Below the pieces are notes generated by a model. That model ran no database searches and was not told the origin of the DNA. It saw only the letters and a program-made list of their open reading frames with translations. A stretch of 62,967 bases of DNA from Lactiplantibacillus xiangfangensis (lineage in GTDB: Bacteria > Bacillota > Bacilli > Lactobacillales > Lactobacillaceae): positions 8,092 to 71,058 of the forward strand of contig NZ_JQCL01000089.1 in assembly GCF_001438845.1 (NCBI RefSeq). The letters run 5' to 3'. Each line of letters begins with the position of its first letter. Positions within the stretch are counted from its first letter, which is position 1. Shown piece after piece: positions 1 to 62,967 of this stretch. The position numbers and the translations under genes are program-made.

Positions 1-349
1 CAAAAGACGCCAGCTAACAGTGCCTACACTGCCCACTAGTTCTGCCGGCTGCGCTAGGATTGGTTAAAAACAAGCTAGATCAATTTTCATAGAAAGATTA
101 CCTTAGCTGGAGGTCACCCATGATGAATCTGCCGCGAAAGTGGCGTTGACCGGTGGACTTCCGGTTTACACCACCGACGTCTTGCAAGACGTGGGGTTAC
201 GGCTTGCAAACGAGGACTAAGACCGTTTCTCAGGCTTAGTCCGGTCGCCGCGACAGATTCATCATGGGCGGCCGGAAGCGACAAGTTTACCGACTTTGTT
301 AGTGTTGGTATGTTGCTAGTATCAGTTTTTATGACTTTCAACCCTTAGT
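1..349 (-). repeat. Composite intergenic repeat element E1 (B and A modules), cut by window start
   Basis: This gene-free stretch holds a composite foldback element read in reverse. Bases 1-62 match the end of module B seen complete at 3916-4096 (shared text around CGCCAGCTAACAGTG and TTCTGCCGGCT). Bases 110-275 are a diverged module A, with inverted ends CCCATGATGAATCTG (117-131) and CAGATTCATCATGGG near 254-269. Its inner hairpin matches the other A copies around 'ACCGG..TCCACCGGTCAA'. The terminal sequence CTTTCAACCCTTAGT lies at 335-349. The left end is outside the window. I see no gene here. Confidence 0.7.
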
Positions 350-358
350 AAACCAAAA

Positions 359-405
359 GCGAACGGCTCACCATCTTAAATGATGATGAACCGTTCGCCT
401 TTTTA
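359..405. terminator. Bidirectional rho-independent terminator
   Basis: A hairpin pairs GCGAACGG (359-366) with CCGTTCGC (391-398), flanked by A-rich sequence on one side and TTTTT on the other. It closes the minus-strand transporter gene that ends at 416 and could also stop plus-strand transcription coming out of the repeat. Confidence 0.8.
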
Positions 406-415
406 ATGGTAAAAA

Positions 416-1363
416 TTAATCGTGTTGATCAGCAGGATCGTCCGCTTTAAAGTTTTCTGCGCTTCGGTCATTCGGTGCCTGACCAATTGCGAGAATAAAG
501 ACGGTACTGATGATAAGTAAACTGCCGACGATATCGAGCCAACCGAAACTGACACCTAGGAGTACAACGGCAATGACGGTCGCAGATAGGGGCTCGAAGG
601 CGTCCAACAAACTTACAACGGTCGGTCGAATATATTGGAGACTTTGGAGGAAAAACAAGAACGCCAGCAAGGTCCCAAAAATAACGACAAAACTCAGTTT
701 GCTAATGTTTAACACTGTCAGCGGAATGTGAATACTCCAGACCGGTTGAACAAAGTTAAATAAGATTCCTCCAAGTAACATGGACCACGTGTTGACGGTC
801 ATCGGACTATATTTAGTCAGCAATTGTGTCGGCATTAATGTGTTCGTTGCCGATGAAACGCCAGATAGTAAGCCCCATATAAGGGCCCACACCGAGATGA
901 CCAAGGTGCCGGGATTGCCGTGCGTGACGAGTAGAAACGATCCCAGTAAGGCAAATAAGATGGCAATACCTTCCGCACGGGTTGGAAATTGCCGGTGCGC
1001 TACCACCATCCAGAGGGCGATGAAGACGGGCCCCATGAATTGTAAGATGGTGGCCGTTGCGGCGTTGCTGGCCTCTACCGCTAAGAAGTAGGTGAACTGA
1101 ACCGGCATTAAGCCTAACAGCGTGTAGCCGACAATCTGCCAGAGATCCCGGGGATGTCGCCAGATTGACCACAGATCAACGTGGGTCAGTAAGCTAATCA
1201 GAAGCAGCCCGATTCCTGCGCCGAGCATCCGAATCCCAGTTAACCAAATTGAATTAATATCGGTCGTATCAAAGAGGGTCTGGGCAATGGCCCCAGAGAT
1301 CCCCCAAAAAGTTGCACTGATACTTGCTAAGAAAATCCCTTTAAATTCCCGACTAGCTTGCAT
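416..1363 (-). CDS. EamA-family (DMT) transporter
   Basis: A 315-residue, strongly hydrophobic protein with about ten membrane helices, arranged as two EamA repeats (roughly residues 8-140 and 155-295). The family belongs to the drug/metabolite transporter superfamily and exports or imports small metabolites across the cytoplasmic membrane. The substrate cannot be read from sequence. The start ATG (1361-1363) has AGGGAGGCG just upstream. The C-terminal tail (ANDRSAENFKADDPADQHD) is polar and cytosolic-looking. It is a single-gene unit ending at the hairpin at 359-405. Confidence 0.9.
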   Translation of the reverse strand: MQASREFKGIFLASISATFWGISGAIAQTLFDTTDINSIWLTGIRMLGAGIGLLLISLLTHVDLWSIWRHPRDLWQIVGYTLLGLMPVQFTYFLAVEASNAATATILQFMGPVFIALWMVVAHRQFPTRAEGIAILFALLGSFLLVTHGNPGTLVISVWALIWGLLSGVSSATNTLMPTQLLTKYSPMTVNTWSMLLGGILFNFVQPVWSIHIPLTVLNISKLSFVVIFGTLLAFLFFLQSLQYIRPTVVSLLDAFEPLSATVIAVVLLGVSFGWLDIVGSLLIISTVFILAIGQAPNDRSAENFKADDPADQHD

Positions 1364-1447
1364 CGACGAACGCCTCCCTAAGTAAAATCACTTTCCATTC
1401 ATTGTAACTGATTTTACTTAGAAAAACGGGACTTAGGCTTAAATAAA

Positions 1448-2437
1448 CTAAAGAACGGCCTGGTTTTGAACTTCGGATGTCACGTCGTTAGCGGCCGCCT
1501 GCCGAGTCGTTTCGGCTAAATGAACTAAGTGGGTCAAAAAGGCGTGGGTCTTAGCATTGTAATTGTACTTAGCACCCAATTTAACCAGGTAGCCGTTGAT
1601 GTAGTCGACCTCGGTTGGTCGGTTATGCGACATATCCTGATACATCGACGGGTAGTGTAGTGGGTTAGCGACTTTGCTGACGTAATTCACGGAAGCGAGT
1701 TCCTCTGCCCTGGTATTGAGCATCGTCACGCCATCGCGTTCGCAGACGTCGTAGGCTTCGTTGATCAACTGGCGACTGAGCTCATCGGCTCCGGGATAGG
1801 CCGCGTATTCACCCATCGTGATTTCAAATAGGGTACACAAGGTGTTGACGACCGAGTTAAAGACCACTTTAGCTAACAAGGTGCCGCGGAAGTTAGTGGT
1901 TAAGTTAGGGTTAAACTGACATTTTTCAAGTTCAGTCACGATACGATGTGTCATCTCATCGGGCTGTTCGGTGTAATTTGCCAAGTTCATCGTCCCAGCA
2001 CCGCGGGCCCCGATGAAGTCAACGTCGCCCGGGCCATTTAAAACCGTTGCGACTAAGGCAGTCCCGGCTAAGACCTTTTGTGGCTGGAAGTATTGAAGCA
2101 GTTTTTCCACGTGGCCCATGCCATTCATACAAGTGAGGACGTATTGATGATCGTTAAACGCGTGAGCGGTGCGGGTCAAGAAATCGGCCAATTGCATTTG
2201 TTTAGTGAAAACGACCCAGACGTCCGGATCATCGTGATAATTTTCTGGAGTGACCACTTTAACGGGAACTAAATGGCGGTCTTGATGATCGCGAGAGACG
2301 TAAACGCCGCCTTGCTTATGAATTTTGTTAACGTTCGGTAACCATGTATCGACGAAATCAACCTGATTGCCTGCTTCTTGTAAGAGGACGCCGTAGCGTA
2401 GCCCCATGGCGCCTGCGCCAAGAACTGTAAAATGCAT
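1448..2437 (-). CDS. Ketopantoate reductase / 2-hydroxyacid dehydrogenase family (PanE/ApbA)
   Basis: A 329-residue two-domain reductase. The N-terminus has the Rossmann nucleotide motif GAGAMG (from residue 6), and the ApbA C-terminal helical domain fills roughly 175-310. The family reduces 2-dehydropantoate with NADPH in pantothenate synthesis. Some lactococcal members instead reduce branched-chain 2-keto acids to 2-hydroxy acids. The start at 2437 (MHFTVLG) is preferred over the upstream in-frame ATG at 2449 because AAAGGATGG sits 8 bases before it, whereas the upstream ATG nearly abuts that site. The T-box leader with a probable isoleucine specifier just upstream favours a branched-chain keto-acid role over pantothenate synthesis. 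That role is inference. Confidence 0.88.
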   Translation of the reverse strand: MHFTVLGAGAMGLRYGVLLQEAGNQVDFVDTWLPNVNKIHKQGGVYVSRDHQDRHLVPVKVVTPENYHDDPDVWVVFTKQMQLADFLTRTAHAFNDHQYVLTCMNGMGHVEKLLQYFQPQKVLAGTALVATVLNGPGDVDFIGARGAGTMNLANYTEQPDEMTHRIVTELEKCQFNPNLTTNFRGTLLAKVVFNSVVNTLCTLFEITMGEYAAYPGADELSRQLINEAYDVCERDGVTMLNTRAEELASVNYVSKVANPLHYPSMYQDMSHNRPTEVDYINGYLVKLGAKYNYNAKTHAFLTHLVHLAETTRQAAANDVTSEVQNQAVL

Positions 2438-2477
2438 ATGTATGACCATCCTTTAAAATGATATTTTATTAATTTAA

Positions 2478-2757
2478 GATGAAAAAAGCCCAGCAGACAA
2501 AAGTCTGCCGGGCGCAGTTGCGTGTTACCACCGGTCATTCGTCAAGCCATTTCGGACTTGACCTCGTGCGAATCATAACTGATCCGACGCACGTTAATGG
2601 GTGCAAACCATGGCCCGTTACTTCTATTCACGGGTCCCGTTCACAGCTGATATTCATGTCACCACCACGGGGTCTGCTCACACCATTTCAGACTCGCTTG
2701 AACCGCTACCGGGGACACTACTGGACTGTTCATAGCTTTTATCATCAAATATTAATT
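2478..2757 (-). promoter_or_regulatory. T-box leader (probable isoleucine specifier)
   Basis: Read on the minus strand, the 280-base leader has the T-box parts in order. A long Stem I has paired ACAG/CTGT and GTCTG/CAGAC segments. The specifier loop near 2649-2657 reads GAATATCAG, in which ATC followed by A fits an Ile codon. The conserved antiterminator sequence CCGGTGGTAACACGCAACTG lies at 2516-2535, followed by a GC-rich terminator hairpin (GCCCGGCAGAC / GTCTGCTGGGC, 2487-2513) and a T-run. Uncharged tRNA would stabilise the antiterminator and switch on the reductase gene downstream. The specifier call is from hand folding and is less certain than the T-box itself. Confidence 0.88.
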
Positions 2758-2764
2758 GTTTTCT

Positions 2765-2793
2765 AATCTAATCTTTTGCCGGTTAAATGTCAA
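2765..2793 (-). promoter_or_regulatory. Promoter of the T-box/reductase unit
   Basis: On the minus strand a perfect -35 TTGACA (2788-2793) is followed after 17 bases by TAGATT (2765-2770). This places the transcription start just ahead of the T-box Stem I. Confidence 0.75.
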
Positions 2794-2967
2794 TGTAATT
2801 TCTTGAATGGTTTTAAATCGAAAGAATGAACGGGTGTACGGGGAGAATGGCGGGGACTAAACTTAATAATCTTCAGAATGCGTTACGCGGGTCGTTTTTG
2901 AAAGCGATTTCCATTCTGGCCGATAATGGCGTACAATTGTAATTGTAAAAATGTGGGAGGGTTAGAC

Positions 2968-3792
2968 ATGCCAAAATATCTAGTCTTTATGGACATTGAT
3001 GGGACTTTACTAACGGACCATCAGTACGTTTCAGAGCGAACGAAAGCGACTATCGAACGGTTACAAAAGCACGACGTCATGTTCTACATTGCAACTGGGC
3101 GGATGTATGAGCTTGCAAAGATTGTACGGAATAAAATTAATCCGGAAGTCCGGTTGGTGACTTCCAACGGTGCCGTGTTTGACGGTGCACAGGGGCGCGA
3201 AATCACAAAACTTGGAGGAGCAGCCGTTGAACTGGCTTATCTAATTGCCCGGCGTGATAATTTGCCAATGATGTTATTTACACCAGAAATGGCCTATTAC
3301 ACGGAACAGATTCCACGCTTTGTGGCCCGGAACGCGGCTAACTTTGATGCCGGTGAGACTTCGATTGGTTACGCTGAAGTGAAGAGCTTTACGCAGTTAT
3401 CCAAAATTGAAGACCAAATTACGAACGGTGTGATTTTAAGTCGTGAAGATATGTCGCGCTTAGATTCAGCCCGTGAGAAGTTAACCAGTAGTAAGTTATT
3501 ACGGTTATCTTCATCCAATCCAAATAATATTGAAATGATTCCTTTAAATACTGACAAGGGAACGGCGGTTAAGCAGATTCAGCGGGAACAAAACGTTGAC
3601 GCTGCGCATACCTTTGTCTTTGGCGACGGTCTCAACGATGTTGGGATGATGGCAGCGGCTGATTTGTCAGTTGCCATGGGAAACGCGTTGCCACAAGTTA
3701 AGACGGCGGCGAACTTCGTGACCGATACGAACTATAATGACGGTTTAGCGTTGTTCTTAGAGAATTACTTTAAAAAACAGCCGTTAAACTAG
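2968..3792 (+). CDS. HAD-superfamily phosphatase, Cof type
   Basis: A 274-residue Cof-like hydrolase. Motif I DIDGT supplies the nucleophile and general acid (D9, D11), motif II is ATGR, and the acidic motif IV is GDGLNDVGM near residue 219. A C2-type cap lies between motifs II and III. Such enzymes dephosphorylate sugar phosphates, flavin or nucleotide phosphates, and the substrate cannot be told here. The start at 2968 is chosen because GGGAGG lies 7 bases upstream; an in-frame ATG at 2926 lacks a site. A possible promoter is TTGAAA (2898-2903), 18 bases, GATAAT (2922-2927). Confidence 0.9.
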   Translation: MPKYLVFMDIDGTLLTDHQYVSERTKATIERLQKHDVMFYIATGRMYELAKIVRNKINPEVRLVTSNGAVFDGAQGREITKLGGAAVELAYLIARRDNLPMMLFTPEMAYYTEQIPRFVARNAANFDAGETSIGYAEVKSFTQLSKIEDQITNGVILSREDMSRLDSAREKLTSSKLLRLSSSNPNNIEMIPLNTDKGTAVKQIQREQNVDAAHTFVFGDGLNDVGMMAAADLSVAMGNALPQVKTAANFVTDTNYNDGLALFLENYFKKQPLN

Positions 3793-3831
3793 TTGGTATC
3801 AGTTAGAAGCCTAAGCTTGCAGGTGATTTTT

Positions 3832-4182
3832 AATCTTTAGATCTAAAGATTGAAAGTGCTAGAACTAGTTCATTGTTGCTATGGCACTACTTAGCATCAG
3901 AAAATTAGCATATTTCGGCGCTTCGTCGGCAGAATCAGTGGGCCGTGGGGTCGGCTACGGCCAAACAACGGTCTTCCGCCTCGCTTGAAATCCTCAAAGG
4001 ACGAGTCTTTCAAGTCGCCCCGCACTGTAACCTGGCAAAAACGCCAGCTAACAGTGTCGACACGGCCAGCTGGTTCTGCCGGCTACGCTAAGATTGTTTT
4101 AAAATAAACTAAACAAGCTTAATAAATTTAATGGTACTATATGAGTTAATTAGCAATCATTTTTGCTTTTCAACTTTTAGCT
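3832..4182 (-). repeat. Composite repeat element E2 (module B)
   Basis: The left end is the perfect 20-base palindrome AATCTTTAGATCTAAAGATT (3832-3851), running into CTAAAGATTGAAAG (3843-3856). The right end is CTTTTCAACTTTTAG (about 4168-4182), its inverted counterpart. Between them lies a full module B (3916-4096), itself a foldback: CGGCAGAATCAGTGGGCC at one end and a diverged inverted copy ending GGTTCTGCCGGC at the other. It is the reverse orientation of the B copy in E3. The rest of the gap to 4355 is AT-rich with no gene that I can see. Confidence 0.75.
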
Positions 4183-4355
4183 TTAGATAGTAATTTAAAG
4201 GCTAAAAAGTATACTCATTTTATTCTAGATTCAAAATAGTCCGGTATCTTTGTGTCGTTTTGACAATAAGGTACTGGGCTATTTTCATGAATAAACTGTT
4301 TTTTTTTACCAGTGAATACTTATGTGATAATCATAAAAAGACAGGGGGAAAGATG

Positions 4356-4739
4356 ATGACTAAGAAAACCAATAAAATCATTATTGGAGCTATTTCCATT
4401 TTATTGATTTTATTTTTTGCTGTTAAGGTAACTTTGTGGGGGCGTGAAGTATATCTTAATTCTGATGACCATATCTCAAGTGTTGTAACAAAAAAGACGA
4501 ATAATATTTTGAGTAAGCATGACTTAAGTGAAATGAAACAATTAGCAAGCGACGCCAAAACATATAATTTGCTGAAGCAAACATCAAAGTCAACTAAAGC
4601 TGAGAATACATCTGGCTATCAGGGGAAAGAAGATAGCATGCCAAGTTACACCACTGAAATTGATGGGAAAAATGTAAATATCCAAATTACTCGCACAGGA
4701 AAGTACGACTGGGGGATTAGAAGGATTGAAGAACAGTAA
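4356..4739 (+). CDS. Small membrane-anchored hypothetical protein
   Basis: A 127-residue protein that I do not recognise. It has a basic N-terminus (MTKKTNK), one hydrophobic segment (about residues 7-27) and a polar, lysine- and serine-rich outside domain, so it is probably membrane-anchored. The start at ATG 4356 has GGGGG 7 bases upstream; the adjacent ATG at 4353 is an alternative. The gene is clearly more AT-rich than its neighbours and sits beside repeat E2, which suggests acquisition or relaxed selection. No catalytic motif is visible. Confidence 0.6.
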   Translation: MTKKTNKIIIGAISILLILFFAVKVTLWGREVYLNSDDHISSVVTKKTNNILSKHDLSEMKQLASDAKTYNLLKQTSKSTKAENTSGYQGKEDSMPSYTTEIDGKNVNIQITRTGKYDWGIRRIEEQ

Positions 4740-4741
4740 GA

Positions 4742-4993
4742 AAAGAATGTTCTCGTGACTATTGTTGTTATTGTATTGTTGATGACAATTTTAAATCTTT
4801 CAATCTTCAGTTGTTAAGTTTTGCCCCATTTAAGGGTCAGGTGATTGACTTTTACGTCAAATTTGGCACACTTAAAGGGGAAGAAATTTAGGATGGAAAT
4901 GCCAAGAATTATTTGGAAAATCCTGATTTTGATGGTCAAAGTTTGGTTTTGACTGTGGAAGTGTCTTTAGGAAGTGATAACTGTGAAAATTGA
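4742..4993 (+). pseudogene. Probable decayed small reading frame
   Basis: One frame reads protein-like sequence (FKSFNLQLLSFAPFK, then VIDFYVKFGTLKGEEI), is broken by a TAG at 4889-4891, and continues (DGNAKNYLENPDFDGQ) to TGA at 4991-4993. No start codon with a ribosome site is obvious. Its end overlaps the start of the next gene by 11 bases, as coupled genes do. This looks like a remnant of an upstream operon partner, but the evidence is weak. Confidence 0.25.
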
Positions 4994-5474
4994 AATTTTA
5001 CCGGCAGCGCAATCGACGGCGCTAGCTATTCTCTCGTTACAGCATTTGGATAATCGTGAGCTTAACCCGGCAATTGAAAAACAATTAGTGACACAAAACG
5101 TTGCCGTGGCCAATCCACAAAGTGCCCTGGCTGATCTAATTCAACTGATTGATCACCGGCACCCAGTGGGTATTCAGGCTTGGGATATGACGGCGTTAAA
5201 CGTTCCGTGTGCGCAGGTCCGAGTCAATGAAAAAGCCGTGACGTTGGTGACACCGATGGAATCAACGGTGGCGCCCAATTTAAATGCAAAAAGTAGTCGG
5301 GTCCTAATCGTCATTGGGTCACCGGGTGCGGGTTCCGAAGTCGTTCATGCGACTGGTCAGGAATTGCAACGCAAAATAAAAGCGTTCTTTGGCATTCAGG
5401 CCCGGCTTCAATTCCGGACGTGCAACCAAGAAACGCAAAGTTTGGAAACTACTAAGACCGACGAGTTGGCGTAA
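4983..5474 (+). CDS. Hypothetical protein
   Basis: A 163-residue soluble protein that I do not recognise. The N-terminal ~85 residues are leucine- and alanine-rich with a likely alpha/beta pattern. The C-terminal half contains RVLIVIGSPGAGSEVV, a glycine-rich turn after a beta strand, but not a true P-loop because no K-S/T follows. The GTG start at 4983 has AGGAAG 8 bases upstream; the GTG at 4974 overlaps that site and is rejected. The 3' end overlaps the convergent phosphatase gene by 23 bases, so transcripts from the two genes would be complementary at their ends. Confidence 0.65.
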   Translation: MKIEILPAAQSTALAILSLQHLDNRELNPAIEKQLVTQNVAVANPQSALADLIQLIDHRHPVGIQAWDMTALNVPCAQVRVNEKAVTLVTPMESTVAPNLNAKSSRVLIVIGSPGAGSEVVHATGQELQRKIKAFFGIQARLQFRTCNQETQSLETTKTDELA

Positions 5475-6123
5475 TGTTAATGTCAATCAAGTTAAATTGA
5501 CGATCGTCGTAGTCGACCCGACTGACACTCGTATTTTTCAGTAATCGGGTTGGCAGTTCACTGGGGCTGATTTGATATAGGAAAGCGCTTAAAACTAAGC
5601 CGTGAGAAACGATTAAGACGTTCTTATCTTGTCCATCTTGTGATTCGAATAGACAAATACGGCGAAGGGTGCGACTAATCCGGTCGGTGACCCCCACGAG
5701 GGTTTCAGCTGCACGGGTCTTATCTAAAGCGTTGAACATCCAAAGCAGGGTGGCAAAGCGTTCTTTGCTCAAAACAAGCTTAACGAACGTTCCCATACCG
5801 AGCTGCTTGCGAACTTGACCCACGATCCAGAGGTTTTTAGTGCCTTCCAAACCGCCAAAGTTAAATTCACGTAAACCGACATCAATTGTCGGTTTTTTTA
5901 TTTCGGGGTGTAGTGCGGTGATGATGCGGGTGGTCTGTTGTGCGCGACCAAGGTCACTAGTATAGGCAGCGTCAAAGTGAACGTCGGCTAACATGCGGGA
6001 CAGTCGTTGGGCTGAGCGGATACCGTTGCGGGTTAATTTGGAGTCGTAAATGCCTTGTAACCGACCCGCGGCGTTCAGTTCAGTTTGTCCGTGTCGAACT
6101 AAGTACAAATGAATCGTTGCCAT
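5452..6123 (-). CDS. Histidine phosphatase family protein (phosphoglycerate-mutase-like)
   Basis: A 223-residue member of the histidine phosphatase superfamily. The signature RHG (residues 10-12, catalytic His11) opens the protein, with the second-half catalytic His in the segment VSHGLVL. The family includes cofactor-dependent phosphoglycerate mutases and broad phosphatases; the extra loop between the halves suggests a phosphatase. The start at 6123 (MATIHLY) is chosen because AAAGGGG lies 7 bases upstream, while the ATG at 6129 is adjacent to it. The gene is convergent with, and overlaps, the hypothetical gene ending at 5474. Confidence 0.88.
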   Translation of the reverse strand: MATIHLYLVRHGQTELNAAGRLQGIYDSKLTRNGIRSAQRLSRMLADVHFDAAYTSDLGRAQQTTRIITALHPEIKKPTIDVGLREFNFGGLEGTKNLWIVGQVRKQLGMGTFVKLVLSKERFATLLWMFNALDKTRAAETLVGVTDRISRTLRRICLFESQDGQDKNVLIVSHGLVLSAFLYQISPSELPTRLLKNTSVSRVDYDDRQFNLIDINITPTRRS

Positions 6124-6241
6124 GCGCATACCCCTTTCGTTAATTGATATAGCTCAATTGTAAGGCCGAGCACATATTTGAACAAGTGTTTAATTGTTAA
6201 TAAACCGTTTATTTTGGGATGAATAAATCATTAGAATGATT

Positions 6242-6900
6242 AACTAAAGTTGGAAAGGCGAAATTGGAAATTAAATGTTGCTGGCTCACTATTTAGGTTG
6301 AACTAAATATGAGCTATTCCGGTTGGCTCCAATCTCGGCATAGGCTTTAAATGATAGTTGTCCCAGCCCCGTTCATGGTGAAAAAGGCGAAAAATAATTG
6401 ATTAAAAACTATCATCATGACTGATGACATGCGGTCGTGGGACCGGGGATAGCCTGGGGAGCGGTCTAGTCCCTCGCCCGGAACGATTGCAAAAGACGCA
6501 ATTGTCCCGAACCGTCCGTGGTGTAAGCCCGGCAAAAAAACGCCGCGCCAACGCCACCATCACGACTGATGACATCAGTGGCAACCTCCGAGCGTCCGAT
6601 TAAAGCAACATTTATCATAGCAACTTCCAACTATATTGAGGGTGCTGACAAATTTAACCGGTTTATTTTAAAATAATCTTAGCGTAGCCGGCAGAGTCAG
6701 CGGGCCGTGTCGGCACTGTTTGCTGGCGTTTTTTGCCAGGTTACAGTGCGGGGCGACTTGAAAGACTCGTTCTTTGAGGCTTTCAAGCGAGGCGGAAGAC
6801 CGTCCTTTGTCTGCAGCCGACCCCATGGCCCACTGATTCTGCCGGCGAAGCGCCGAAAAATACTAATCTTCTGATTGACGGAGCGGCTAACTTAAAGATA
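6242..6900 (+). repeat. Composite repeat element E3 (modules A and B)
   Basis: This gene-free 850-base gap is largely one composite element. The left boundary is AACTAAAGTTGGAAAGG (6242-6258), close to the terminal repeat of E5. Module A spans about 6418-6600 and begins CTGATGACATGCGGTCGTGG, with an inverted counterpart near 6565-6585. A linker ending ACCGGTTTATTTTAAAATAA is nearly identical to that of E6. Module B spans about 6676-6865, with inverted ends CCGGCAGAGTCAGCGGGCC and GGCCCACTGATTCTGCCGG. The right terminus is not clear. Short open frames inside have no ribosome sites and read through the palindromes, so I call no gene. Confidence 0.75.
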
Positions 6901-6916
6901 GTCAGTCGTTGTATAC

Positions 6917-6951
6917 CAAAAAGGAACCATGATAATTTAATCACGGTTCCT
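6917..6951 (-). terminator. Rho-independent terminator of the GT2 gene
   Basis: The hairpin AGGAACCGTGAT / ATCATGGTTCCT, followed on the minus strand by TTTTT, lies 25 bases after the stop of the glycosyltransferase gene. Confidence 0.85.
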
Positions 6952-6976
6952 AAATACTGAGCAGTGTGTCCCTAAG

Positions 6977-7711
6977 TTACTGGTTATTCAAATCTTCACT
7001 AAGCAACTGCTTATTTTCTTGTTTGAGAATTTTAATCATCTTGCGTCGAGCGGCAAAAAATGGAATACCAATATGCGCTAGGTTACTACGGAAGCGCCAA
7101 CGGTAATGGTAAGTTTTGGCGGGAACGTATGGCGCACTAGTGACATAATTAGCGTAACGGAACGCAAAGAGTTGGTCTTCGAGAAAGGCAATGTCTTCGT
7201 TAAATTTAAGTTGGTGGGTCGCAATAATGCTACGAATAAAGCATTTATTCCACGAAAAACCACCAACCGTTCCAAAGTTAATATTCGCAATTAATTCTTT
7301 CTGAGTATACGTTTTAGCGGGACTTGGAACGGCAAGGTAGCCGAAATGCCCACAGACCACTAATTGACTCTTGGGGTTGGCTTGGTAGGCAGCTTGAAAG
7401 CTCGCCAAAAAGTCCGGCTCAACCCAGTCATCGCCATCAACGAAACAGAGGTATTTACCCTTGGCGACCGCCATACCGGAGTTCCGAGCTGCAGAAACAC
7501 CGCGATTACGCTGGTGGGTGACCACGTGAAAGCGATCGTCGTGTGCAACGAAGGTAGCAATTTGGTCACCAGTATCGTCGGTCGAGCAGTCGTTGACGAC
7601 AATTACTTCGAAATCGGTAACGGTCTGCCGTTGCAAGCTCGCCAAGCAACTATTCATAAATTTATGTTGATTGTACGCAGGTACAACCACTGAAAAAAGG
7701 GGTGCTGACAC
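6977..7711 (-). CDS. Family 2 glycosyltransferase
   Basis: A 244-residue GT-A fold glycosyltransferase. It starts SVVVPAYNQ, the classic GT2 nucleotide-sugar strand, continues with NDCSTDDT, and has the metal-binding acidic motif DGDDW near residue 94. It has no membrane segment and probably acts on the cytosolic side, transferring a sugar to a wall polymer or exopolysaccharide. Donor and acceptor are unknown. The GTG start at 7711 has GGAGG 7 bases upstream. It is a single gene flanked by repeat E3 and a gene-poor spacer, not by a polysaccharide cluster. Confidence 0.9.
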   Translation of the reverse strand: MSAPLFSVVVPAYNQHKFMNSCLASLQRQTVTDFEVIVVNDCSTDDTGDQIATFVAHDDRFHVVTHQRNRGVSAARNSGMAVAKGKYLCFVDGDDWVEPDFLASFQAAYQANPKSQLVVCGHFGYLAVPSPAKTYTQKELIANINFGTVGGFSWNKCFIRSIIATHQLKFNEDIAFLEDQLFAFRYANYVTSAPYVPAKTYHYRWRFRSNLAHIGIPFFAARRKMIKILKQENKQLLSEDLNNQ

Positions 7712-7949
7712 GCTAATTCCTCCATCGTAAATTTGGTTACTTTTACCATTATAGTCATAAATTGTGACAAAATTATAGTGAAATCCCCTTTTTTATCGAT
7801 GTTTTAATTATTTTCTTAATGGTAATGTGTAAGAAAAACGGCTTAATGGAGCTGCGTGTTCATTGTAATTGCTTAAATGTTAGGATTGGCGACGGTTTCA
7901 GTCCGACTGACTAATAAAAACGGCCAAATATCAAAACAGTCGAGCCAGT

Positions 7950-8657
7950 TTAATTATTGGCTAAGTTGGTCGTGTGAAAATACAGGGCCAAGTCGGGATA
8001 GACAAAGACGGTGTGCGAAAAGTCTAAGAGGCCGTTGTTTTTATAATAATTGCAGGAATCTAAGGTCATGTAGGTGTCCCCGTGGCCGAGTCCCATTAAT
8101 TGTGATTCTTCCACTGATAGATTCGTTAGGGAAAGGTAGTCATCACTGTTAGCGATACCGATGCCGTACGCCTCACTTAAAAAGTCCCAAATTGAAGAAT
8201 TTACGGCTTCAGTGGATAAGTAAGGTACAACTGAACGGAGGTAGTAGGCCTTTTCTAAACAGTAAAGTTGGTTATGCCAGTAGCGTAACCGAATGACCCG
8301 GTAAAGTTCTTCGTCAACGGGAATGCCGAGTTGACGACTGAGCGCGGTATCACCGTGAATGGTATCAAAGGTGAGGACTTTTGATTCGAGATCACGGGGA
8401 TGTAAGTTACTATTTAACATGGACCGAGCGGACAGGTTCACGACCGTTTTATGTTTTAACTGAATATTGGTAATAAAATAACCACTGCCTTGCACACGTC
8501 GTAAGAGTCCTTGTTGATAGACTAAATCAATTGCTTTACGAATCGTGTTACGGCTGGCATGAAATCGTTCCATCAACTGGGCTTCGGTCGGTAATTTTGT
8601 TTCAAATTGGCCATCTTGAATGGCATTGACGAGTTTGGTCGCAATCTCACGATACAT
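7950..8657 (-). CDS. GntR-family regulator (HutC/UTRA type) of the PTS-glucosidase cluster
   Basis: A 235-residue regulator. The N-terminal winged helix (residues 1-70; LPTEAQLMERFHASRNTIRK, then the wing RRVQGSGYFI) binds DNA, and the C-terminal UTRA domain (about 90-230) binds a small effector, often a sugar phosphate in sugar regulators of this class. It is divergent from the PTS and 6-phospho-beta-glucosidase genes, and copies of a TGGGTACCAATT-like motif lie in the shared intergenic region. It is therefore the likely local repressor, released by a phospho-disaccharide. The effector is inferred, not seen. Confidence 0.9.
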   Translation of the reverse strand: MYREIATKLVNAIQDGQFETKLPTEAQLMERFHASRNTIRKAIDLVYQQGLLRRVQGSGYFITNIQLKHKTVVNLSARSMLNSNLHPRDLESKVLTFDTIHGDTALSRQLGIPVDEELYRVIRLRYWHNQLYCLEKAYYLRSVVPYLSTEAVNSSIWDFLSEAYGIGIANSDDYLSLTNLSVEESQLMGLGHGDTYMTLDSCNYYKNNGLLDFSHTVFVYPDLALYFHTTNLANN

Positions 8658-8688
8658 AATGGTTCACTTCTTCCGGTAGAATAATTTG

Positions 8689-8700
8689 TGGGTACCAATT
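8689..8700 (+). promoter_or_regulatory. Candidate GntR operator 1
   Basis: TGGGTACCAATT lies 31 bases upstream of the gntR start. It is an inverted near-copy of the site at 8738-8749 and matches the site at 19105-19116 (TTGGTACAAATT) at 10 of 12 positions. Its position suits autoregulation. Confidence 0.6.
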
Positions 8701-8731
8701 AAATAAATTGCGTAAACTTGATTAATAAGGC

Positions 8732-8760
8732 TTGTCAAATTTGTACCCATGACTTATAAT
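8732..8760 (+). promoter_or_regulatory. PTS/bgl promoter with operator 2 in its spacer
   Basis: The -35 TTGTCA (8732-8737) and a perfect -10 TATAAT (8755-8760) are separated by 17 bases. Operator AATTTGTACCCA (8738-8749) fills the spacer directly after the -35, so bound repressor would block RNA polymerase. Promoter strength and operator placement are read directly; the protein bound is inferred to be the divergent GntR. Confidence 0.75.
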
Positions 8761-8770
8761 TCTAATTGTA

Positions 8771-8785
8771 ATGAAAGCGGTTTAC
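8771..8785 (+). promoter_or_regulatory. Possible cre (CcpA) site, half perfect
   Basis: ATGAAAGCGGTTTAC fits the cre consensus through its left 13 positions and fails at the last two. It lies just after the -10 of the PTS promoter, a usual place for catabolite repression by CcpA. Confidence 0.4.
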
Positions 8786-8838
8786 TAAAGCAACCGCTAA
8801 AATAAATTAATTTAAATCTATCTAGGAGCGTGTTTATT

Positions 8839-9156
8839 ATGGCTGAAAGAACAATTATGTTGGTATGTGCTGCTGGGATGTCAACTTCACTATTAGTTTC
8901 AAAGATGCAGAAGGCTGCTGAAGCAGACGGTATTGATGCAGAAATTTTTGCAACCGCTGCCAGTGACGCCGATGCTAAGTTAGAAGAAAAGAATCCAGAC
9001 ATCTTAATGCTTGGACCACAGGTTCGTTACATGTTAAGCGACTTCCAAAAACGGGTTGAAATTCCTGTTGAAGTTATCAACATGCAAGATTACGGCATGA
9101 TGAACGGTGAAAAGGTATTACGCGAAGCTGAAGCTTCAATTGCAAAAGCTAACTAA
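8839..9156 (+). CDS. PTS lactose/cellobiose-family IIB component
   Basis: A 105-residue cytosolic IIB domain. The phosphorylated cysteine is in VCAAGMSTS (Cys10), the standard P-loop of the lactose/chitobiose IIB family. It takes phosphate from IIA and gives it to the sugar as this crosses the membrane through a IIC permease. The start at 8839 (MAERTIM) has AGGAG 10 bases upstream; the GTG at 8830 is too close to that site. It is the first gene of the operon. No IIC gene lies in the window, so a permease must be encoded elsewhere. Confidence 0.93.
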   Translation: MAERTIMLVCAAGMSTSLLVSKMQKAAEADGIDAEIFATAASDADAKLEEKNPDILMLGPQVRYMLSDFQKRVEIPVEVINMQDYGMMNGEKVLREAEASIAKAN

Positions 9157-9167
9157 ATGATTTTTAG

Positions 9168-9212
9168 ATGCTGCCAGACCATGGTAGTTAATCACTATTG
9201 GTCCGGTGGCAT
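9168..9212 (+). other. Intercistronic hairpin between IIB and IIA
   Basis: An imperfect stem ATGCTGCCAGACCATGGTAGT / ACTATTGGTCCGGTGGCAT is followed by TTTT. It could act as a partial terminator or an RNA-stability element giving more IIB than IIA transcript. Confidence 0.5.
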
Positions 9213-9261
9213 TTTGATTGTATAAGTAACTAATAAATTTAGGCTAAAAGGATGAGGGTTA

Positions 9262-9615
9262 ATGGCAGAAGAAACGCAAGCACCAAAGGAAACTGAAGCA
9301 AGTCTCGAAACAATCATGGGTCTGATCGTCAATGGCGGTAACGCTAAGAGTTCCGCTTTCGAAGCTATCAGGGCTGCTAAAGAAGGCGACTTTGACACGG
9401 CGGATGCTAAGTTGAAGGAAGCTGATAACTTCTTAACTGAAGCACATAACTCACAAACTTCAATGTTAACGGCGGAAGCACAAGGGGAACATACACACGT
9501 TTCCTTACTCTTGGTTCATTCACAAGACCATATCATGAATGCCATTACCTTCCGCGATTTAGCTGGTGAAGTTGTGGATGTTTATCGGCGTTTAGCTGCT
9601 GACGAAGCTAAATAA
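9262..9615 (+). CDS. PTS lactose/cellobiose-family IIA component
   Basis: A 117-residue all-helical IIA protein that works as a trimer in this family. The phosphorylated histidine is His86 in LLLVHSQDHIM, aligning with the active-site His of LacF. It accepts phosphate from HPr and passes it to IIB. About twelve extra acidic residues precede the usual start of the domain. A strong ribosome site (AGGATGAGGG) precedes ATG 9262. It lies between IIB and the two glucosidases and is followed by its own terminator, so the glucosidases may also have a second promoter. Confidence 0.93.
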   Translation: MAEETQAPKETEASLETIMGLIVNGGNAKSSAFEAIRAAKEGDFDTADAKLKEADNFLTEAHNSQTSMLTAEAQGEHTHVSLLLVHSQDHIMNAITFRDLAGEVVDVYRRLAADEAK

Positions 9616-9628
9616 TCGTTAATTAATT

Positions 9629-9679
9629 GGGGGTTCCACACAAATACCATAACTGGTGTTGGGTGGAGGCCCCTTTTTC
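9629..9679 (+). terminator. Terminator after PTS IIA
   Basis: A GGGG...CCCC-based stem with TCCAC/GTGGA pairing is followed by TTTTTCT. It probably reduces read-through into the glucosidase genes rather than fully separating them. Confidence 0.6.
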
Positions 9680-9742
9680 TCATAATGGCCACGGCGCTTA
9701 GCGGTTTAAAGCTAATTTGGTCAATTTCTAAACAAAAAGTAA

Positions 9743-12670
<2,928 letters not shown>

Positions 12671-12685
12671 CACCTGATTAAGTTA

Positions 12686-12725
12686 AAAGCCTCTCAGAAG
12701 TTTTGATTTCTGGGAGGCTTTTTCA
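12686..12725 (+). terminator. Operon terminator
   Basis: The hairpin AAGCCTCTCAGAA / TTTCTGGGAGGCTT followed by TTTTT closes the PTS-glucosidase operon. Confidence 0.9.
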
Positions 12726-12946
12726 ATATTTGTGAGTTAGTCCGGTTGTCCCTGATGACATGCGGTCGTGGGACCGGGTCGAGCCTGGAACACTTGCAAA
12801 AGACGCAATTGTCCCGGACTGTCCGTGGCCTAAGACCGGAAATTCACCGGTCAAAAGCCACCTTCACGACCGATATCATCAGGAGCAACCTCCGATTATC
12901 TGACAGTAATAACGGCTTTAGTCTTTTCTACCTTTAGTTTTTCGGT
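12726..12946 (+). repeat. Composite repeat element E4 (module A only)
   Basis: Module A (about 12755-12905) opens CTGATGACATGCGGTCGTGG and closes with a diverged inverted copy ending ATATCATCAG. The right end CTTTTCTACCTTTAGTT matches the terminal repeat of E5 with one change and a one-base length difference. It abuts the terminator of the glucosidase operon. Module B is absent, showing that A can stand alone. No gene is seen between 12726 and 13151. Confidence 0.7.
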
Positions 12947-13072
12947 TAAACAGTATTAGGAAACTGAAAGAATCAGCTATAATTTTCAGAAGCTAACGGG
13001 CTGAATTTGATTGTTAAGTGGCTTCAGACGGGCATTAATTGTACTTTGTACCATAGCCGTGTCAGCTTGTAT

Positions 13073-13113
13073 CCCATGAAACTTTGTGGTTAAATGCGAG
13101 TCAAAGTAATGGG
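13073..13113 (+). other. Leader hairpin upstream of dsdA
   Basis: CCCAT and ACTTTG (13073-13086) pair with CAAAGT and ATGGG (13102-13113) around a short loop. There is no T-run, so it is not a plain terminator. A sequence resembling the GntR operator, ACTTTGTACCAT, lies at 13043-13054. The purpose is unknown. Confidence 0.4.
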
Positions 13114-13151
13114 TACTGGTAAGTCAATCTGACGTAAAGGACTTGAGCGTA

Positions 13152-14456
13152 ATGGATAAGCAAATGTTAATCAAACAATATCCGCAAATCAAAGATTTAA
13201 TGGCAAAACGACCAATTGTTTGGCGAAATCCAGACTATGGGAAGACCGCCAAGCTTCCGTTATCGCAGGCTCAAATTTTTGATGCCGTTGCCCGTTGGGA
13301 AAGGTTTGCGCCGTACCTTGAAAAGGCGTTTCCTGAAACGGTGGCGACCCACGGAGTTATTGAATCCCCATTGGTTCATATTGATCGCATGCAGGCGGCG
13401 TGGGAGATGCTAAACCGGCAATCATTGATGGGGCAGATGTACCTGAAGGCTGATAGTGAGTTACCGGTCTCCGGTTCAATCAAATCACGGGGCGGTATCT
13501 ATGAAGTGCTCAAGTTTGCAGAGACCGTGGCCATGGAACGGACGGACTTAACGTACATGGACGACTACGGTATTTTGGCAACGCCTCGATACCATAATCT
13601 ATTTTCGCAGTACAGTGTCATCGTGGCGTCGACTGGAAACTTGGCGCTCAGTGTTGGGATTGCAGCGGCAAGCTTTGGCTTTAAAACGACGGTCTACATG
13701 TCACATGATGCCCGCGAGTGGAAAAAGGCGCGTTTACGGGCTGGCGGCGTGACGGTGAAGGAGTTTGCCATGGATTTCTCAAGTGTGATTCCATTGGCAC
13801 GGGAAGCGGCCAAGGCCGATCCACACTGCCACTTTGTCGATGATGAGGGGTCGACGGACTTGTTTCTCGGGTACGCCGTGGCGGCAGTCCGGCTGCAAGC
13901 CCAGCTAAAACAGCAAGAAATCAAGCTCGATGCGGATCACCCCGTCGTCGTGTACTTGCCGGCTGGTGTTGGTGGCAGCCCGAGTGGCGTCGCCTTTGGC
14001 CTCAAGATGATTATGGGTGCGAACATCCATCCCGTCTTTTGCGAACCCGTCCACGTGCCGTCCGTGACGTTGGGGATGATGACCAAATTGAATCATCGGA
14101 TTTCGGTTCAAGACATCGGACTCGACGGGTTAACGGCCGCGGACGGGTTAGCCGTCAGCCGGCCGTCACGGATTGCTGGCAAGATCATGCGGACCTTACT
14201 GTTAGGCAGCGTCACCTTTAACGATGACGATTTGTTTACCTACGTCAGTGAACTGATTGACACGCAAAAACTAACGGTAGAACCGTCGGCCGCGGCGGGT
14301 TTTACCGCGATTAAGCCCCTGATGACCGTATTTCCACAGTTTGCCGGGCCCAACGTGACCCACATTGTCTGGGCGACTGGTGGCGAGATGATGCCCACTA
14401 GTGAACGTCAGCTGGACTATCAACGTGGTGTCGACTTGTTGGCTGAGCGTTTGTGA
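13152..14456 (+). CDS. dsdA: D-serine ammonia-lyase (D-serine dehydratase)
   Basis: A 434-residue PLP enzyme of fold type II. The cofactor lysine is Lys111 in SGSIKSRGG; STGNLALSVG binds the substrate carboxylate and GVGGSPSG binds the cofactor phosphate. It converts D-serine to pyruvate and ammonia, removing a toxic D-amino acid and providing nitrogen. Length fits the DsdA family (about 440). The start at ATG 13152 has AAAGGA about 10 bases upstream; the TTG at 13143 is too close to that site. No DsdX transporter or DsdC regulator is adjacent. Confidence 0.93.
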   Translation: MDKQMLIKQYPQIKDLMAKRPIVWRNPDYGKTAKLPLSQAQIFDAVARWERFAPYLEKAFPETVATHGVIESPLVHIDRMQAAWEMLNRQSLMGQMYLKADSELPVSGSIKSRGGIYEVLKFAETVAMERTDLTYMDDYGILATPRYHNLFSQYSVIVASTGNLALSVGIAAASFGFKTTVYMSHDAREWKKARLRAGGVTVKEFAMDFSSVIPLAREAAKADPHCHFVDDEGSTDLFLGYAVAAVRLQAQLKQQEIKLDADHPVVVYLPAGVGGSPSGVAFGLKMIMGANIHPVFCEPVHVPSVTLGMMTKLNHRISVQDIGLDGLTAADGLAVSRPSRIAGKIMRTLLLGSVTFNDDDLFTYVSELIDTQKLTVEPSAAAGFTAIKPLMTVFPQFAGPNVTHIVWATGGEMMPTSERQLDYQRGVDLLAERL

Positions 14457-14480
14457 TAACCCAAAAATAATTGACCACAA

Positions 14481-14517
14481 TAAAGGTGTTTCTCAGAATC
14501 CTGGGAAACACCTTTTA
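14481..14517. terminator. Bidirectional terminator between dsdA and pncB
   Basis: The stem AAAGGTGTTTC / GAAACACCTTT with an A/T tail on each side lies between two convergent genes. Confidence 0.85.
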
Positions 14518-14532
14518 TTATGTTGGCTTATT

Positions 14533-15963
14533 TTATTCCGACACCGTCGCTTGGTGTAGGAGTTCCGTTTGTAACTGGCCCAGGGCCGCGGTCATGTAAA
14601 CCGGATAAACGTCAGGGTTAACTAGCCGTTGCGTGGCACGCGGCAACTCCGCTAACTGGTCCTGACTAGTTGATTGAATGACTTGGACGCTGAGCTGGGT
14701 CGCGGGTTCTAAGGTAACCGGTACTAGTAGTGGTCGTGCATCAAAGTTCGTCAAGACGTGGTGATGGTCCACACTCAGTGGGTTACTGTTGAAGACGGCC
14801 AAGTTCGTTGCGCCAACGATCGTTTCGTTAGTCAGGGCAATCAAGTCGGCAAAGGCCTGCTTCGTACCGACATTGTATAAGCGATAAACCTGCTTTTTAC
14901 CAGGAATGGTGAGCTTTTCACGACTGGCGCTGACTTTGATCTTAGGCTCGACGCGACCGTCACGTTCGATAGCAGCTAATTTATAGACACCGCTTAAAAC
15001 GGGGGCGGAAGCGCTGGTGATGAGCTTTTCACCAATTCCGAAGTTGTCGATGGGGGCGCCTTGTTGTAAGAGCGACGTAATGATGGTCTCATCCAACGCG
15101 TTTGAAATAGTGATTTTAGCTTCAGGGAAGCCCGCGGCGTTCAACATTTTACGCGCCTGCTGGGCAAGAATTGCGACGTCTCCAGAATCAATGCGAATCC
15201 CGACTGGTTGATGACCACGGTCACGTAATTCTTGGAAAACGGTGATGGCGTTAGGAATGCCGGAATTGAGAACGTCGTACGTATCTACGAGGAGCGCACT
15301 GTTGTCCGGATAACGTTCCGCCCACTTGCGAAAGGCGGTCAGTTCATCGGGAAAAGCTTCAATCCAACTGTGGGCCATGGTACCAGCGGCAGGAATATTG
15401 AACGCTTTAGCGGCCAAGACGTTGGAGGTACTCTTGGCGCCACCAATCACAGCGGCCCGGGTACCGTAGATGGCACTGTCAGGTCCCTGTGCGCGCCGGG
15501 CACCGAATTCCATAATGGGACGTTCTTCAGCGGCAAAAGTTAACCGGCGAGCTTTGGTGGCAATCAGTGACTGGTGGTTTAGGATGTTTAAAATGAGGGT
15601 CTCTAGTAATTGCGTCTGGGCGATGGGGCCCGTCACCGTTAGTAACGGTTCGCGTGGAAAGACCGGGGTTCCTTCAGCAACGGCTTGAATTTGACAGTCG
15701 AGTTGAAAATCGGCCAAGTAGGCCAAAAAGTCGGCATCCCAGAGACCAAGCTGCTTGAAGTAGGCGAGATCTTCAGAACTAAAATGAAATTGCTGTAACG
15801 CTTCGACGACTTGTTGCAATCCAGCGGCAATGACAAAGCTGCCGGCATCGGGAACGCGACGATAAAAGACGTCAAACGTGGCTTGCGTGTCGGGTAAGTC
15901 ATGCTGAAAACCGTTCGCCATGGAAAATTCATACAGGTCCGTCAGTAACGACAAATTACGCAT
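14533..15963 (-). CDS. pncB: Nicotinate phosphoribosyltransferase
   Basis: A 476-residue NAPRTase that makes nicotinate mononucleotide from nicotinic acid and PRPP, the entry step of NAD salvage. The N-terminus LLTDLYEFSMANGF and the segment EFGARRAQGPDSA are family signatures; VDTYD and the phosphate-binding region RIDSGD follow. The start at 15963 (MRNLSLL) has AGAGG 8 bases upstream; a TTG 18 bases earlier is less suitable. It is divergent from the niacin regulator niaR, with a palindromic operator 28 bases before the start codon, so niacin-dependent repression is expected. Confidence 0.94.
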   Translation of the reverse strand: MRNLSLLTDLYEFSMANGFQHDLPDTQATFDVFYRRVPDAGSFVIAAGLQQVVEALQQFHFSSEDLAYFKQLGLWDADFLAYLADFQLDCQIQAVAEGTPVFPREPLLTVTGPIAQTQLLETLILNILNHQSLIATKARRLTFAAEERPIMEFGARRAQGPDSAIYGTRAAVIGGAKSTSNVLAAKAFNIPAAGTMAHSWIEAFPDELTAFRKWAERYPDNSALLVDTYDVLNSGIPNAITVFQELRDRGHQPVGIRIDSGDVAILAQQARKMLNAAGFPEAKITISNALDETIITSLLQQGAPIDNFGIGEKLITSASAPVLSGVYKLAAIERDGRVEPKIKVSASREKLTIPGKKQVYRLYNVGTKQAFADLIALTNETIVGATNLAVFNSNPLSVDHHHVLTNFDARPLLVPVTLEPATQLSVQVIQSTSQDQLAELPRATQRLVNPDVYPVYMTAALGQLQTELLHQATVSE

Positions 15964-15990
15964 AAGGTAAACCTCTTTCAACTTTAGTTA

Positions 15991-16004
15991 GGTGTCTTGA
16001 CACC
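15991..16004. promoter_or_regulatory. Candidate NiaR operator
   Basis: GGTGTCTTGACACC is a 14-base near-perfect palindrome in the pncB-niaR divergent region, 28 bases from the pncB start. It resembles the palindromic NiaR boxes described in Firmicutes as I recall them. A minus-strand promoter TTTTCA, 17 bases, TACACT lies just upstream, so the box would cover the early transcribed region of pncB. Confidence 0.75.
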
Positions 16005-16097
16005 CTTATAATTGAAAACAGTGTAGCATAGTTTTTCAGTTATGAAAAGATTCGTTACACTTAGTTGACGGACTTTCTGGTAAAATAGGACTAATTG

Positions 16098-16628
16098 ATG
16101 AGTAAAGAAGATGAGGTCATGACAGGATCAGAACGACGCGATCAAATACGAGCAACGCTATCGACTAGTACGCTAGCGGTTAGTGCGACGACGTTAGCCC
16201 AGCAATTGGGTGTCAGTCGCCAAACGGTGGTCGGTGACATTTCATTGTTGCGGGCTAACGGGTTGAAAATTATTGCGACGTTACACGGCTATGAGTTGGA
16301 AGATGAAGTGCAACCGACGGCAATCTTGGTTTGTCGGCATTTTCCGAATGAGGCCGCCGATGAGATGACGCGAATCGTGCAGGCGGGTGGCGTGATTAAG
16401 GACGTGACCGTTGAACACCCGCTGTACGGCCGCTTACGTGGTGAACTAGAATTGCGGACGGTAGGCGATATTAATCTCTTCATGGGACGGCTTCAAAAAC
16501 AGCAGGGTCACCTGTTATCCGAACTCACGGACGGTATCCACACGCACACGGTAGGCTACCGGACGCCAGAGCAGTTAGTTGCGATTCAAGCGACGCTGCG
16601 TGAGGGCGGTTATTTGTATGAAAACTAA
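16098..16628 (+). CDS. niaR: Niacin-responsive transcriptional repressor
   Basis: A 176-residue regulator with an N-terminal HTH_11 domain (about 8-60; TTLAQQLGVSRQTVVGDIS) and a C-terminal 3H domain (about 70-175) named for three conserved histidines, seen in CRHF, VEHPLYG and GIHTHTVG. These bind a metal and nicotinic acid. In Firmicutes it represses niacin uptake and salvage genes, matching the divergent pncB. The start ATG 16098 has AGGA 7 bases upstream. The gene ends at a terminator shared with the convergent acetyltransferase gene. Confidence 0.9.
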   Translation: MSKEDEVMTGSERRDQIRATLSTSTLAVSATTLAQQLGVSRQTVVGDISLLRANGLKIIATLHGYELEDEVQPTAILVCRHFPNEAADEMTRIVQAGGVIKDVTVEHPLYGRLRGELELRTVGDINLFMGRLQKQQGHLLSELTDGIHTHTVGYRTPEQLVAIQATLREGGYLYEN

Positions 16629-16644
16629 GCAGTGATTGGAGTGA

Positions 16645-16685
16645 AAAACGGTATTCCAGAAATTTTTCTGAAATACCGTTTTTTG
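16645..16685. terminator. Bidirectional terminator
   Basis: The hairpin AACGGTATTCCAGAAA / TTTCTGAAATACCGTT is followed by TTTTTT on the plus strand and has an A-rich opposite flank, between two convergent genes. Confidence 0.9.
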
Positions 16686-16716
16686 TTAGGTAATTAATTT
16701 GTTACTGTAATTTCAA

Positions 16717-17898
16717 TTAGAAGTAATCGATCAACGCTGGACGGGTGTGGACTAAACTAGTGTCTAAGCGAGCGGCAGCGTTGGTATCACCAGTAATTTG
16801 ACCGTGTTCTAAGGCACTAAGCAGTGTGCGGGTGCCAAAGAGCGCCTTGGTCAGTTGTTGAATAGATAGTTGTAAGTCGGACTGGCCGGTCGTTGCGGGA
16901 CTGACCCGGTTGAACGTGACGACCTGCTGATGCCGGGATAACTCCCAGATGCCTTGATTAAGCGCAAGGGTGTCGTCACTAACGGCAAGCCGAATCGGCG
17001 CAACGTCAGCGGTGAACGGATACTTGGCGATAAAGTCGTGCAATAAGACGATTCGAGCCATCATGTACGGCGTTGTCGTGGCCGTGGTCGTGTACGGATC
17101 AGCTAGGAGGTCGAGCTGGTTGTCAGCGCTCGGGGCTTCATAACTGAACGTTTCAAAAGTTGTCCCGTGCTTAGTGACAAAGTTTGCCAACCGCTCAAAT
17201 GCGGACGAAGTACTGGTTGACCATTCCTGAATAGCAAAATTAGTTGGTTCACGATCGTAAATCAGGTAGCCTTCAATAACGTTGGCCGAATTACGATAAA
17301 TGGCCACGGACCAGTTGTGCTTCAAGGTTAGGTAATGACGCCACCAAGCCGGCCGAACAACACCGCCACGCTGATTTGCGGGCTGCTGTTCATAAAAGGC
17401 ATTAATCAGTTCAAGGCCTTCGTTTCCATAGCGGGTAACCGTGCCCGTTAAATCGTGTGGCTTGATTCGTGGCAGGTCTTTGGCCGCCATCACGTAGTGG
17501 CAGTGGTCAAAGACGTGCTCGTAACCGAAGCGACGGTAGTACCCATAGGAAAATGGCGCCAAGTAGGATAACGGCACGTGGTTAGCTGCCATAGCTTCTA
17601 AGGCCGTGGTCAGTAATTTACCAGCGCCACCTTTGCCAGCGTATTCCGGTGCGCTCATGACGTCACCGATGCCGTGCATGGCGTACTTGACGCCGTGAAA
17701 ATTCACTTCTAAGGGGAGACTGTATAGGCCGCTGACGAGTCGGTCCTGGTCATGGAGACCATAGATCCAGCCGTGTTGGTAGCGATCCATAAAGAAAGCC
17801 CGGCGAGTCGGCGAGTCCTGATTATTAAAAGCGTATTGGTAAAGCTGATAGAATTTCTCTCGGTCGGCGTCGGTTGTTAACCGGTAATCTGCAGTCAT
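16717..17898 (-). CDS. Eis-like GNAT N-acetyltransferase
   Basis: A 393-residue protein with the Eis architecture: an N-terminal GNAT domain with the acetyl-CoA loop around EYAGKGGAGKLL, a second GNAT-like domain, and a C-terminal SCP2-like domain (about 295-393) ending in a short YF tail. In the Eis family the C-terminal carboxylate takes part in catalysis. Eis proteins acetylate amines on aminoglycosides or peptides; the native substrate here is unknown. The ribosome site GGGGGG lies 8 bases before ATG. It is 22 bases downstream of the MupG-like gene and probably co-transcribed, which may hint at amino-sugar substrates (inference). Confidence 0.88.
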   Translation of the reverse strand: MTADYRLTTDADREKFYQLYQYAFNNQDSPTRRAFFMDRYQHGWIYGLHDQDRLVSGLYSLPLEVNFHGVKYAMHGIGDVMSAPEYAGKGGAGKLLTTALEAMAANHVPLSYLAPFSYGYYRRFGYEHVFDHCHYVMAAKDLPRIKPHDLTGTVTRYGNEGLELINAFYEQQPANQRGGVVRPAWWRHYLTLKHNWSVAIYRNSANVIEGYLIYDREPTNFAIQEWSTSTSSAFERLANFVTKHGTTFETFSYEAPSADNQLDLLADPYTTTATTTPYMMARIVLLHDFIAKYPFTADVAPIRLAVSDDTLALNQGIWELSRHQQVVTFNRVSPATTGQSDLQLSIQQLTKALFGTRTLLSALEHGQITGDTNAAARLDTSLVHTRPALIDYF

Positions 17899-17920
17899 TA
17901 AGGTGCCCCCCTTGACGTTA

Positions 17921-19012
17921 TTATTTAGCTGCGACGAATTTGAAATCTGCCCATGGTTGTAATAAGTCTAAGCATAGCGCATCGCTAGTGACGACGTGAC
18001 CAACCACGTTGATCCGACCGGTGTTCTTGAAATCACGGCGGGCGATTTGTAATTCGCCTTTGTATTGACCGTAGCCATCGTTATCGATTAAGACATCGCC
18101 GGCTTTAACGTCGTCGGTATGGTGTGCAGGGAAAGCTTCATCCTTATAAATCACCCGGGTCTGTGAGGACCGGATGACGTAATCAGAGAAGTCACCCCGG
18201 TAAGTTTGGGGCTGGGCAAAGAGGATTTTGTCTTCAACGGCCGTCAAGTCATCAACGGTGTCCACGTGTAAGAGTGGGTAAGGACTGAAGAAGACGTCGC
18301 TAACGGCTTTCAATTCGGCTTCGCTGGCATACGCGTTGCCAATCAAGACGTCGTCAATCAAACCAGTCATTTTAAGATGTTGTGCTTGTGCTGCAATGGC
18401 TAAGCCCCGGTGTTCTTCAAGGGTGCACAGCCCGTCTTGCATTGGCCAAGGACCGTAAGTCGCATCGTTAGAAGAAATGAAGGCGGCCGTGTTGATCCCA
18501 TATTGACGGTATTGTTCAGAAGTCTGAACAAAGTAGTCGTGACCTAGTCCGGTGTATTGTTGTGGGTAGAAGTTGTGTGATCCGAGTAAGTTATCTTTTT
18601 CGGGGGAATAGTCCATGATGGTATCCACGTAATGGGTCCCCTTAGACATGTTTACTTCGATTTTCAAGCCGTATTCGTTGTGAGTCATCCGGGCTTCTTC
18701 TTGACCGGTGAACCCGAGGTCTAAACGAACGCCCCAGGCACCTAAGTCGTGGAAAAATGACAGGTCGTCGTAGGAAACGCCGAGTTGTTTAAATAAGCCG
18801 GGGTTAACGTCGACCATCACTTGTAAGCCTAATTTGTTGGCGTAAGTGATGACTTTCTTGAAGTTGCTGACAACTTCATCCTGATTACCCTTGATTTCAA
18901 GTAGTGACGTGAAGACCCGCTTGTAACCATATTTAGCTGCTAAATCTAAGTAGGCAGCGTCCTTTTTGAATGTTGACCGTTCTGGATAGACGGAGACACC
19001 AAGTTTACTCAT
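17921..19012 (-). CDS. MupG-like (DUF871) 6-phosphoglycosidase-type protein
   Basis: A 363-residue protein starting KLGVSVYPERS, the hallmark of the DUF871/MupG family: an N-terminal TIM barrel and a C-terminal cyclophilin-like domain (about 245-360). Staphylococcal MupG hydrolyses 6-phospho-MurNAc-GlcNAc taken up by a PTS during wall recycling, whereas lactobacillal relatives are often found with beta-glucoside PTS genes. The upstream region carries a perfect cre and a copy of the GntR operator found at the PTS-bgl cluster. Co-regulation with that cluster suggests a phosphorylated disaccharide as substrate. The exact substrate is unproven. Confidence 0.85.
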   Translation of the reverse strand: MSKLGVSVYPERSTFKKDAAYLDLAAKYGYKRVFTSLLEIKGNQDEVVSNFKKVITYANKLGLQVMVDVNPGLFKQLGVSYDDLSFFHDLGAWGVRLDLGFTGQEEARMTHNEYGLKIEVNMSKGTHYVDTIMDYSPEKDNLLGSHNFYPQQYTGLGHDYFVQTSEQYRQYGINTAAFISSNDATYGPWPMQDGLCTLEEHRGLAIAAQAQHLKMTGLIDDVLIGNAYASEAELKAVSDVFFSPYPLLHVDTVDDLTAVEDKILFAQPQTYRGDFSDYVIRSSQTRVIYKDEAFPAHHTDDVKAGDVLIDNDGYGQYKGELQIARRDFKNTGRINVVGHVVTSDALCLDLLQPWADFKFVAAK

Positions 19013-19044
19013 AAATAAATCCCTCCAAAAATTAGTTAGCTTTC

Positions 19045-19059
19045 TGTATTCGCTTTCAT
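19045..19059 (-). promoter_or_regulatory. cre (CcpA) site upstream of the MupG-like gene
   Basis: On the minus strand ATGAAAGCGAATACA matches the cre consensus WTGNAANCGNWNNCA at every position, 33 bases before the start codon. Carbon catabolite repression is likely. Confidence 0.75.
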
Positions 19060-19104
19060 TATCGCATATTTAATTGGTCCATACCAGCCATAAAGCATAA
19101 TTTG

Positions 19105-19116
19105 TTGGTACAAATT
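19105..19116. promoter_or_regulatory. Candidate GntR operator 3, remote copy
   Basis: TTGGTACAAATT is the same motif as at 8689-8700 and (inverted) 8738-8749, here upstream of the MupG-like gene 10 kb from the regulator gene. A related half-match, AATTGGTCCATACC, lies at 19072-19085. Confidence 0.6.
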
Positions 19117-19182
19117 TTAAACCTGTTCCTGAAAGTGCGAATATGATACGATTTGGGTAATTAGAAAATGGAGGAAATCAAT

Positions 19183-19404
19183 ATGACATTTGAAGCAATC
19201 TTACCCGAATTAAAAGCTGGTAAAAAGGCGGTTCGGACCGGCTGGGAAGGGACTGAACTCTTCGTGATCCTGCAAGCTAAGACCACGTTTGAAGGGGACC
19301 CGTTGAACCCGTATTTCTTAATTAAAACGGCGGATGAAGCGTACAGCATGTGGTCACCGACGGATTGTGATATTTTGGCCACTGACTGGCAACTCGTTGA
19401 CTAA
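19183..19404 (+). CDS. DUF2829 protein (Tad2-like fold)
   Basis: A 73-residue protein with the DUF2829 pattern: FEAILPELKAGKKAVRTGW at the start, a middle segment FLIKTADEAYSMWSP, and the terminal CDILATDWQLVD. DUF2829 is common in phages. Its best known member is Tad2, which neutralises Thoeris defence by binding a cyclic ADP-ribose-type signal. Here the gene is chromosomal, not in a prophage, and its TAA overlaps the ATG of the SDR gene (TAATG), so the two are translationally coupled. The start ATG 19183 has GGAGG 8 bases upstream; the ATG at 19168 has no site. Ligand binding is inference. Confidence 0.8.
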   Translation: MTFEAILPELKAGKKAVRTGWEGTELFVILQAKTTFEGDPLNPYFLIKTADEAYSMWSPTDCDILATDWQLVD

Positions 19405-20141
19405 TGAAATTCACGGAATTTGAAGGCCAAACGGTCCTAGTCACCGGGGCGGCGTCAGGGATTGGACGGGCACAAGTTCAAGCTTTTTTGGCACAGGGTG
19501 CGGCCGTTATTGCGATTGACCAACACCCCGTTGATTTAGAAGGTAATGGACTGAGTATTCAAGTGGCGGATGTGCGGGATGCAGCCGCGTTGAGCCACGC
19601 GATTCAAGCGGGAATCACGGCTTTAGGCGCCCCCCAAATCGTCTGCAATACGGCTGGTAAGCTAGACGGCTATCAGCCGACACTGGCCATTGACTTAGCT
19701 ATTTGGCAAGATATCTTGGCGACCGACCTGACAAGTCAGTTTCTGGTTACCAATGCGATTTTACCAGCGATGCTCAAGCGTCAACACGGCGTCTTCGTGA
19801 ACATGGCATCGATTGCCGGTCTCGTTGGTGGTGGCGGTGGTGCGGCTTATACTGCAGCTAAGCACGCCATTATTGGTTATACGAAGCAGCTGGATCTGGA
19901 TTACGCGGCGCAAGGGATTCGCGCTAATTGTATTGCGCCCGGTGCGATTGATACCCCGATGAACGCAGCAGACTTTGCGGGTGACGGTAAGATGGCCAAA
20001 TGGGTTGCTAGTGAAACGCCAGCTAAGCGCTGGGCCCAGCCAGAAGAAGTGGCTGACCTAACGTTATTTTTGGCGAGTCGGCACGCCGATTATATTCACG
20101 GCACGGTAACGCCCGTGGATGGTGGCTGGTTAGAAAAGTAA
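19404..20141 (+). CDS. Short-chain dehydrogenase/reductase
   Basis: A 245-residue classical SDR. The NAD(P) motif TGAASGIG lies at about residues 14-21, an acidic residue after the second strand (AIDQHP) favours NAD(H) over NADP(H), the active-site Ser is in MASIAG and the catalytic pair is Y-x-x-x-K in YTAAKHA. The C-terminal PVDGGWLEK is typical. Substrate unknown. It overlaps the upstream DUF2829 gene by one base and is followed 12 bases later by the HIT gene, placing it inside a four-gene operon. Confidence 0.93.
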   Translation: MKFTEFEGQTVLVTGAASGIGRAQVQAFLAQGAAVIAIDQHPVDLEGNGLSIQVADVRDAAALSHAIQAGITALGAPQIVCNTAGKLDGYQPTLAIDLAIWQDILATDLTSQFLVTNAILPAMLKRQHGVFVNMASIAGLVGGGGGAAYTAAKHAIIGYTKQLDLDYAAQGIRANCIAPGAIDTPMNAADFAGDGKMAKWVASETPAKRWAQPEEVADLTLFLASRHADYIHGTVTPVDGGWLEK

Positions 20142-20153
20142 GGGGATGAAGGC

Positions 20154-20513
20154 TTGCAGTGTCTTTTTTGTCAACCGCAACCATACGTATTAGAAAATGA
20201 GTTGGCGGCGGCTTTTTATGATATTCATCCGGTTAGGCGAGGGCACTTGTTGATTATTCCAAAGCAGCACTACGCCACCTTTTTCGAGGTCCCCCCAGTT
20301 GTGAGGGACGCCATGTTTGATTTGGTGACGCAAGCCAAGGCTTATTTGGACGAGCGTTATCACCCGGATGGGTATAACCTTGGCATTAACGTCGGGCCGG
20401 ATGCGGGCCAAACGGTCATGCATTGTCATATTCATTTGATTCCGAGGTATCGCGGTGACGTTTCCGACCCGCGCGGTGGAATTCGCAAGATGTTACCACC
20501 GGCAGCTGATTAA
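20154..20513 (+). CDS. HIT-family nucleotide hydrolase
   Basis: A 119-residue histidine-triad protein. The triad is HCHIH followed by LIPR (His90, His92, His94), and the N-terminal CLFC pair is typical of the Hint/HIT branch that binds zinc. HIT enzymes cleave nucleoside phosphoramidates, dinucleotides or adenylylated compounds. Translation starts at TTG 20154 with AAGGGG 8 bases upstream; no ATG suits. It lies between the SDR and NUDIX genes with short gaps. Confidence 0.9.
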   Translation: MQCLFCQPQPYVLENELAAAFYDIHPVRRGHLLIIPKQHYATFFEVPPVVRDAMFDLVTQAKAYLDERYHPDGYNLGINVGPDAGQTVMHCHIHLIPRYRGDVSDPRGGIRKMLPPAAD

Positions 20514-20535
20514 TATAGATAAGAGGTAAGCAACA

Positions 20536-21111
20536 ATGTCAGATATTTTTGAAAAGGTCGGACGGACGGGCAAAATCTTAAAGCAGACGCCGGTCTATCA
20601 AGGCCCCATTTTTAACTTAGTCAAACAAGAAATTGAAACACCGGATGGTCTAAAGGTTGAACGAGACCTCATTGATCATGGTAACGCGGTAACGATTCTC
20701 GCCATGACCGACGATGACCAAGTCGTCCTCGGGTCAGAATACCGGGTTGGTCGCAATGCCGAGACAATTGGGTTACCAGCGGGACTAATCAATGAAGGTG
20801 AAGATCCGTTAACGGCAGCAAAACGGGAGCTTCAAGAAGAGACGGGGTACGTTGCGCATGACCCACAAGTGATGACCGCAATCAGCTCTTCAGAAGGGTT
20901 CACGAATGAAACCGTCAGTTTGATTTTGACGCATATTGACCCAAGTGAACACGCCGCCAAGCATTTTGACCATGACGAATATGTTAATACGCAACTGGTC
21001 CCATTAACGAAGGTCATTGCGCTAATCAAGGATGGCAAGATCCGTTCAGCGCAAGGTATTTGTGCGTTGACTTGGTATTTGAACTTTATTCGTCCGGGAG
21101 AAAAAAGATGA
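20536..21111 (+). CDS. NUDIX hydrolase, ADP-ribose pyrophosphatase type
   Basis: A 191-residue NUDIX enzyme with an intact 23-residue Nudix box from Gly83 to Tyr105, including R97-E98-L99 and E101-E102. The N-terminal beta domain (GPIFNLVKQEIETPDG) and the segment YRVGRN are characteristic of the ADP-ribose pyrophosphatase subgroup, which splits ADP-ribose to AMP and ribose-5-phosphate. Ribosome site AGAGG precedes ATG 20536. It is the last full gene of the operon; its TGA overlaps the ATG of a 23-codon frame. Confidence 0.92.
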   Translation: MSDIFEKVGRTGKILKQTPVYQGPIFNLVKQEIETPDGLKVERDLIDHGNAVTILAMTDDDQVVLGSEYRVGRNAETIGLPAGLINEGEDPLTAAKRELQEETGYVAHDPQVMTAISSSEGFTNETVSLILTHIDPSEHAAKHFDHDEYVNTQLVPLTKVIALIKDGKIRSAQGICALTWYLNFIRPGEKR

Positions 21112-21179
21112 ACTTAGATCTTGATCTAGTTGCGGCTGGAAATCCGTTGCGGGGCGTGCGGTTCATCGCTGACGAGTGA
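21108..21179 (+). CDS. Tiny coupled open frame, possible gene remnant
   Basis: Twenty-three codons (MNLDLDLVAAGNPLRGVRF...) start at an ATG overlapping the NUDIX stop (ATGA) with GGGAG upstream. The arrangement is that of a genuine next gene in the operon, but the frame stops at once. It may be the 5' stump of a deleted gene or a leader peptide. I recognise no family. Confidence 0.35.
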   Translation: MNLDLDLVAAGNPLRGVRFIADE

Positions 21180-21238
21180 TCGGATTTTGTTTAAATTAGA
21201 TTAATCATAAAAGAGTGGCAAGTTTTTGTTGTCAGAGT

Positions 21239-21303
21239 AAAACTAACGCCTGCTGAAGCTTTGATGATGTTCATCAAGATTTCAGTGGGCGTTAGTTTAT
21301 TTT
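21239..21303. terminator. Long bidirectional terminator
   Basis: AAACTAACGCC / GGCGTTAGTTT with nested CTGAA/TTCAG and TTGATGA/TCATCAA stems, between convergent genes, with T-rich flanks. Confidence 0.9.
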
Positions 21304-21310
21304 TAATGAG

Positions 21311-21820
21311 TTAACGATTGGCCTTAAGACCGGCTAATAAATCCTTCGCATTGAACTTGCGAAGGTTACTCGTAGTAATTCGCAACTCGTTGCCAGTAAT
21401 GAAAATGTTGTCTTTAAACATGCTGTAATCCTTTAAAAAGCCGTCCGTTACGATGATGGTAATGTATTCAAGCTTCACGGGAAGGGGAACGTCGGCACCG
21501 TAGCGTTCATAGGTGATGTCCCCCAACTTGATATCCTGAACATTAGCCCAGGGGAGCCAAATCAATTTTTTATTACTGAAGGTCCCGTAGCGGTAAGCAA
21601 TGCCTTTTGGGCCAACGTCTAAAACCACGGGGTTAGTCAATAGGCGGTGAAGGATGATTAGTTGGGCAAACAGTCCAAGCAAAATTAGTGCAACGCCTAG
21701 AGTAAGAAACCACCAGCGCTTCATGAGGACTAAGGCTAAACCGACCATGATGAGGCCAAATCCAGTTAGTAGTGTGCCTAAAAAATGCCACCTGGAATAA
21801 TAAAATTGATAGTGAGTCAT
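21311..21820 (-). CDS. Two-helix membrane protein with PH-like domain (STM3941-like)
   Basis: A 169-residue protein with two adjacent membrane helices (about 12-33 and 37-58) followed by a soluble, beta-rich domain (about 65-169). The layout and the segment AYRYGTFSNKKLIWLPWANV resemble the STM3941 family of unknown function. The ribosome site GAGGT precedes ATG 21820. It lies 78 bases downstream of the pentapeptide-repeat gene on the same strand and could be co-transcribed. No enzyme motif is visible. Confidence 0.7.
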   Translation of the reverse strand: MTHYQFYYSRWHFLGTLLTGFGLIMVGLALVLMKRWWFLTLGVALILLGLFAQLIILHRLLTNPVVLDVGPKGIAYRYGTFSNKKLIWLPWANVQDIKLGDITYERYGADVPLPVKLEYITIIVTDGFLKDYSMFKDNIFITGNELRITTSNLRKFNAKDLLAGLKANR

Positions 21821-21897
21821 TTGCGTTACCTCGTTTGGTTAAATGCTGAAAGTGGGGCCTAAAAGTATTTGCACGATTAGTGACGAAGCGGATAGCC

Positions 21898-22530
21898 CTA
21901 TTTGACATGAATACCGTTAAGACTTGCGGCCAAACTAGCAGCTTGGTATAAGTTAACCTGCATGCCCCGGACTAACTCAGGGTCCAGTTCAAGTTGGTCA
22001 AATTGGCAACTGCTGAGGTCAACGTTTTTGAGCCGCGTTTCGCTGAAAGACGCCTTATCGAGGTCACAACGGTTGAATTGAACCTTCGTGAGTCGATCAG
22101 CCATGATACTCGCATCAATCAGTTGGCAATCGTTAAAGTGGGTCGTTTTTAGCTGCATTTCACAGAGGAGTGCCAGGTCAAGTCGACAGTAGTCAAAAGA
22201 AACGTTATTTAAAATTGCGCCGGTCAAATCGAGCCCAACCATTTTACAATTCGTAAATTGAGTACGCAGCATATTGGCTTTTTCAAAGTGACAGTTGGAA
22301 AAATCGCATTTGTTAAAAATAGCGTCCGTGATTTCTAACCGCTCAATGGTCTGGTTAGTGAACACGACGTTTTCAAAAATGACATGATCGAGCATCGGGT
22401 GTGCGAAGTTGATTGCAGGAAGCGTCGTATCGCTGATTCGGCACTGACTGAGTAAGTGGTCTTCATCATCAAAAATAGTTGTAAAAGTGCCATCCGTTAA
22501 GGTCGATGGCAAGATCCGTGGTGTTTCCAT
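21898..22530 (-). CDS. Pentapeptide repeat protein
   Basis: A 210-residue protein composed of tandem pentapeptides of the A(D/N)LXX type, clear from about residue 45 to 180 (for example CDFSNCHFEKANM, VGLDLTGAILNNVSF, CDLDKASFSETRLKNVDL), forming a right-handed beta helix. Gram-positive Qnr-like members of similar length protect DNA gyrase from quinolones. Without alignment I cannot separate a Qnr-like protein from other members. GAGGG lies 8 bases before ATG. Confidence 0.85.
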   Translation of the reverse strand: METPRILPSTLTDGTFTTIFDDEDHLLSQCRISDTTLPAINFAHPMLDHVIFENVVFTNQTIERLEITDAIFNKCDFSNCHFEKANMLRTQFTNCKMVGLDLTGAILNNVSFDYCRLDLALLCEMQLKTTHFNDCQLIDASIMADRLTKVQFNRCDLDKASFSETRLKNVDLSSCQFDQLELDPELVRGMQVNLYQAASLAASLNGIHVK

Positions 22531-22564
22531 TAGTAATCCCTCATTGTTTGACTATTAAGTAAGA

Positions 22565-22595
22565 AAAAAAGTTTGGGGCATTAACCCCAAACTTT
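22565..22595 (-). terminator. Terminator of the teichoic-acid type gene
   Basis: The stem AAAGTTTGGGG / CCCCAAACTTT with TTTTTTC following on the minus strand lies 29 bases after the stop at 22624. Confidence 0.9.
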
Positions 22596-22623
22596 ATAAT
22601 CCGCTGTTTTACAAGAAATGCAA

Positions 22624-24948
22624 TTATTTAGTGCGCGGTGCTGGTAAGGCATCGCCGAAGAAATCGTTAACGACGCGTTCACTGGCATGGCCATCTTCCC
22701 AAGCGTTAAAGCGTTCGCTGAACTTGCGATAAGCGTCCGCGTATTCACGATTGAGTGCAGGAAGGTCGTGTAAGGCAGCCAAGACGTCATCGTTCGTTTT
22801 AAGCAGTGGACCGGGTAAGTCTTTCTCCATGTTGAGATAGAAGCCCCGTAACACGCTGCCGTACTTTTCGTAATCGTAAACGAAGTAGAGAATTGGTCGT
22901 TTTAAAATGGCGTAGTCGAAGAAGACACTCGAATAATCGGTGATTAAAACGTCTGAAATCAAGTACAGTTCAGAAATGTCACTGTAGCTGGATTCATTGT
23001 AAACGAAGTCGCCGAAGTCGGTGGTGTCCAAATGTTCAGTGATGAAGTAGTGGGTCCGTAAGACCAGCACGTAATCGTCACCAAGTTCACGCCGGAGCCG
23101 GGCAATGTCCAATTTCAACGTAAACTTGTAGTCCCCGACACCGTAGTAATCATCGTCACGCCAAGTTGGGGCGTAGAGAATGATCTTTTTGTCTAACGGA
23201 ATCCCCAGCTTTTCTTTAATGGCCCGGGTTCGTTCCGCTTTGTCAGGGGCGTTTAGAATATCGTTACGTGGGTAACCAGACTTGAGCATACGGTCAGTTG
23301 GGTACATAAAGGCGTGTTCAAAGACGTCAACTGAGAATTGGTTGGCCGCAATCAGATTATCCCATTGCCGGGACTGATGGTAAAAAATCTCTTTGTACAG
23401 TGGGTTGGCACTGGCCACGTTGTCCATATCAAAGACTAAGTGCTTCAGAGGCGTCCCATGCCAAGTAGATAGGAATTTCGTGCCTGGACGTTTGATAAAC
23501 CATTTAGGTTGACGCATGTTGATCACTTGGAACTTCGACGTTGCCAAGTAGTACATGTATCGCCATCCGAACCGTTTAACAACGGTCGTATTAGGATTAT
23601 GTCCAGGATTAGGTTCAACCCCTTTGTTCATGATCCAGACGTGGTGGAACTTGCCGGGATACGTCCGTTGCAGGTATTCATAGATTGCCTTAGGACTATC
23701 TGAATAGTTACGACCCAAGAAGGATTCGTAAAAAATCGTTTTAGGCTTGATTGGTAACTTGGTAAACCACCAGTTGTAAGCTAGTTTAGTGATACCGCGG
23801 CCGCGACGATGGAGCACGCGGTTAAGCTCACGTAACCGAACAATTCGGTTAACTGAACGTTGTGGCAAGCTACCATTGCGGCGAATCGTGAGTAAGACCC
23901 GACGACTCTGACCACGTAACGTTTCCTTGATCAATGTCTCTGGAATGTCATTTAAGAAACGCTGTAAAGTCGGTAAGAGCTCAGCACGTTGTTCCTCTGC
24001 AACCGTTCCGGTTCGAGTTGCCAATGCAGCGTATAAGTAACGGTGGAGACGGTGTAGCGCCCGAACCGCGTACTTGTTAAAGCCTTCTGAATCTGGTGTC
24101 TGGGTGGCTAGTGCCGTCTGCCAATCCTGAACCCGTTTAGTCCAACGAGTGGGGTCATCTAGTTGATGAACCGATGGGTGGTTAATGGGGTCGTTATGTT
24201 TAACCCGGACGTAAGTATGTTGGCTCAGCCGAATCGTACTAGTCGTTGCGGCAATTAACGGCAACATGAATGGTGCGTCGGGGTACAACGGGTTGTCCTC
24301 GTTGAATTTCAACGCTTGAGCTTCGACTAATTGGCGGGCCACAATCTTACCAGCAACTTTTAACTGGCGGTTAAGCCCAGCCCAACGCTGTTCCCCGGTA
24401 TGTTCAAGGTAACGGTGTTGAAGCCAGTTCATGACAAGTGGATCCACGGATAGGTCGGCTGGTAAGAGGGCGTCAGCAGGCAAATTAACCGTGTGGCGCT
24501 TAGGCCGGTTACGTTTCCGTCCGCCCCATTTTGGCAAGTCATCGCGCGTGCCGTCAGCTTCGTGGCTGGTGGCAAAGGCACTGTGTGGTTCGTAAGTTGG
24601 GTACTGGTTCAAGTCGTATAAGACGTCCGTTGAACGAGTGCTAATGATGGCAGCGGCATCTGCCAAGGCGTTAGGTAAGAGATAGTCATCGCTATCAACG
24701 AAGACGAGCCAGTCACCATTGGCCGCTTGCATGGCCTGGTTACGTGCGGCCCCAACAGTAGCGGGCGTAAACGTGATTTGGCGAATTGGGAACGGCGCCT
24801 GCCATTTTGGCTGGGTCAGGTCGATGGGTTGGTTGCAAGCAATCAGCCATTCAAAATCGGTCATCGTCTGACGCGTTAGATTGTTTTTTAAAACCAGTAA
24901 CTGCTCAAGTTCATTTGGCAGACAGGGGGTAATTAAACTATAAAACAT
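22624..24948 (-). CDS. GT2 - CDP-glycerol:polyglycerophosphate glycerophosphotransferase fusion (TagF-like)
   Basis: A 774-residue two-domain protein. The N-terminal ~110 residues are a GT2 glycosyltransferase domain (FYSLITPCLPNELEQ, NGDWLVFVDSDDYLLP). A linker of about 250 residues follows. The C-terminal ~370 residues are a TagF-type domain, with FLSTWHGTPLKH carrying a family-typical histidine, YAPTWRDD, and LITDYSSVFFDY near the end. TagF proteins add glycerol-phosphate or ribitol-phosphate from CDP-alditols to wall teichoic acid at the inner membrane face. The fusion suggests it both adds a sugar and extends the polymer. It is 44 bases downstream of the degenerate GT2-like gene. Confidence 0.9.
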   Translation of the reverse strand: MFYSLITPCLPNELEQLLVLKNNLTRQTMTDFEWLIACNQPIDLTQPKWQAPFPIRQITFTPATVGAARNQAMQAANGDWLVFVDSDDYLLPNALADAAAIISTRSTDVLYDLNQYPTYEPHSAFATSHEADGTRDDLPKWGGRKRNRPKRHTVNLPADALLPADLSVDPLVMNWLQHRYLEHTGEQRWAGLNRQLKVAGKIVARQLVEAQALKFNEDNPLYPDAPFMLPLIAATTSTIRLSQHTYVRVKHNDPINHPSVHQLDDPTRWTKRVQDWQTALATQTPDSEGFNKYAVRALHRLHRYLYAALATRTGTVAEEQRAELLPTLQRFLNDIPETLIKETLRGQSRRVLLTIRRNGSLPQRSVNRIVRLRELNRVLHRRGRGITKLAYNWWFTKLPIKPKTIFYESFLGRNYSDSPKAIYEYLQRTYPGKFHHVWIMNKGVEPNPGHNPNTTVVKRFGWRYMYYLATSKFQVINMRQPKWFIKRPGTKFLSTWHGTPLKHLVFDMDNVASANPLYKEIFYHQSRQWDNLIAANQFSVDVFEHAFMYPTDRMLKSGYPRNDILNAPDKAERTRAIKEKLGIPLDKKIILYAPTWRDDDYYGVGDYKFTLKLDIARLRRELGDDYVLVLRTHYFITEHLDTTDFGDFVYNESSYSDISELYLISDVLITDYSSVFFDYAILKRPILYFVYDYEKYGSVLRGFYLNMEKDLPGPLLKTNDDVLAALHDLPALNREYADAYRKFSERFNAWEDGHASERVVNDFFGDALPAPRTK

Positions 24949-24992
24949 AAATGATCCTTTCTAAAAATCATAATATCTAAAACCAACGATGC

Positions 24993-25862
24993 TTAGTCTT
25001 CGACGTCTTGATCGTCTGGAGCAGAAAATTGGTCGAGCTGTTCGCTGATGACGGTCTGCTGATCTTGAGTCAAGTGGTTTTCTTCAGTGTTATTTAGTAA
25101 TTTTCGTAATTGTGAACGACAGTAGCGGGCAAAAGCTGGTTCCCAATCAATGGGCAATGGCACCTTAGTAGCTGCCTGAAGCTGATTGAACCAGATGAAC
25201 GGTGTGTCACGGTTCCACTGACCATTTTGAATGGTTGGAACGTGTAACCGAACAATTTCCGTGTGCTGACTAAGTAATTGGAGATTTTGTGCGATCGACG
25301 CCAGTGGGTAATCCGAGCTAATTTGGTCTGCGGGCAAAAGGACCCCGGTTGGCCGTAAGCGCTGTGAAAAAAGTCGGAAGTTTTTGAGGTTACTTCTGAC
25401 GGAGTAATTTTGAAGGCCCCATAGTTGTGGCCAAACGCTGTCGGACTTTGAAAGCTGGTGGTACGTCGTTAGTAGGGAATTATTAGCGTGAATCATTAAA
25501 TAGTCAGAGATCTGTTCATCTAAAGATGACTGGTTATCGAAGGTCGCTAAGCTGATTGGCGTATGCGCGTGTTTGGTCGTGACGCTCTGCCACTGGGCTA
25601 GGGCGCCGGGTAATAACACGTTGTTTTCACGTAAATTCAAGACATAGCTGTGCTTAGCAGTTGGTAACTGTGGTTTATCTTGAACGGTGATAGCTAAAGC
25701 GGCTAATTTTGACTGGTGGTCGGCCGTCAATTCTTGATCTGCGGTTAATTGTAGGTTCGTTGTGACACCCGCAAATCGTTGGGCCTCAATGGCAGCACCT
25801 AGTTGAAATAATCGGTCCCAAGAAATGGTTTCATTGGGGACGATATTAATAAGTAATTGCAT
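24993..25862 (-). CDS. Degenerate GT2-like protein, operon partner of the TagF-like gene
   Basis: A 289-residue protein with no clear family at first sight. Its N-terminal 120 residues follow the course of the GT2 domain in the next gene: LLINIVPNE at the start and YVLNLRENNVLLPGALAQW where the neighbour has LVFVDSDDYLLPNALADAA. The acidic DSDD metal motif is replaced by LREN, so glycosyl transfer by the usual mechanism is unlikely. The C-terminus is acidic (DDQDVED). The gene starts at ATG 25862 after GGGAG and is 44 bases before the TagF-like gene. It may be a non-catalytic partner or scaffold (inference). Confidence 0.65.
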   Translation of the reverse strand: MQLLINIVPNETISWDRLFQLGAAIEAQRFAGVTTNLQLTADQELTADHQSKLAALAITVQDKPQLPTAKHSYVLNLRENNVLLPGALAQWQSVTTKHAHTPISLATFDNQSSLDEQISDYLMIHANNSLLTTYHQLSKSDSVWPQLWGLQNYSVRSNLKNFRLFSQRLRPTGVLLPADQISSDYPLASIAQNLQLLSQHTEIVRLHVPTIQNGQWNRDTPFIWFNQLQAATKVPLPIDWEPAFARYCRSQLRKLLNNTEENHLTQDQQTVISEQLDQFSAPDDQDVED

Positions 25863-25933
25863 TTTTTTCGGCTCCCGAATAAATTTTGTTATGAATTTAA
25901 GTTAAGTAACATTACGTTTAATTAACTCATATA

Positions 25934-26104
25934 CTATAAACCTTGTAAAGGGGTGGGAACAACCTGAATTTTGGTTGATGGACCAGCCTCAGAAGGTATT
26001 TGGCACGTTTGGATTAATTGACTAACTTCCGAGAGGGACAATTTCGAGTGGATTTTCGTTTTAAACTGGTTAGTCAAAGAGGTCTCCCGCATGAAATTTT
26101 TCAT
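25934..26104 (-). CDS. Possible 56-residue small protein
   Basis: An open frame reads MKNFMRETSLTNQ at the start and ends PTPLQGL, with AGAGGT 7 bases before ATG 26104. It lies 22 bases after the HAD gene on the same strand. The start region also forms the hairpin at 26077-26119, so the sequence could simply be a terminator that happens to read open. No family is recognised. Confidence 0.3.
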   Translation of the reverse strand: MKNFMRETSLTNQFKTKIHSKLSLSEVSQLIQTCQIPSEAGPSTKIQVVPTPLQGL

Positions 26105-26119
26105 ACGGAAGACCTCTTG
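26077..26119 (-). terminator. Probable terminator hairpin after the HAD gene
   Basis: AAGAGGTCTTCCGTATGAAA pairs with TTTCATGCGGGAGACCTCTT. The tail is only weakly T-rich on the minus strand, so termination may be partial. Confidence 0.6.
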
Positions 26120-26126
26120 ATCCGGA

Positions 26127-26927
26127 TTACAATTTGAAATACTTTTCCAAGAAGACGGCAACGCCATCTTCGTCGTTACTAAGTGTCGCGTGCGTCGTTG
26201 CCGCTTTAACGGCAGGAATGGCGTTGGCCATTGCGACGCCCACTTTAGCGGCGGTTAACATGCCGAGGTCATTTTCCTCGTCACCGAAGGCCATCAGTTG
26301 GTCAAAGCCTTCATCGAAGTGTCCGAGTAGGGACTTTAAGCCGCTGGATTTATCAGTGTGTGGTGGCAAGAATTCCAGCAAGGTGCGCCGTGACGGGACC
26401 ACGTGAAAGAAATTAGTAATACTAGTAGGCAGGCTAGCCTGAATCGCTTTGGCGTCCTTACCGGCACTGACGACTTTCCCGAACTGAGTATCCGCAGGGA
26501 GGTCGGCAAAGTTGACATTTTGAAATGGCATTAGCCCGTTAATGAAATCCTCGTACGGCGATTTGCCAAGGTCCATGATGGAATAAACTTGTTGCAAGTC
26601 GATTACGTCTAAATGGAAGCCATTTTTTTGAGCGTTTTCAAATAGTGGTTGTAAGTCTGCCTTAGTGACACTGGTCCGCGCAAGAATTTTACCGGTCGTA
26701 GTTTGTTGAACCAGTCCGCCGTTAAAAGTAATGGCGTAGTCGTCCGGTTGGGTTAACCCTAACTGTTTTAAAAATGGTTGGATGGCCTTGATGGGGCGTC
26801 CCGTACACAAAACAATTCGTTTGCCATCAGCGTGAAGTTTTTTTAAGATGTGCTCGGTTCGGGGCGCAATCGTCTTATCAGACGTCAGCAGCGTATTATC
26901 TAAATCTAAAGCAATGGTCGTAATCAT
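26127..26927 (-). CDS. HAD-superfamily phosphatase, Cof type
   Basis: A 266-residue Cof-like phosphatase with motif I DLDNT (nucleophile Asp8), motif II CTGRP and acidic motif GDEENDLGM. It is a second, distinct member of the family in this window (compare the gene at 2968-3792). It follows threonine synthase with a 15-base gap on the same strand. The pairing raises the possibility of a phosphatase acting on a phosphorylated amino-acid intermediate such as homoserine phosphate, but that is only inferred from position. Confidence 0.9.
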   Translation of the reverse strand: MITTIALDLDNTLLTSDKTIAPRTEHILKKLHADGKRIVLCTGRPIKAIQPFLKQLGLTQPDDYAITFNGGLVQQTTTGKILARTSVTKADLQPLFENAQKNGFHLDVIDLQQVYSIMDLGKSPYEDFINGLMPFQNVNFADLPADTQFGKVVSAGKDAKAIQASLPTSITNFFHVVPSRRTLLEFLPPHTDKSSGLKSLLGHFDEGFDQLMAFGDEENDLGMLTAAKVGVAMANAIPAVKAATTHATLSNDEDGVAVFLEKYFKL

Positions 26928-26942
26928 ATCCTGTCACACTTT

Positions 26943-28436
26943 CTACCTAAGTTTTAAAATGGTCTTGATCGTGGTACCCATTGTAGCCGGATCGGTGACT
27001 TGGTCATGTTTGACGGTTGCTTGCCGTAAATTTTCGACCGTAGCCGGGATTGGCGTTTGAATGAGGTCGTGGAGTTGGTCGACCGCGGCTAGGCCATCCA
27101 CGTCCACGGGATGGCCAGTAATGGCGCGTAAAACGGCCTGTGGGAACTTATAGGGACTCGCCGTAGAAACGATCACCATCGGACGTTTATCCTTAGTTGC
27201 TTCCCGGTACTGGGTCGCAACGGCAGTGGCCACCGCCGTATGGGGATCAATCGTATAATGGTGAGCCTTGTAAACGTGTTGGATGGCTTTCTGGTCCTGA
27301 TTTTCAGTAACGAACCCAGCCCAGAAGTCTTTAACCATGGCACGCATTGTTGGTGTCAGTGTGTAGTGACCAGTGGATTTAAGATCAGACATTAATTTAG
27401 CCGTTGCAACGGGGTCGCTACCCGTGAGGTAAAAGACGAGCCGTTCCAAGTTGCTAGATACGAGAATGTCCATCGAAGGCGAACTGGTTAAGAAAAATTC
27501 GCGGTTCTTATTGTAGGTTCCCGTATTGAAGAAGTCGGTTAAGACGTTGTTACGGTTAGAGGCGCAAACCAGTTTTTGGATGGGTGTCCCTAACTGCTTA
27601 GCGTAGTAACCGGCTAAAATATCGCCGAAGTTCCCCGTTGGCACGCTGAAATTGACTTCGTCACCGTTGTGAATCTGTCCTTGCTTGATCAGTTGCGCAT
27701 ACGCGTAAACGTAGTAGGCGACTTGTGGGAAGAGCCGGCCAATGTTGATGGAATTAGCGCTGGAGAATTGGAACTGGTTAGCTGCCAGTTGGGCGTGTAA
27801 ATCAGGATCGTTAAGTAGTTCCTTGACCTTTGTTTGGGCTTCGTCAAAGTTACCGTTGATGGCGACGACGTAGGTGTTAGCCCCCGCCTGGGTAATCATT
27901 TGTTGTTTTTGAATGGCGCTGACGCCATCTTTAGGGTAGAAAACGATAATTTTAGTCTGAGGAACGTCAGCAAACCCAGCCATGGCTGCTTTACCAGTAT
28001 CACCAGAGGTTGCGGTCAAAATAACCACTTCCGACGTCAGCTGATTTTTCTTGGCGGCGGTCGTCATTAAGTGGGGCAGAATCTGAAGGGCTAAATCCTT
28101 AAACGCGATTGTGGGACCGTGAAATAGTTCAAGGTAGTAGGGTTCGCCGTGTTTTTTAACCGGCGCAATGGCTGGGTCGTCGAACTGGTCACCGTAAGCG
28201 GCATCGATACAAGCGTGCAACTCGGCTGGCGTGTAGTCGGTGAAGAACAGCTTTAAGACCTCGTAAGCTACTTCTTGGTAAGACATGGTTGCGAGTTGAT
28301 CAAAGTCAAAGTCGGCCCGTGGTAATTCGACCGGCACAAATAGGCCGCCGTCGGGGGTTAACCCTTGTAAGACAGCTTGTGAGCTAGTCATGGTGTGGCT
28401 TGCAGTTTCACGGGTACTGCGATAAAGTGTTTCCAT
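26943..28436 (-). CDS. thrC: Threonine synthase
   Basis: A 497-residue PLP enzyme of fold type II that converts O-phosphohomoserine to threonine. The cofactor lysine is Lys113 in PTIAFKDLALQ; ATSGDTGKAAMAGF binds the phosphate and GNFGDILAGYY the cofactor. Length and N-terminus (YRSTRE, LTPDGGLFVP) match the longer, yeast-like class of the enzyme. The start at 28436 has AAAGGA 9 bases upstream; the more upstream in-frame start at 28454 lies before that site. homoserine dehydrogenase (hom) and homoserine kinase (thrB) genes are not in the window. Confidence 0.95.
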   Translation of the reverse strand: METLYRSTRETASHTMTSSQAVLQGLTPDGGLFVPVELPRADFDFDQLATMSYQEVAYEVLKLFFTDYTPAELHACIDAAYGDQFDDPAIAPVKKHGEPYYLELFHGPTIAFKDLALQILPHLMTTAAKKNQLTSEVVILTATSGDTGKAAMAGFADVPQTKIIVFYPKDGVSAIQKQQMITQAGANTYVVAINGNFDEAQTKVKELLNDPDLHAQLAANQFQFSSANSINIGRLFPQVAYYVYAYAQLIKQGQIHNGDEVNFSVPTGNFGDILAGYYAKQLGTPIQKLVCASNRNNVLTDFFNTGTYNKNREFFLTSSPSMDILVSSNLERLVFYLTGSDPVATAKLMSDLKSTGHYTLTPTMRAMVKDFWAGFVTENQDQKAIQHVYKAHHYTIDPHTAVATAVATQYREATKDKRPMVIVSTASPYKFPQAVLRAITGHPVDVDGLAAVDQLHDLIQTPIPATVENLRQATVKHDQVTDPATMGTTIKTILKLR

Positions 28437-28555
28437 GGATGAACGTCCTTTCAATTGATTTTGTCTAAATCATACACTAAATTATGTTGGAATGGGGGCC
28501 TTTTCCACAAATCTCCGGGGACTTACCGGAGAATGGCGATTACGACTAGCAATAA

Positions 28556-28570
28556 ATGTAACCGTTTTCT
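28556..28570 (+). promoter_or_regulatory. cre (CcpA) site upstream of the GH13 gene
   Basis: ATGTAACCGTTTTCT matches the cre consensus at all positions but the last, 19 bases before the start codon. A perfect hairpin TCTCCGG/CCGGAGA lies just upstream at 28512-28532. Confidence 0.6.
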
Positions 28571-28589
28571 ATACAAAGGAGTTTTTAAT

Positions 28590-30308
28590 ATGTTATTGGC
28601 AGGAATTTTACACCGACCAGAAAGTGAAGATACGGCCATTTTGGCTGATCATTGCGTCACAATTCGTTTAAAAACGGCGTTAGACGACGTTGCTAAAATT
28701 GAAATGATTTATGCAGATATGTATTTATGGCAGGAAGGAACCCCGATGCAAACAACTGAAATGCACCGTGGTCTAGCCACGCAAAGTAATCAGTACTGGA
28801 CATTGGCAGTGACGATTCCAACGAATCGACTGATCTATGGATTTCGGATTACTGACAAGTCGGGGCAGACGATTGGCTATGGCGACGACGGCTTCTTTGA
28901 TGACCAGGCGACTAATTGGGCCGTGGCTGGACATTACTTCCATTTACCCTACTTACACGTTAGTGACGCGGAGTTACCACCGGAATGGGTCAAGAATACG
29001 GTTTGGTATCAGATATTCCCCGAACGGTTTGCCAACGGTGACGTAACCAACGATCCCGCTAACGTGACGGCGTGGGGGCAAGGCCCCGTTCGCCGTGAGT
29101 CGTTTTATGGTGGTGATTTAAAGGGCGTGATCGATCATTTAGACGACTTGGCCGATTTAGGGATCAACGGGTTGTACCTCTGTCCCATCTTTACTTCGCC
29201 GTCTAACCACAAGTATGATACGATCGATCACTTTGAAATTGACCCTCACTTTGGCACCAAGGCTGATTTTCAGGCCTTAGTCGATGGTGCACATGAACGG
29301 GGCATTAAAGTTATGCTGGATGCCGTGTTTAATCACTTTGGGGAACAGTCGCCACAGTGGCAAGACGTTATTAAAAACGGTCAACAATCCCGATTTGCGG
29401 ACTGGTTCCACATTCATGGGTGGCCAGTTGGACGTGATCCGCAGACGCACCAATTAAATTATGAAACGTTTGCAACCGGGGCGGCCATGCCAAAAGTGAA
29501 CACGCAAAATCCAGCGGTGCAAGATTACTTGATCAGCGTCACGAAATACTGGGTCGAGCAATTCGGCATTGACGCTTGGCGTTTTGACGTTGCCGATGAA
29601 GTCGACCATGGCTTTTGGCGGAAACTCTGCGGGGCGTTACGGGCAGTCAAACCAGATATCTATTTATTAGGTGAGGCTTGGCACAGCAGTCAAGCGTTGG
29701 TCAATAATGGCCAGTTCAACGCGGTGATGAATTATCCGTTGACACAGCCGATTCCGGCCCTGTTTAACCACGAGCTCAGTCTAAAGGAATACGTTGGTAA
29801 GACTAACTTGCAATTGACGCAATACCGATTGCCTAACCAGCAAGCGATGTTTAACGCGATCGATACTCATGACACGCCACGGTTATTGACGACTTTGAAT
29901 GGGGATGTCACCAAGTTGCAGGCTGCGTTAACCTTACTGATGTTGTTACCCGGGAGTCCTTGTTTGTATTACGGGACCGAAGTCGGGGTCGCCGGTGGGG
30001 CTGATCCGGACAACCGGCGGTGTATGAATTGGCAGCCGAATGCTGATGAACTAGCGTTAAAGGCGTTTGTCAAGCAACTTGTTGGATTTCGACGGGCACA
30101 TGCGTCGGCGCTGGCGAGTGACGAGTTGAGCTGGAAGATTGAGGGGCAGTGCTTAACCTTAAACCGTCAAAGCGCAACTCAGTTGATCAGCGGTCGGTTT
30201 AATTTAGGAACCACCGCAGTTGCAGCTAGTGCCACACCGGCTGTACTGAGTGTGGGCGTCCATGAGCATCAATTGTTGGCTGGTGGTTTTGAGGTTAGTA
30301 TCAATTAA
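28590..30308 (+). CDS. GH13 alpha-amylase, neopullulanase/cyclomaltodextrinase type
   Basis: A 572-residue cytosolic GH13 enzyme without a signal peptide. An N-terminal beta domain (about 1-115) precedes the catalytic barrel, as in the GH13_20 group. The catalytic motifs are in order: DAVFNHFG, WRFDVADEV (nucleophile Asp), GEAWH (acid/base Glu) and AIDTHDTPR (third Asp). It would hydrolyse maltodextrins, cyclodextrins or pullulan fragments inside the cell. The start at 28590 follows AAAGGAG; a longer in-frame extension from 28455 lacks a ribosome site and overlaps the cre. It is divergent from thrC. Confidence 0.92.
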   Translation: MLLAGILHRPESEDTAILADHCVTIRLKTALDDVAKIEMIYADMYLWQEGTPMQTTEMHRGLATQSNQYWTLAVTIPTNRLIYGFRITDKSGQTIGYGDDGFFDDQATNWAVAGHYFHLPYLHVSDAELPPEWVKNTVWYQIFPERFANGDVTNDPANVTAWGQGPVRRESFYGGDLKGVIDHLDDLADLGINGLYLCPIFTSPSNHKYDTIDHFEIDPHFGTKADFQALVDGAHERGIKVMLDAVFNHFGEQSPQWQDVIKNGQQSRFADWFHIHGWPVGRDPQTHQLNYETFATGAAMPKVNTQNPAVQDYLISVTKYWVEQFGIDAWRFDVADEVDHGFWRKLCGALRAVKPDIYLLGEAWHSSQALVNNGQFNAVMNYPLTQPIPALFNHELSLKEYVGKTNLQLTQYRLPNQQAMFNAIDTHDTPRLLTTLNGDVTKLQAALTLLMLLPGSPCLYYGTEVGVAGGADPDNRRCMNWQPNADELALKAFVKQLVGFRRAHASALASDELSWKIEGQCLTLNRQSATQLISGRFNLGTTAVAASATPAVLSVGVHEHQLLAGGFEVSIN

Positions 30309-30309
30309 A

Positions 30310-30693
30310 AACTAAAGGTTGAAAAGTCTAAAATTGCGATTGACGCCGTAACGGTAGTGATAGTCATTCCTAAATTATCCGCTCCATCGGGTAGCCCTAG
30401 TGTGCTATGGGGGACGGTCGCAGCCATAGTGCGGTCTGCAACCTCGGTGCAAAGCCGATAACCCGCGTCTTTGCATCGCCCTGCAAGATTGGCAGATAAG
30501 AAACGCCTGCCAATCTTGCCGACACAGCACACCAAGGCTACCCGACTGCGCTAAAAACAGATTTACTGTTTTGATTTGGATAATCGGAGGTCATCAGTGG
30601 CAACCGGACTAACTTCCAGGTAGTTAATTTGTATTAGTCTAAACACTGATACAACAGTAATCAATCTCTAAATTTAACTTTCAACCTTTAGTT
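30310..30693 (-). repeat. Composite repeat element E5 with clear terminal inverted repeats
   Basis: The 384-base element is bounded by ACTAAAGGTTGAAAAG (30311-30326) and its inverse CTTTCAACCTTTAGTT (30678-30693). Inside, 30380-30554 is a diverged module B in reverse (CGGGTAGCC...TGTGCT / AGCACA...GGCTACCCG foldback, sharing TTAGCG, GTGTCGGCA and AGACCG blocks with E3). A remnant of module A follows (30587-30607, AGGTCATCAGTGGCAACC). Its reverse complement from 30693 runs co-linear with the left flank of E6 for about 70 bases. No gene is seen from 30309 to 30776. Confidence 0.78.
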
Positions 30694-30698
30694 AAAAA

Positions 30699-30750
30699 TA
30701 AACAAATCGTGCGGTAAACCTAAAGTGGGCTTACCGCACGATTTGTTTAG
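30699..30750. terminator. Bidirectional terminator
   Basis: The stem AAACAAATCGTGCGGTAA / TTACCGCACGATTTGTTT lies between the GH13 gene with its repeat and the convergent M20 peptidase gene. Confidence 0.9.
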
Positions 30751-30776
30751 CATGACACTTTTTGAGAACCACGTAA

Positions 30777-31922
30777 TTACTTCAAATAGGTGACGAACAG
30801 TTCTTCGTATAAGTGGATGAAATCAAGGTACATCTGTTTGTCGATATTTTCGTTGACCTGATGGGGTGTTTGGTTACCGGGGCCAAACATGATAAATGGA
30901 AAATCAGGGCCCTTGTCCTTTAATAAGTTGGATGCATCGGTCACAGCGGGAATGGCGAGTTTAGGAATTGGTTGGCCGGCGTAGGGTTCTCCCAATTGAA
31001 CGGCTAAATCACTGAGTTTGGTATCCTTGGGTGATTCAACGGAAGGCTGCGACATGAAGACGTCCATGGCGAGGTTTGCACCTTGTTCATTTTGTTGGTC
31101 GACAAGTTTTTGAAGGGTTGCAATCGCGACGTCGTTATCGAATTCAGGAATTGAGCGAATATTGATATCAGCCTCGGCGCTGGCAGGAATCGAATTCACC
31201 TGGTCACCGCCATTGACCACGGTGGCGTTAAACACTAATGGGCCCATCAAAGCGTTGGTTAACGTGGATTCCCGGAAAGTGTGGTTGGCGTGATAAAGCA
31301 CTTCGAGCAGCGGGTCCAAGGCGTTGTAACCTTGTTCTGGCATTGAGCTGTGGGCGGCTTTCCCGGTTGACGTGAGTTTAATATCAATTGACCCCTTGTG
31401 AGCAAAAGCGACGTTATAGCCGGATGGTTCGCCAATCAACAGGGCGTCGACGTCGTTCATCGTGCCCGCTTCGTAAAAGTTCTGGGAGCCGGTCTCGCCG
31501 ACTTCTTCAGCAATTGTTGCCATCAAACGAATTTTGCCGTGCGTCAAGGTATGAGCGGCGTTGATTTCAATCATGGCAATGACCATGGCAGCCAGACCGG
31601 ATTTCATGTCCGTCGCACCGCGACCATAGAGGCGACCGTCACGTTCAGTTAAGGTGAAGGGATCACTATCCCAAGCATCTAGGTCACCCGGTGCTACGAC
31701 ATCCATGTGTCCAGAAATTCCTAAGACGGGGCCGGTGGTGCCAATTTCCGCAACCAGGTTAGCACGCCCTTCACTGATAGGCATCAAACTTGATTGAATC
31801 CCGTGGTCAGCTAATAATTGTTGTAAGTACTTTGCCACTTCTGCTTCGTTGTCGTTGACCGATTTGATCTTAACGAGGTCACTAAAAATCTTGATTTTTT
31901 CTACGTCTGTAAATACTGCCAT
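30777..31922 (-). CDS. M20-family deacylase/peptidase (ArgE/DapE type)
   Basis: A 381-residue metallopeptidase of family M20. The metal ligands and catalytic residues are in GHMDVV (His and catalytic Asp), GRGATDMKSG (bridging Asp), and AEEVGETGS (general-base Glu then metal Glu), with the dimerisation lid inserted at about 180-290 and the last His in NQTPHQVNE. The family includes succinyl-diaminopimelate desuccinylase, acetylornithine deacetylase and dipeptidases. In lactobacilli it is usually annotated DapE, but the substrate is not decided by sequence. A strong AAGGAGGA site precedes ATG 31922. Confidence 0.9.
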   Translation of the reverse strand: MAVFTDVEKIKIFSDLVKIKSVNDNEAEVAKYLQQLLADHGIQSSLMPISEGRANLVAEIGTTGPVLGISGHMDVVAPGDLDAWDSDPFTLTERDGRLYGRGATDMKSGLAAMVIAMIEINAAHTLTHGKIRLMATIAEEVGETGSQNFYEAGTMNDVDALLIGEPSGYNVAFAHKGSIDIKLTSTGKAAHSSMPEQGYNALDPLLEVLYHANHTFRESTLTNALMGPLVFNATVVNGGDQVNSIPASAEADINIRSIPEFDNDVAIATLQKLVDQQNEQGANLAMDVFMSQPSVESPKDTKLSDLAVQLGEPYAGQPIPKLAIPAVTDASNLLKDKGPDFPFIMFGPGNQTPHQVNENIDKQMYLDFIHLYEELFVTYLK

Positions 31923-32083
31923 TACGATTCCTCCTTAGATAAGACAAGTTTAACTCACGTTATCAGTTTATGAGTTGAAAAGGGTCGTTTGTTTTTACTG
32001 AACAGAATCGCTATCTGACTAAGACAAGGTGGATGAACGGCCTTGTGAGGAACGTTACGATTAAAAAGCATTTGAAGCCACAA

Positions 32084-32115
32084 AAAAAGTCTAGGAACTT
32101 GTCCCAGACTTTTGT
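32084..32115 (-). terminator. Terminator of the small membrane protein gene
   Basis: On the minus strand AAAAGTCTGGGAC / TTCCTAGACTTTT forms a stem followed by TTTTTTG, 11 bases after the stop at 32126. Confidence 0.85.
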
Positions 32116-32125
32116 GGTTGAATCA

Positions 32126-32443
32126 TTATTTAGCTGCGGCTGGTTTGATAGCGCGACCTTGAATAAATTCGATAACGATCAAGACAACGTAGCAGATCAA
32201 GATGATCCCTAAGAGGTTGGTCGTTTGAACCGTACTTGATAACCAGTAGTATTGCCAGTTCTGGTTATTAAAGACCCACCAAACGAGTAAGCCGGCAATT
32301 AAACCTAAGGTATTCATAATTGCAATAAAGAAAATATTGCCGTTTTGTTTTTGGCCTGCCCAGTAAGCGGACAAAATCGCCATCCAAACACCCCAGACGA
32401 TTAAGCCAACCACAACAACCCAATAAATAAGTGATGCGATCAT
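32126..32443 (-). CDS. Three-helix membrane protein, unknown function
   Basis: A 105-residue protein with three predicted membrane helices (about 4-28, 37-58 and 73-95) and a short basic tail (GRAIKPAAAK). The ribosome site AGAAAGAAGGA precedes ATG 32443. Single-gene unit with its own terminator. Tryptophan- and tyrosine-rich interfaces (WWVFNNQNWQYYW) mark the membrane edges. I recognise no functional motif. Confidence 0.75.
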   Translation of the reverse strand: MIASLIYWVVVVGLIVWGVWMAILSAYWAGQKQNGNIFFIAIMNTLGLIAGLLVWWVFNNQNWQYYWLSSTVQTTNLLGIILICYVVLIVIEFIQGRAIKPAAAK

Positions 32444-32641
32444 TGGTAATCCTTCTTTCTACAAGTTAATAACATTATTTTACCATGAATTCGATTACAT
32501 TTGTGAGACTTCAGTGATTTTTTTCACAATCAGAGGCGTTTTAAACTGACGATATTTTGAGAGGATGACTTGTTATTTAGGGGTGAATTATTTACAATTA
32601 GGTCATAATAATAATGTAACAGGGAAAGGGTTGGCCTATCA

Positions 32642-33286
32642 ATGACTTCTGCGTGGAACTGGATTGGAATCATTGCTTGGATAATTGTCTTGGTACTGGT
32701 TGTGTGGGTATTTCATAATATCCGTGTTCGCCGGATTAAAATGATTGTTGAACGCAAGCACACGTTTGAATGGAACAGTTTATTCATTACGATTGGTGAG
32801 CTGATCATTAGTATCGGTTTGCTAGCTGGTATGGGCTACGCAACGTTTAATCATCAAGTCGATTTGACCGATGCTAAAGGGGTTAAGGTCACTTATAAGT
32901 ACGAGCCGTTAGTCTTAAGGGTCGGCAATAATGGTTCGGCTTCTTATTACGTTGCGGTGGACCGTGGAACGAAGGACAAGCCGGTGCATATTTATCATTA
33001 CTGGATCAACGGGGCCAAGTACACCGTTTCTAGTAATAAGGCAACGGTGGTTAGCGATTTGAAACAGGTTAAAGTGGCGGACGCGGGAATTCCGTGGTCA
33101 CAAAAAGCTTTAACTAAGATGGATCGGCATCACGAGCAGGCGTACGTGGTCAAAATGACTGCAACGTACAAGCCTAATTTTTGGAACGGCCTAGGGATCC
33201 ACGTTGGCCATCAGGCGATGACCCGGTGGTTAATTCGCGTGCCTGCACAATCATTTATCAATACAACGGATATTCAAACTCAATAA
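32642..33286 (+). CDS. LVIS_2131-like membrane protein
   Basis: A 214-residue protein with two membrane helices (about 5-25 and 45-68) and a C-terminal extracytoplasmic domain (about 70-214) rich in beta strands (YEPLVLRVGNNGSASYYVAV). This resembles the LVIS_2131 family known from lactobacilli, whose role is unknown. GGGAAAGG lies upstream of ATG 32642. The gene stands alone, divergent from the three-helix protein gene, with its own terminator. Confidence 0.75.
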   Translation: MTSAWNWIGIIAWIIVLVLVVWVFHNIRVRRIKMIVERKHTFEWNSLFITIGELIISIGLLAGMGYATFNHQVDLTDAKGVKVTYKYEPLVLRVGNNGSASYYVAVDRGTKDKPVHIYHYWINGAKYTVSSNKATVVSDLKQVKVADAGIPWSQKALTKMDRHHEQAYVVKMTATYKPNFWNGLGIHVGHQAMTRWLIRVPAQSFINTTDIQTQ

Positions 33287-33294
33287 GACGTTAA

Positions 33295-33331
33295 AACGAC
33301 TACGGGAAATTATCCCGTAGCCGTTTTTTTG
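33295..33331 (+). terminator. Terminator after the LVIS_2131-like gene
   Basis: The stem AACGACTACGGGA / TCCCGTAGCCGTT is followed by TTTTTTT. The following 215 bases to 33549 are AT-rich, with TATAAT at about 33460 but no clear -35. Confidence 0.92.
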
Positions 33332-33549
33332 ACAGTAGAGACGGGCAGGCGGTTGATTGTTCTTAAAATACGGCTCAGTTAGATCAGTATAGACCGGGGT
33401 TCAATGTTAAAAATAGAAAATATTTATTATACGACGCTTTTTTACTATGGTTATTTTTATAATGAGGTAAAATGAATGTGTTATATTTTTATAGAATGAT
33501 TAGTTTATCTGTTTAATCTTAATGATGAGCGATAGAAGGAAGCGAACCA

Positions 33550-34062
33550 ATGATTAGCGAACAAGGCACACCGCTATTCGTTTGTGGCATTATCGGTGAT
33601 CAGCAAACGATGATCGTAAATAAATGTTTAACGGGACCATTTAAAAACCGTTATGATTTGGCAACCGCACCACTGACACCAGGGGTTGCACTAAGTATGA
33701 CAGTAAGTCATATTACCAAACTACAGACTGGCTTAACGACTGTGATTGCGCAGCAACTCGGTACGGTTCAGTTTGAGTTACCCACGTTAGTGTCACTTGG
33801 TCTGCCAATCATGATGGTTAATATTTTTTATTTATTAGAACCGGTGGGCGGGCAACTATTGACTGAGCGTCCGGCTTATACAACGGCTTTATCAGCTGGG
33901 GCCGTCCGGGTGCCACTGACTCAGCTTAACTGGCGCAACAGTTCACCGGCTGTGATGCAGGCTAAGCGTTTTTTAATGACTGGGGCGTTTCCGGTCGCGG
34001 ATCAGTTAGTAACGGCTTACACGTTGTCAAAACAGGCACCTTGGGATAACGAGGTCCGCTGA
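33550..34062 (+). CDS. Nudix-fold protein lacking all catalytic residues (pseudo-Nudix)
   Basis: A 170-residue protein whose layout is that of a Nudix hydrolase: strand PLFVCGIIGDQQTMIV, then KNRYDL where active enzymes have G-x-x-D-L-P-G-G, then a 23-residue segment (A40-L62) that aligns without gaps to the Nudix box. Every signature residue is changed except the final T-G-L: G to A40, E to V46, R to H54, E to I55, and the metal-binding E-E to L58-Q59. It continues with QLGTVQFELP and VNIFYLL as in the fold. It cannot hydrolyse by the Nudix mechanism and may bind a nucleotide as a sensor. GGAAG precedes ATG 33550. Confidence 0.65.
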   Translation: MISEQGTPLFVCGIIGDQQTMIVNKCLTGPFKNRYDLATAPLTPGVALSMTVSHITKLQTGLTTVIAQQLGTVQFELPTLVSLGLPIMMVNIFYLLEPVGGQLLTERPAYTTALSAGAVRVPLTQLNWRNSSPAVMQAKRFLMTGAFPVADQLVTAYTLSKQAPWDNEVR

Positions 34063-34170
34063 CGTTTCTGAGTTGGTTGACAATTGCTGGTGGCCGGTGT
34101 ACGTTAAAAACAGCTTAAAATGAGATGATGATGAGAAAAACAGTGGTACGACTTAGGTCACGGTCGCTAT

Positions 34171-34200
34171 GAAAGCCCGGGACGAGTCCCAGGCTTTCTT
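34171..34200 (+). terminator. Terminator-like hairpin between the pseudo-Nudix and MalY genes
   Basis: GAAAGCCCGGGAC / GTCCCAGGCTTTC is followed by TTTAG. It either ends the upstream gene or acts in the leader of the lyase gene; a possible -35 TTGACA lies at 34077-34082. Confidence 0.7.
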
Positions 34201-34272
34201 TAGTCCTTTGGAACCTGTTAGAAGTCGGTGATGCACTGCTTTGGGTCTCTCCTCGTGAAAGGAAGATTTTTA

Positions 34273-35469
34273 ATGGATCAAGCGACGTTTATTGAACAAT
34301 ATGCGACTAACCGTGCCAACACGAATTCTTTGAAGTGGGATGCGCTGGACGAACGTTATGGTAATCCAAACCTCATTGCAATGTGGGTCGCCGATATGGA
34401 GTTTAAGGTGCCCGAACAAGTGACGGCCGCCCTAACACAACGGGTTGCCCATGGAATTTATGGGTATTCGTATACGCCGGACAGTTATTACCAAGCCTTC
34501 ATGAATTGGGAGCAAGCGCGTCACGGCTTGACGTTGCAAAAGGACTGGATTCGGTTTGGTTCGGGAGTCGTCAATTCGCTGTACGCCTTAGTGAATACGT
34601 ACACTCAGCCAGGGGACGGTGTGCTGATTTTAACGCCAGTCTACTACCCATTCTTTAACGCCATTCAGGACAATCATCGGCAATTAGTGACCTCTGAACT
34701 CCACAATGATCAGGGACACTACACGATTGACTTTGAGGACGTGGAAGCAAAGATTAAGGCCAATGAAGTCCGGCTATTTATTCAATGTTCACCCCATAAT
34801 CCAGTGGGTCGCATCTGGACGCCGGAAGAGGAAACCAAGTTATTGGCGTTATGTGAGCAGTACGACGTGTTAGTGGTTTCGGATGAAATTCATCAGGACA
34901 TCGAAATTGACCGGGAGCAACACCCGTTTGTTTCAGCGTTAAGTATTGCAAACGGTCGTTTTGCTGACCGGGTGATCGTGCTCAACGCGCCGTCCAAAAC
35001 GTTTAATTTAGCTTGCTTGCTGAATTCCCACGTCATTATTCCAAACGAAATGTTACGGGCGCAATATGATGCCAAAATTAACCGTTTGAGCCAGACAGAA
35101 GTTAACGTGTTGGGCCAAACGGCAGGGCAGGCAGCTTACGAGTACGGCGCGGAATGGTTGGACCATATTTTAGCCATTGTGCGGGATAATTATCATTATC
35201 TGAAGTCTCAATTAGCTGAACATGCGCCTAAGATCACGATTGCTGATCTTCAAGGGACGTACTTGACCTGGTTAGATCTCCGAGCATACGTTCAGCCCGA
35301 AGCAACGCGTCAATTTATTCAGGACCAGTGTGGATTGGCCGTGGACTATGGTGAGTGGTTTAGTGCTGCGGATCAGGGCTTTGTTCGGCTGAACTTGGCC
35401 ACGGATCCTAAATATGTGCACAAAGCCGTGGATAACATCGTAACTTGTATCGCGCAAGCCAGTCGTTAG
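34273..35469 (+). CDS. MalY/PatB-family aminotransferase-like C-S lyase
   Basis: A 398-residue PLP enzyme of fold type I. The cofactor lysine is Lys242 in APSKTFNLA; the N-terminus ALDERYGNPNLIAMWVADMEF and the segment CSPHNPVGR are typical of the PatB/MalY branch. Members are cystathionine beta-lyases that release homocysteine or volatile thiols, or act as plain aminotransferases. The start at 34273 has GGAAG 7 bases upstream; the upstream in-frame ATG at 34228 lacks a site. A 210-base leader with a hairpin precedes it, so regulation by methionine or cysteine supply is possible but not shown. Confidence 0.9.
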   Translation: MDQATFIEQYATNRANTNSLKWDALDERYGNPNLIAMWVADMEFKVPEQVTAALTQRVAHGIYGYSYTPDSYYQAFMNWEQARHGLTLQKDWIRFGSGVVNSLYALVNTYTQPGDGVLILTPVYYPFFNAIQDNHRQLVTSELHNDQGHYTIDFEDVEAKIKANEVRLFIQCSPHNPVGRIWTPEEETKLLALCEQYDVLVVSDEIHQDIEIDREQHPFVSALSIANGRFADRVIVLNAPSKTFNLACLLNSHVIIPNEMLRAQYDAKINRLSQTEVNVLGQTAGQAAYEYGAEWLDHILAIVRDNYHYLKSQLAEHAPKITIADLQGTYLTWLDLRAYVQPEATRQFIQDQCGLAVDYGEWFSAADQGFVRLNLATDPKYVHKAVDNIVTCIAQASR

Positions 35470-35493
35470 TGACTTGAATGCGGATCCAAGTTT

Positions 35494-35549
35494 AACAACA
35501 AAAAACCGTCGCCGTATGAAAACTTCACACGGCGACGGTTTTTGTTGTT
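35494..35549. terminator. Strong bidirectional terminator
   Basis: AACAACAAAAAACCGTCGCCGT pairs over 20 positions with ACGGCGACGGTTTTTGTTGTT, between convergent genes. Confidence 0.92.
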
Positions 35550-35568
35550 AAATTTCAAGAACGCATAG

Positions 35569-35751
35569 TTAACGAGATTTGTTGGTTGCGGTGCGTTGCT
35601 TCAGAAGCCGGCGCCGGTTGATCTGGCGCCGGATGAAGGAGTAAGCAACCATGGCCAGGGTTAATAACGCAGTGATAACGGCGGCTTTAATAAAACCAAA
35701 CAGCCAAAAGAAAACTGCGATTGCGAGTGTACAATAAACAATTAAAAACAT
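35569..35751 (-). CDS. Small two-helix membrane protein
   Basis: A 60-residue protein: a hydrophobic stretch covering residues 2-40, enough for two helices, then a very basic tail (RRQINRRRLLKQRTATNKSR) that would stay in the cytosol. A strong AAGGAGGG site lies 5 bases before ATG 35751, which supports a real gene. No function known. Confidence 0.7.
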   Translation of the reverse strand: MFLIVYCTLAIAVFFWLFGFIKAAVITALLTLAMVAYSFIRRQINRRRLLKQRTATNKSR

Positions 35752-35879
35752 GGGGGCCCTCCTTCTTTCGATACACGTTAATTAATTTATAACTCTATTG
35801 TAGCGACTAAAAATAGCTATCCCGTGATCGAAATTTGAATTTTCTGTTAAATATGCGCCCCATGGTTGACGGTGACGAT

Positions 35880-36206
35880 TTAATGGCGGTAGTGGCGATT
35901 CATGCGCCGTTCGTTGGCTTGATCTAATTGGGTCGCGGTCAACTGGTAGGTCGTGGCCGCCGTTAACTTGGCAATGCCGGCGTTGAGCGCGCCTAGCTGA
36001 TCTTGATCTGCGACAGTTGGTTGGAGCTTTAAAGCGAGTTGGGTCAGTAGTTTAAGTTCGGGGGCTAGCGTTTCTTCAACTTGCTGATCATATTGGTGTT
36101 GGGTGAGGCTGTGCGTTTGCCAGCGGTTGACACGGCTTAATAAGCTGAATAATTGATTGGTTAAAACGGTGACGAGGTAGTCACTCTCTGGAGCGGTAAG
36201 GGTCAT
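35880..36206 (-). CDS. Hypothetical helical protein
   Basis: A 108-residue, glutamine- and leucine-rich protein with a likely all-helical structure (LAPELKLLTQLALKLQPT). No membrane segment and no recognised family. The start at ATG 36206 has AGGAGG 8 bases upstream; the TTG at 36212 overlaps that spacing and is rejected. It stands alone, following the GtrA terminator on the same strand. Confidence 0.65.
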   Translation of the reverse strand: MTLTAPESDYLVTVLTNQLFSLLSRVNRWQTHSLTQHQYDQQVEETLAPELKLLTQLALKLQPTVADQDQLGALNAGIAKLTAATTYQLTATQLDQANERRMNRHYRH

Positions 36207-36274
36207 TTTCAATTCCTCCTAGAACGTTTTTTTCTATTGTAAACTGAAACTGACCTTAAGAGAATGCTTAAAAC

Positions 36275-36322
36275 TAAACGCAGGCTCAAAATGACAGTTT
36301 TGCCATTTTGAGCCTGCGTTTA
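36275..36322 (-). terminator. Terminator after gtrA-family gene
   Basis: AAACGCAGGCTCAAAATG pairs with CATTTTGAGCCTGCGTTT immediately after the stop at 36325; both flanks are A/T-rich. Confidence 0.85.
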
Positions 36323-36324
36323 AT

Positions 36325-36741
36325 TTAAACATCGCGATCTTTGAAAATAAACAATTTACTGAAAAACCAGTTCAAAACGACGATTAAAACTTGATCAATC
36401 AATTTGACGATCAAGTCGTTGCCGTGTAAGAAAGAAATCCCGACAATCATGATACCCTGGTCCACAAAATAGCTTAATAAGCGGAACCCAAAGAAAGATG
36501 TGGCTTCCTTTAGGCGTGCGCGGACGGTCGGGGTCTTAGCGTCGAAAACCCATAACTTATTGGTCACATAGGCAAAGAGTACCGATAAGAACCAAGCGAA
36601 CGTGTTGGCGATTAAGTATGAGCAGAACATGTTAAAAATCCAAAAAACGAGATAGTTGACGACGGTCGTTAAACCGCCAAAAAATAAGTAAGCTAGCACG
36701 CTTTTGTAACGGTGCCAGAGATGCTGCAATTGTTGTCCCAT
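36325..36741 (-). CDS. GtrA-family membrane protein
   Basis: A 138-residue protein with four membrane helices in the GtrA pattern: YLFFGGLTTVVNYLVFW, a second helix after it, VTNKLWVF as the conserved loop, and two further helices ending NWFFSKLFIF. GtrA proteins help move lipid-linked sugars (such as bactoprenol-glucose) across the membrane, or act as partners of GT2 enzymes that glycosylate wall or teichoic polymers. No such GT2 gene is adjacent here. GAGGG precedes ATG 36741. Confidence 0.88.
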   Translation of the reverse strand: MGQQLQHLWHRYKSVLAYLFFGGLTTVVNYLVFWIFNMFCSYLIANTFAWFLSVLFAYVTNKLWVFDAKTPTVRARLKEATSFFGFRLLSYFVDQGIMIVGISFLHGNDLIVKLIDQVLIVVLNWFFSKLFIFKDRDV

Positions 36742-36818
36742 GTTTAAAATTAACCCTCACTCACGGCTTGTTTGATAAGTTTTATCCTACCATAAAAGTG
36801 CGTGAAGAAATAATTAGA

Positions 36819-37052
36819 TTACGGTTTTGCGAGATGTGTGACGGTTGATGTGAATTGATGGCGGGCCTGACTAAGATCAGTAAAGTGTGTCACCTCAATG
36901 ACGGTTGCGCCTAGCAACGTCAGGGCAGTGACCTTTAACGTGAAGTGCCGCTGATGTCGATTGGCTACTAGTGTCACGCGGTAGCTAAGTTCCTCATTAA
37001 CGGTGATGGTTTGACTGGTAATGATGCCCGGTTGAATGTTTAAAGCTAACAC
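36819..37052 (-). CDS. Hypothetical small protein
   Basis: A 77-residue, threonine- and valine-rich protein with a beta-strand-like pattern (SYRVTLVANRHQRHFTLKVTALTLLG). It starts at GTG 37052 with GGGAGG 7 bases upstream, which supports translation. Histidine is unusually frequent. It precedes gtrA on the same strand with a 77-base gap. No family is recognised. Confidence 0.6.
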   Translation of the reverse strand: MLALNIQPGIITSQTITVNEELSYRVTLVANRHQRHFTLKVTALTLLGATVIEVTHFTDLSQARHQFTSTVTHLAKP

Positions 37053-37261
37053 AGAACCGCCTCCCCCATAGATTAGTTACATTGTAGGTGCTACGTGTAA
37101 ATAATCGGCGCCGTTTGTGTAAATGTTGTGTAAAACTGATCAGCAGTGGTGACCGGGTTCGTTACTTAACGTTCCCAAACATCTTGGGGATGGAAATGAC
37201 AACGCATTCAGGCGCGATAAATGGTAAAATAAAGGTAGTAGATGGAAAGGGTGTGGCGTAA

Positions 37262-37732
37262 ATGTTACAAGAATATACGAATATTTTAGTTCCCTTGGAT
37301 GGTTCCAAACAGGCGGAGGTTGCTCTCAACAAGGCGGTTGCGGTTGCTAAGCGTAACGAAGCACACGTTGATGTCCTAGCCGTCGTCGACCCTGGCCAGT
37401 TTGGGTATAACTTAGCCGGTTTAGCCGATGGCGACATTACTTACCAGCTAGTTCAGGATTCCGAAGCCTACTTAAAAGAGACCGTTGCTAAAATCAAAAA
37501 AGACGGGTTTGAAGATATCGATTTTCATATTCGCATGGGCAGTCCGAAGCCAATTATTTCGCAGGACTTCGTTGCTGATCACCACAATGATTTAATCATG
37601 ATGGGCTCGACCGGCCTAAATGCGATGGAGCGGGTCTTAGAAGGGTCTGTAACGACTTACGTACAACGCAATGCGTTGACGGATGTTATCGTGGTTAAGA
37701 CCGATTTGATGAACACCCAAGTGACAAAGTAA
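37262..37732 (+). CDS. Universal stress protein, UspA family
   Basis: A 156-residue Usp domain: ILVPLDGSKQAEVALNKAV at the N-terminus, VLAVVDPG after the second strand, and the ATP-binding signature MGSTGLNAMERVLEGSVTTYV near the end (G-x2-G-x9-G-S/T). It is therefore of the nucleotide-binding type and makes dimers in this family. Cytosolic; role in stress or energy sensing inferred from the family only. AAAGG lies 11 bases before ATG 37262. A hairpin (37745-37778) and a terminator (37796-37843) follow. Confidence 0.93.
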   Translation: MLQEYTNILVPLDGSKQAEVALNKAVAVAKRNEAHVDVLAVVDPGQFGYNLAGLADGDITYQLVQDSEAYLKETVAKIKKDGFEDIDFHIRMGSPKPIISQDFVADHHNDLIMMGSTGLNAMERVLEGSVTTYVQRNALTDVIVVKTDLMNTQVTK

Positions 37733-37795
37733 TTTAAACGGATAATTGCGATGCCCTAGTATTTATAGGGATAGCAATTCCGAAATAGTCAAATA

Positions 37796-37845
37796 AAAAC
37801 GTCTTCTATCAGTCATGAAATGACTTGGTAGAAGACGTTTTTGAT
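37796..37845. terminator. Bidirectional terminator between usp and the ABC operon
   Basis: AAAAACGTCTTCTA pairs with TAGAAGACGTTTTT between convergent genes. A second hairpin, ATTGCGATGCCCTA / TAGGGATAGCAAT, precedes it at 37745-37778. Confidence 0.9.
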
Positions 37846-37849
37846 TTGA

Positions 37850-38659
37850 TTAATTTTTAACTTTTAGTAGTTGGTTAAAACCGTATGCGATGGCGGCCAT
37901 GATGGCACCGCCAATCAGCATAGTGATCATTGGAACGGCCGGGCTGAAGGAACCTGCAATGGCAGGCTCGTGTTGCGGGTATCCAATTAAGAACTTGAGT
38001 AAGTTGGCTAGCCACGTGAAGTCATAATGAACCTGTTTGTCGGCGCTGCTATTGCCAACGAAACCAATCAGAAAGATGGCAACAACGGGGACGACAACGA
38101 TTACGATACGTTGGCCCCACTTACTCAGGAGGGCCAGTCCGCCACCGATGGCCATGCCGGTTATCCCAGTAGCAATGAAGAAAATAATGGTAAATAGGAG
38201 ACTAACCAAAATGTTGATCCAAACATTACTCCCGAAAAAATTGCCGTACAGACTGTAAGGCGTCTTCATTAACGCTGCGTGGGCACTGATGCCCCAAATT
38301 GGCGCGGAAATGGCGTAACGGTAAAAGGCAGCAAACAGTTCACCAATCACGGCAATGATGGCGGTGGTGACAATCTTTGCCGCCCAAAAGGTTTTCCGTG
38401 AAAGCCCGTTTTGGATGAATAGTTTGAAGTTGTCGTAAGTTAACGAATCATAGAGAAAGATAAAAGCACCAATCAAGAAGCCCCAGCTGAAGTTTGCAAT
38501 CGTATTGGGCAGTGAAAAATCGCTAAGGTTACCCGAGACAACTGCTAGTATGAACGGGATGATTATGAAAATGGCAATTACGGCCAAAAATGCTTCACCA
38601 AGCGCTTTAAGCTGATTCATCAGTAGGTAGCGGGTCGTTACGCGTAATTTAGTTGACAT
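37850..38659 (-). CDS. ABC-2 type transporter permease
   Basis: A 269-residue membrane protein with six hydrophobic segments, the permease partner of the ATPase gene that it overlaps by 11 bases. It is the last gene of the operon. The YtrB-like ATPase and YtrA-type GntR regulator upstream resemble the YtrGABCDEF/BcrAB-like systems induced by lipid-II-targeting antibiotics, so export or protection against cell-wall-active compounds is a fair inference. Substrate unknown. Confidence 0.88.
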   Translation of the reverse strand: MSTKLRVTTRYLLMNQLKALGEAFLAVIAIFIIIPFILAVVSGNLSDFSLPNTIANFSWGFLIGAFIFLYDSLTYDNFKLFIQNGLSRKTFWAAKIVTTAIIAVIGELFAAFYRYAISAPIWGISAHAALMKTPYSLYGNFFGSNVWINILVSLLFTIIFFIATGITGMAIGGGLALLSKWGQRIVIVVVPVVAIFLIGFVGNSSADKQVHYDFTWLANLLKFLIGYPQHEPAIAGSFSPAVPMITMLIGGAIMAAIAYGFNQLLKVKN

Positions 38660-39527
38660 ATGCGGTGGCTTCCTCCTTGGTGTTCGTTAAAATGACGAAC
38701 AATTTTTGTAAATCAAGGTGATCGACTTTAACGGTATCGGGAATTGGCCGGTCGTTTTCTAGTGCCCCGTAGACGTAGTGAGCGGTGATACCACCCAAAT
38801 GGTCTTCGCCGACGATGTTCAGATTAGCGGTGTAGGCTTCCACGTCCGTTTGTGGTCCGGAAATCGTGTAGGACTTGGCTAAAATATCGGGCACTTCGCC
38901 GTTAACGATGATGTGATGGTCGTTAAGGACAAAGACGTGTTCGATTAAATTAGCGATTTCTTCGATCAAATGAGTTGAAATCACGAACGTCCGCGGCTGG
39001 TCACTGTAAGTTTCAATCAGTTCTTGGTAGAAGAGTTCACGGTGATTAGCATCTAATCCTAAGACTGGTTCGTCTAGGAAGACATAGTCGACGGGCACAC
39101 ACAACGCAATAATCAACTTGAAAATTGACCGGTAACCGGTTGAAAGCTTTCCGAAACGAGCGTTAATGTCGAGTCCAAAGGCGTGCACTAACTTTGCCGC
39201 GTAGGCATCATTGAAACCACCGTACAATAAGCGGGTCGTTTTGAACAAGTTCTTGACCCGGCTTCGCTCGGGGTACATGTTTACCTCACTCATGAGGTAA
39301 ATTTTGCCTAGCGTGTGGTCGTTATCGTGCATCGATTCGCCATCCAGCGTGACGGTACCGTGGGTTGGTCGAATGCGATTACTAATGATGTTTAAAAGTG
39401 TACTTTTACCGGCACCGTTACGACCAAGTAACCCGTAAATCTTATTAGGTTCTAGGGTTAAGTTTAGGTCCTCTAAAATCGTATGGCCATGAAATGATTG
39501 TTGTACGCCTTGAACTTGAATGCTCAT
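38649..39527 (-). CDS. ABC transporter ATP-binding protein, YtrB-like
   Basis: A 292-residue ATPase. Walker A is GRNGAGKST, Walker B is VFLDEPVLGLD and the H-loop is STHLIEE. The signature is the variant KLSTGYRS rather than LSGGQ, a feature of the YtrB-type branch that pairs with YtrA-type regulators. The C-terminal ~75 residues form an extra domain. Its ATG overlaps the regulator stop (ATGA), and its end overlaps the permease start, so the three genes are tightly coupled. Confidence 0.92.
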   Translation of the reverse strand: MSIQVQGVQQSFHGHTILEDLNLTLEPNKIYGLLGRNGAGKSTLLNIISNRIRPTHGTVTLDGESMHDNDHTLGKIYLMSEVNMYPERSRVKNLFKTTRLLYGGFNDAYAAKLVHAFGLDINARFGKLSTGYRSIFKLIIALCVPVDYVFLDEPVLGLDANHRELFYQELIETYSDQPRTFVISTHLIEEIANLIEHVFVLNDHHIIVNGEVPDILAKSYTISGPQTDVEAYTANLNIVGEDHLGGITAHYVYGALENDRPIPDTVKVDHLDLQKLFVILTNTKEEATAYVN

Positions 39528-39895
39528 GATGCGGAAAACCCCCGTTCGATTAGTTTGGCTAATTCTGCTTGTGTGATGTGGAGTTTTTTAGCTTCACTCA
39601 CCAATTTTTTAACGTAATCGGTATAAAACTGGTCACGTCGTTTTTCGACAATTCGGGCCTGGGCACCGGCAATGACGAACATGCCAACGCCACGCCGTTT
39701 CTCAATTAGGTTGGCATCAACGAGGATGTTCATTCCTTTGAGCACGGTTGCCGGGTTAATATGAAATTCTTTGGAGATTTCGGTCGTCGAAGGGATTTGT
39801 TCGCCCTCAACGAAGGTCTGCGTGAAAATTGCTTCTTCAATTTGATCCGCAACTTGCAAGTAGATCGGCTCCGTACTATTAAAGTTGAACTGCAT
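39524..39895 (-). CDS. GntR-family regulator, YtrA subfamily
   Basis: A 123-residue short GntR regulator: winged helix (about 1-70; PIYLQVADQIEEAIF, IPSTTEISKEFHINPATVLKGM) and a short two-helix dimerisation tail, the YtrA layout. Members repress ABC transporter operons in response to wall antibiotics. The start is set at ATG 39895, with GAGG 8 bases upstream, rather than GTG 39904, which overlaps that site. It is the first of three overlapping genes. Confidence 0.9.
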   Translation of the reverse strand: MQFNFNSTEPIYLQVADQIEEAIFTQTFVEGEQIPSTTEISKEFHINPATVLKGMNILVDANLIEKRRGVGMFVIAGAQARIVEKRRDQFYTDYVKKLVSEAKKLHITQAELAKLIERGFSAS

Positions 39896-39926
39896 TTTCT
39901 TCACCTCATTGCAGTGTGACTAACCG

Positions 39927-40205
39927 TTATTTCGTGGCGACCTTATGGTGGCGTGACACTTGCAATTGTTGTTCTGTACGGTCGATGCGGGCCGCAACCC
40001 AGCTCGATAGAAGGAGGAGGCTGCCGAGAACCGCCAACAAAATGTCTTGGTGTTCCAAGGGCATTAAGTTGGCCAACAACACGTTAGTGCCCACCCAAAG
40101 TAGGGGCATCAGCGTTCCTAACCAAAATGCTTGGCGGTTAGCGAGAACGTAACGGTGCAGCGGTGTAATAACGATTAATAAAGCGACTAATCCAAAGTAT
40201 ACCAT
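39927..40205 (-). CDS. Small three-helix membrane protein
   Basis: A 92-residue protein with three membrane helices (about 3-18, 26-44 and 51-70) and a charged C-terminal tail (ARIDRTEQQLQVSRHHKVATK). GGAGGAGGA precedes ATG 40205. It sits between the FtsX-like permease gene (22-base gap) and the YtrA-type regulator gene (31-base gap to its start), all on one strand, so it probably belongs to the same transcript. Function unknown; a transporter accessory role is plausible from position. Confidence 0.75.
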   Translation of the reverse strand: MVYFGLVALLIVITPLHRYVLANRQAFWLGTLMPLLWVGTNVLLANLMPLEHQDILLAVLGSLLLLSSWVAARIDRTEQQLQVSRHHKVATK

Positions 40206-40227
40206 GATTCATTCCTCCTCCAAAAGG

Positions 40228-42018
40228 TTATTGTAAAACGATTCTGCGATAGATTGTAACGGTCAGTAAGTAGTAGAGCAGGTACAAGCCGGCAAAAATG
40301 ACGAATGGTAACCAAATGCCGGTGTACGGTGAAACGACCATCAAAAACTTGAACATTTGTAAACCGAAGAGCACGTGAATAACACCGACAATGCCAGGTA
40401 AGATGAAGAGTACGGCGATTTCCTTATTAATTGCTCCCCGCAATTGTTGGTGCGTCGTCCCAATCTTGTCTAGCATGGCGTAACGATGTTTGTCAGCATC
40501 CGCGCCTGAGAGAATCTTGAACATTAAACAACTTGCTAACATGGCAAGAAATGCGATTCCTAAGAAGAGTCCCATGAATTCTAGGCCGGAATACATACCG
40601 TTAATCATCACGTAATTCCCGTAACGACCACCGAGCATGTTGTCAACTAAGCCGTGGTCACGCTGACCTTGAACTTTTGCAAGTCGTTTTAAGGCTGGGA
40701 GGTGTTGCGTGACGTCGTTAGTCGCAAAGACGGTTAGGCTGTGTTCGGGTTGTGCCAGTTTTTGGTAATCCTTAGCACTTAAGAATACGTTGGCCTTATT
40801 TTGGCTCTGACTAGCTTGTAACTGTGATAATTGGTAGCTTGCTGGGGACTTGCTGAGTTGCTTTGCGTCGTTCGTTTTTCGTTTAAAGTTCAGTTGGTTC
40901 TTCCCCTGCATATTAATCGTAGTAAACGGGTGCTGGTCAAATTCGGTTGCTTGGTAATAAACAGCTTTCTTGTCCGTTTTAAAGTGGTACGTCACGTTGG
41001 TGGTTGGTTTTAAAGCGGTAACTTGTTGTTTTTCTGCCGTCGTCGCGTTAACGATTCCCATGTCGTAGGCGTTGCTTGACGCGGCCAGTTTAGGTGTTTG
41101 GGCGTGGAAGCCCATGCCGACAGTAATCGCACCGAGCGCTAAGGCGAATAGCATGGCGACGATTGATAACATTTTTGTATAGTTACGAATTCTAAAACTG
41201 AGTTGGGATAACGTAAAACTGTTCAAACCGCGCTGTGCAAATGGCAGGCGTTTTAACCCAACCATCAACCAAACGAAGATGGCGTTGAATAGGAAGTAGG
41301 TCCCTAATACGATCGTGACCAAAGCAATGCCGATACCGGCAAGTTGTAACGTGTCCAGGTGGGCCATGGACCAGTAGCCAATTGCGATGGCAATTAAGCC
41401 AACGATAATTTCAAGTAGTTGACGCGCTGGTTTTAAGCGGGGCCGGTTAGGCTGATCGTTACTGTGTAATAACTTAAGGGCTGGGGTTTTGGTTAAGGTT
41501 ACTAGGTTAAACAGACCGGCAAGCAGGAACAAGCCGACGTAGAGCAATAAGGTAATGCCGGCAGCTGGCAGGTACCAAGCTGAGAGGTGATGTAACGTTA
41601 AATCCATACTGCTGATCAACAGGCGGCTAATGCCGGCGGTTAGGGCAGTCCCAAAGATGATTCCAATGACGGTCGCAACGACACCGACGAGTAACGTTTC
41701 AAGCCAAATCAGTTGACCAATTTTACTCTTACGAGCCCCAACTAACATGAACAAACCGTAGTCGCGCTTACGCATACTGAGTAAAAATGAGTTGGCATAA
41801 CTGATGTAGACCAGTGTAATAATGGTTAGCAGAACGGAGCCAAATTGGAAAATGATCCCGACCATGCTAATGCCCGTGTTTTGTTTTAAAAAGTCGTGGT
41901 TAGTGGCGAGGGCTTCAAACATGTAGAAGATCGCGCTGGACATGATTAACCCGGAGAATAGGACCAGGTAGTCACGCCAGCGGTTTTTGAAGCCGGTCAA
42001 TGCAAGTTTAGTTAACAT
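40228..42018 (-). CDS. FtsX-like ABC permease (BceB-like)
   Basis: A 596-residue permease with about ten membrane helices: four in the N-terminal third (one FtsX repeat near 60-175), further helices to about 300, a large extracellular domain (about 315-480), and a C-terminal FtsX repeat (490-590). This is the MacB/Bce type 7 architecture, used to sense or free lipid-II-bound peptide antibiotics such as bacitracin. The extracellular domain is somewhat smaller than usual in Bacillus BceB. It lies 30 bases downstream of its ATPase gene. No two-component system is adjacent. Confidence 0.9.
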   Translation of the reverse strand: MLTKLALTGFKNRWRDYLVLFSGLIMSSAIFYMFEALATNHDFLKQNTGISMVGIIFQFGSVLLTIITLVYISYANSFLLSMRKRDYGLFMLVGARKSKIGQLIWLETLLVGVVATVIGIIFGTALTAGISRLLISSMDLTLHHLSAWYLPAAGITLLLYVGLFLLAGLFNLVTLTKTPALKLLHSNDQPNRPRLKPARQLLEIIVGLIAIAIGYWSMAHLDTLQLAGIGIALVTIVLGTYFLFNAIFVWLMVGLKRLPFAQRGLNSFTLSQLSFRIRNYTKMLSIVAMLFALALGAITVGMGFHAQTPKLAASSNAYDMGIVNATTAEKQQVTALKPTTNVTYHFKTDKKAVYYQATEFDQHPFTTINMQGKNQLNFKRKTNDAKQLSKSPASYQLSQLQASQSQNKANVFLSAKDYQKLAQPEHSLTVFATNDVTQHLPALKRLAKVQGQRDHGLVDNMLGGRYGNYVMINGMYSGLEFMGLFLGIAFLAMLASCLMFKILSGADADKHRYAMLDKIGTTHQQLRGAINKEIAVLFILPGIVGVIHVLFGLQMFKFLMVVSPYTGIWLPFVIFAGLYLLYYLLTVTIYRRIVLQ

Positions 42019-42048
42019 AGTAGAAAGTACTCCTTTTTTGCGGCGGGT

Positions 42049-42804
42049 TTACTGTTCAAAGGTCCCGAGGTTATCCAGAATCTGTTGATAAAAATCACTA
42101 CGGTTCATTTCTCCACGGCGTAATTCTTGGCCGATCCGACCGTCTTTGATGAAGAGAATCCGTTGGCAGTAGCTTGCGGAAAACGGATCGTGGGTAACGA
42201 GCAGAATGGAGACGTTTTGGTCGTGATTGATCTTGGTGAAGAGGTCCAATAACTCGCGGGCTGACTTGGAATCTAAAGCCCCGGTCGGTTCGTCGCCGAA
42301 GAGCATTGCGGGTTCGTTAATCAGTGCCCGGGCGGCGGCGACTCGTTGCTTTTGACCACCTGATAGTTCGTTAGGATAGTTCGTCAGGAAGTCTTGAATC
42401 CCAAGTTGGGTCGCAACGTTTTCCACAGCGGGACGAATCTTCTTAGCAGGAACCTTTTGTAAAGTTAATGGCAACGCGATATTTTCATAAGCCGTCATTG
42501 TTTCTAATAGGTTGAAATCTTGGAAAATGAAGCCAATTTCTTTTGCTCGAAAGTCGGCCAGTTGGTTCCCTTTCAAATGGGTAATGGGTTGCTGGTGAAT
42601 CGTTACTTCGCCACTAGTTGGTTGGTCTAACGTTGCTAACATGTTTAACAAGGTCGTTTTACCAGAACCGGAAGCGCCCATGATGCCGACGAATTCACCT
42701 GGTTGAACTGAAAAGTCGATGCCTTTTAAAGCCTCGTACTGTTTGGTGCCAGCTTTACCATAGGTTTTGTGTAAATCACTGACCGTCATAATTGGTGTTG
42801 TCAT
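42049..42804 (-). CDS. ABC transporter ATP-binding protein (BceA-like)
   Basis: A 251-residue ATPase with Walker A GASGSGKT (residues 43-50), Q-loop FIFQDFNLL, signature LSGGQKQR, Walker B MLFGDEPTGALD and H-loop LVTHDP. The G-D-E-P-T-G-A-L-D form is typical of the MacB/LolD/BceA group. It pairs with the FtsX-like permease downstream and heads a six-gene unit. A strong promoter and palindromic operator lie just upstream. Confidence 0.93.
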   Translation of the reverse strand: MTTPIMTVSDLHKTYGKAGTKQYEALKGIDFSVQPGEFVGIMGASGSGKTTLLNMLATLDQPTSGEVTIHQQPITHLKGNQLADFRAKEIGFIFQDFNLLETMTAYENIALPLTLQKVPAKKIRPAVENVATQLGIQDFLTNYPNELSGGQKQRVAAARALINEPAMLFGDEPTGALDSKSARELLDLFTKINHDQNVSILLVTHDPFSASYCQRILFIKDGRIGQELRRGEMNRSDFYQQILDNLGTFEQ

Positions 42805-42844
42805 TTTTAAAACTCCTTTAATTGCTTGTTAGTTTGTTGCTTGG

Positions 42845-42864
42845 TTAGTTGCTTATGTAACTAA
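42845..42864. promoter_or_regulatory. Palindromic operator at the ABC operon promoter
   Basis: TTAGTTGCTTATGTAACTAA is a 20-base inverted repeat that begins at the last base of the -10 and covers the expected transcription start. It is a likely repressor site; the YtrA-type GntR of the same operon is the obvious candidate but is not proven. Confidence 0.6.
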
Positions 42865-42892
42865 CTATAAAAGCAACGGACCAAACTGTCAA
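42864..42892 (-). promoter_or_regulatory. Promoter of the six-gene ABC operon
   Basis: On the minus strand the perfect -35 TTGACA (42887-42892), a 17-base spacer and -10 TATAGT (42864-42869) give a strong sigma-A promoter 60 bases before the ATPase start. Confidence 0.8.
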
Positions 42893-43093
42893 CTGTTTTC
42901 GGTGGGCGTTGAGGTAATTGGTGGGTTAAACGTTGATAGGTCAATGTTTTTAATTGTTACACCATTGGTGTGCGATGAGGGATGGACGCAATGTGGAAAC
43001 TAACCTGATTTTAATTGCATTCTGATTGGGGCTAGCCTAAAATTACCAGTACTGAGTTAGGTCGAAAAGGCAGTTAATAGGAGGAAAAGAAAC

Positions 43094-44068
43094 TTGAAAA
43101 AGATATTAGTTCTACATACGGGTGGGACGATTGCGATGTCCGCAGATGCTTCGGGGAACGTGGTTCCGGGCGCTGAAAATCCGTTAGATCAGTACCAAAG
43201 TTCATTTGGTGCGGATATTCAACTTGAAACGGAAGACGTCTTTAATTTACCATCGCCACACATCACGCCAGAACGGATGCTAGCGTTGAAGCAACGCATT
43301 GATAAAGCGGCCCATGAAGGCGTAGACGGCGTCGTTGTGACCCACGGAACCGATACATTGGAAGAAACGGCGTATTTTCTAGACTTAACGCTGCCTAACG
43401 AGTTGGCGGTTGTTGTGACCGGTGCGATGCGTTCAGCTAATGAGATTGGGTCGGATGGCCTGCATAATTTGGAGACGGCGATTCAGACGGCTAGTTCGCC
43501 GGATGCCGCTGATAAAGGTGTTTTAGTTGTGATGAATGATGAAATTCATTCGGCACGGTACGTAACGAAGACCCATACCACCAACGTGGCGACGTTCCGG
43601 ACACCGACTTTTGGTCCGATTGGGTTAGTTGCCAATCACGGCGTAGTCTTTTTTGAATCCTTATTGCGTTCCACGGTTTGCCCAATTCAAACGGTGACGG
43701 ATAACGTCTTTTTGATTAAGGCTTACGCTGGGATGGGACCAGAGTTGTTTGAAGCCATCGCGCAACCAAGTACGCACGGCGTTGTCATTGAAGCGTTAGG
43801 TGCGGGGAATATGCCACCGGCCACGTTGCCAGCAATTCAAAAATTGTTGGACATGAATATTCCAGTGGCCTTAGTTTCACGGTGCTTTAATGGGATTGCA
43901 CAGGACGTCTACGCCTATGAGGGTGGCGGCGTTCAGCTGAAACAGATGGGCGTTATTTTCTGTCAGGGATTAAACGGGCAAAAGGCGCGCATTAAATTAT
44001 TAGTAGGTGTCAGTGCTGGAATGTCCGCCGATGAATTGGCGCGATTTGTGGCTACGGCAAACTCTTAA
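43094..44068 (+). CDS. L-asparaginase, cytosolic type I
   Basis: A 324-residue asparaginase. The nucleophile threonine is Thr12 in HTGGTIAM; the second catalytic set is in VTHGTDTLEE (Thr86-Asp87). It hydrolyses asparagine to aspartate and ammonia. It has no signal peptide, and length fits type I. Translation begins at TTG 43094 with AGGAGG 9 bases upstream. It is a single gene, followed directly by repeat E6. Confidence 0.93.
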   Translation: MKKILVLHTGGTIAMSADASGNVVPGAENPLDQYQSSFGADIQLETEDVFNLPSPHITPERMLALKQRIDKAAHEGVDGVVVTHGTDTLEETAYFLDLTLPNELAVVVTGAMRSANEIGSDGLHNLETAIQTASSPDAADKGVLVVMNDEIHSARYVTKTHTTNVATFRTPTFGPIGLVANHGVVFFESLLRSTVCPIQTVTDNVFLIKAYAGMGPELFEAIAQPSTHGVVIEALGAGNMPPATLPAIQKLLDMNIPVALVSRCFNGIAQDVYAYEGGGVQLKQMGVIFCQGLNGQKARIKLLVGVSAGMSADELARFVATANS

Positions 44069-44069
44069 T

Positions 44070-44562
44070 TGAACGTTAAATTTAGAAATTGATTACTGTT
44101 GTGTCAATATCTAGACTAATCTTAATTAGCTACCTGTGAGTAGTTATTCCGGCTGCCACTGATGACATGCAGTCGTGGGACCGGGGCGAGCCAAAGAGCG
44201 GTCTCGCCCCTCGCCCGGAACACTTGCAAAAAAACACAATTGTTCCGGACCGTCCGTGGTCTAAGACCGGAAAATCACCGGTCAAAGACCACTTTCACGA
44301 CCGATGTCATCAGTGGCAACCTCCGAGCATCCGATTAGCGTCACATTTATCATAGGCAACTTCCAGCTATGTTGAGGTTGCTGACAAATTTAACCGGTTT
44401 ATTTTAAAATAATCTTAGCGTAGCCGGCAGACCGCTCTCTGTCTGCAGCCGACCCCATGGCCCACTGATTCTGCCGGCGAAGCGTTGAAAATTGCTGATT
44501 TTTTGACGATAAGCGGTGCCATGACAGCGCTTAAATTAGTTCCAGTGATTCAACCTTAAATC
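44070..44562 (+). repeat. Composite repeat element E6 (module A plus shortened B)
   Basis: The left flank (44078-44150; ACGTTAAATTTAGAAATTGATTACTG on) matches the reverse complement of the right flank of E5. Module A spans about 44150-44340, with CTGATGACATGCAGTCGTGG at one end and a diverged inverted copy ending CGATGTCATCAG at the other. The linker with ACCGGTTTATTTTAAAATAA is nearly identical to E3. Module B (44413-44490) has lost its middle: CCGGCAGACCG jumps directly to CTCTGTCTGCAGCCGACCC. A trace of the end sequence, TTCAACCTT, lies at 44549-44557. No gene is seen between 44069 and 44625. Confidence 0.75.
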
Positions 44563-44565
44563 AAT

Positions 44566-44612
44566 AGCGGGTAACACTGATGACAATAATGTCGTCGGTG
44601 TTACCCGCTTTT
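44566..44612 (+). terminator. Terminator between E6 and the DUF915 gene
   Basis: AGCGGGTAACAC pairs with GTGTTACCCGCT, followed on the plus strand by TTTTTTT; the convergent gene ends 14 bases on. Confidence 0.88.
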
Positions 44613-44625
44613 TTTGATAAAACGA

Positions 44626-45435
44626 TTATTGGTTGACTAGGTTTTGCCGAACTAGTCGTGCCACGTAACTTTCCTGTAGGAGGTTGCCGTGGCTAATGTC
44701 TTTGATGTTAACGGTCATTTGTGTGTAGCGACCGGCAGTGTTCATGAATAACTTACCGCCGGCGGTCACGCTGGTTAACGGGACAACGTTGTCATTACCG
44801 CTGCTCGTATCGCCGGCAACGTTAACGACTGCGTGCAATGATTTAAAGTGCGCTTGAGCTTTAAGCAACGGGTCGTAGAGTTCGTGGTCGGGATGATCTT
44901 CATCCGTCCCCAAAAATGGGGTACCCACTAACATGAGATCGTGAATCGGCAGGGGCTTGGAACTAGTCAGTCCCGCGATGTAGCGGCTCCAAATTAGCCC
45001 GCCGTTTGAGTAGCCTAAGGCGTTGGCCGTTTTTAGTTTAAATTTTTTTTGAAGATAACGCATGACTTTTGCCAGTCCGTTAGTTTGAGTCATGATGTTG
45101 GCATTCGTATCCGTACTATTTTCAAAGAAGACAACGATCAAAGCGTCATTGAGATTAGTTCCCTCAACGCGGTTTTGTTTGACTTTGATAGCTTGGCTGT
45201 TCGTCACGGTCACGTTAATGACCGGATGCTGATGCTGGGCGTTGAGTGACTTAATAATGTCGTCAAAATTATTAGGTGTGCTATTACTACCAGCAATCAT
45301 AATCAGCGGCCGGTTTTGTTGGGTTATGACGTGGCTCGTTTGGTCACGTTTGAGCTGGGTGGCAAGCCCTAAGCCAATGATCAGCAGCAGGAAAGCCCCG
45401 CATGCAATCAATCCCCATATTACTTTTTTAGGCAT
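44626..45435 (-). CDS. Membrane-anchored alpha/beta hydrolase, DUF915 family
   Basis: A 269-residue hydrolase with an N-terminal membrane anchor (about 5-26) and an extracytoplasmic alpha/beta domain. The nucleophile elbow is GYSNGG (Ser143), with the acid in AGDTSSGNDNVVP and the His in DISHGNLL. This is the DUF915 cell-surface hydrolase group common in lactobacilli; substrate unknown, perhaps esters. Ribosome site GAGG precedes ATG 45435. It lies 21 bases downstream of the carbonic anhydrase gene in the same unit. Confidence 0.88.
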   Translation of the reverse strand: MPKKVIWGLIACGAFLLLIIGLGLATQLKRDQTSHVITQQNRPLIMIAGSNSTPNNFDDIIKSLNAQHQHPVINVTVTNSQAIKVKQNRVEGTNLNDALIVVFFENSTDTNANIMTQTNGLAKVMRYLQKKFKLKTANALGYSNGGLIWSRYIAGLTSSKPLPIHDLMLVGTPFLGTDEDHPDHELYDPLLKAQAHFKSLHAVVNVAGDTSSGNDNVVPLTSVTAGGKLFMNTAGRYTQMTVNIKDISHGNLLQESYVARLVRQNLVNQ

Positions 45436-45456
45436 ACCCTCACCTCGATAGGTCGT

Positions 45457-46092
45457 TTAGAATCGTTCAGCTAAGACGGCACGGTCGTTTAACGGTTGAA
45501 TCGCGCGGTGATTAGCTTTAAATAATTGTTGGTAGGCGGCTAATTGCTCTTTACCAAGCATGACGGTGTCGGCACAAACGTACCATTCAACGGTTTCACT
45601 CAACGGCGGCGTGGTCAGAGAGCCTAAGTAGTGGTAGACCGTTCCGGTGGTTGGCAATAAGTCGCTTAAATCGATAGGCTCAGTCAAGTCGTGGCTGGCA
45701 TTGGGCGTCAGTTGATCTAGTAACTGCTGAAAGCTGGTGTTCGGTTTACCGACACGCCCAAAGACAGCGACGACGGCAAGCTGGCCACTAGCACTTTGAT
45801 GAACGAGGTGCCATTCAATGGGGGCACTAGTACCATCGAGGGTGTGTTCTGCGGGCGTGTGAAAATGGATCTGTTGAAACTTAAAGTCCCGGTCGTTTAG
45901 GTAGGCCATACCGTTTCCAGAAGCTTTGAGCGTCGTGGCTTCCCCCGTAATGTGGTTAGCTTGGTAAAGGCCGCGCCAGCTGATGGCGGAAAGCTGTGAC
46001 GGGATGGCGTCTGCGGTTGTAATGGCAATCGGTGACTGTCGGGTTTGACCAACGAAGTCCCAGTCGGCCTGAGTTGAATAATCTAGTGGCAT
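45457..46092 (-). CDS. Alpha-class carbonic anhydrase
   Basis: A 211-residue alpha-carbonic anhydrase. The zinc ligands are His76 and His78 in QIHFHTP and His95 in EWHLVHQ; QSPIAI and YLGSLTTPPLSETVEW are family signatures. It hydrates CO2 to bicarbonate. Most bacterial alpha enzymes are exported, but this one has no signal peptide, so it should work in the cytosol, perhaps feeding carboxylations such as purine synthesis. AAAGGAG precedes ATG 46092. It is upstream of, and probably co-transcribed with, the DUF915 hydrolase gene. Confidence 0.93.
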   Translation of the reverse strand: MPLDYSTQADWDFVGQTRQSPIAITTADAIPSQLSAISWRGLYQANHITGEATTLKASGNGMAYLNDRDFKFQQIHFHTPAEHTLDGTSAPIEWHLVHQSASGQLAVVAVFGRVGKPNTSFQQLLDQLTPNASHDLTEPIDLSDLLPTTGTVYHYLGSLTTPPLSETVEWYVCADTVMLGKEQLAAYQQLFKANHRAIQPLNDRAVLAERF

Positions 46093-46269
46093 AAAAAAAC
46101 TCCTTTAATATTTAGTGGATTGCACGTAAACATGCATCTATGTAAACCGTCCAATTCTATTTTCTCACGGTCAAAAGCTTTGTCAATTAATGGTGTTTCT
46201 TTCTTCGACCTGTTTGGTAGCAATGTTAGAATAGAAGTAAGACATTTAATAGAAAAGGTGGCCGTAATA

Positions 46270-47061
46270 ATGACACAGAACCGTATTTTGACCATGGAAA
46301 AGGGCATCAATTTTCGCGAAATGGGTGGGTACCAGACCAAAGATAGCAAACAAACGAAGTGGCACAAAGTAATTCGTACGGGAAGCCTCAGCGACTTGAC
46401 CGCGACCGATCAAAGCTTTTTGGATCAGTATGGTGTGCGCTACGACATCGATTTCCGTTCACCTCAAGAAGTGCTGGACGCGCCTGACCGGGTTCCTGGT
46501 AACGCTAAGTACGTCTACGCGCCAGTGTTTAACGTTGATGAGACGAAGAACTCGGACGGCAGTGATAAGATGACGGCCAACCTAGAAGAACATCCCGACA
46601 GTGGTTTCCGGCACATGTTGAAAGTTTACCGCATGATCGTGACGGAACAGCACGCCAAAAATGAATACCGTCGTTTCTTTGATAATTTGCTAGCTAATGA
46701 TAAGCCAGACGACGTTTTACTATTCCACTGTACTGCGGGTAAAGACCGTACCGGGATGGGGGCCGTTTTCTTATTGACGGCGTTAGGCGTTGACTTTGAA
46801 ACGATTAAGTCGGACTACTTGTTGACCAACGTGGCGTCAGTGGATCGCATTGAAGGTGCAACGAAGGCGGCTCAAGCTAAGGGTGCTTCGAAAGAAACGG
46901 TCGATAGTTTACGCGCACTTTGGTCAGTTGACCCGGCTTATCTAGACGCTGCGATGACCGAAATCAAGCGTCAGTCTGGGAACTTGTCCCACTACTTACG
47001 GACCGAATTAAAATTAACTAAAAATGAAATTACGGATTTACAACGGTTGTATTTGGAATGA
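46270..47061 (+). CDS. Tyrosine/serine phosphatase (DSP-PTPase-like)
   Basis: A 263-residue phosphatase with the P-loop HCTAGKDRTG (Cys154, Arg160), the N-terminal INFREMGGY and RTGSLSDLT segments and the general acid region DIDFRSPQE, as in bacterial LipA/IphP-type tyrosine phosphatases. It could act on phosphotyrosine proteins or phosphoinositides. The start at 46270 (MTQNRIL) has AAAGGTGG upstream; a 50-residue in-frame extension from 46120 lies in promoter-like DNA without a ribosome site. Divergent from the carbonic anhydrase gene. Confidence 0.9.
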   Translation: MTQNRILTMEKGINFREMGGYQTKDSKQTKWHKVIRTGSLSDLTATDQSFLDQYGVRYDIDFRSPQEVLDAPDRVPGNAKYVYAPVFNVDETKNSDGSDKMTANLEEHPDSGFRHMLKVYRMIVTEQHAKNEYRRFFDNLLANDKPDDVLLFHCTAGKDRTGMGAVFLLTALGVDFETIKSDYLLTNVASVDRIEGATKAAQAKGASKETVDSLRALWSVDPAYLDAAMTEIKRQSGNLSHYLRTELKLTKNEITDLQRLYLE

Positions 47062-47170
47062 TTTTCTAGTGGTTACTTAATGAGCAGTGGTAATTAAGAC
47101 TTAACTTTAATAGCGGTAGACTTTCGGGTGATTTCCCGTTAACATGTAGTTGTAACCGCTTAAATATTTT

Positions 47171-47199
47171 TTGATTTATATCGTGAAATCACTTACAAT
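47171..47199 (+). promoter_or_regulatory. Promoter of the flavin reductase operon
   Basis: TTGATT, 17 bases, TACAAT. The spacer contains the small palindrome GTGAAATCAC (47183-47192). A second -10-like TATAAT lies near 47224 without a -35. Confidence 0.5.
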
Positions 47200-47260
47200 A
47201 TAGATAATGATTCGAAAATGATATAATTTTAGACTATTTCTTATGAAGGAGTTGTTTTAA

Positions 47261-47869
47261 ATGCATAAATTTATCGCGATGGTCGGAACCAACTCGACCG
47301 AATCAACTAACCGCAAATTATTGCAGTACATGCAAAGTCACTTTGCTGACCAAGCTGAAATTGAATTAATGGAAATTAAGGACTTGCCAATCTTTAATAA
47401 GCCTGAAGACAAAAAGGTTCCTGCGCTAGCGCAGAGCATGGCGGATAAGATTTCTGATGCTGACGGGGTCATTATTAGCACGCCAGAATATGACCATTCG
47501 GCACCAGCCGTTTTAATGAACGCCCTCGAATGGCTTTCATTTTATATCCATCCGCTGGTTGATAAACCCGTTATGATTATTGGGGCTTCGTACGGTTCTT
47601 TAGGAACATCACGGGCCCAAGCGCACTTGCGTCAAATCTTAGATTCACCTGAACTACGGGCGCGGATCATGCCAAGTTCTGAATTCTTATTAGGACATTC
47701 CTTACAAGCGTTTGATGACGCGGGCAACTTAGTAGACGAACAAAAAGTGGCTAAGCTTGACGGCTTATTCGCAGATTTCCAAGTTTTCGTTGAAATTACC
47801 CAAAAGTTAACGCATGCGAATGCCGCTAACAAGCAAGAAGTTCGGGATCTTGACTGGGATAAGTTATAG
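47261..47869 (+). CDS. NADPH-dependent FMN reductase, flavodoxin-like
   Basis: A 202-residue protein of the NADPH-dependent FMN reductase family: phosphate-binding start MVGTNSTESTNRKLL, STPEYDHSAPAVLMNALEWLS (flavin ring contact, typical TPEY-H) and IIGASYGSLGTSRAQ. It reduces FMN, quinones or azo compounds in related enzymes. It lies 15 bases upstream of a longer paralogue with which it shares the whole domain, and is the first gene of the operon. AAGGAG precedes ATG 47261. Confidence 0.9.
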   Translation: MHKFIAMVGTNSTESTNRKLLQYMQSHFADQAEIELMEIKDLPIFNKPEDKKVPALAQSMADKISDADGVIISTPEYDHSAPAVLMNALEWLSFYIHPLVDKPVMIIGASYGSLGTSRAQAHLRQILDSPELRARIMPSSEFLLGHSLQAFDDAGNLVDEQKVAKLDGLFADFQVFVEITQKLTHANAANKQEVRDLDWDKL

Positions 47870-47884
47870 AAGGGAGTTAAACTC

Positions 47885-49159
47885 ATGAAATTAGTTGGAA
47901 TTGCGGGCTCAGTTGAAGATCATTCTTACAACCGGACCTTATTAAAATTTATTGCAAACCATTTTAGTGACATGGTTGACGTTGAAATATTGGATATTCA
48001 AGATGTCCCAATGTTTAATCAGAGTGATGACCAAACTGATGGGGAAGCCGTTCAATACTTAAAGCGCAAAATCGAAGGTGCTGACGGGGTCATTATCGCC
48101 ACACCAGAACATAATCACACCATCACGGCGGCTTTAAAAAGTGTGATTGAATGGTTGTCATTCAAGATTCACCCAATGTCCGGCAAACCCGTTATGATTG
48201 TCGGAGCTTCATACTATGACCAAGGTTCATCACGGGCACAGTTGAATTTACGTCAGATTTTGGAATCACCCGGGGTCGACGCCGTTGTGATGCCTGGTAA
48301 TGAATTCTTATTGGGCGACGTTAAACAGGCGTTTGACGATCAACACAACCTCAAAGATGACCGGACGATTAGCTTTTTAAAGGAAACTTTAGGCAAGTTT
48401 ATCAAGTTTGTTAAAGTGATTAACTCGATGAACAAGAAGGCTGATGACGATGACTGGCAGAGTGAAGATCTTAATGCAACGGGGAGTGTACCGACGACTA
48501 TTAAAGGCCTGAACATGCACGCCGCTGACTGGGTCGACCAAGCCACTGCAAAGACGAACGCGGTCACTGGTAACACCTATGTCCGGTTGGACTGTGGGGT
48601 TTTGACGGTCGACCAGTTGAATTACTTCCTTAATTCAATGCCAATGGAACTGACCTTCGTGGATGCGAATAACCAGTTCTTATACTATAACCACCAGACT
48701 GACGCCAAGAACATGTCAGCTTCCCGGAAGCCAGCACAAGTTGGAAATCCACTCGCTGACTGCCATCCAAAGCGGGCGATTCCTCACGTTAAACAAGCAA
48801 TTCACATTTTACGGACGGGCAAGACGGACTTATTTAAGCTTCCCGTACCAAGCAACGGTGATAAGTGCGATATGCACTATTACCAAGCGATGCACAATGA
48901 TAAAGGCGAATTCCAAGGGGTTAACGAATTCGTATTGGATATCTTACCAATCGTTAAGTACTACCTTGGCTTAACTGGCCAAAAGTTAGTTAAAGATCCG
49001 AATGCTAAGACTGATGCCGTTTCAGGTGCTTCATCTAAAGCAACGACACCTAAACCTGACGAAGTTTCAGGCGCTTCAGCTGATACCGATGAGGCACCGG
49101 TTGAAAAGAGCGAAGCACCAGCAGTTGATGAAGTTTCAGGCGCATCAGCTAACGATTAA
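47885..49159 (+). CDS. FMN reductase - PAS_10 fusion with triple flavinylation tail
   Basis: A 424-residue three-part protein. Residues 1-180 are a flavodoxin-like NADPH-FMN reductase domain (IAGSVEDHSYNRTLL, TPEHNHTITAALKSVIEW). Residues about 240-362 resemble PAS_10 (MPMELTFVDANNQFLYYN, NPLADCHPKRAIPHV, GEFQGVNEFVLDILPI). The low-complexity tail carries three copies of the covalent FMN attachment motif D-x-x-S/T-G-A-S/T: DAVSGAS (377-383), DEVSGAS (392-398) and DEVSGAS (415-421). ApbE-type flavin transferases attach FMN to the last Ser/Thr of that motif. No apbE is in the window. It has no signal peptide, so flavinylation would be cytosolic. Confidence 0.85.
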   Translation: MKLVGIAGSVEDHSYNRTLLKFIANHFSDMVDVEILDIQDVPMFNQSDDQTDGEAVQYLKRKIEGADGVIIATPEHNHTITAALKSVIEWLSFKIHPMSGKPVMIVGASYYDQGSSRAQLNLRQILESPGVDAVVMPGNEFLLGDVKQAFDDQHNLKDDRTISFLKETLGKFIKFVKVINSMNKKADDDDWQSEDLNATGSVPTTIKGLNMHAADWVDQATAKTNAVTGNTYVRLDCGVLTVDQLNYFLNSMPMELTFVDANNQFLYYNHQTDAKNMSASRKPAQVGNPLADCHPKRAIPHVKQAIHILRTGKTDLFKLPVPSNGDKCDMHYYQAMHNDKGEFQGVNEFVLDILPIVKYYLGLTGQKLVKDPNAKTDAVSGASSKATTPKPDEVSGASADTDEAPVEKSEAPAVDEVSGASAND

Positions 49160-49169
49160 ATTTAATAAT

Positions 49170-49208
49170 GAAAGCAGTCACTCGCAAAATTGCGGGTGGC
49201 TTTTTTTG
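49170..49208 (+). terminator. Terminator after the flavin reductase operon
   Basis: AAAGCAGTCACTCGC pairs with GCGGGTGGCTTT, followed by TTTTT. The gap from here to 49391 shows nothing further that I recognise. Confidence 0.88.
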
Positions 49209-49391
49209 TGGCTGCTGGTTGGAAGGCTCGTAAATCAGTGTTAGGACAATGTTCGTATTTCACGCCATAAATATATTTATAGTCTAATTGATTTGTTCAA
49301 CCGCTAGCAGACAACAATCAGTCGATATTTCTTTGCCAGTCAACCGTTTAGCCTTTGATTGTTGGTTAATAAGATTAATATTCTTGATAGA

Positions 49392-49456
49392 AAACACGAA
49401 CAATTAAAAGTTAATTTATCGATAAAGTTAAGAAATTCGTTGACAGGCCGAACGAT
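49392..49456 (+). promoter_or_regulatory. Candidate PurR boxes upstream of purE
   Basis: AAACACGAACAAT (49392-49404) and AGGCCGAACGAT (49445-49456) are near-matches to the PurBox of lactic acid bacteria (AWWWCCGAACWWT), and an inverted CGAA core lies at 49436-49439. The second box is inside the promoter spacer. In this group PurR can activate the operon in response to PRPP. Confidence 0.6.
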
Positions 49457-49468
49457 GGTTGCTAAACT
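49440..49468 (+). promoter_or_regulatory. pur operon promoter
   Basis: A perfect -35 TTGACA (49440-49445), 17 bases, and TAAACT (49463-49468) lie 30 bases before the purE start, giving a short leader with no room for a purine riboswitch. Confidence 0.7.
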
Positions 49469-49498
49469 ATGGGTGAAAACAAGGAAAGAGGGATCGAG

Positions 49499-49981
49499 AT
49501 GGCAAAAGTTGGTTTGATCATGGGTTCGATTTCCGATTGGCCGACCATGCAGGTGGCGGCCAAGCAACTGGAAGCAATGGAAATTACGTACGAACGACAT
49601 GTTATTTCGGCACACCGGATGCCGCAAACGTTACAGGAATACGGTGAAAACGCGGTTAAAAGTGGCCTGCAAGTCATTATCGCGGGCGCCGGGGGTGCGG
49701 CCCATTTACCAGGGATGTTGGCAGCTAATACGGTTTTACCCGTCATTGGTGTGCCAATTAAGACCCGGGCGCTTAATGGTGTTGATTCATTGCTTTCAAT
49801 TGTCCAGATGCCAGGTGGCGTTCCAGTAGCGACGATGGCAATCGGTGAGGCTGGTGCTAAGAACGCGGCGTTGATGGCCGCACAAATTCTGGGTTTGCAG
49901 GATCAACGAATTCAACGTGCAGTCAGCGACTTTCGCGACCAACAACGGCAGGAGGCTGAACAAAGTGAACGCCAATTCTAG
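49499..49981 (+). CDS. purE: N5-carboxyaminoimidazole ribonucleotide mutase
   Basis: A 160-residue class I PurE that moves the carboxyl group of N5-CAIR to give [14 protein letters not shown] holds the phosphate-binding loop; the catalytic His is in ISAHRMP. AGAGGG lies 6 bases before ATG 49499; the in-frame ATG at 49469 falls at the promoter -10 end and is rejected. First of eleven pur genes on one strand. Confidence 0.96.
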
Positions 49982-51095
49982 GCAACCAATTTTACCGCCA
50001 GCTACGATTGGCATCGTTGGCGGTGGTCAACTCGGTCAAATGATGGCTTTGAGTGCTAAGGCGATGGGGTACCACGTTGGCGTGTTAGACCCAACGCCCC
50101 AAGCGCCGGCAGCTCAAGTTTCAGATTTTCAAATCATAGCGGATTATCAGGATCAAGACGCGTTGATGGCACTTGCAAAGCGTAGTGATGTCTTGACCTA
50201 TGAGTTTGAAAATGTTGATGAGGCGGCGTTAGAAGCCGCCCAACAATTTGCGCAATTACCTCAGGGGACCGAGTTATTACATATAACCGGAAACCGGTTA
50301 AACGAAAAACAATTCTTACACGATCACGGTATTCCGGTCACGGCTTTTGCCCCGGTCTACGATCAACAATCCTTAAATTATGCTTTAAACCGGGTCGGTA
50401 CACCGGCCATTCTTAAAACGGTGACGGGCGGCTATGATGGTCATGGTCAAACGGACCTAAACCAACCCGTCGTCACGCCAGAAGCGATAACACTTTTACA
50501 ATATCCATGTATTTTAGAAGCGCGTCAGGAGTTCCAACTTGAAGTTTCAATGATGGTCACTCGTAGCGCTAGTGGTGTCGTAACCACGTTCCCCTTAGTT
50601 GAGAATCGGCACCAACATCATATTTTGCACACCACGATTGCTCCAGCAAACGTTCGGCCAAAGGTTCACGCAGCGGCCCGCAAAATTGCCGTATCAATTG
50701 CGGAGGCGCTCGAATTACGCGGCGTCTTGGGGATCGAATTCTTTGTTCTACCGGATGATACGTTACTCGTTAATGAATTAGCGCCCCGACCACATAATTC
50801 CGGTCATTATACGATTGAAGCCTGCAATATTTCACAGTTTGAGGCACACATTCGAAGCATTTGTGGGTTACCAATTCCGGCCGTTGTGCAAACGACGCCG
50901 GCCGTGATGCGAAACTTATTAGGCATGGACTTGACGGTGGCACGCAAACACTTAGTGGACCATCCCGAGTGGCATTTTCACGACTATGGGAAAGCGGAGA
51001 TCAAACCGCAACGTAAGATGGGACACGTGACCGTTTTGAATCAAAACATTGATTTGGCACTAGCATCTTTGGATCTCTTGAAGGGAGAACAATAG
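49965..51095 (+). CDS. purK: N5-carboxyaminoimidazole ribonucleotide synthase
   Basis: A 376-residue ATP-grasp enzyme making N5-CAIR from AIR, bicarbonate and [16 protein letters not shown] opens the N-terminal domain; GGYDGHGQ and [11 protein letters not shown] mark the ATP-grasp active site. It starts at GTG 49965 with AGGAGG 9 bases upstream, overlapping purE by 17 bases, so the two steps are translationally coupled. The cytosolic carbonic anhydrase at 45457-46092 could supply its bicarbonate. Confidence 0.95.
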
Positions 51096-51097
51096 GC

Positions 51098-51835
51098 ATG
51101 ACAACGACGTTTAAAAAGGGCGAATTATTATATACCGGGAAAGCAAAAGAAATGTACGCAACTGACGATCCAGAAGTTTTATGGGTGGAATACTTGGATC
51201 AAGCCACTGCGTTGAATGGTAAGCGGAAGGTCGCCGTGGACGAGAAGGGGTTATTGAATAACCGTATCTCTAGTTTGATTTTTACGGACCTTGCCAAGCA
51301 CGGCATTAAAAATCACTTCATCGAACAACTTTCCGACCACGTCCAACTAGTACGGCGGGTCAAAATGATCCCGTTGGAAACCGTTGTGCGTAACGCTGCG
51401 TCCGGTAGCTTTGAACGCAAGTTTGGCGTTTCTCACTTAATGACCTTCGATCAACCAGTCTTAGAATTCTTTTATAAGAGTGATGCCTTGGATGACCCGT
51501 TTATCAACGATTCACAAGTTGCCGCATTGCAAGTGGCGGATGAATCGACCGTAGCTGAAATGAAGCGCCAAGCGTTGTTAGTTAATACGCGGTTACAAAC
51601 GATTTTTGCTGAAATGAACGTACAACTGGTTGATTTTAAAATTGAGTTTGGATTAACGGCGGACGGCCACGTCTTGTTAGCTGATGAAATTTCACCTGAC
51701 AGTTGCCGGTTAGTTGATAAAACGACTCACCAATCATTGGATAAAGATGTCTTTCGTAAAAACTTGGGTGATTTAACGACTGTTTATCAAGAAGTTTTGA
51801 AGCGTTTAGCGACCGTTGAAGGGGGCCAACAATAA
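51098..51835 (+). CDS. purC: SAICAR synthetase
   Basis: A 245-residue SAICAR synthetase joining aspartate to CAIR with ATP. YTGKAKEMYATDDPE is the N-terminal nucleotide loop; VVRNAASGSFERKFG and DEISPDSCRL are family signatures. It starts 2 bases after purK and its stop overlaps the purS start (TAATG). Confidence 0.96.
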   Translation: MTTTFKKGELLYTGKAKEMYATDDPEVLWVEYLDQATALNGKRKVAVDEKGLLNNRISSLIFTDLAKHGIKNHFIEQLSDHVQLVRRVKMIPLETVVRNAASGSFERKFGVSHLMTFDQPVLEFFYKSDALDDPFINDSQVAALQVADESTVAEMKRQALLVNTRLQTIFAEMNVQLVDFKIEFGLTADGHVLLADEISPDSCRLVDKTTHQSLDKDVFRKNLGDLTTVYQEVLKRLATVEGGQQ

Positions 51836-52089
51836 TGTATTTAGTAAAAATTTATGTGACCTACAAGCAATCCATTCTTGATCCTAAGGGCGAAGCCGTC
51901 CACGATGCCTTGCACCGGCTAGGCTACACCAATGTGGATGAAGTTGAATTAGGCAAGTACTTTGAAGTTAAGATGCACGCCGACAAGCGGCCGGTAGCCA
52001 CGGAAGTTGACGAAATGTGTGATCAGTTGTTAGCAAACGTTAATATGGAAACTTACCGCTACGAAATTACCGAGATGGAGGCATTATAA
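51835..52089 (+). CDS. purS: Phosphoribosylformylglycinamidine synthase subunit
   Basis: An 84-residue PurS (KIYVTYKQSILDPKGEAV, then VDEVELGKYFEVKM). It holds PurQ and PurL together in the three-part FGAM synthase of Gram-positive bacteria. One-base overlap with purC; purQ follows after 3 bases. Confidence 0.96.
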   Translation: MYLVKIYVTYKQSILDPKGEAVHDALHRLGYTNVDEVELGKYFEVKMHADKRPVATEVDEMCDQLLANVNMETYRYEITEMEAL

Positions 52090-52092
52090 GCC

Positions 52093-52770
52093 ATGAAATT
52101 TGCCGTACCTGTATTTCCCGGTTCCAACTGCGACTACGACATGGTCAACGCGTTACGGGATATTTTAAAGATGGAAGCGGACCTAGTTTCTGCTGATACA
52201 ACGACTTTGACTGGTTACGACGCAGTTATTTTACCCGGTGGTTTTTCGTACGGTGACTATTTACGGAGCGGTGCGATTGCGCGCTTTGCCCCGGTCATGA
52301 CTGCGGTTAAAGCGTTTGCCGCTGCTGGAAAACCCGTGATGGGAATCTGCAACGGCTTTCAAATCTTAACTGAAGCGGGCCTATTGCCAGGCGCACTCCA
52401 AGCGAATCGGTCTTCGAAATTTATCTGTAAAACGAGTGAACTGATCGTTAAAAACAACCAGACCCAATTTTCTAGTGCCTACGCCTCACAAGCCCATATT
52501 CAGTTGCCAATTGCACACGGCGAAGGCAACTATTATTGCGACGATGAAACGTTGACGACGTTACAAGAACACCAGCAGATTGTCTTTGAATACGTTGATA
52601 ATCCGAACGGCAGCACCGCTAATATTGCGGGGGTGATGAACCAAGCTGGCAACGTACTCGGCATGATGCCCCATCCAGAACGGGCCGTGGAAGCCATTCT
52701 GGGTTCAACTGATGGACTAGGTATTTTCCAATCACTAATTGCCGCTAACAAGGAGGTCACCCATGCTTAA
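52093..52770 (+). CDS. purQ: FGAM synthase, glutaminase subunit
   Basis: A 225-residue class I glutamine amidotransferase that supplies ammonia to PurL. The nucleophile Cys is in GICNGFQ and the His-Glu pair in [21 protein letters not shown] at the N-terminus is typical of PurQ. Its 3' end overlaps purL by 8 bases. Confidence 0.96.
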
Positions 52771-54982
52771 GCAAACTGAATTAACGCCCACGCAACTACG
52801 TGATACCAAGGCGTACCGTGATTGGGGCTTAACGGATGCGGAATACCAGTTATTAACGGATGACGTTCTTGGCCGGTTACCAAACTATACGGAAGCCGGG
52901 TTGTTTTCTGGCATGTGGAGCGAACATTGTTCCTACAAGAATTCCAAGCCCGTCTTGAAGAAGTTTTGGACGCAGGGTGAACAAGTCTTAGAGGGCCCTG
53001 GTGAAGGTGCCGGAATTATTGATATCGGTGACGGCCAGGCCGTCGTTTTTAAAGCGGAAAGTCATAATCATCCGTCAGCCGTGGAGCCTTATGAAGGGGC
53101 TGCAACCGGGGTTGGTGGAATTATTCGCGACATCTTCTCAATGGGTGCGCGTCCCATTGCATTACTTGATAGTTTACGGTTTGGTGAACCCGACGATGCT
53201 CATACCAAGTATTTGATCTCACAAGTGGTTGCTGGGATTGGTGGTTACGGGAACTGTATCGGAATTCCAACCATTGGTGGCGATACCGTCTTTGACGCAA
53301 GCTATGATAAAAATCCGTTGGTAAACGCCATGTGCGTGGGAATTTTAAATCAAAAAGATATTCAAAAAGGGCAGGCAACGGGCCTCGGTAATAGCGTTAT
53401 CTATGTCGGTGCCAAGACTGGTCGTGACGGCATTAACGGAGCGTCGTTTGCCTCCGCTGAATTTAATGATGCTAAGGACACGCAACGTTCCGCTGTCCAA
53501 GTTGGCGATCCGTTTATGGAAAAACTATTGATGGAAGCTTGCTTAGAAGTAATCCATGACCATCGGGATGTCTTGGTTGGGATTCAAGACATGGGTGCTG
53601 CCGGACTAGTATCGTCATCCGCTGAAATGGCTTCTAAAGCTGGTAGCGGTTTGGAATTGAATCTTGATTTAGTACCGCAACGAGAAGCAGGGATGACACC
53701 GTTTGAACTGATGTTATCCGAGTCACAGGAACGGATGCTGTTATGTGTTAAAGCCGGTGCCGAAGCTGAAATTTATCAAGTCTTTGAAAAGTACGGCTTG
53801 GACGCAGTTACGATTGGAAAAGTGACGGATGGGCATCAATACCAGTTGTTCCATCACGGTAAGCTGGTTGCGGACGTTCCAGTCGATGCGTTGGCAACGA
53901 AGGCGCCCGTATACCAGCGGGAGAAAAAACGCCCCGTCCGCTTGAATCATCAGAGCCATCACCAGTTCATGCCACGCATTGTGGATGCCACTGGGACGCT
54001 GAAGAAGATGTTACAACAACCGACGATTGCATCTAAAAAATCTTTATACGAAACTTACGACTCACAGGTACAGACGAATACCGTTGTGAAACCGGGATCG
54101 GATGCTGGGGTCATTCGTATTCGCCACACGGATAAGGCGTTAGCCGTGACGACCGACGTTAATGGGCGCTACCTTTACTTGAACCCACGGGTCGGTGGGG
54201 AAATCGCCGTTGCGGAAGCGGCCCGTAATATCGTTGCTTCCGGCGGTTTGCCATTAGGAATTACTGATTGCTTGAATTATGGAAATCCAGAAAAGCCCGA
54301 CCAGTTCTATGACCTCGATGAATCGGCCATGGGAATTGCCCGTGCTTGCCAGTTGTTCAATACGCCCGTTATTTCAGGAAACGTTTCGTTGAATAATGAA
54401 TCCAACGGTGAACCAATTTATCCGACACCGATGATTGGGATGGTCGGCCTGATTAAGCATCAAAAAGACATTACGACGCAAGACTTTAAACACGCTGGCG
54501 ACGCCGTTTATGTCCTCGGTGAAACTGGTGCGGACTTCAACGGTAGTGAATTACAGAAGATGTTGACGGGTGACATTGCCGGCGAATTATTCGACTTTGA
54601 CCTCGTCACTGAAAATCAAAACCAGCGTTTACTATTACGTGCCATTCAAAAAGGCTTAGTCGCCAGTGCTCACGATGTTTCTGAGGGTGGTCTGATTACG
54701 ACGATTGCCGAATCTTGCTTTGGTAACGGCGTTGGGGTCAAGCTAACCAGCGAGATTCCCGCCGCAGATTTCTTCTCTGAAACGCAGTCCCGCTTTGTGA
54801 TTTCGGTCACGCCGGAACACCGTGCGGACTTTGAAAGTTTAATGGAACCATACGCCACTTATTTGGGGCAAACGACGGCAGATGACCGGCTATTTGTTCA
54901 GACGAGTGATCAAACCTTTGATTTGCCAGTCAGTTTTGCAAAACAACTTTGGGAAGGGTCTTTACCATGCCTACTGAAGTAA
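52763..54982 (+). CDS. purL: FGAM synthase, synthetase subunit
   Basis: A 739-residue small-type PurL that converts FGAR to FGAM with ATP and ammonia from Pur[16 protein letters not shown] and [14 protein letters not shown] carry catalytic His residues; [14 protein letters not shown] is a family block. The start ATG 52763 has AAGGAGG 6 bases upstream, inside the end of purQ; an in-frame ATG at 52739 is weaker. Confidence 0.96.
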
Positions 54983-56409
54983 AGAGTTTAAATGAAGAGT
55001 GTGGCGTGTTCGGCGTTTGGGGGTCACCAGATGCAGCCCAGCTGACTTATTTTGGTCTTCACGCCCTACAACATCGTGGACAGGAAGGCGCCGGAATCAC
55101 GGCTAACGACAACGGAACCCTGAAGTCAGAACGTGGTTTGGGATTGCTAGCTGACGTTTTCCGGGATCCCCGCCGGTTAGAACGGTTGAACGGGACCGCT
55201 GCGGTTGGGCACGTCCGGTACGCGACGGCCGGAAACCATGGTCTTGAGAACATTCAGCCACTCGGGTTCAACTTTAGTGATTGCCAGTTTGCGTTAGCAC
55301 ATAACGGTAACCTGACAAATGCGATTACGTTACGGCGGCGATTAGAAATGCACGGCGCAATCTTTCACGCTAGTTCCGACAGCGAGATCTTAATGCATTT
55401 GATTCGCCGGAGTCCCGCGGCAACTTTAACGGAGCAAATCAAAGATGCCTTACGTCAGATTCACGGTGGCTTTGCCTACTTACTCCTGACAAACGACCGC
55501 TTGTTTGCGGCGCTTGATCCGAATGGTTTACGCCCGCTAGTGGTCGGACAGTTACCTACGGGCGGATACGTGGTTTCTAGTGAGACGTGTGCGCTGGATG
55601 CCATTGGCGCAACGTTCATCCAAGACGTTCAACCGGGACAGTTACTGACGATCGATGACAATGGACTAACGATCGATCATTACACCACGGATACGCAACT
55701 CGCAATTTGTTCCATGGAGTATATTTACTTCGCTCGTCCAGATTCCAACATCCACGGGGTAAACGTGCATTCTGCCCGTAAACGGATGGGGGCCCAGCTC
55801 GCTAAAGAACAGCCAGTGGACGCGGACATCGTGGTCGGTGTGCCTAATTCATCATTATCCGCAGCGACCGGTTACGCTGAAGCTAGCGGGTTGCCTTATG
55901 AAATGGGCTTGATTAAAAATCAATACTCGTCACGGACGTTTATTCAACCGACCCAAGCTTTGCGGGAGCAAGGGGTGCGGATGAAGCTCTCCGCCGTTAA
56001 AGGGGTGGTCGATGGTAAACGGGTTGTTCTGATCGATGATTCGATCGTGCGGGGAACGACTAGTAAGCGCATCGTCAAACTCTTGAAGGATGCGGGCGCC
56101 AAGTCCGTTCACCTGCGGATTGCGTCACCACCACTTCGCTACCCTTGTTTTTATGGTATCGATATTCAAACGACCAGGGAATTGATTGCGGCGCAGGAGA
56201 CGTTACCAGAGATGTGTCAGACGTTTGGCGCCGATTCACTCGGATTCTTGAGTGAACAAGGGGTGATCGACGCGGTCGGTTTGAAGGTAGATGCACCGTA
56301 TGGCGGGCTATGTATGGCTTATTTCAACGGCGATTACCCAACCCCGTTATACGATTATCAAACTGAATACGACGAAGAAATTAAACAATTACAAGCGAAT
56401 AAGGGGTGA
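54967..56409 (+). CDS. purF: Amidophosphoribosyltransferase
   Basis: A 480-residue enzyme for the first committed step, PRPP plus glutamine to phosphoribosylamine. The catalytic Cys follows an eleven-residue propeptide ([11 protein letters not shown], then CGVFGVWG). The C-terminal half has the PRPP motif [13 protein letters not shown]. The start ATG 54967 is inside the end of purL (16-base overlap). Confidence 0.96.
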
Positions 56410-56413
56410 TCCA

Positions 56414-57439
56414 GTGAGTGATGCGTATAAAAAAGCGGGTGTCGACATCAATGCCGGCTACGAAGTTTTAAAAACGGTCAAGAAAATGAGCGGTAACGCA
56501 CAACTGGGTGCCTTTGGCGGTTTGTTTCCACTTAGTGCGGCCAGTGTGGCTAACGATCCCGTCTTAGTTGCGGGAACGGATGGCGTTGGCACGAAGTTAC
56601 TGGTTGCCATTGCGGCCAATCAACATACGACGATTGGGATTGACCTAGTGGCCATGTGCGTGAACGACATCTTAGCACAAGGCGCATTACCGCAGTTTTT
56701 CCTCGACTATTTAGGGCTGGGGCACACGGACCAAGCGCGTGTGAAGGATATCCTCGCGGGTGTGGTTGCGGGGTGTCAGCAGGCTCATACCCAATTGATT
56801 GGTGGGGAAACGGCAGAAATGCCCGACATGTATGGCGATGAACACTATGACCTAGCTGGGTTTGCGGTTGGAATTGCTGATCGCAAAGCCCTCCTCAAAC
56901 CTGAAAATGTGCAGGCGGGCGACGTACTGATTGGCCTGCCTTCTAACGGACTGCATTCCAATGGTTTCAGTCTTGTGCGAGACATTTTATTCAAACAACA
57001 CCAGTTTGCTTTGGATCACGTCTTTGACGAACTGGGTCACGACTTACAAACGGAACTCTTGCGTCCAACGAAAATTTACGTTGACGCTGTAGCGCCACTT
57101 CTGAAAGGGCAAACGGTGGCTAGCATTGCCCATATTACGGGCGGCGGTTTGATTGAAAACGTGGCGCGGGCTTTACCACAAGGCTTAAGTGCTACGTTTG
57201 ACGAGGGTAGTTGGCCAGTACCGCCAATCATGCCACTTTTGGCCCGACTCGGACAATTGACTGCAAGCGACGTTCGGTCAACGTTTAACTTGGGATTAGG
57301 TATGGTCTTGATCGTTCATCCGGAAAACGTTGACGCCGTTACCGCTAGTCTTGCAGCGAATGATCAGCCCGCTTACCAAGTAGGGACCGTGGCAACAGGG
57401 ACGGATCCCGTAGTTTTCCAGGGGGCGGCACATGACTAA
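56414..57439 (+). CDS. purM: AIR synthetase (phosphoribosylformylglycinamidine cyclo-ligase)
   Basis: A 341-residue PurM closing the imidazole ring. VAGTDGVGTKLLVA and GGETAEMPDMY are its ATP and substrate blocks. It starts at GTG 56414 with AAGGGG 7 bases upstream; longer in-frame starts lie deep within purF. It overlaps purN by 8 bases. Confidence 0.95.
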   Translation: MSDAYKKAGVDINAGYEVLKTVKKMSGNAQLGAFGGLFPLSAASVANDPVLVAGTDGVGTKLLVAIAANQHTTIGIDLVAMCVNDILAQGALPQFFLDYLGLGHTDQARVKDILAGVVAGCQQAHTQLIGGETAEMPDMYGDEHYDLAGFAVGIADRKALLKPENVQAGDVLIGLPSNGLHSNGFSLVRDILFKQHQFALDHVFDELGHDLQTELLRPTKIYVDAVAPLLKGQTVASIAHITGGGLIENVARALPQGLSATFDEGSWPVPPIMPLLARLGQLTASDVRSTFNLGLGMVLIVHPENVDAVTASLAANDQPAYQVGTVATGTDPVVFQGAAHD

Positions 57440-58010
57440 AAGAATTGCGATTTTTGCTTCAGGGACGGGAACTAACTTTGACGCGTTACACCAAGCCATT
57501 GCGACTCGCCAATTACCAGTCACGGTAGCGTTGCTAGTCTGTGATCAACCCGATGCGCCGGTCATCCAAAAAGCGCAGGCAGTCAACGTACCCGTCTTGA
57601 TTGTGAATTTTCGTGACTACCAGAATAAAGCGGCGGCGGAAGACATTATTTTAACTGCTCTGCAGGCGCACCAAATTGAAGCCGTCCTATTAGCGGGTTA
57701 TATGCGAATTATTGGGCCAACGCTATTGAACGCGTACCCGCATAAAATCATCAACATCCACCCGGCCTTGTTGCCACATTTTCCAGGACGGCACGGGATT
57801 GAAGATGCTTTTGCTGCGGGGGTCAGTGAGACCGGTGTAACGATTCACTACGTTGACGCTGGTATTGATACTGGACAGATTATTGAACAACGAACCGTCC
57901 CCGTTTTACCTAATGATACGGTGGATACTTTAGCAACTAGGATTCATGATTGTGAACATCAATTTTATCCCGACGTGCTACAAACACTCATAACTAAAGG
58001 AGCTATTTAA
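57432..58010 (+). CDS. purN: Glycinamide ribonucleotide formyltransferase
   Basis: A 192-residue PurN using 10-formyl-tetrahydrofolate. [12 protein letters not shown] binds the phosphate; the catalytic set is N-I-H in [16 protein letters not shown] and the Asp in [10 protein letters not shown]. Single base gap to purH. Confidence 0.96.
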
Positions 58011-58011
58011 G

Positions 58012-59544
58012 ATGACAAAACGTGCATTGTTAAGTGTTTCTGATAAACAAGGTTTGACCGATTTTGCAAAGGGCTTAGTGGCGTTAGATTACGAACTGGT
58101 TTCGACTGGTGGGACTAAGAAGGCGCTGGAAGCTGCGGGCATTCCCGTGATTGGAATCGAAGAAGTTACGGGCTTCCCTGAAATGCTCGACGGTCGGGTT
58201 AAGACCTTGCATCCTAAGGTTCATGCGGGTTTGTTAGCACGTCGAGATTTACCTGCGCACATGGCACAATTAAAAGAAGCGGGCATTACGCCAATTGACA
58301 TGGTCGTTGTTAACTTATACCCATTTAAGGAAACGATTCAAAAACCGGATGTGACCCAAGCCGATGCCATCGAACAGATTGATATTGGTGGGCCATCGAT
58401 GTTACGTTCCGCGGCTAAAAACTTTGCGGCCGTTTTACCGATTGTTGATCCCGCCGATTATGATCAAATCTTGGCGGACTTGCAAGAAGACGACGTGACG
58501 CCTGAATTGCGGAAACGTTTAGCTGCCAAGGTGTTCCAACACACCGCGGCGTATGATGCGTTGATTGCGCAATACTTGACGACAGAAGAATTCCCTGACA
58601 AGTTGACACTCACTTACGATAAAAAGCAGTCACTGCGTTATGGTGAAAATAGTCATCAACAAGCGGCCTTCTATGAAAACGCATTGCCAACCACTTTCTC
58701 CATTACGGCGGCGAAACAGTTGCATGGTAAGGAACTTTCTTACAACAACATCAAGGACGCGGACGCAGCATTACGGATGGTCAGCGAATACGATCAGTCC
58801 GCAATCGTTGCGATGAAACATATGAATCCGTGTGGTGTCGGTTTAGGCGATACGATTGAAGCGGCTTGGGATAAGGCTTACGCGGCAGATTCAATTTCCA
58901 TCTTTGGTGGAATTATCGCGTCGAACCGTCCAATTGACTTAGCAACGGCGGAAAAGATGCACGAACTCTTCTTGGAAATCATTATTGCACCAAGCTTTGA
59001 CGACGACGCCTTTGCCGTACTGGCCAAGAAAAAGAACCTCCGCTTAATGACGGTTGATTTTGGCCAAGCACACACTGCGGACAAGTTTGAAACGATTTCT
59101 GTTGGTGGTGGGATGTTACGTCAAGAAGTGGACAACGCATTTGAAACGCCCACGGACTTCACCGTGGTCACGAAGACCCAACCAACGGAAGCACAGCTAC
59201 GCGCTTTGGCATTTGGCCAGCAAGTTGTTAAACACGTCAAGAGTAACGCCATTGTTGTGACTACCGCTGACCGGACCTTGGGCGTTGGTTCTGGTCAGAT
59301 GAACCGGATCGACTCAACAAAGATTGCGATTGAAAAAGCCATGAGCAAACCGGGTTATGAAAATGCAATCTTAGCTTCGGACGCCTTTTTCCCAATGGAT
59401 GACTGCGTTGAATACGCTGCGCAACACGGTATTCGGGCAATCGTTCAACCTGGTGGCAGTATCCGGGATAAAGATTCCGTTGCCATGGCTGACCGTTACG
59501 GGATTGCCATGGTCACGACTGGTGTTCGGCACTTCCGTCATTAA
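58012..59544 (+). CDS. purH: AICAR transformylase / IMP cyclohydrolase
   Basis: A 510-residue bifunctional enzyme. The N-terminal ~190 residues ([23 protein letters not shown]) form the IMP cyclohydrolase; the rest forms the transformylase, with [12 protein letters not shown] and [12 protein letters not shown]. It carries out the last two steps to IMP. AAAGGAG precedes ATG 58012. Confidence 0.96.
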
Positions 59545-59561
59545 TTGAAAGGTGGCAAACC

Positions 59562-60797
59562 ATGGCTAAAGTTTTAGTTGTCGGTAGTGGCGGTCGGGAA
59601 CATGCCATCGCTAAAGCAATGCTGGCGAGTCCCCAAGTTGAGATGGTCTACTGTGCACCGGGAAATCCTGGTATGCCGTTGGATCAGATTCAGACCGTTG
59701 CAATTGATGAAATGGATTTTTCGGGGTTAGCTGAATTTGCACGTCAAAATGCGATTAGCTTGACCTTCGTCGGGCCAGAAGTGCCCCTTGCTGCCGGTAT
59801 CGTAGATTATTTTCAGGCGGCGGGCTTGGCCGTGTTTGGGCCGCATCAAGCCGCGGCACGCTTGGAAAGCTCAAAGGTCTTTGCCAAGGAATTTATGGCG
59901 CGACACCATATTCCGACGGCGGATTACCGGTTATTTCATAACTTGGTGGATGCGCTGGCATACAGCCAGGAACAACCCATTCCCCAAGTCATTAAAGTTG
60001 ATGGCTTAGCTGCGGGTAAGGGCGTGACCGTGGCGACTAGTTATGAACAGGCAAGTGCCGCCCTGACAAGTGCCTTCGAAACGACGGATACGGTGCTGAT
60101 TGAAGCGTTTGTGGCCGGTTTTGAATTTTCACAAATGGTCTTGGTTGGCGGGGACCATTACGTTCTATTGCCAACGGCGCAGGATCATAAGCGACTCAAA
60201 GATGATGATCAGGGGCCCAATACTGGTGGGATGGGGGCCTATTCACCCGTTCCGCAAATCACCCCAGCGATTATCCAACAGACCATTCAAACGATTGTCG
60301 AACCAACCATGGCCGGCTTAAAAGCGGATGGCTTGAGTTTTGAGGGCGTCATTTATGTGGGGGGCATTCTAACGCCGGCTGGGCCGCAAGTCATCGAGTA
60401 CAACTTGCGGTTAGGCGACCCCGAGACCCAAGTGTTGTTGCCACAATTGGACGGGGACTTCTACCAAGTCATCGTTGATTTATTAGCGCACCGTCAGCCG
60501 GTGATCAACTGGCAAACCGGGGCAACGTATTTAGGCGTGGTCGTGGCTGCGCCAGGTTACCCGGGGCCCACGGAAAAAGGGGTCCCAGTACCAACCGTCC
60601 CCGGCGCGTACTATGCGAGCGTCGCTGGTCAGACCGGACAGTTGGTCAGTGCGGGTGGTCGGCTCATGATGGTTACGGCGAAGGCAGCCGATTTGGCGGC
60701 AGCGAAGCAAGCGGTTTATGACCAATTGGCAACCTTAGACTTGGGTCGCCTGGTTTACCGTCACGATATTGGGGCGAAAGGGTTACAATCCAAATAG
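59562..60797 (+). CDS. purD: Glycinamide ribonucleotide synthetase
   Basis: A 411-residue ATP-grasp enzyme joining glycine to phosphoribosylamine. [12 protein letters not shown] opens the N-domain, and [22 protein letters not shown] and [12 protein letters not shown] mark the ATP-grasp core. Last gene of the operon; purB, needed twice in the pathway, is not in the window. Confidence 0.96.
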
Positions 60798-60810
60798 TCA
60801 TTAGATTATA

Positions 60811-60860
60811 TAAAAGAAGTCCTGTGGATAAAATCTTTTATCCACAGGACTTCTTTTATA
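60811..60860. terminator. pur operon terminator (bidirectional)
   Basis: AAAAGAAGTCCTGTGGATAA pairs with TTATCCACAGGACTTCTTTT, a perfect 20-base stem between purD and the convergent araC-type gene. Confidence 0.95.
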
Positions 60861-60869
60861 AGTTTGTTT

Positions 60870-61742
60870 TTAAATGACGTTTGAATGGCGTTGTGGACTA
60901 ATCGGCGTTAATTCGCGTGATTGCTGACGAAAGGCCGTTGGTGAAATTCCACGTTGCTGCTTGAATTGTTTGATGAAGTACGTATCGTAGTCGTAACCAA
61001 CTGCCGCTGCAATGTCTGCGAGACTGATGCGGGTGTGAATCAGTAGTTCGTCCGCCACTTCTAAACGGTAGTGGGCAAGGTAGGCCATGGCGGTCATCCC
61101 GACCCGTGCGTTGAATTGCTGATTTAGTGAAACGCGGTTGAGGTGCGCTGCGGTAACTAAGTCGTCCAGGGTGACCTTCGTGTCATAGTTAGCGTAAATG
61201 TAGTCCAAGACGTTGTCGACCTTAGACGTCCCGTGTTCACGATGCAGGTCTTCTAGAACTTTTAAAATTTTGATCAAGTATGTTTTGATTCGGCAGACCC
61301 AGAGATGGTCACTCTGCGCAAAGACTTCACTGCCTAAAATGAAGAAGGCTTGGTGGAGCTTTTCAAATAAACGGCGTTGGATATTAAAAACGTTTAGCGG
61401 TGTCGCTGCCTCAGTGAAGTGGGCTAAATCGGCCATCACTTGGGACGTTTTAATCTGATATTCCTGAGATTTTGAATACGGAACGGTTTCAAAAAAGTCC
61501 GGTTGAAAGCGGAATGCTTGAGCAGCCGGTTGCCGACTTTCCGTTAGTTGCCACGTGTCATTGGGCGTTAAAAACAGGATGACCGGTGCCTTCAAACTAA
61601 CGGGACGCTGGTTCAGGATACCTTTAACGAGTCCCGTCGTCACAAAAATAAGTTGAAGACAATTCGTAGTTAGATTTTGAAAGTTAATATGGGGAATAAA
61701 ATCAATTTGGACATCACGTTCTTTATAGCGGTCACGGGGCAT
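60870..61742 (-). CDS. AraC-family transcriptional regulator
   Basis: A 290-residue regulator with an N-terminal cupin-like sensing half (about 10-165) and a C-terminal double helix-turn-helix (about 185-280; LDDLVTAAHLNRVSLNQQF, then LADIAAAVGYDYDTYFIKQFKQ and GISPTAFR). AraC members of this form usually activate sugar or stress genes. It is divergent from an ABC transporter that it may control. The ribosome site (AAGAAG) is weak. Confidence 0.9.
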   Translation of the reverse strand: MPRDRYKERDVQIDFIPHINFQNLTTNCLQLIFVTTGLVKGILNQRPVSLKAPVILFLTPNDTWQLTESRQPAAQAFRFQPDFFETVPYSKSQEYQIKTSQVMADLAHFTEAATPLNVFNIQRRLFEKLHQAFFILGSEVFAQSDHLWVCRIKTYLIKILKVLEDLHREHGTSKVDNVLDYIYANYDTKVTLDDLVTAAHLNRVSLNQQFNARVGMTAMAYLAHYRLEVADELLIHTRISLADIAAAVGYDYDTYFIKQFKQQRGISPTAFRQQSRELTPISPQRHSNVI

Positions 61743-61953
61743 AAATTGTTCACTTCTTGCAAATAGTATAGTTAACCGTTAGTTATTATACATTGTTTAA
61801 AAAGCTAATCAAAGAAAATTATCTCGGTCGGCCGCTTCAAGAAATTACCGCAAGAGTTAAAACATGACATTTGTCACCCAAAACTCATGACAAAGCGAAC
61901 TACTAGTGATATCGCCATCCTGTTAACCTAAAAGCATTAAAGGGGATGAGAAG

Positions 61954-62835
61954 ATGAAACCAATTATTCAAGCGGAACACGTGAGTTTTAGCTATGGCAA
62001 ACACGCCGTTCTAAAAGATCTTAGTTTAACCATCAATCCTGGTGAAATCATTGGCTTAATTGGGAAAAATGGGGCTGGAAAAACAACACTCTTGAACTTG
62101 CTTCTGGGCATACGGGCAAATGATAGCGGGTATTTGACATTGTTCGATGAAGTACCGGGTGGGCCATTATCTAAACAAAATATTGGGTCAATGTTACAGG
62201 GTGATTTGCCAATCCGGGGTGTTACAGTGGCAAAATTATTGACCATGGCCGCGGCACATTATTCGACGGCGTTGCAACCGAATCAGTTAATGCGCGATTT
62301 AGCATTGACCGAATTGGCGCACCGCCGATTGACAGCTTTATCAGGTGGACAGCTACGGCGGGTCACTTTTGCATTAGCCTTAATCGGCAATCCCCAACTG
62401 CTATTTTTAGATGAGCCAACGGTCGGGATGGATGCCAATGCCCAGCAGGCTTTTTGGGAACGTATCAAGGCGTTAAAAGCGCAAGGTAAGACGGTAATTA
62501 TGACGACCCATTATTTACCCGAAATCGAACAAGTGGCTGATCGAATATTTTTACTACAAGGTGGACAGTTGGCCTTCAAAGGAACGTTTGCCGAGTTACA
62601 ACGGCAATACCAACAGGTCGAGATTAGCTTTCGAACCGCGTTAGCGTTGACTACCTTTGAATCATTAGCTGGAGTGACGGCGGTGACTCAGGCTGATCAC
62701 GTTGTCCACATTAGTAGTACGGCGGGTGATCAGACCCTCCAGGCACTGGTGCCGTATTTGTCACAATTGCACCAAGTGACCCTTAATCGAGAATCATTGG
62801 CGACTATTTTTGTTCATTTAACCAAGGAGGCCTGA
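61954..62835 (+). CDS. ABC transporter ATP-binding protein
   Basis: A 293-residue ATPase: Walker A GKNGAGKTT, signature LSGGQLRR, Walker B LLFLDEPTVGMD and H-loop TTHYLPE. The DrrA/CcmA-like order and C-terminal ~75-residue extension suit an ABC-2 exporter of drugs or peptides. AAGGGG precedes ATG 61954. Its permease partner begins 2 bases after its stop but is cut short. Confidence 0.93.
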   Translation: MKPIIQAEHVSFSYGKHAVLKDLSLTINPGEIIGLIGKNGAGKTTLLNLLLGIRANDSGYLTLFDEVPGGPLSKQNIGSMLQGDLPIRGVTVAKLLTMAAAHYSTALQPNQLMRDLALTELAHRRLTALSGGQLRRVTFALALIGNPQLLFLDEPTVGMDANAQQAFWERIKALKAQGKTVIMTTHYLPEIEQVADRIFLLQGGQLAFKGTFAELQRQYQQVEISFRTALALTTFESLAGVTAVTQADHVVHISSTAGDQTLQALVPYLSQLHQVTLNRESLATIFVHLTKEA

Positions 62836-62837
62836 AT

Positions 62838-62948
62838 ATGAAACCATTTGCAGCACAATTGAAGTTTGACAGTCGGCGGTTGATTTTACGCAATTTTTCC
62901 TTTCAGTTTTTTTGCCTGATTTACAATTCAAGTGCACCACTTAAATAA
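62838..62948 (+). pseudogene. Truncated ABC-2 permease (5' stump)
   Basis: ATG 62838, with AAGGAGG upstream, opens MKPFAAQLKFDSRRLILRN, a normal ABC-2 permease start. After about residue 28 the reading changes to YNSSAPLK and stops at TAA 62946. A full permease has about 230-260 residues. The sequence from about 62923 on does not fit the gene. It is interrupted by foreign DNA or an assembly edge, so the ATPase upstream would lack its local partner. Confidence 0.7.
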
Positions 62949-62967
62949 TTGGACCAAAAAGGCCATG
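62923..62967. mobile_element. Possible insertion-sequence end
   Basis: The reading frame of the permease breaks at about this point. The new sequence begins near ACAATTCAAGTGCACCAC, containing the short inverted pair AAGTG/CACTT, and runs to the window end. The placement suits an IS terminal repeat, but only about 45 bases are present and no transposase is visible. Confidence 0.35.

Follow-up and report, generated by a model that had tools for sequence, protein, structure and literature searches.

Multi-copy flavinylation motifs on the disordered tail of a cytosolic FMN reductase-PAS protein of Lactiplantibacillus and its small FMN reductase partner

Hydrogen peroxide formation in the probiotic Lactobacillus johnsonii has been assigned to the FMN reductases FRedA and FRedB together with a PAS protein of unexplained role, and most work on covalent flavinylation by ApbE concerns extracytosolic proteins. 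Both subjects meet in one gene of Lactiplantibacillus xiangfangensis, found in the 62,967-nucleotide stretch of DNA analysed here (the window), whose product joins an FMN reductase domain (FMN_red), a PAS domain and a C-terminal tail with three ApbE-type motifs. What several covalent flavins would do on such a chain is the question that this locus raises. A sequence-only reading had proposed that they form an electron wire from an NADPH domain to a partner; its observation was confirmed, and its interpretation was partly supported.

The gene encodes the large subunit of a two-protein system consisting of a small FMN_red protein and an FMN_red-PAS-tail protein (Table 1). The two genes, an adjacent FMN_red pair as in FRedA/FRedB-type systems, probably form an operon. 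The proposed fusion of FMN_red with a PAS_10-like domain was borne out by Pfam. The closest solved folds of the FMN_red domain in Foldseek were the FMN/chromate reductases 1RTT and 3SVL, and the PAS_10 domain, the sole match of its kind in the host genome, matched 2QKP, the PAS domain of Streptococcus mutans SMU_1151c, by both sequence and fold (Foldseek). By sequence this domain has two PDB relatives, both uncharacterised, and nothing specific on its ligand was found among the papers listed for DUF438, PAS and haem. Neither FMN_bind (PF04205) nor FAD_binding_2, the catalytic domain of HcrB-type reductases, matched the 424-aa protein at Pfam E values up to 1. In an AlphaFold model based on an alignment of 38 of the 43 available fusions, the FMN_red and PAS domains were confident and the tail was disordered. 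By architecture rather than by accession, the protein would be the counterpart of L. plantarum lp_2732, which has been named as an FMN reductase-PAS fusion (PMC4500961) and was detected in the L. plantarum proteome, with a change of -1.50 in the comparison made there (PMC5430759).

TABLE 1 Features of the two-gene locus, in window coordinates.
Feature	Position	Strand	Basis or remark
Small FMN_red subunit, 202 aa, FRedA-like	47261..47869	+	Stop 15 bases upstream of the fusion gene
FMN_red-PAS_10-tail protein, 424 aa	47885..49159	+	ATG-start ORF; Lactiplantibacillus
FMN_red (flavodoxin-like NAD(P)H:FMN reductase), residues 1-145	47885..48319	+	Pfam PF03358, E 5e-38
PAS_10 domain, residues 245-353	48617..48943	+	Pfam PF13596, E 6e-28
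Predicted disordered C-terminal tail, residues 375-424	49007..49156	+	AlphaFold pLDDT <50
Motif 1, DAVSGAS, residues 377-383, predicted acceptor Ser383	49013..49033	+	Sequence match to motif rule
Motif 2, DEVSGAS, residues 392-398, predicted acceptor Ser398	49058..49078	+	Sequence match to motif rule
Motif 3, DEVSGAS, residues 415-421, predicted acceptor Ser421	49127..49147	+	Sequence match to motif rule
Terminator-like hairpin and T run, directly 3' of the fusion gene	49177..49207	+	By-eye reading of sequence

All three tail motifs, located exactly where the sequence-only reading had placed them, satisfy the ApbE rule D-x-x-[S/T]-G-A-[S/T], in which replacement of Gly by Ala lowers flavinylation to about 50% (PMC12052999). 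They exceed chance expectation: when the 62-residue tail was shuffled 1,000,000 times, one motif arose in 3,408 cases, two in a single case and three or more in none, and shuffling the whole protein 200,000 times gave one motif 600 times and two motifs never. A full-length relative was present in all 21 genomes of the genus, host included (72-100% identity; 72-98% for the other 20), with three canonical motifs in 11 genomes and four in 10; one extra copy was degenerate in one species (DEVSAAS). Across the 21 aligned orthologues, D377, G381, A382 and S383 of motif 1 and D415, S418, G419, A420 and S421 of motif 3 were invariant, motif residues overall being invariant or nearly so while the linkers varied in length and sequence. 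A recent DNA repeat was rejected as the origin of the tail, since the same residues often differ in codon between copies, with an identical codon in 135 of 353 same-residue comparisons within a gene (15 of the 20 orthologues outside the host genome). Because codon choice often differs within a gene, the copies are held by selection at the protein level. The tail of the 424-aa protein is very likely flavinylated.

Among 397 sampled Lactobacillaceae genomes, a full ApbE was encoded in 141 of the 142 with a strong match to the PAS-tail region (E<1e-45) and in 85 of the 255 others, counts being raw with respect to kinship and 27 genomes with only a weak ApbE match (E 4e-15 or worse) being scored as lacking the enzyme; the sole strong PAS-tail genome without ApbE is 76% complete. 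FMN_bind had no match in 21 of these 141 genomes, so that the tail is the only recognised ApbE substrate there. Another 29 genomes carried ApbE with neither a strong PAS-tail match nor FMN_bind, and 19 of them had a tail on FMN_red under a relaxed motif rule (Gly replaceable by Ser or Ala, the first Ser/Thr by Ala or Gly, and Ala by Pro), placed directly on FMN_red in ten and accompanied by a diverged PAS in nine, with ApbE in the fetched stretch in 18 of 19; two of these tails (G308, G039) had no canonical copy, and no tail protein was seen in the other ten genomes. Of the ten genomes with PAS-less tails, five (G154, G075, G105, G381 and G358) have a PAS-like frame beside ApbE, confirmed as PAS_10 in G075; no match to the PAS part came up in three (G337, G039 and G078).

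Gene linkage varied between groups. ApbE lay inside the fetched flanks of 13 of the 53 loci in named genomes, of 12 of 14 loci picked from other families and of both plasmid copies opened, and was absent from those of all 14 loci of the genus (13 named Lactiplantibacillus and one close MAG). In group g38, taken as Lactobacillus-like, the only ApbE of the genome is located at a distance of 0.9-2.0 kb from the FMN_red pair in 6/6 genomes, with the PAS-tail gene elsewhere. The host genome encodes three ApbEs: a lipoprotein beside a protein with two FMN_bind stretches, a cytosolic enzyme beside an FMN_bind-FAD_binding_2-FMN_red reductase, and a cytosolic orphan. By eye, no signal peptide was seen at the N-termini of two of them (L041 and L043) or in the 13 ApbEs beside PAS-tail genes in named loci, in agreement with the cytosolic setting claimed earlier; on this by-eye localisation, L041 and L043 would share the compartment of the 424-aa protein. 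The orphan grouped (100/99) with 16 ApbEs whose genes are linked to those for FMN_red or tail proteins, in a tree that sampled mostly FMN_red-linked enzymes rather than a broad FMN_bind-linked set. The lipoprotein ApbE, for its part, adjoins a lipoprotein gene (L042, 4162-5088) with two FMN_bind stretches and DVVTGAT motifs, probably an extracellular electron transfer protein.

Some match to the PAS-tail region occurred in 156 of 295 genomes of the order Lactobacillales. The scan of named genomes gave 53 loci, of which two with broken frames (L092 and L093) were excluded from the counts; the 51 intact ones comprised 42 fusions to FMN_red, each with a small FMN_red directly upstream, and nine stand-alone PAS-tails. 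Canonical motifs numbered zero in seven of these 51, one in six, two in seven, three in 13, four in 11, five in five and six in two; relaxed motifs ranged from 2 to 7, and from 2 to 9 across all PAS-tail proteins examined, which is the variation in repeat number among homologues that had been anticipated. The expectation that close homologues keep the Asp, Gly and Ala of the motif held within the genus; farther out, Gly is often replaced by Ser (DxxSSAS) and seven of the 51 have no canonical motif. All 14 hand-picked loci from other families of the order paired a small FMN_red with an FMN_red-PAS-tail protein.

The tail is carried by FMN_red-PAS fusions, by FMN_red alone or by stand-alone PAS proteins; it moves as a module. 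Two proteins of one genus (L201, 2796-5498; L202, 3000-5645; 882-901 aa) have an FMN_red domain and behind it three PAS domains; motif clusters before, between and after the latter add up to 8-9 relaxed motifs. On plasmids of Enterococcus faecium (L215, 286-5959) and L. paracasei (L216, 870-6756), apbE, the small FMN_red gene and the FMN_red-PAS-tail gene are flanked by insertion sequences, an arrangement that suggests a mobile cassette. All 12 g38 regions contained a stand-alone PAS gene, with three relaxed motifs in ten and tails apparently disrupted by frame changes in two (L134 and L138). Single-motif tails were found where the small FMN_red is not alongside (L185-L187, L189 and L190), which was suggestive of a strict motif-to-pocket stoichiometry; this was rejected, being broken by G108 and G078, where four relaxed motifs occur and the small partner was absent from the same search.

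Several variants were recorded besides. Stand-alone PAS tails with DTVTGPS, bearing Pro for Ala, occur in L066, L067, L070, L073 and L075 (mostly Ligilactobacillus), with no ApbE within the fetched flanks. The tails of L060, L061, L062, L171, L172, L206 and L215 consist wholly or mostly of DxxSSAS or DxxASAS, each beside ApbE, and represent either targets of an ApbE clade of relaxed specificity or decayed sites. In L162 (1453-3042), ApbE is followed by a 206-aa stand-alone PAS_10 protein (E 1e-14) with DTSTGAS and DASTGPS in its tail.

The pair was placed in a tree of 71 FMN_red domains, rooted at the midpoint. The small protein fell within a small-partner clade (25 rows, 100/99), and the large protein's FMN_red in another (25 rows, 95/97), together with those of other PAS fusions, of three tail-only proteins and of four long reductase fusions from the genus, whose own small partners sit in the small clade. 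This placement points to one old pair coupled to different covalent-flavin modules. In reductases that combine FMN_red, FMN_bind and FAD_binding_2, the covalent flavin relays electrons from NADH; the host genome encodes three of these, with their FMN_red rows outside the large-protein clade. The g38 pairs were separate from the window's rows and joined the diverged-PAS pairs (7 rows, 99/96; 7 rows, 99/91), where the small subunit rather than the large one is the closer to the large protein of the window. The link to L. johnsonii FRedA/FRedB is hence one of kinship of the pair and the PAS protein and not of clean orthology, since the g38 pairs lie outside the window's subclades. The g38 PAS protein L130 has a mass of 27.9 kDa, equal to the size given for the L. 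johnsonii PAS protein (LjPAS).

Among known systems, two Lactococcus FMN_red proteins (L. lactis and L. taiwanensis; WP_021723379.1 and WP_205872264.1) have C-terminal motifs that are flavinylated, as reported from E. coli co-expression with their own ApbE and from Ser/Thr mutants, and AlphaFold models placing the sites near the flavin pocket led to the proposal of a cofactor anchor (PMC11334425). They resemble the window protein as ApbE-linked Firmicutes proteins with FMN_red and a disordered C-terminal motif extension; unlike it, they carry one to two motifs and were modelled as homodimers, and the sections of the source at hand mention neither PAS, a second FMN_red subunit, nor a link to FRedA/FRedB or H2O2 (PMC11334425). 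PF03358 and the motif extension of this class are found in the window protein; apbE adjacency is lacking in the genus and found in many relatives. PAS_10 is present somewhere in the L. lactis control genome.

The L. johnsonii FRedA/FRedB heterodimer, required as such for FMN binding, is an NADH oxidase that uses NADH only, accepts FMN (Km 20 uM), is active with free FMN and makes H2O2 (PMC4500961), a cofactor preference at odds with the NADPH domain of the sequence-only reading. It shares with the window system the two FMN_red subunits and a PAS_10 protein, and differs from it in that LjPAS is a separate protein treated as a regulator and that L. johnsonii-like pairs, g38 being taken as such, fall in other subclades. 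There, LjPAS preincubated with FRedB slowed activity or formation of the active complex and was not an acceptor; all proteins were produced in E. coli BL21, with no ApbE among the constructs named in the sections at hand (PMC4500961), and we infer that LjPAS so obtained was probably unmodified. The terms ApbE, tail, C-terminal and flavinylat have zero occurrences in the main text of that paper. Small and large FMN_red-bearing subunits also make up the hydroxycinnamate reductase HcrA/HcrB, a heterodimer likened to the L. johnsonii pair (PMC10295242); HcrB-type reductases have one motif in a folded FMN_bind domain and a catalytic FAD domain, in contrast to the PAS domain and disordered multi-motif tail of the window protein.

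Several covalent FMNs on one flexibly linked chain, predicted for the window protein, are also a feature of SaFMN3 and CbFMN4 (PMC8238504, PMC10339131); these are extracytosolic with each FMN in its own folded domain, whereas the window protein is cytosolic, has its motifs on a disordered tail and unites them with an NADH-oxidising domain in a single chain. Klebsiella pneumoniae has a soluble fumarate reductase with a single flavinylation site. That enzyme is cytosolic and flavinylated by an ApbE without signal peptide (PMC12052999); it is a fumarate reductase, unlike an FMN_red pair with several sites on a tail. The earlier generalisation that most flavinylated proteins carry one or two sites within a folded domain was not borne out as it stood, given up to 13 predicted sites in multi-flavin proteins (PMC8238504) and the tail-borne flavinylation demonstrated in Lactococcus (PMC11334425).

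From these data we tentatively favour, at a confidence just short of an even chance, a reading in which the FMN_red pair reduces flavins tethered to the tail and these pass electrons to O2 or another acceptor. The two genes would encode a cytosolic FRedA/FRedB-type NADH:flavin oxidoreductase whose large subunit bears a disordered arm with three covalent-FMN sites, to which a cytosolic ApbE, most likely the orphan (G000:C27), would attach FMN from FAD at Ser383, Ser398 and Ser421. Hydride from NADH would pass through the pair to the tethered flavins, which we infer to be the electron acceptors; on the arm they would constitute a built-in, non-diffusing FMN pool at high local concentration, where the studied relative needs free FMN. 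The reduced flavins would in turn reduce O2, forming H2O2, or another acceptor, whether a small molecule or a protein; the PAS domain would position or regulate the arm. Motifs beyond chance, co-occurrence with ApbE, ApbE linkage in relatives, the partner gene, the mobility of the tail, the related fusions with FMN_bind and FAD_binding_2, the H2O2-forming NADH oxidase activity of FRedA/FRedB and the reaction of reduced SaFMN3 with O2 support this reading. Points against it are the slowing effect of LjPAS, the activity of FRedA/FRedB with free FMN, the homologues without a canonical motif, the disrupted g38 tails, the ten ApbE genomes in which no tail was seen and the non-adjacent ApbE of the genus, and it is weakened further by the position of the g38 pairs outside the window's subclades and by the PAS-like gene adjoining five of the ten PAS-less tails.

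Those same two findings slightly strengthen the views of the tail as a cofactor anchor or as part of a sensor. The anchor is a serious rival, albeit an unlikely one: the tethered FMNs would be the prosthetic groups of the FMN_red pockets, several copies filling both pockets of the heterodimer with redundancy and covalent attachment preventing the loss of weakly bound FMN. It has been proposed for the flavinylated Lactococcus proteins from their models (PMC11334425), and it suits the weak FMN binding of FRedA/FRedB (KD about 2 uM; 0.58 FMN per dimer as purified) and the absence of flavin from FRedA and FRedB produced separately (PMC4500961), as well as the single-motif tails without an adjacent small FMN_red and the presence of at least two relaxed motifs in all 51 intact named PAS-tails. 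It sits less well with tails of 3-9 copies, more than two pockets can take, with the finding that some genera carry the tail on a PAS protein of its own, and with the four-motif tails of G108 and G078. The tethered-acceptor arm is favoured over a pure anchor because the module is mobile, the FMN_bind fusions are related and the copies exceed two pockets. PAS domains are commonly sensors, and the PAS domain and tethered flavins might control assembly of the FMN reductase in response to redox state or oxygen and not carry the main electron flow, an explanation that we hold to be improbable. LjPAS agrees with such control, its expression being subject to more than 3-fold repression in the absence of oxygen and the protein itself slowing formation of active FRedA/FRedB (PMC4500961), and in L186 a separate PAS_10 gene adjoins both ApbE and the FMN_red-tail gene, so that PAS tends to stay linked even when unfused; yet ten genomes carry the tail on FMN_red without PAS on the same chain, three of them without any PAS match, and three PAS domains with 8-9 relaxed motifs resemble capacity more than sensing.

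The directed wire of the sequence-only reading, which would lead from the FMN_red domain to one specific partner, is very unlikely. Several redox sites do lie in line on a flexible arm, and a role like that of multi-haem cytochromes has been proposed for multi-flavin proteins (PMC8238504); however, a disordered chain whose sites are nearly identical confers no direction, and no acceptor-like gene recurs among 18 flanking proteins from ten loci. For SaFMN3, reoxidised by O2 at 1.2 per second once reduced, the lack of built-in direction was itself remarked on (PMC10339131), and a flexible chain of this kind is better described as an acceptor arm or a cofactor anchor than as a wire. That the repeats are a low-complexity linker, not flavinylated in vivo, can hardly be credited at all: the tail is fast-changing and rich in Pro, Ala and Glu, and non-canonical SSAS and TGPS copies are frequent, but the seven-residue core is conserved while its flanking linkers diverge, ApbE accompanies the tail in 141 of 142 genomes and is linked to it in many relatives, and the Lactococcus tails have been flavinylated experimentally (PMC11334425).

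Both halves of the tethered-acceptor arm are already published, namely the H2O2 biochemistry of FRedA/FRedB and the flavinylation of FMN_red tails; no paper joining FRedA or LjPAS with flavinylation was found among the open-licence matches listed, and a disordered multi-flavin arm on one chain with an NADH-oxidising domain would be, as far as our literature searches show, a new arrangement. The finding links a reductase family that forms H2O2 to an arm with several flavinylation sites and makes its unexplained PAS partner testable. If the tail flavins are real acceptors, the proteins made in E. coli BL21 without ApbE and assayed with free FMN were an incomplete form, which could account for the apparent role of LjPAS as a brake. 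A broad generalisation would be that NADH:flavin reductases which form H2O2 in lactic acid bacteria use, in place of free FMN, a multi-copy flavin arm made by a dedicated cytosolic ApbE. Such an arm would follow the logic of a swinging-arm carrier, comparable to lipoyl or acyl-carrier arms; its three genes (apbE, small FMN_red, FMN_red-PAS-arm) could move together as a cassette, and one of its ApbE clades would tolerate the relaxed DxxSSAS. This generalisation is doubtful as a whole.

A conserved gene partner outside the operon was rejected, because the 18 flanking proteins, scanned alongside two PAS-tail proteins, varied: they included a pyruvate oxidase-like TPP enzyme, Pyr_redox, FAD synthetase, UbiD/UbiX-like, PTS and RtcB proteins, besides MatE, PepX, Nramp, MFS, asparaginase, NUDIX and others. 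In Loigolactobacillus jiayinensis (L064, 714-6769), ApbE and the PAS-tail gene lie near a pyruvate oxidase-like TPP enzyme, Pyr_redox_2 and FAD synthetase. Apart from ApbE and the small FMN_red, the only recurring flank protein was an HTH_3 regulator of 286 aa (L063 and L066); helix-turn-helix genes of about this length, at L063 5883-6743, L066 5766-6626 and L215 1113-1970 in records from different genera, possibly encode a regulator of the system.
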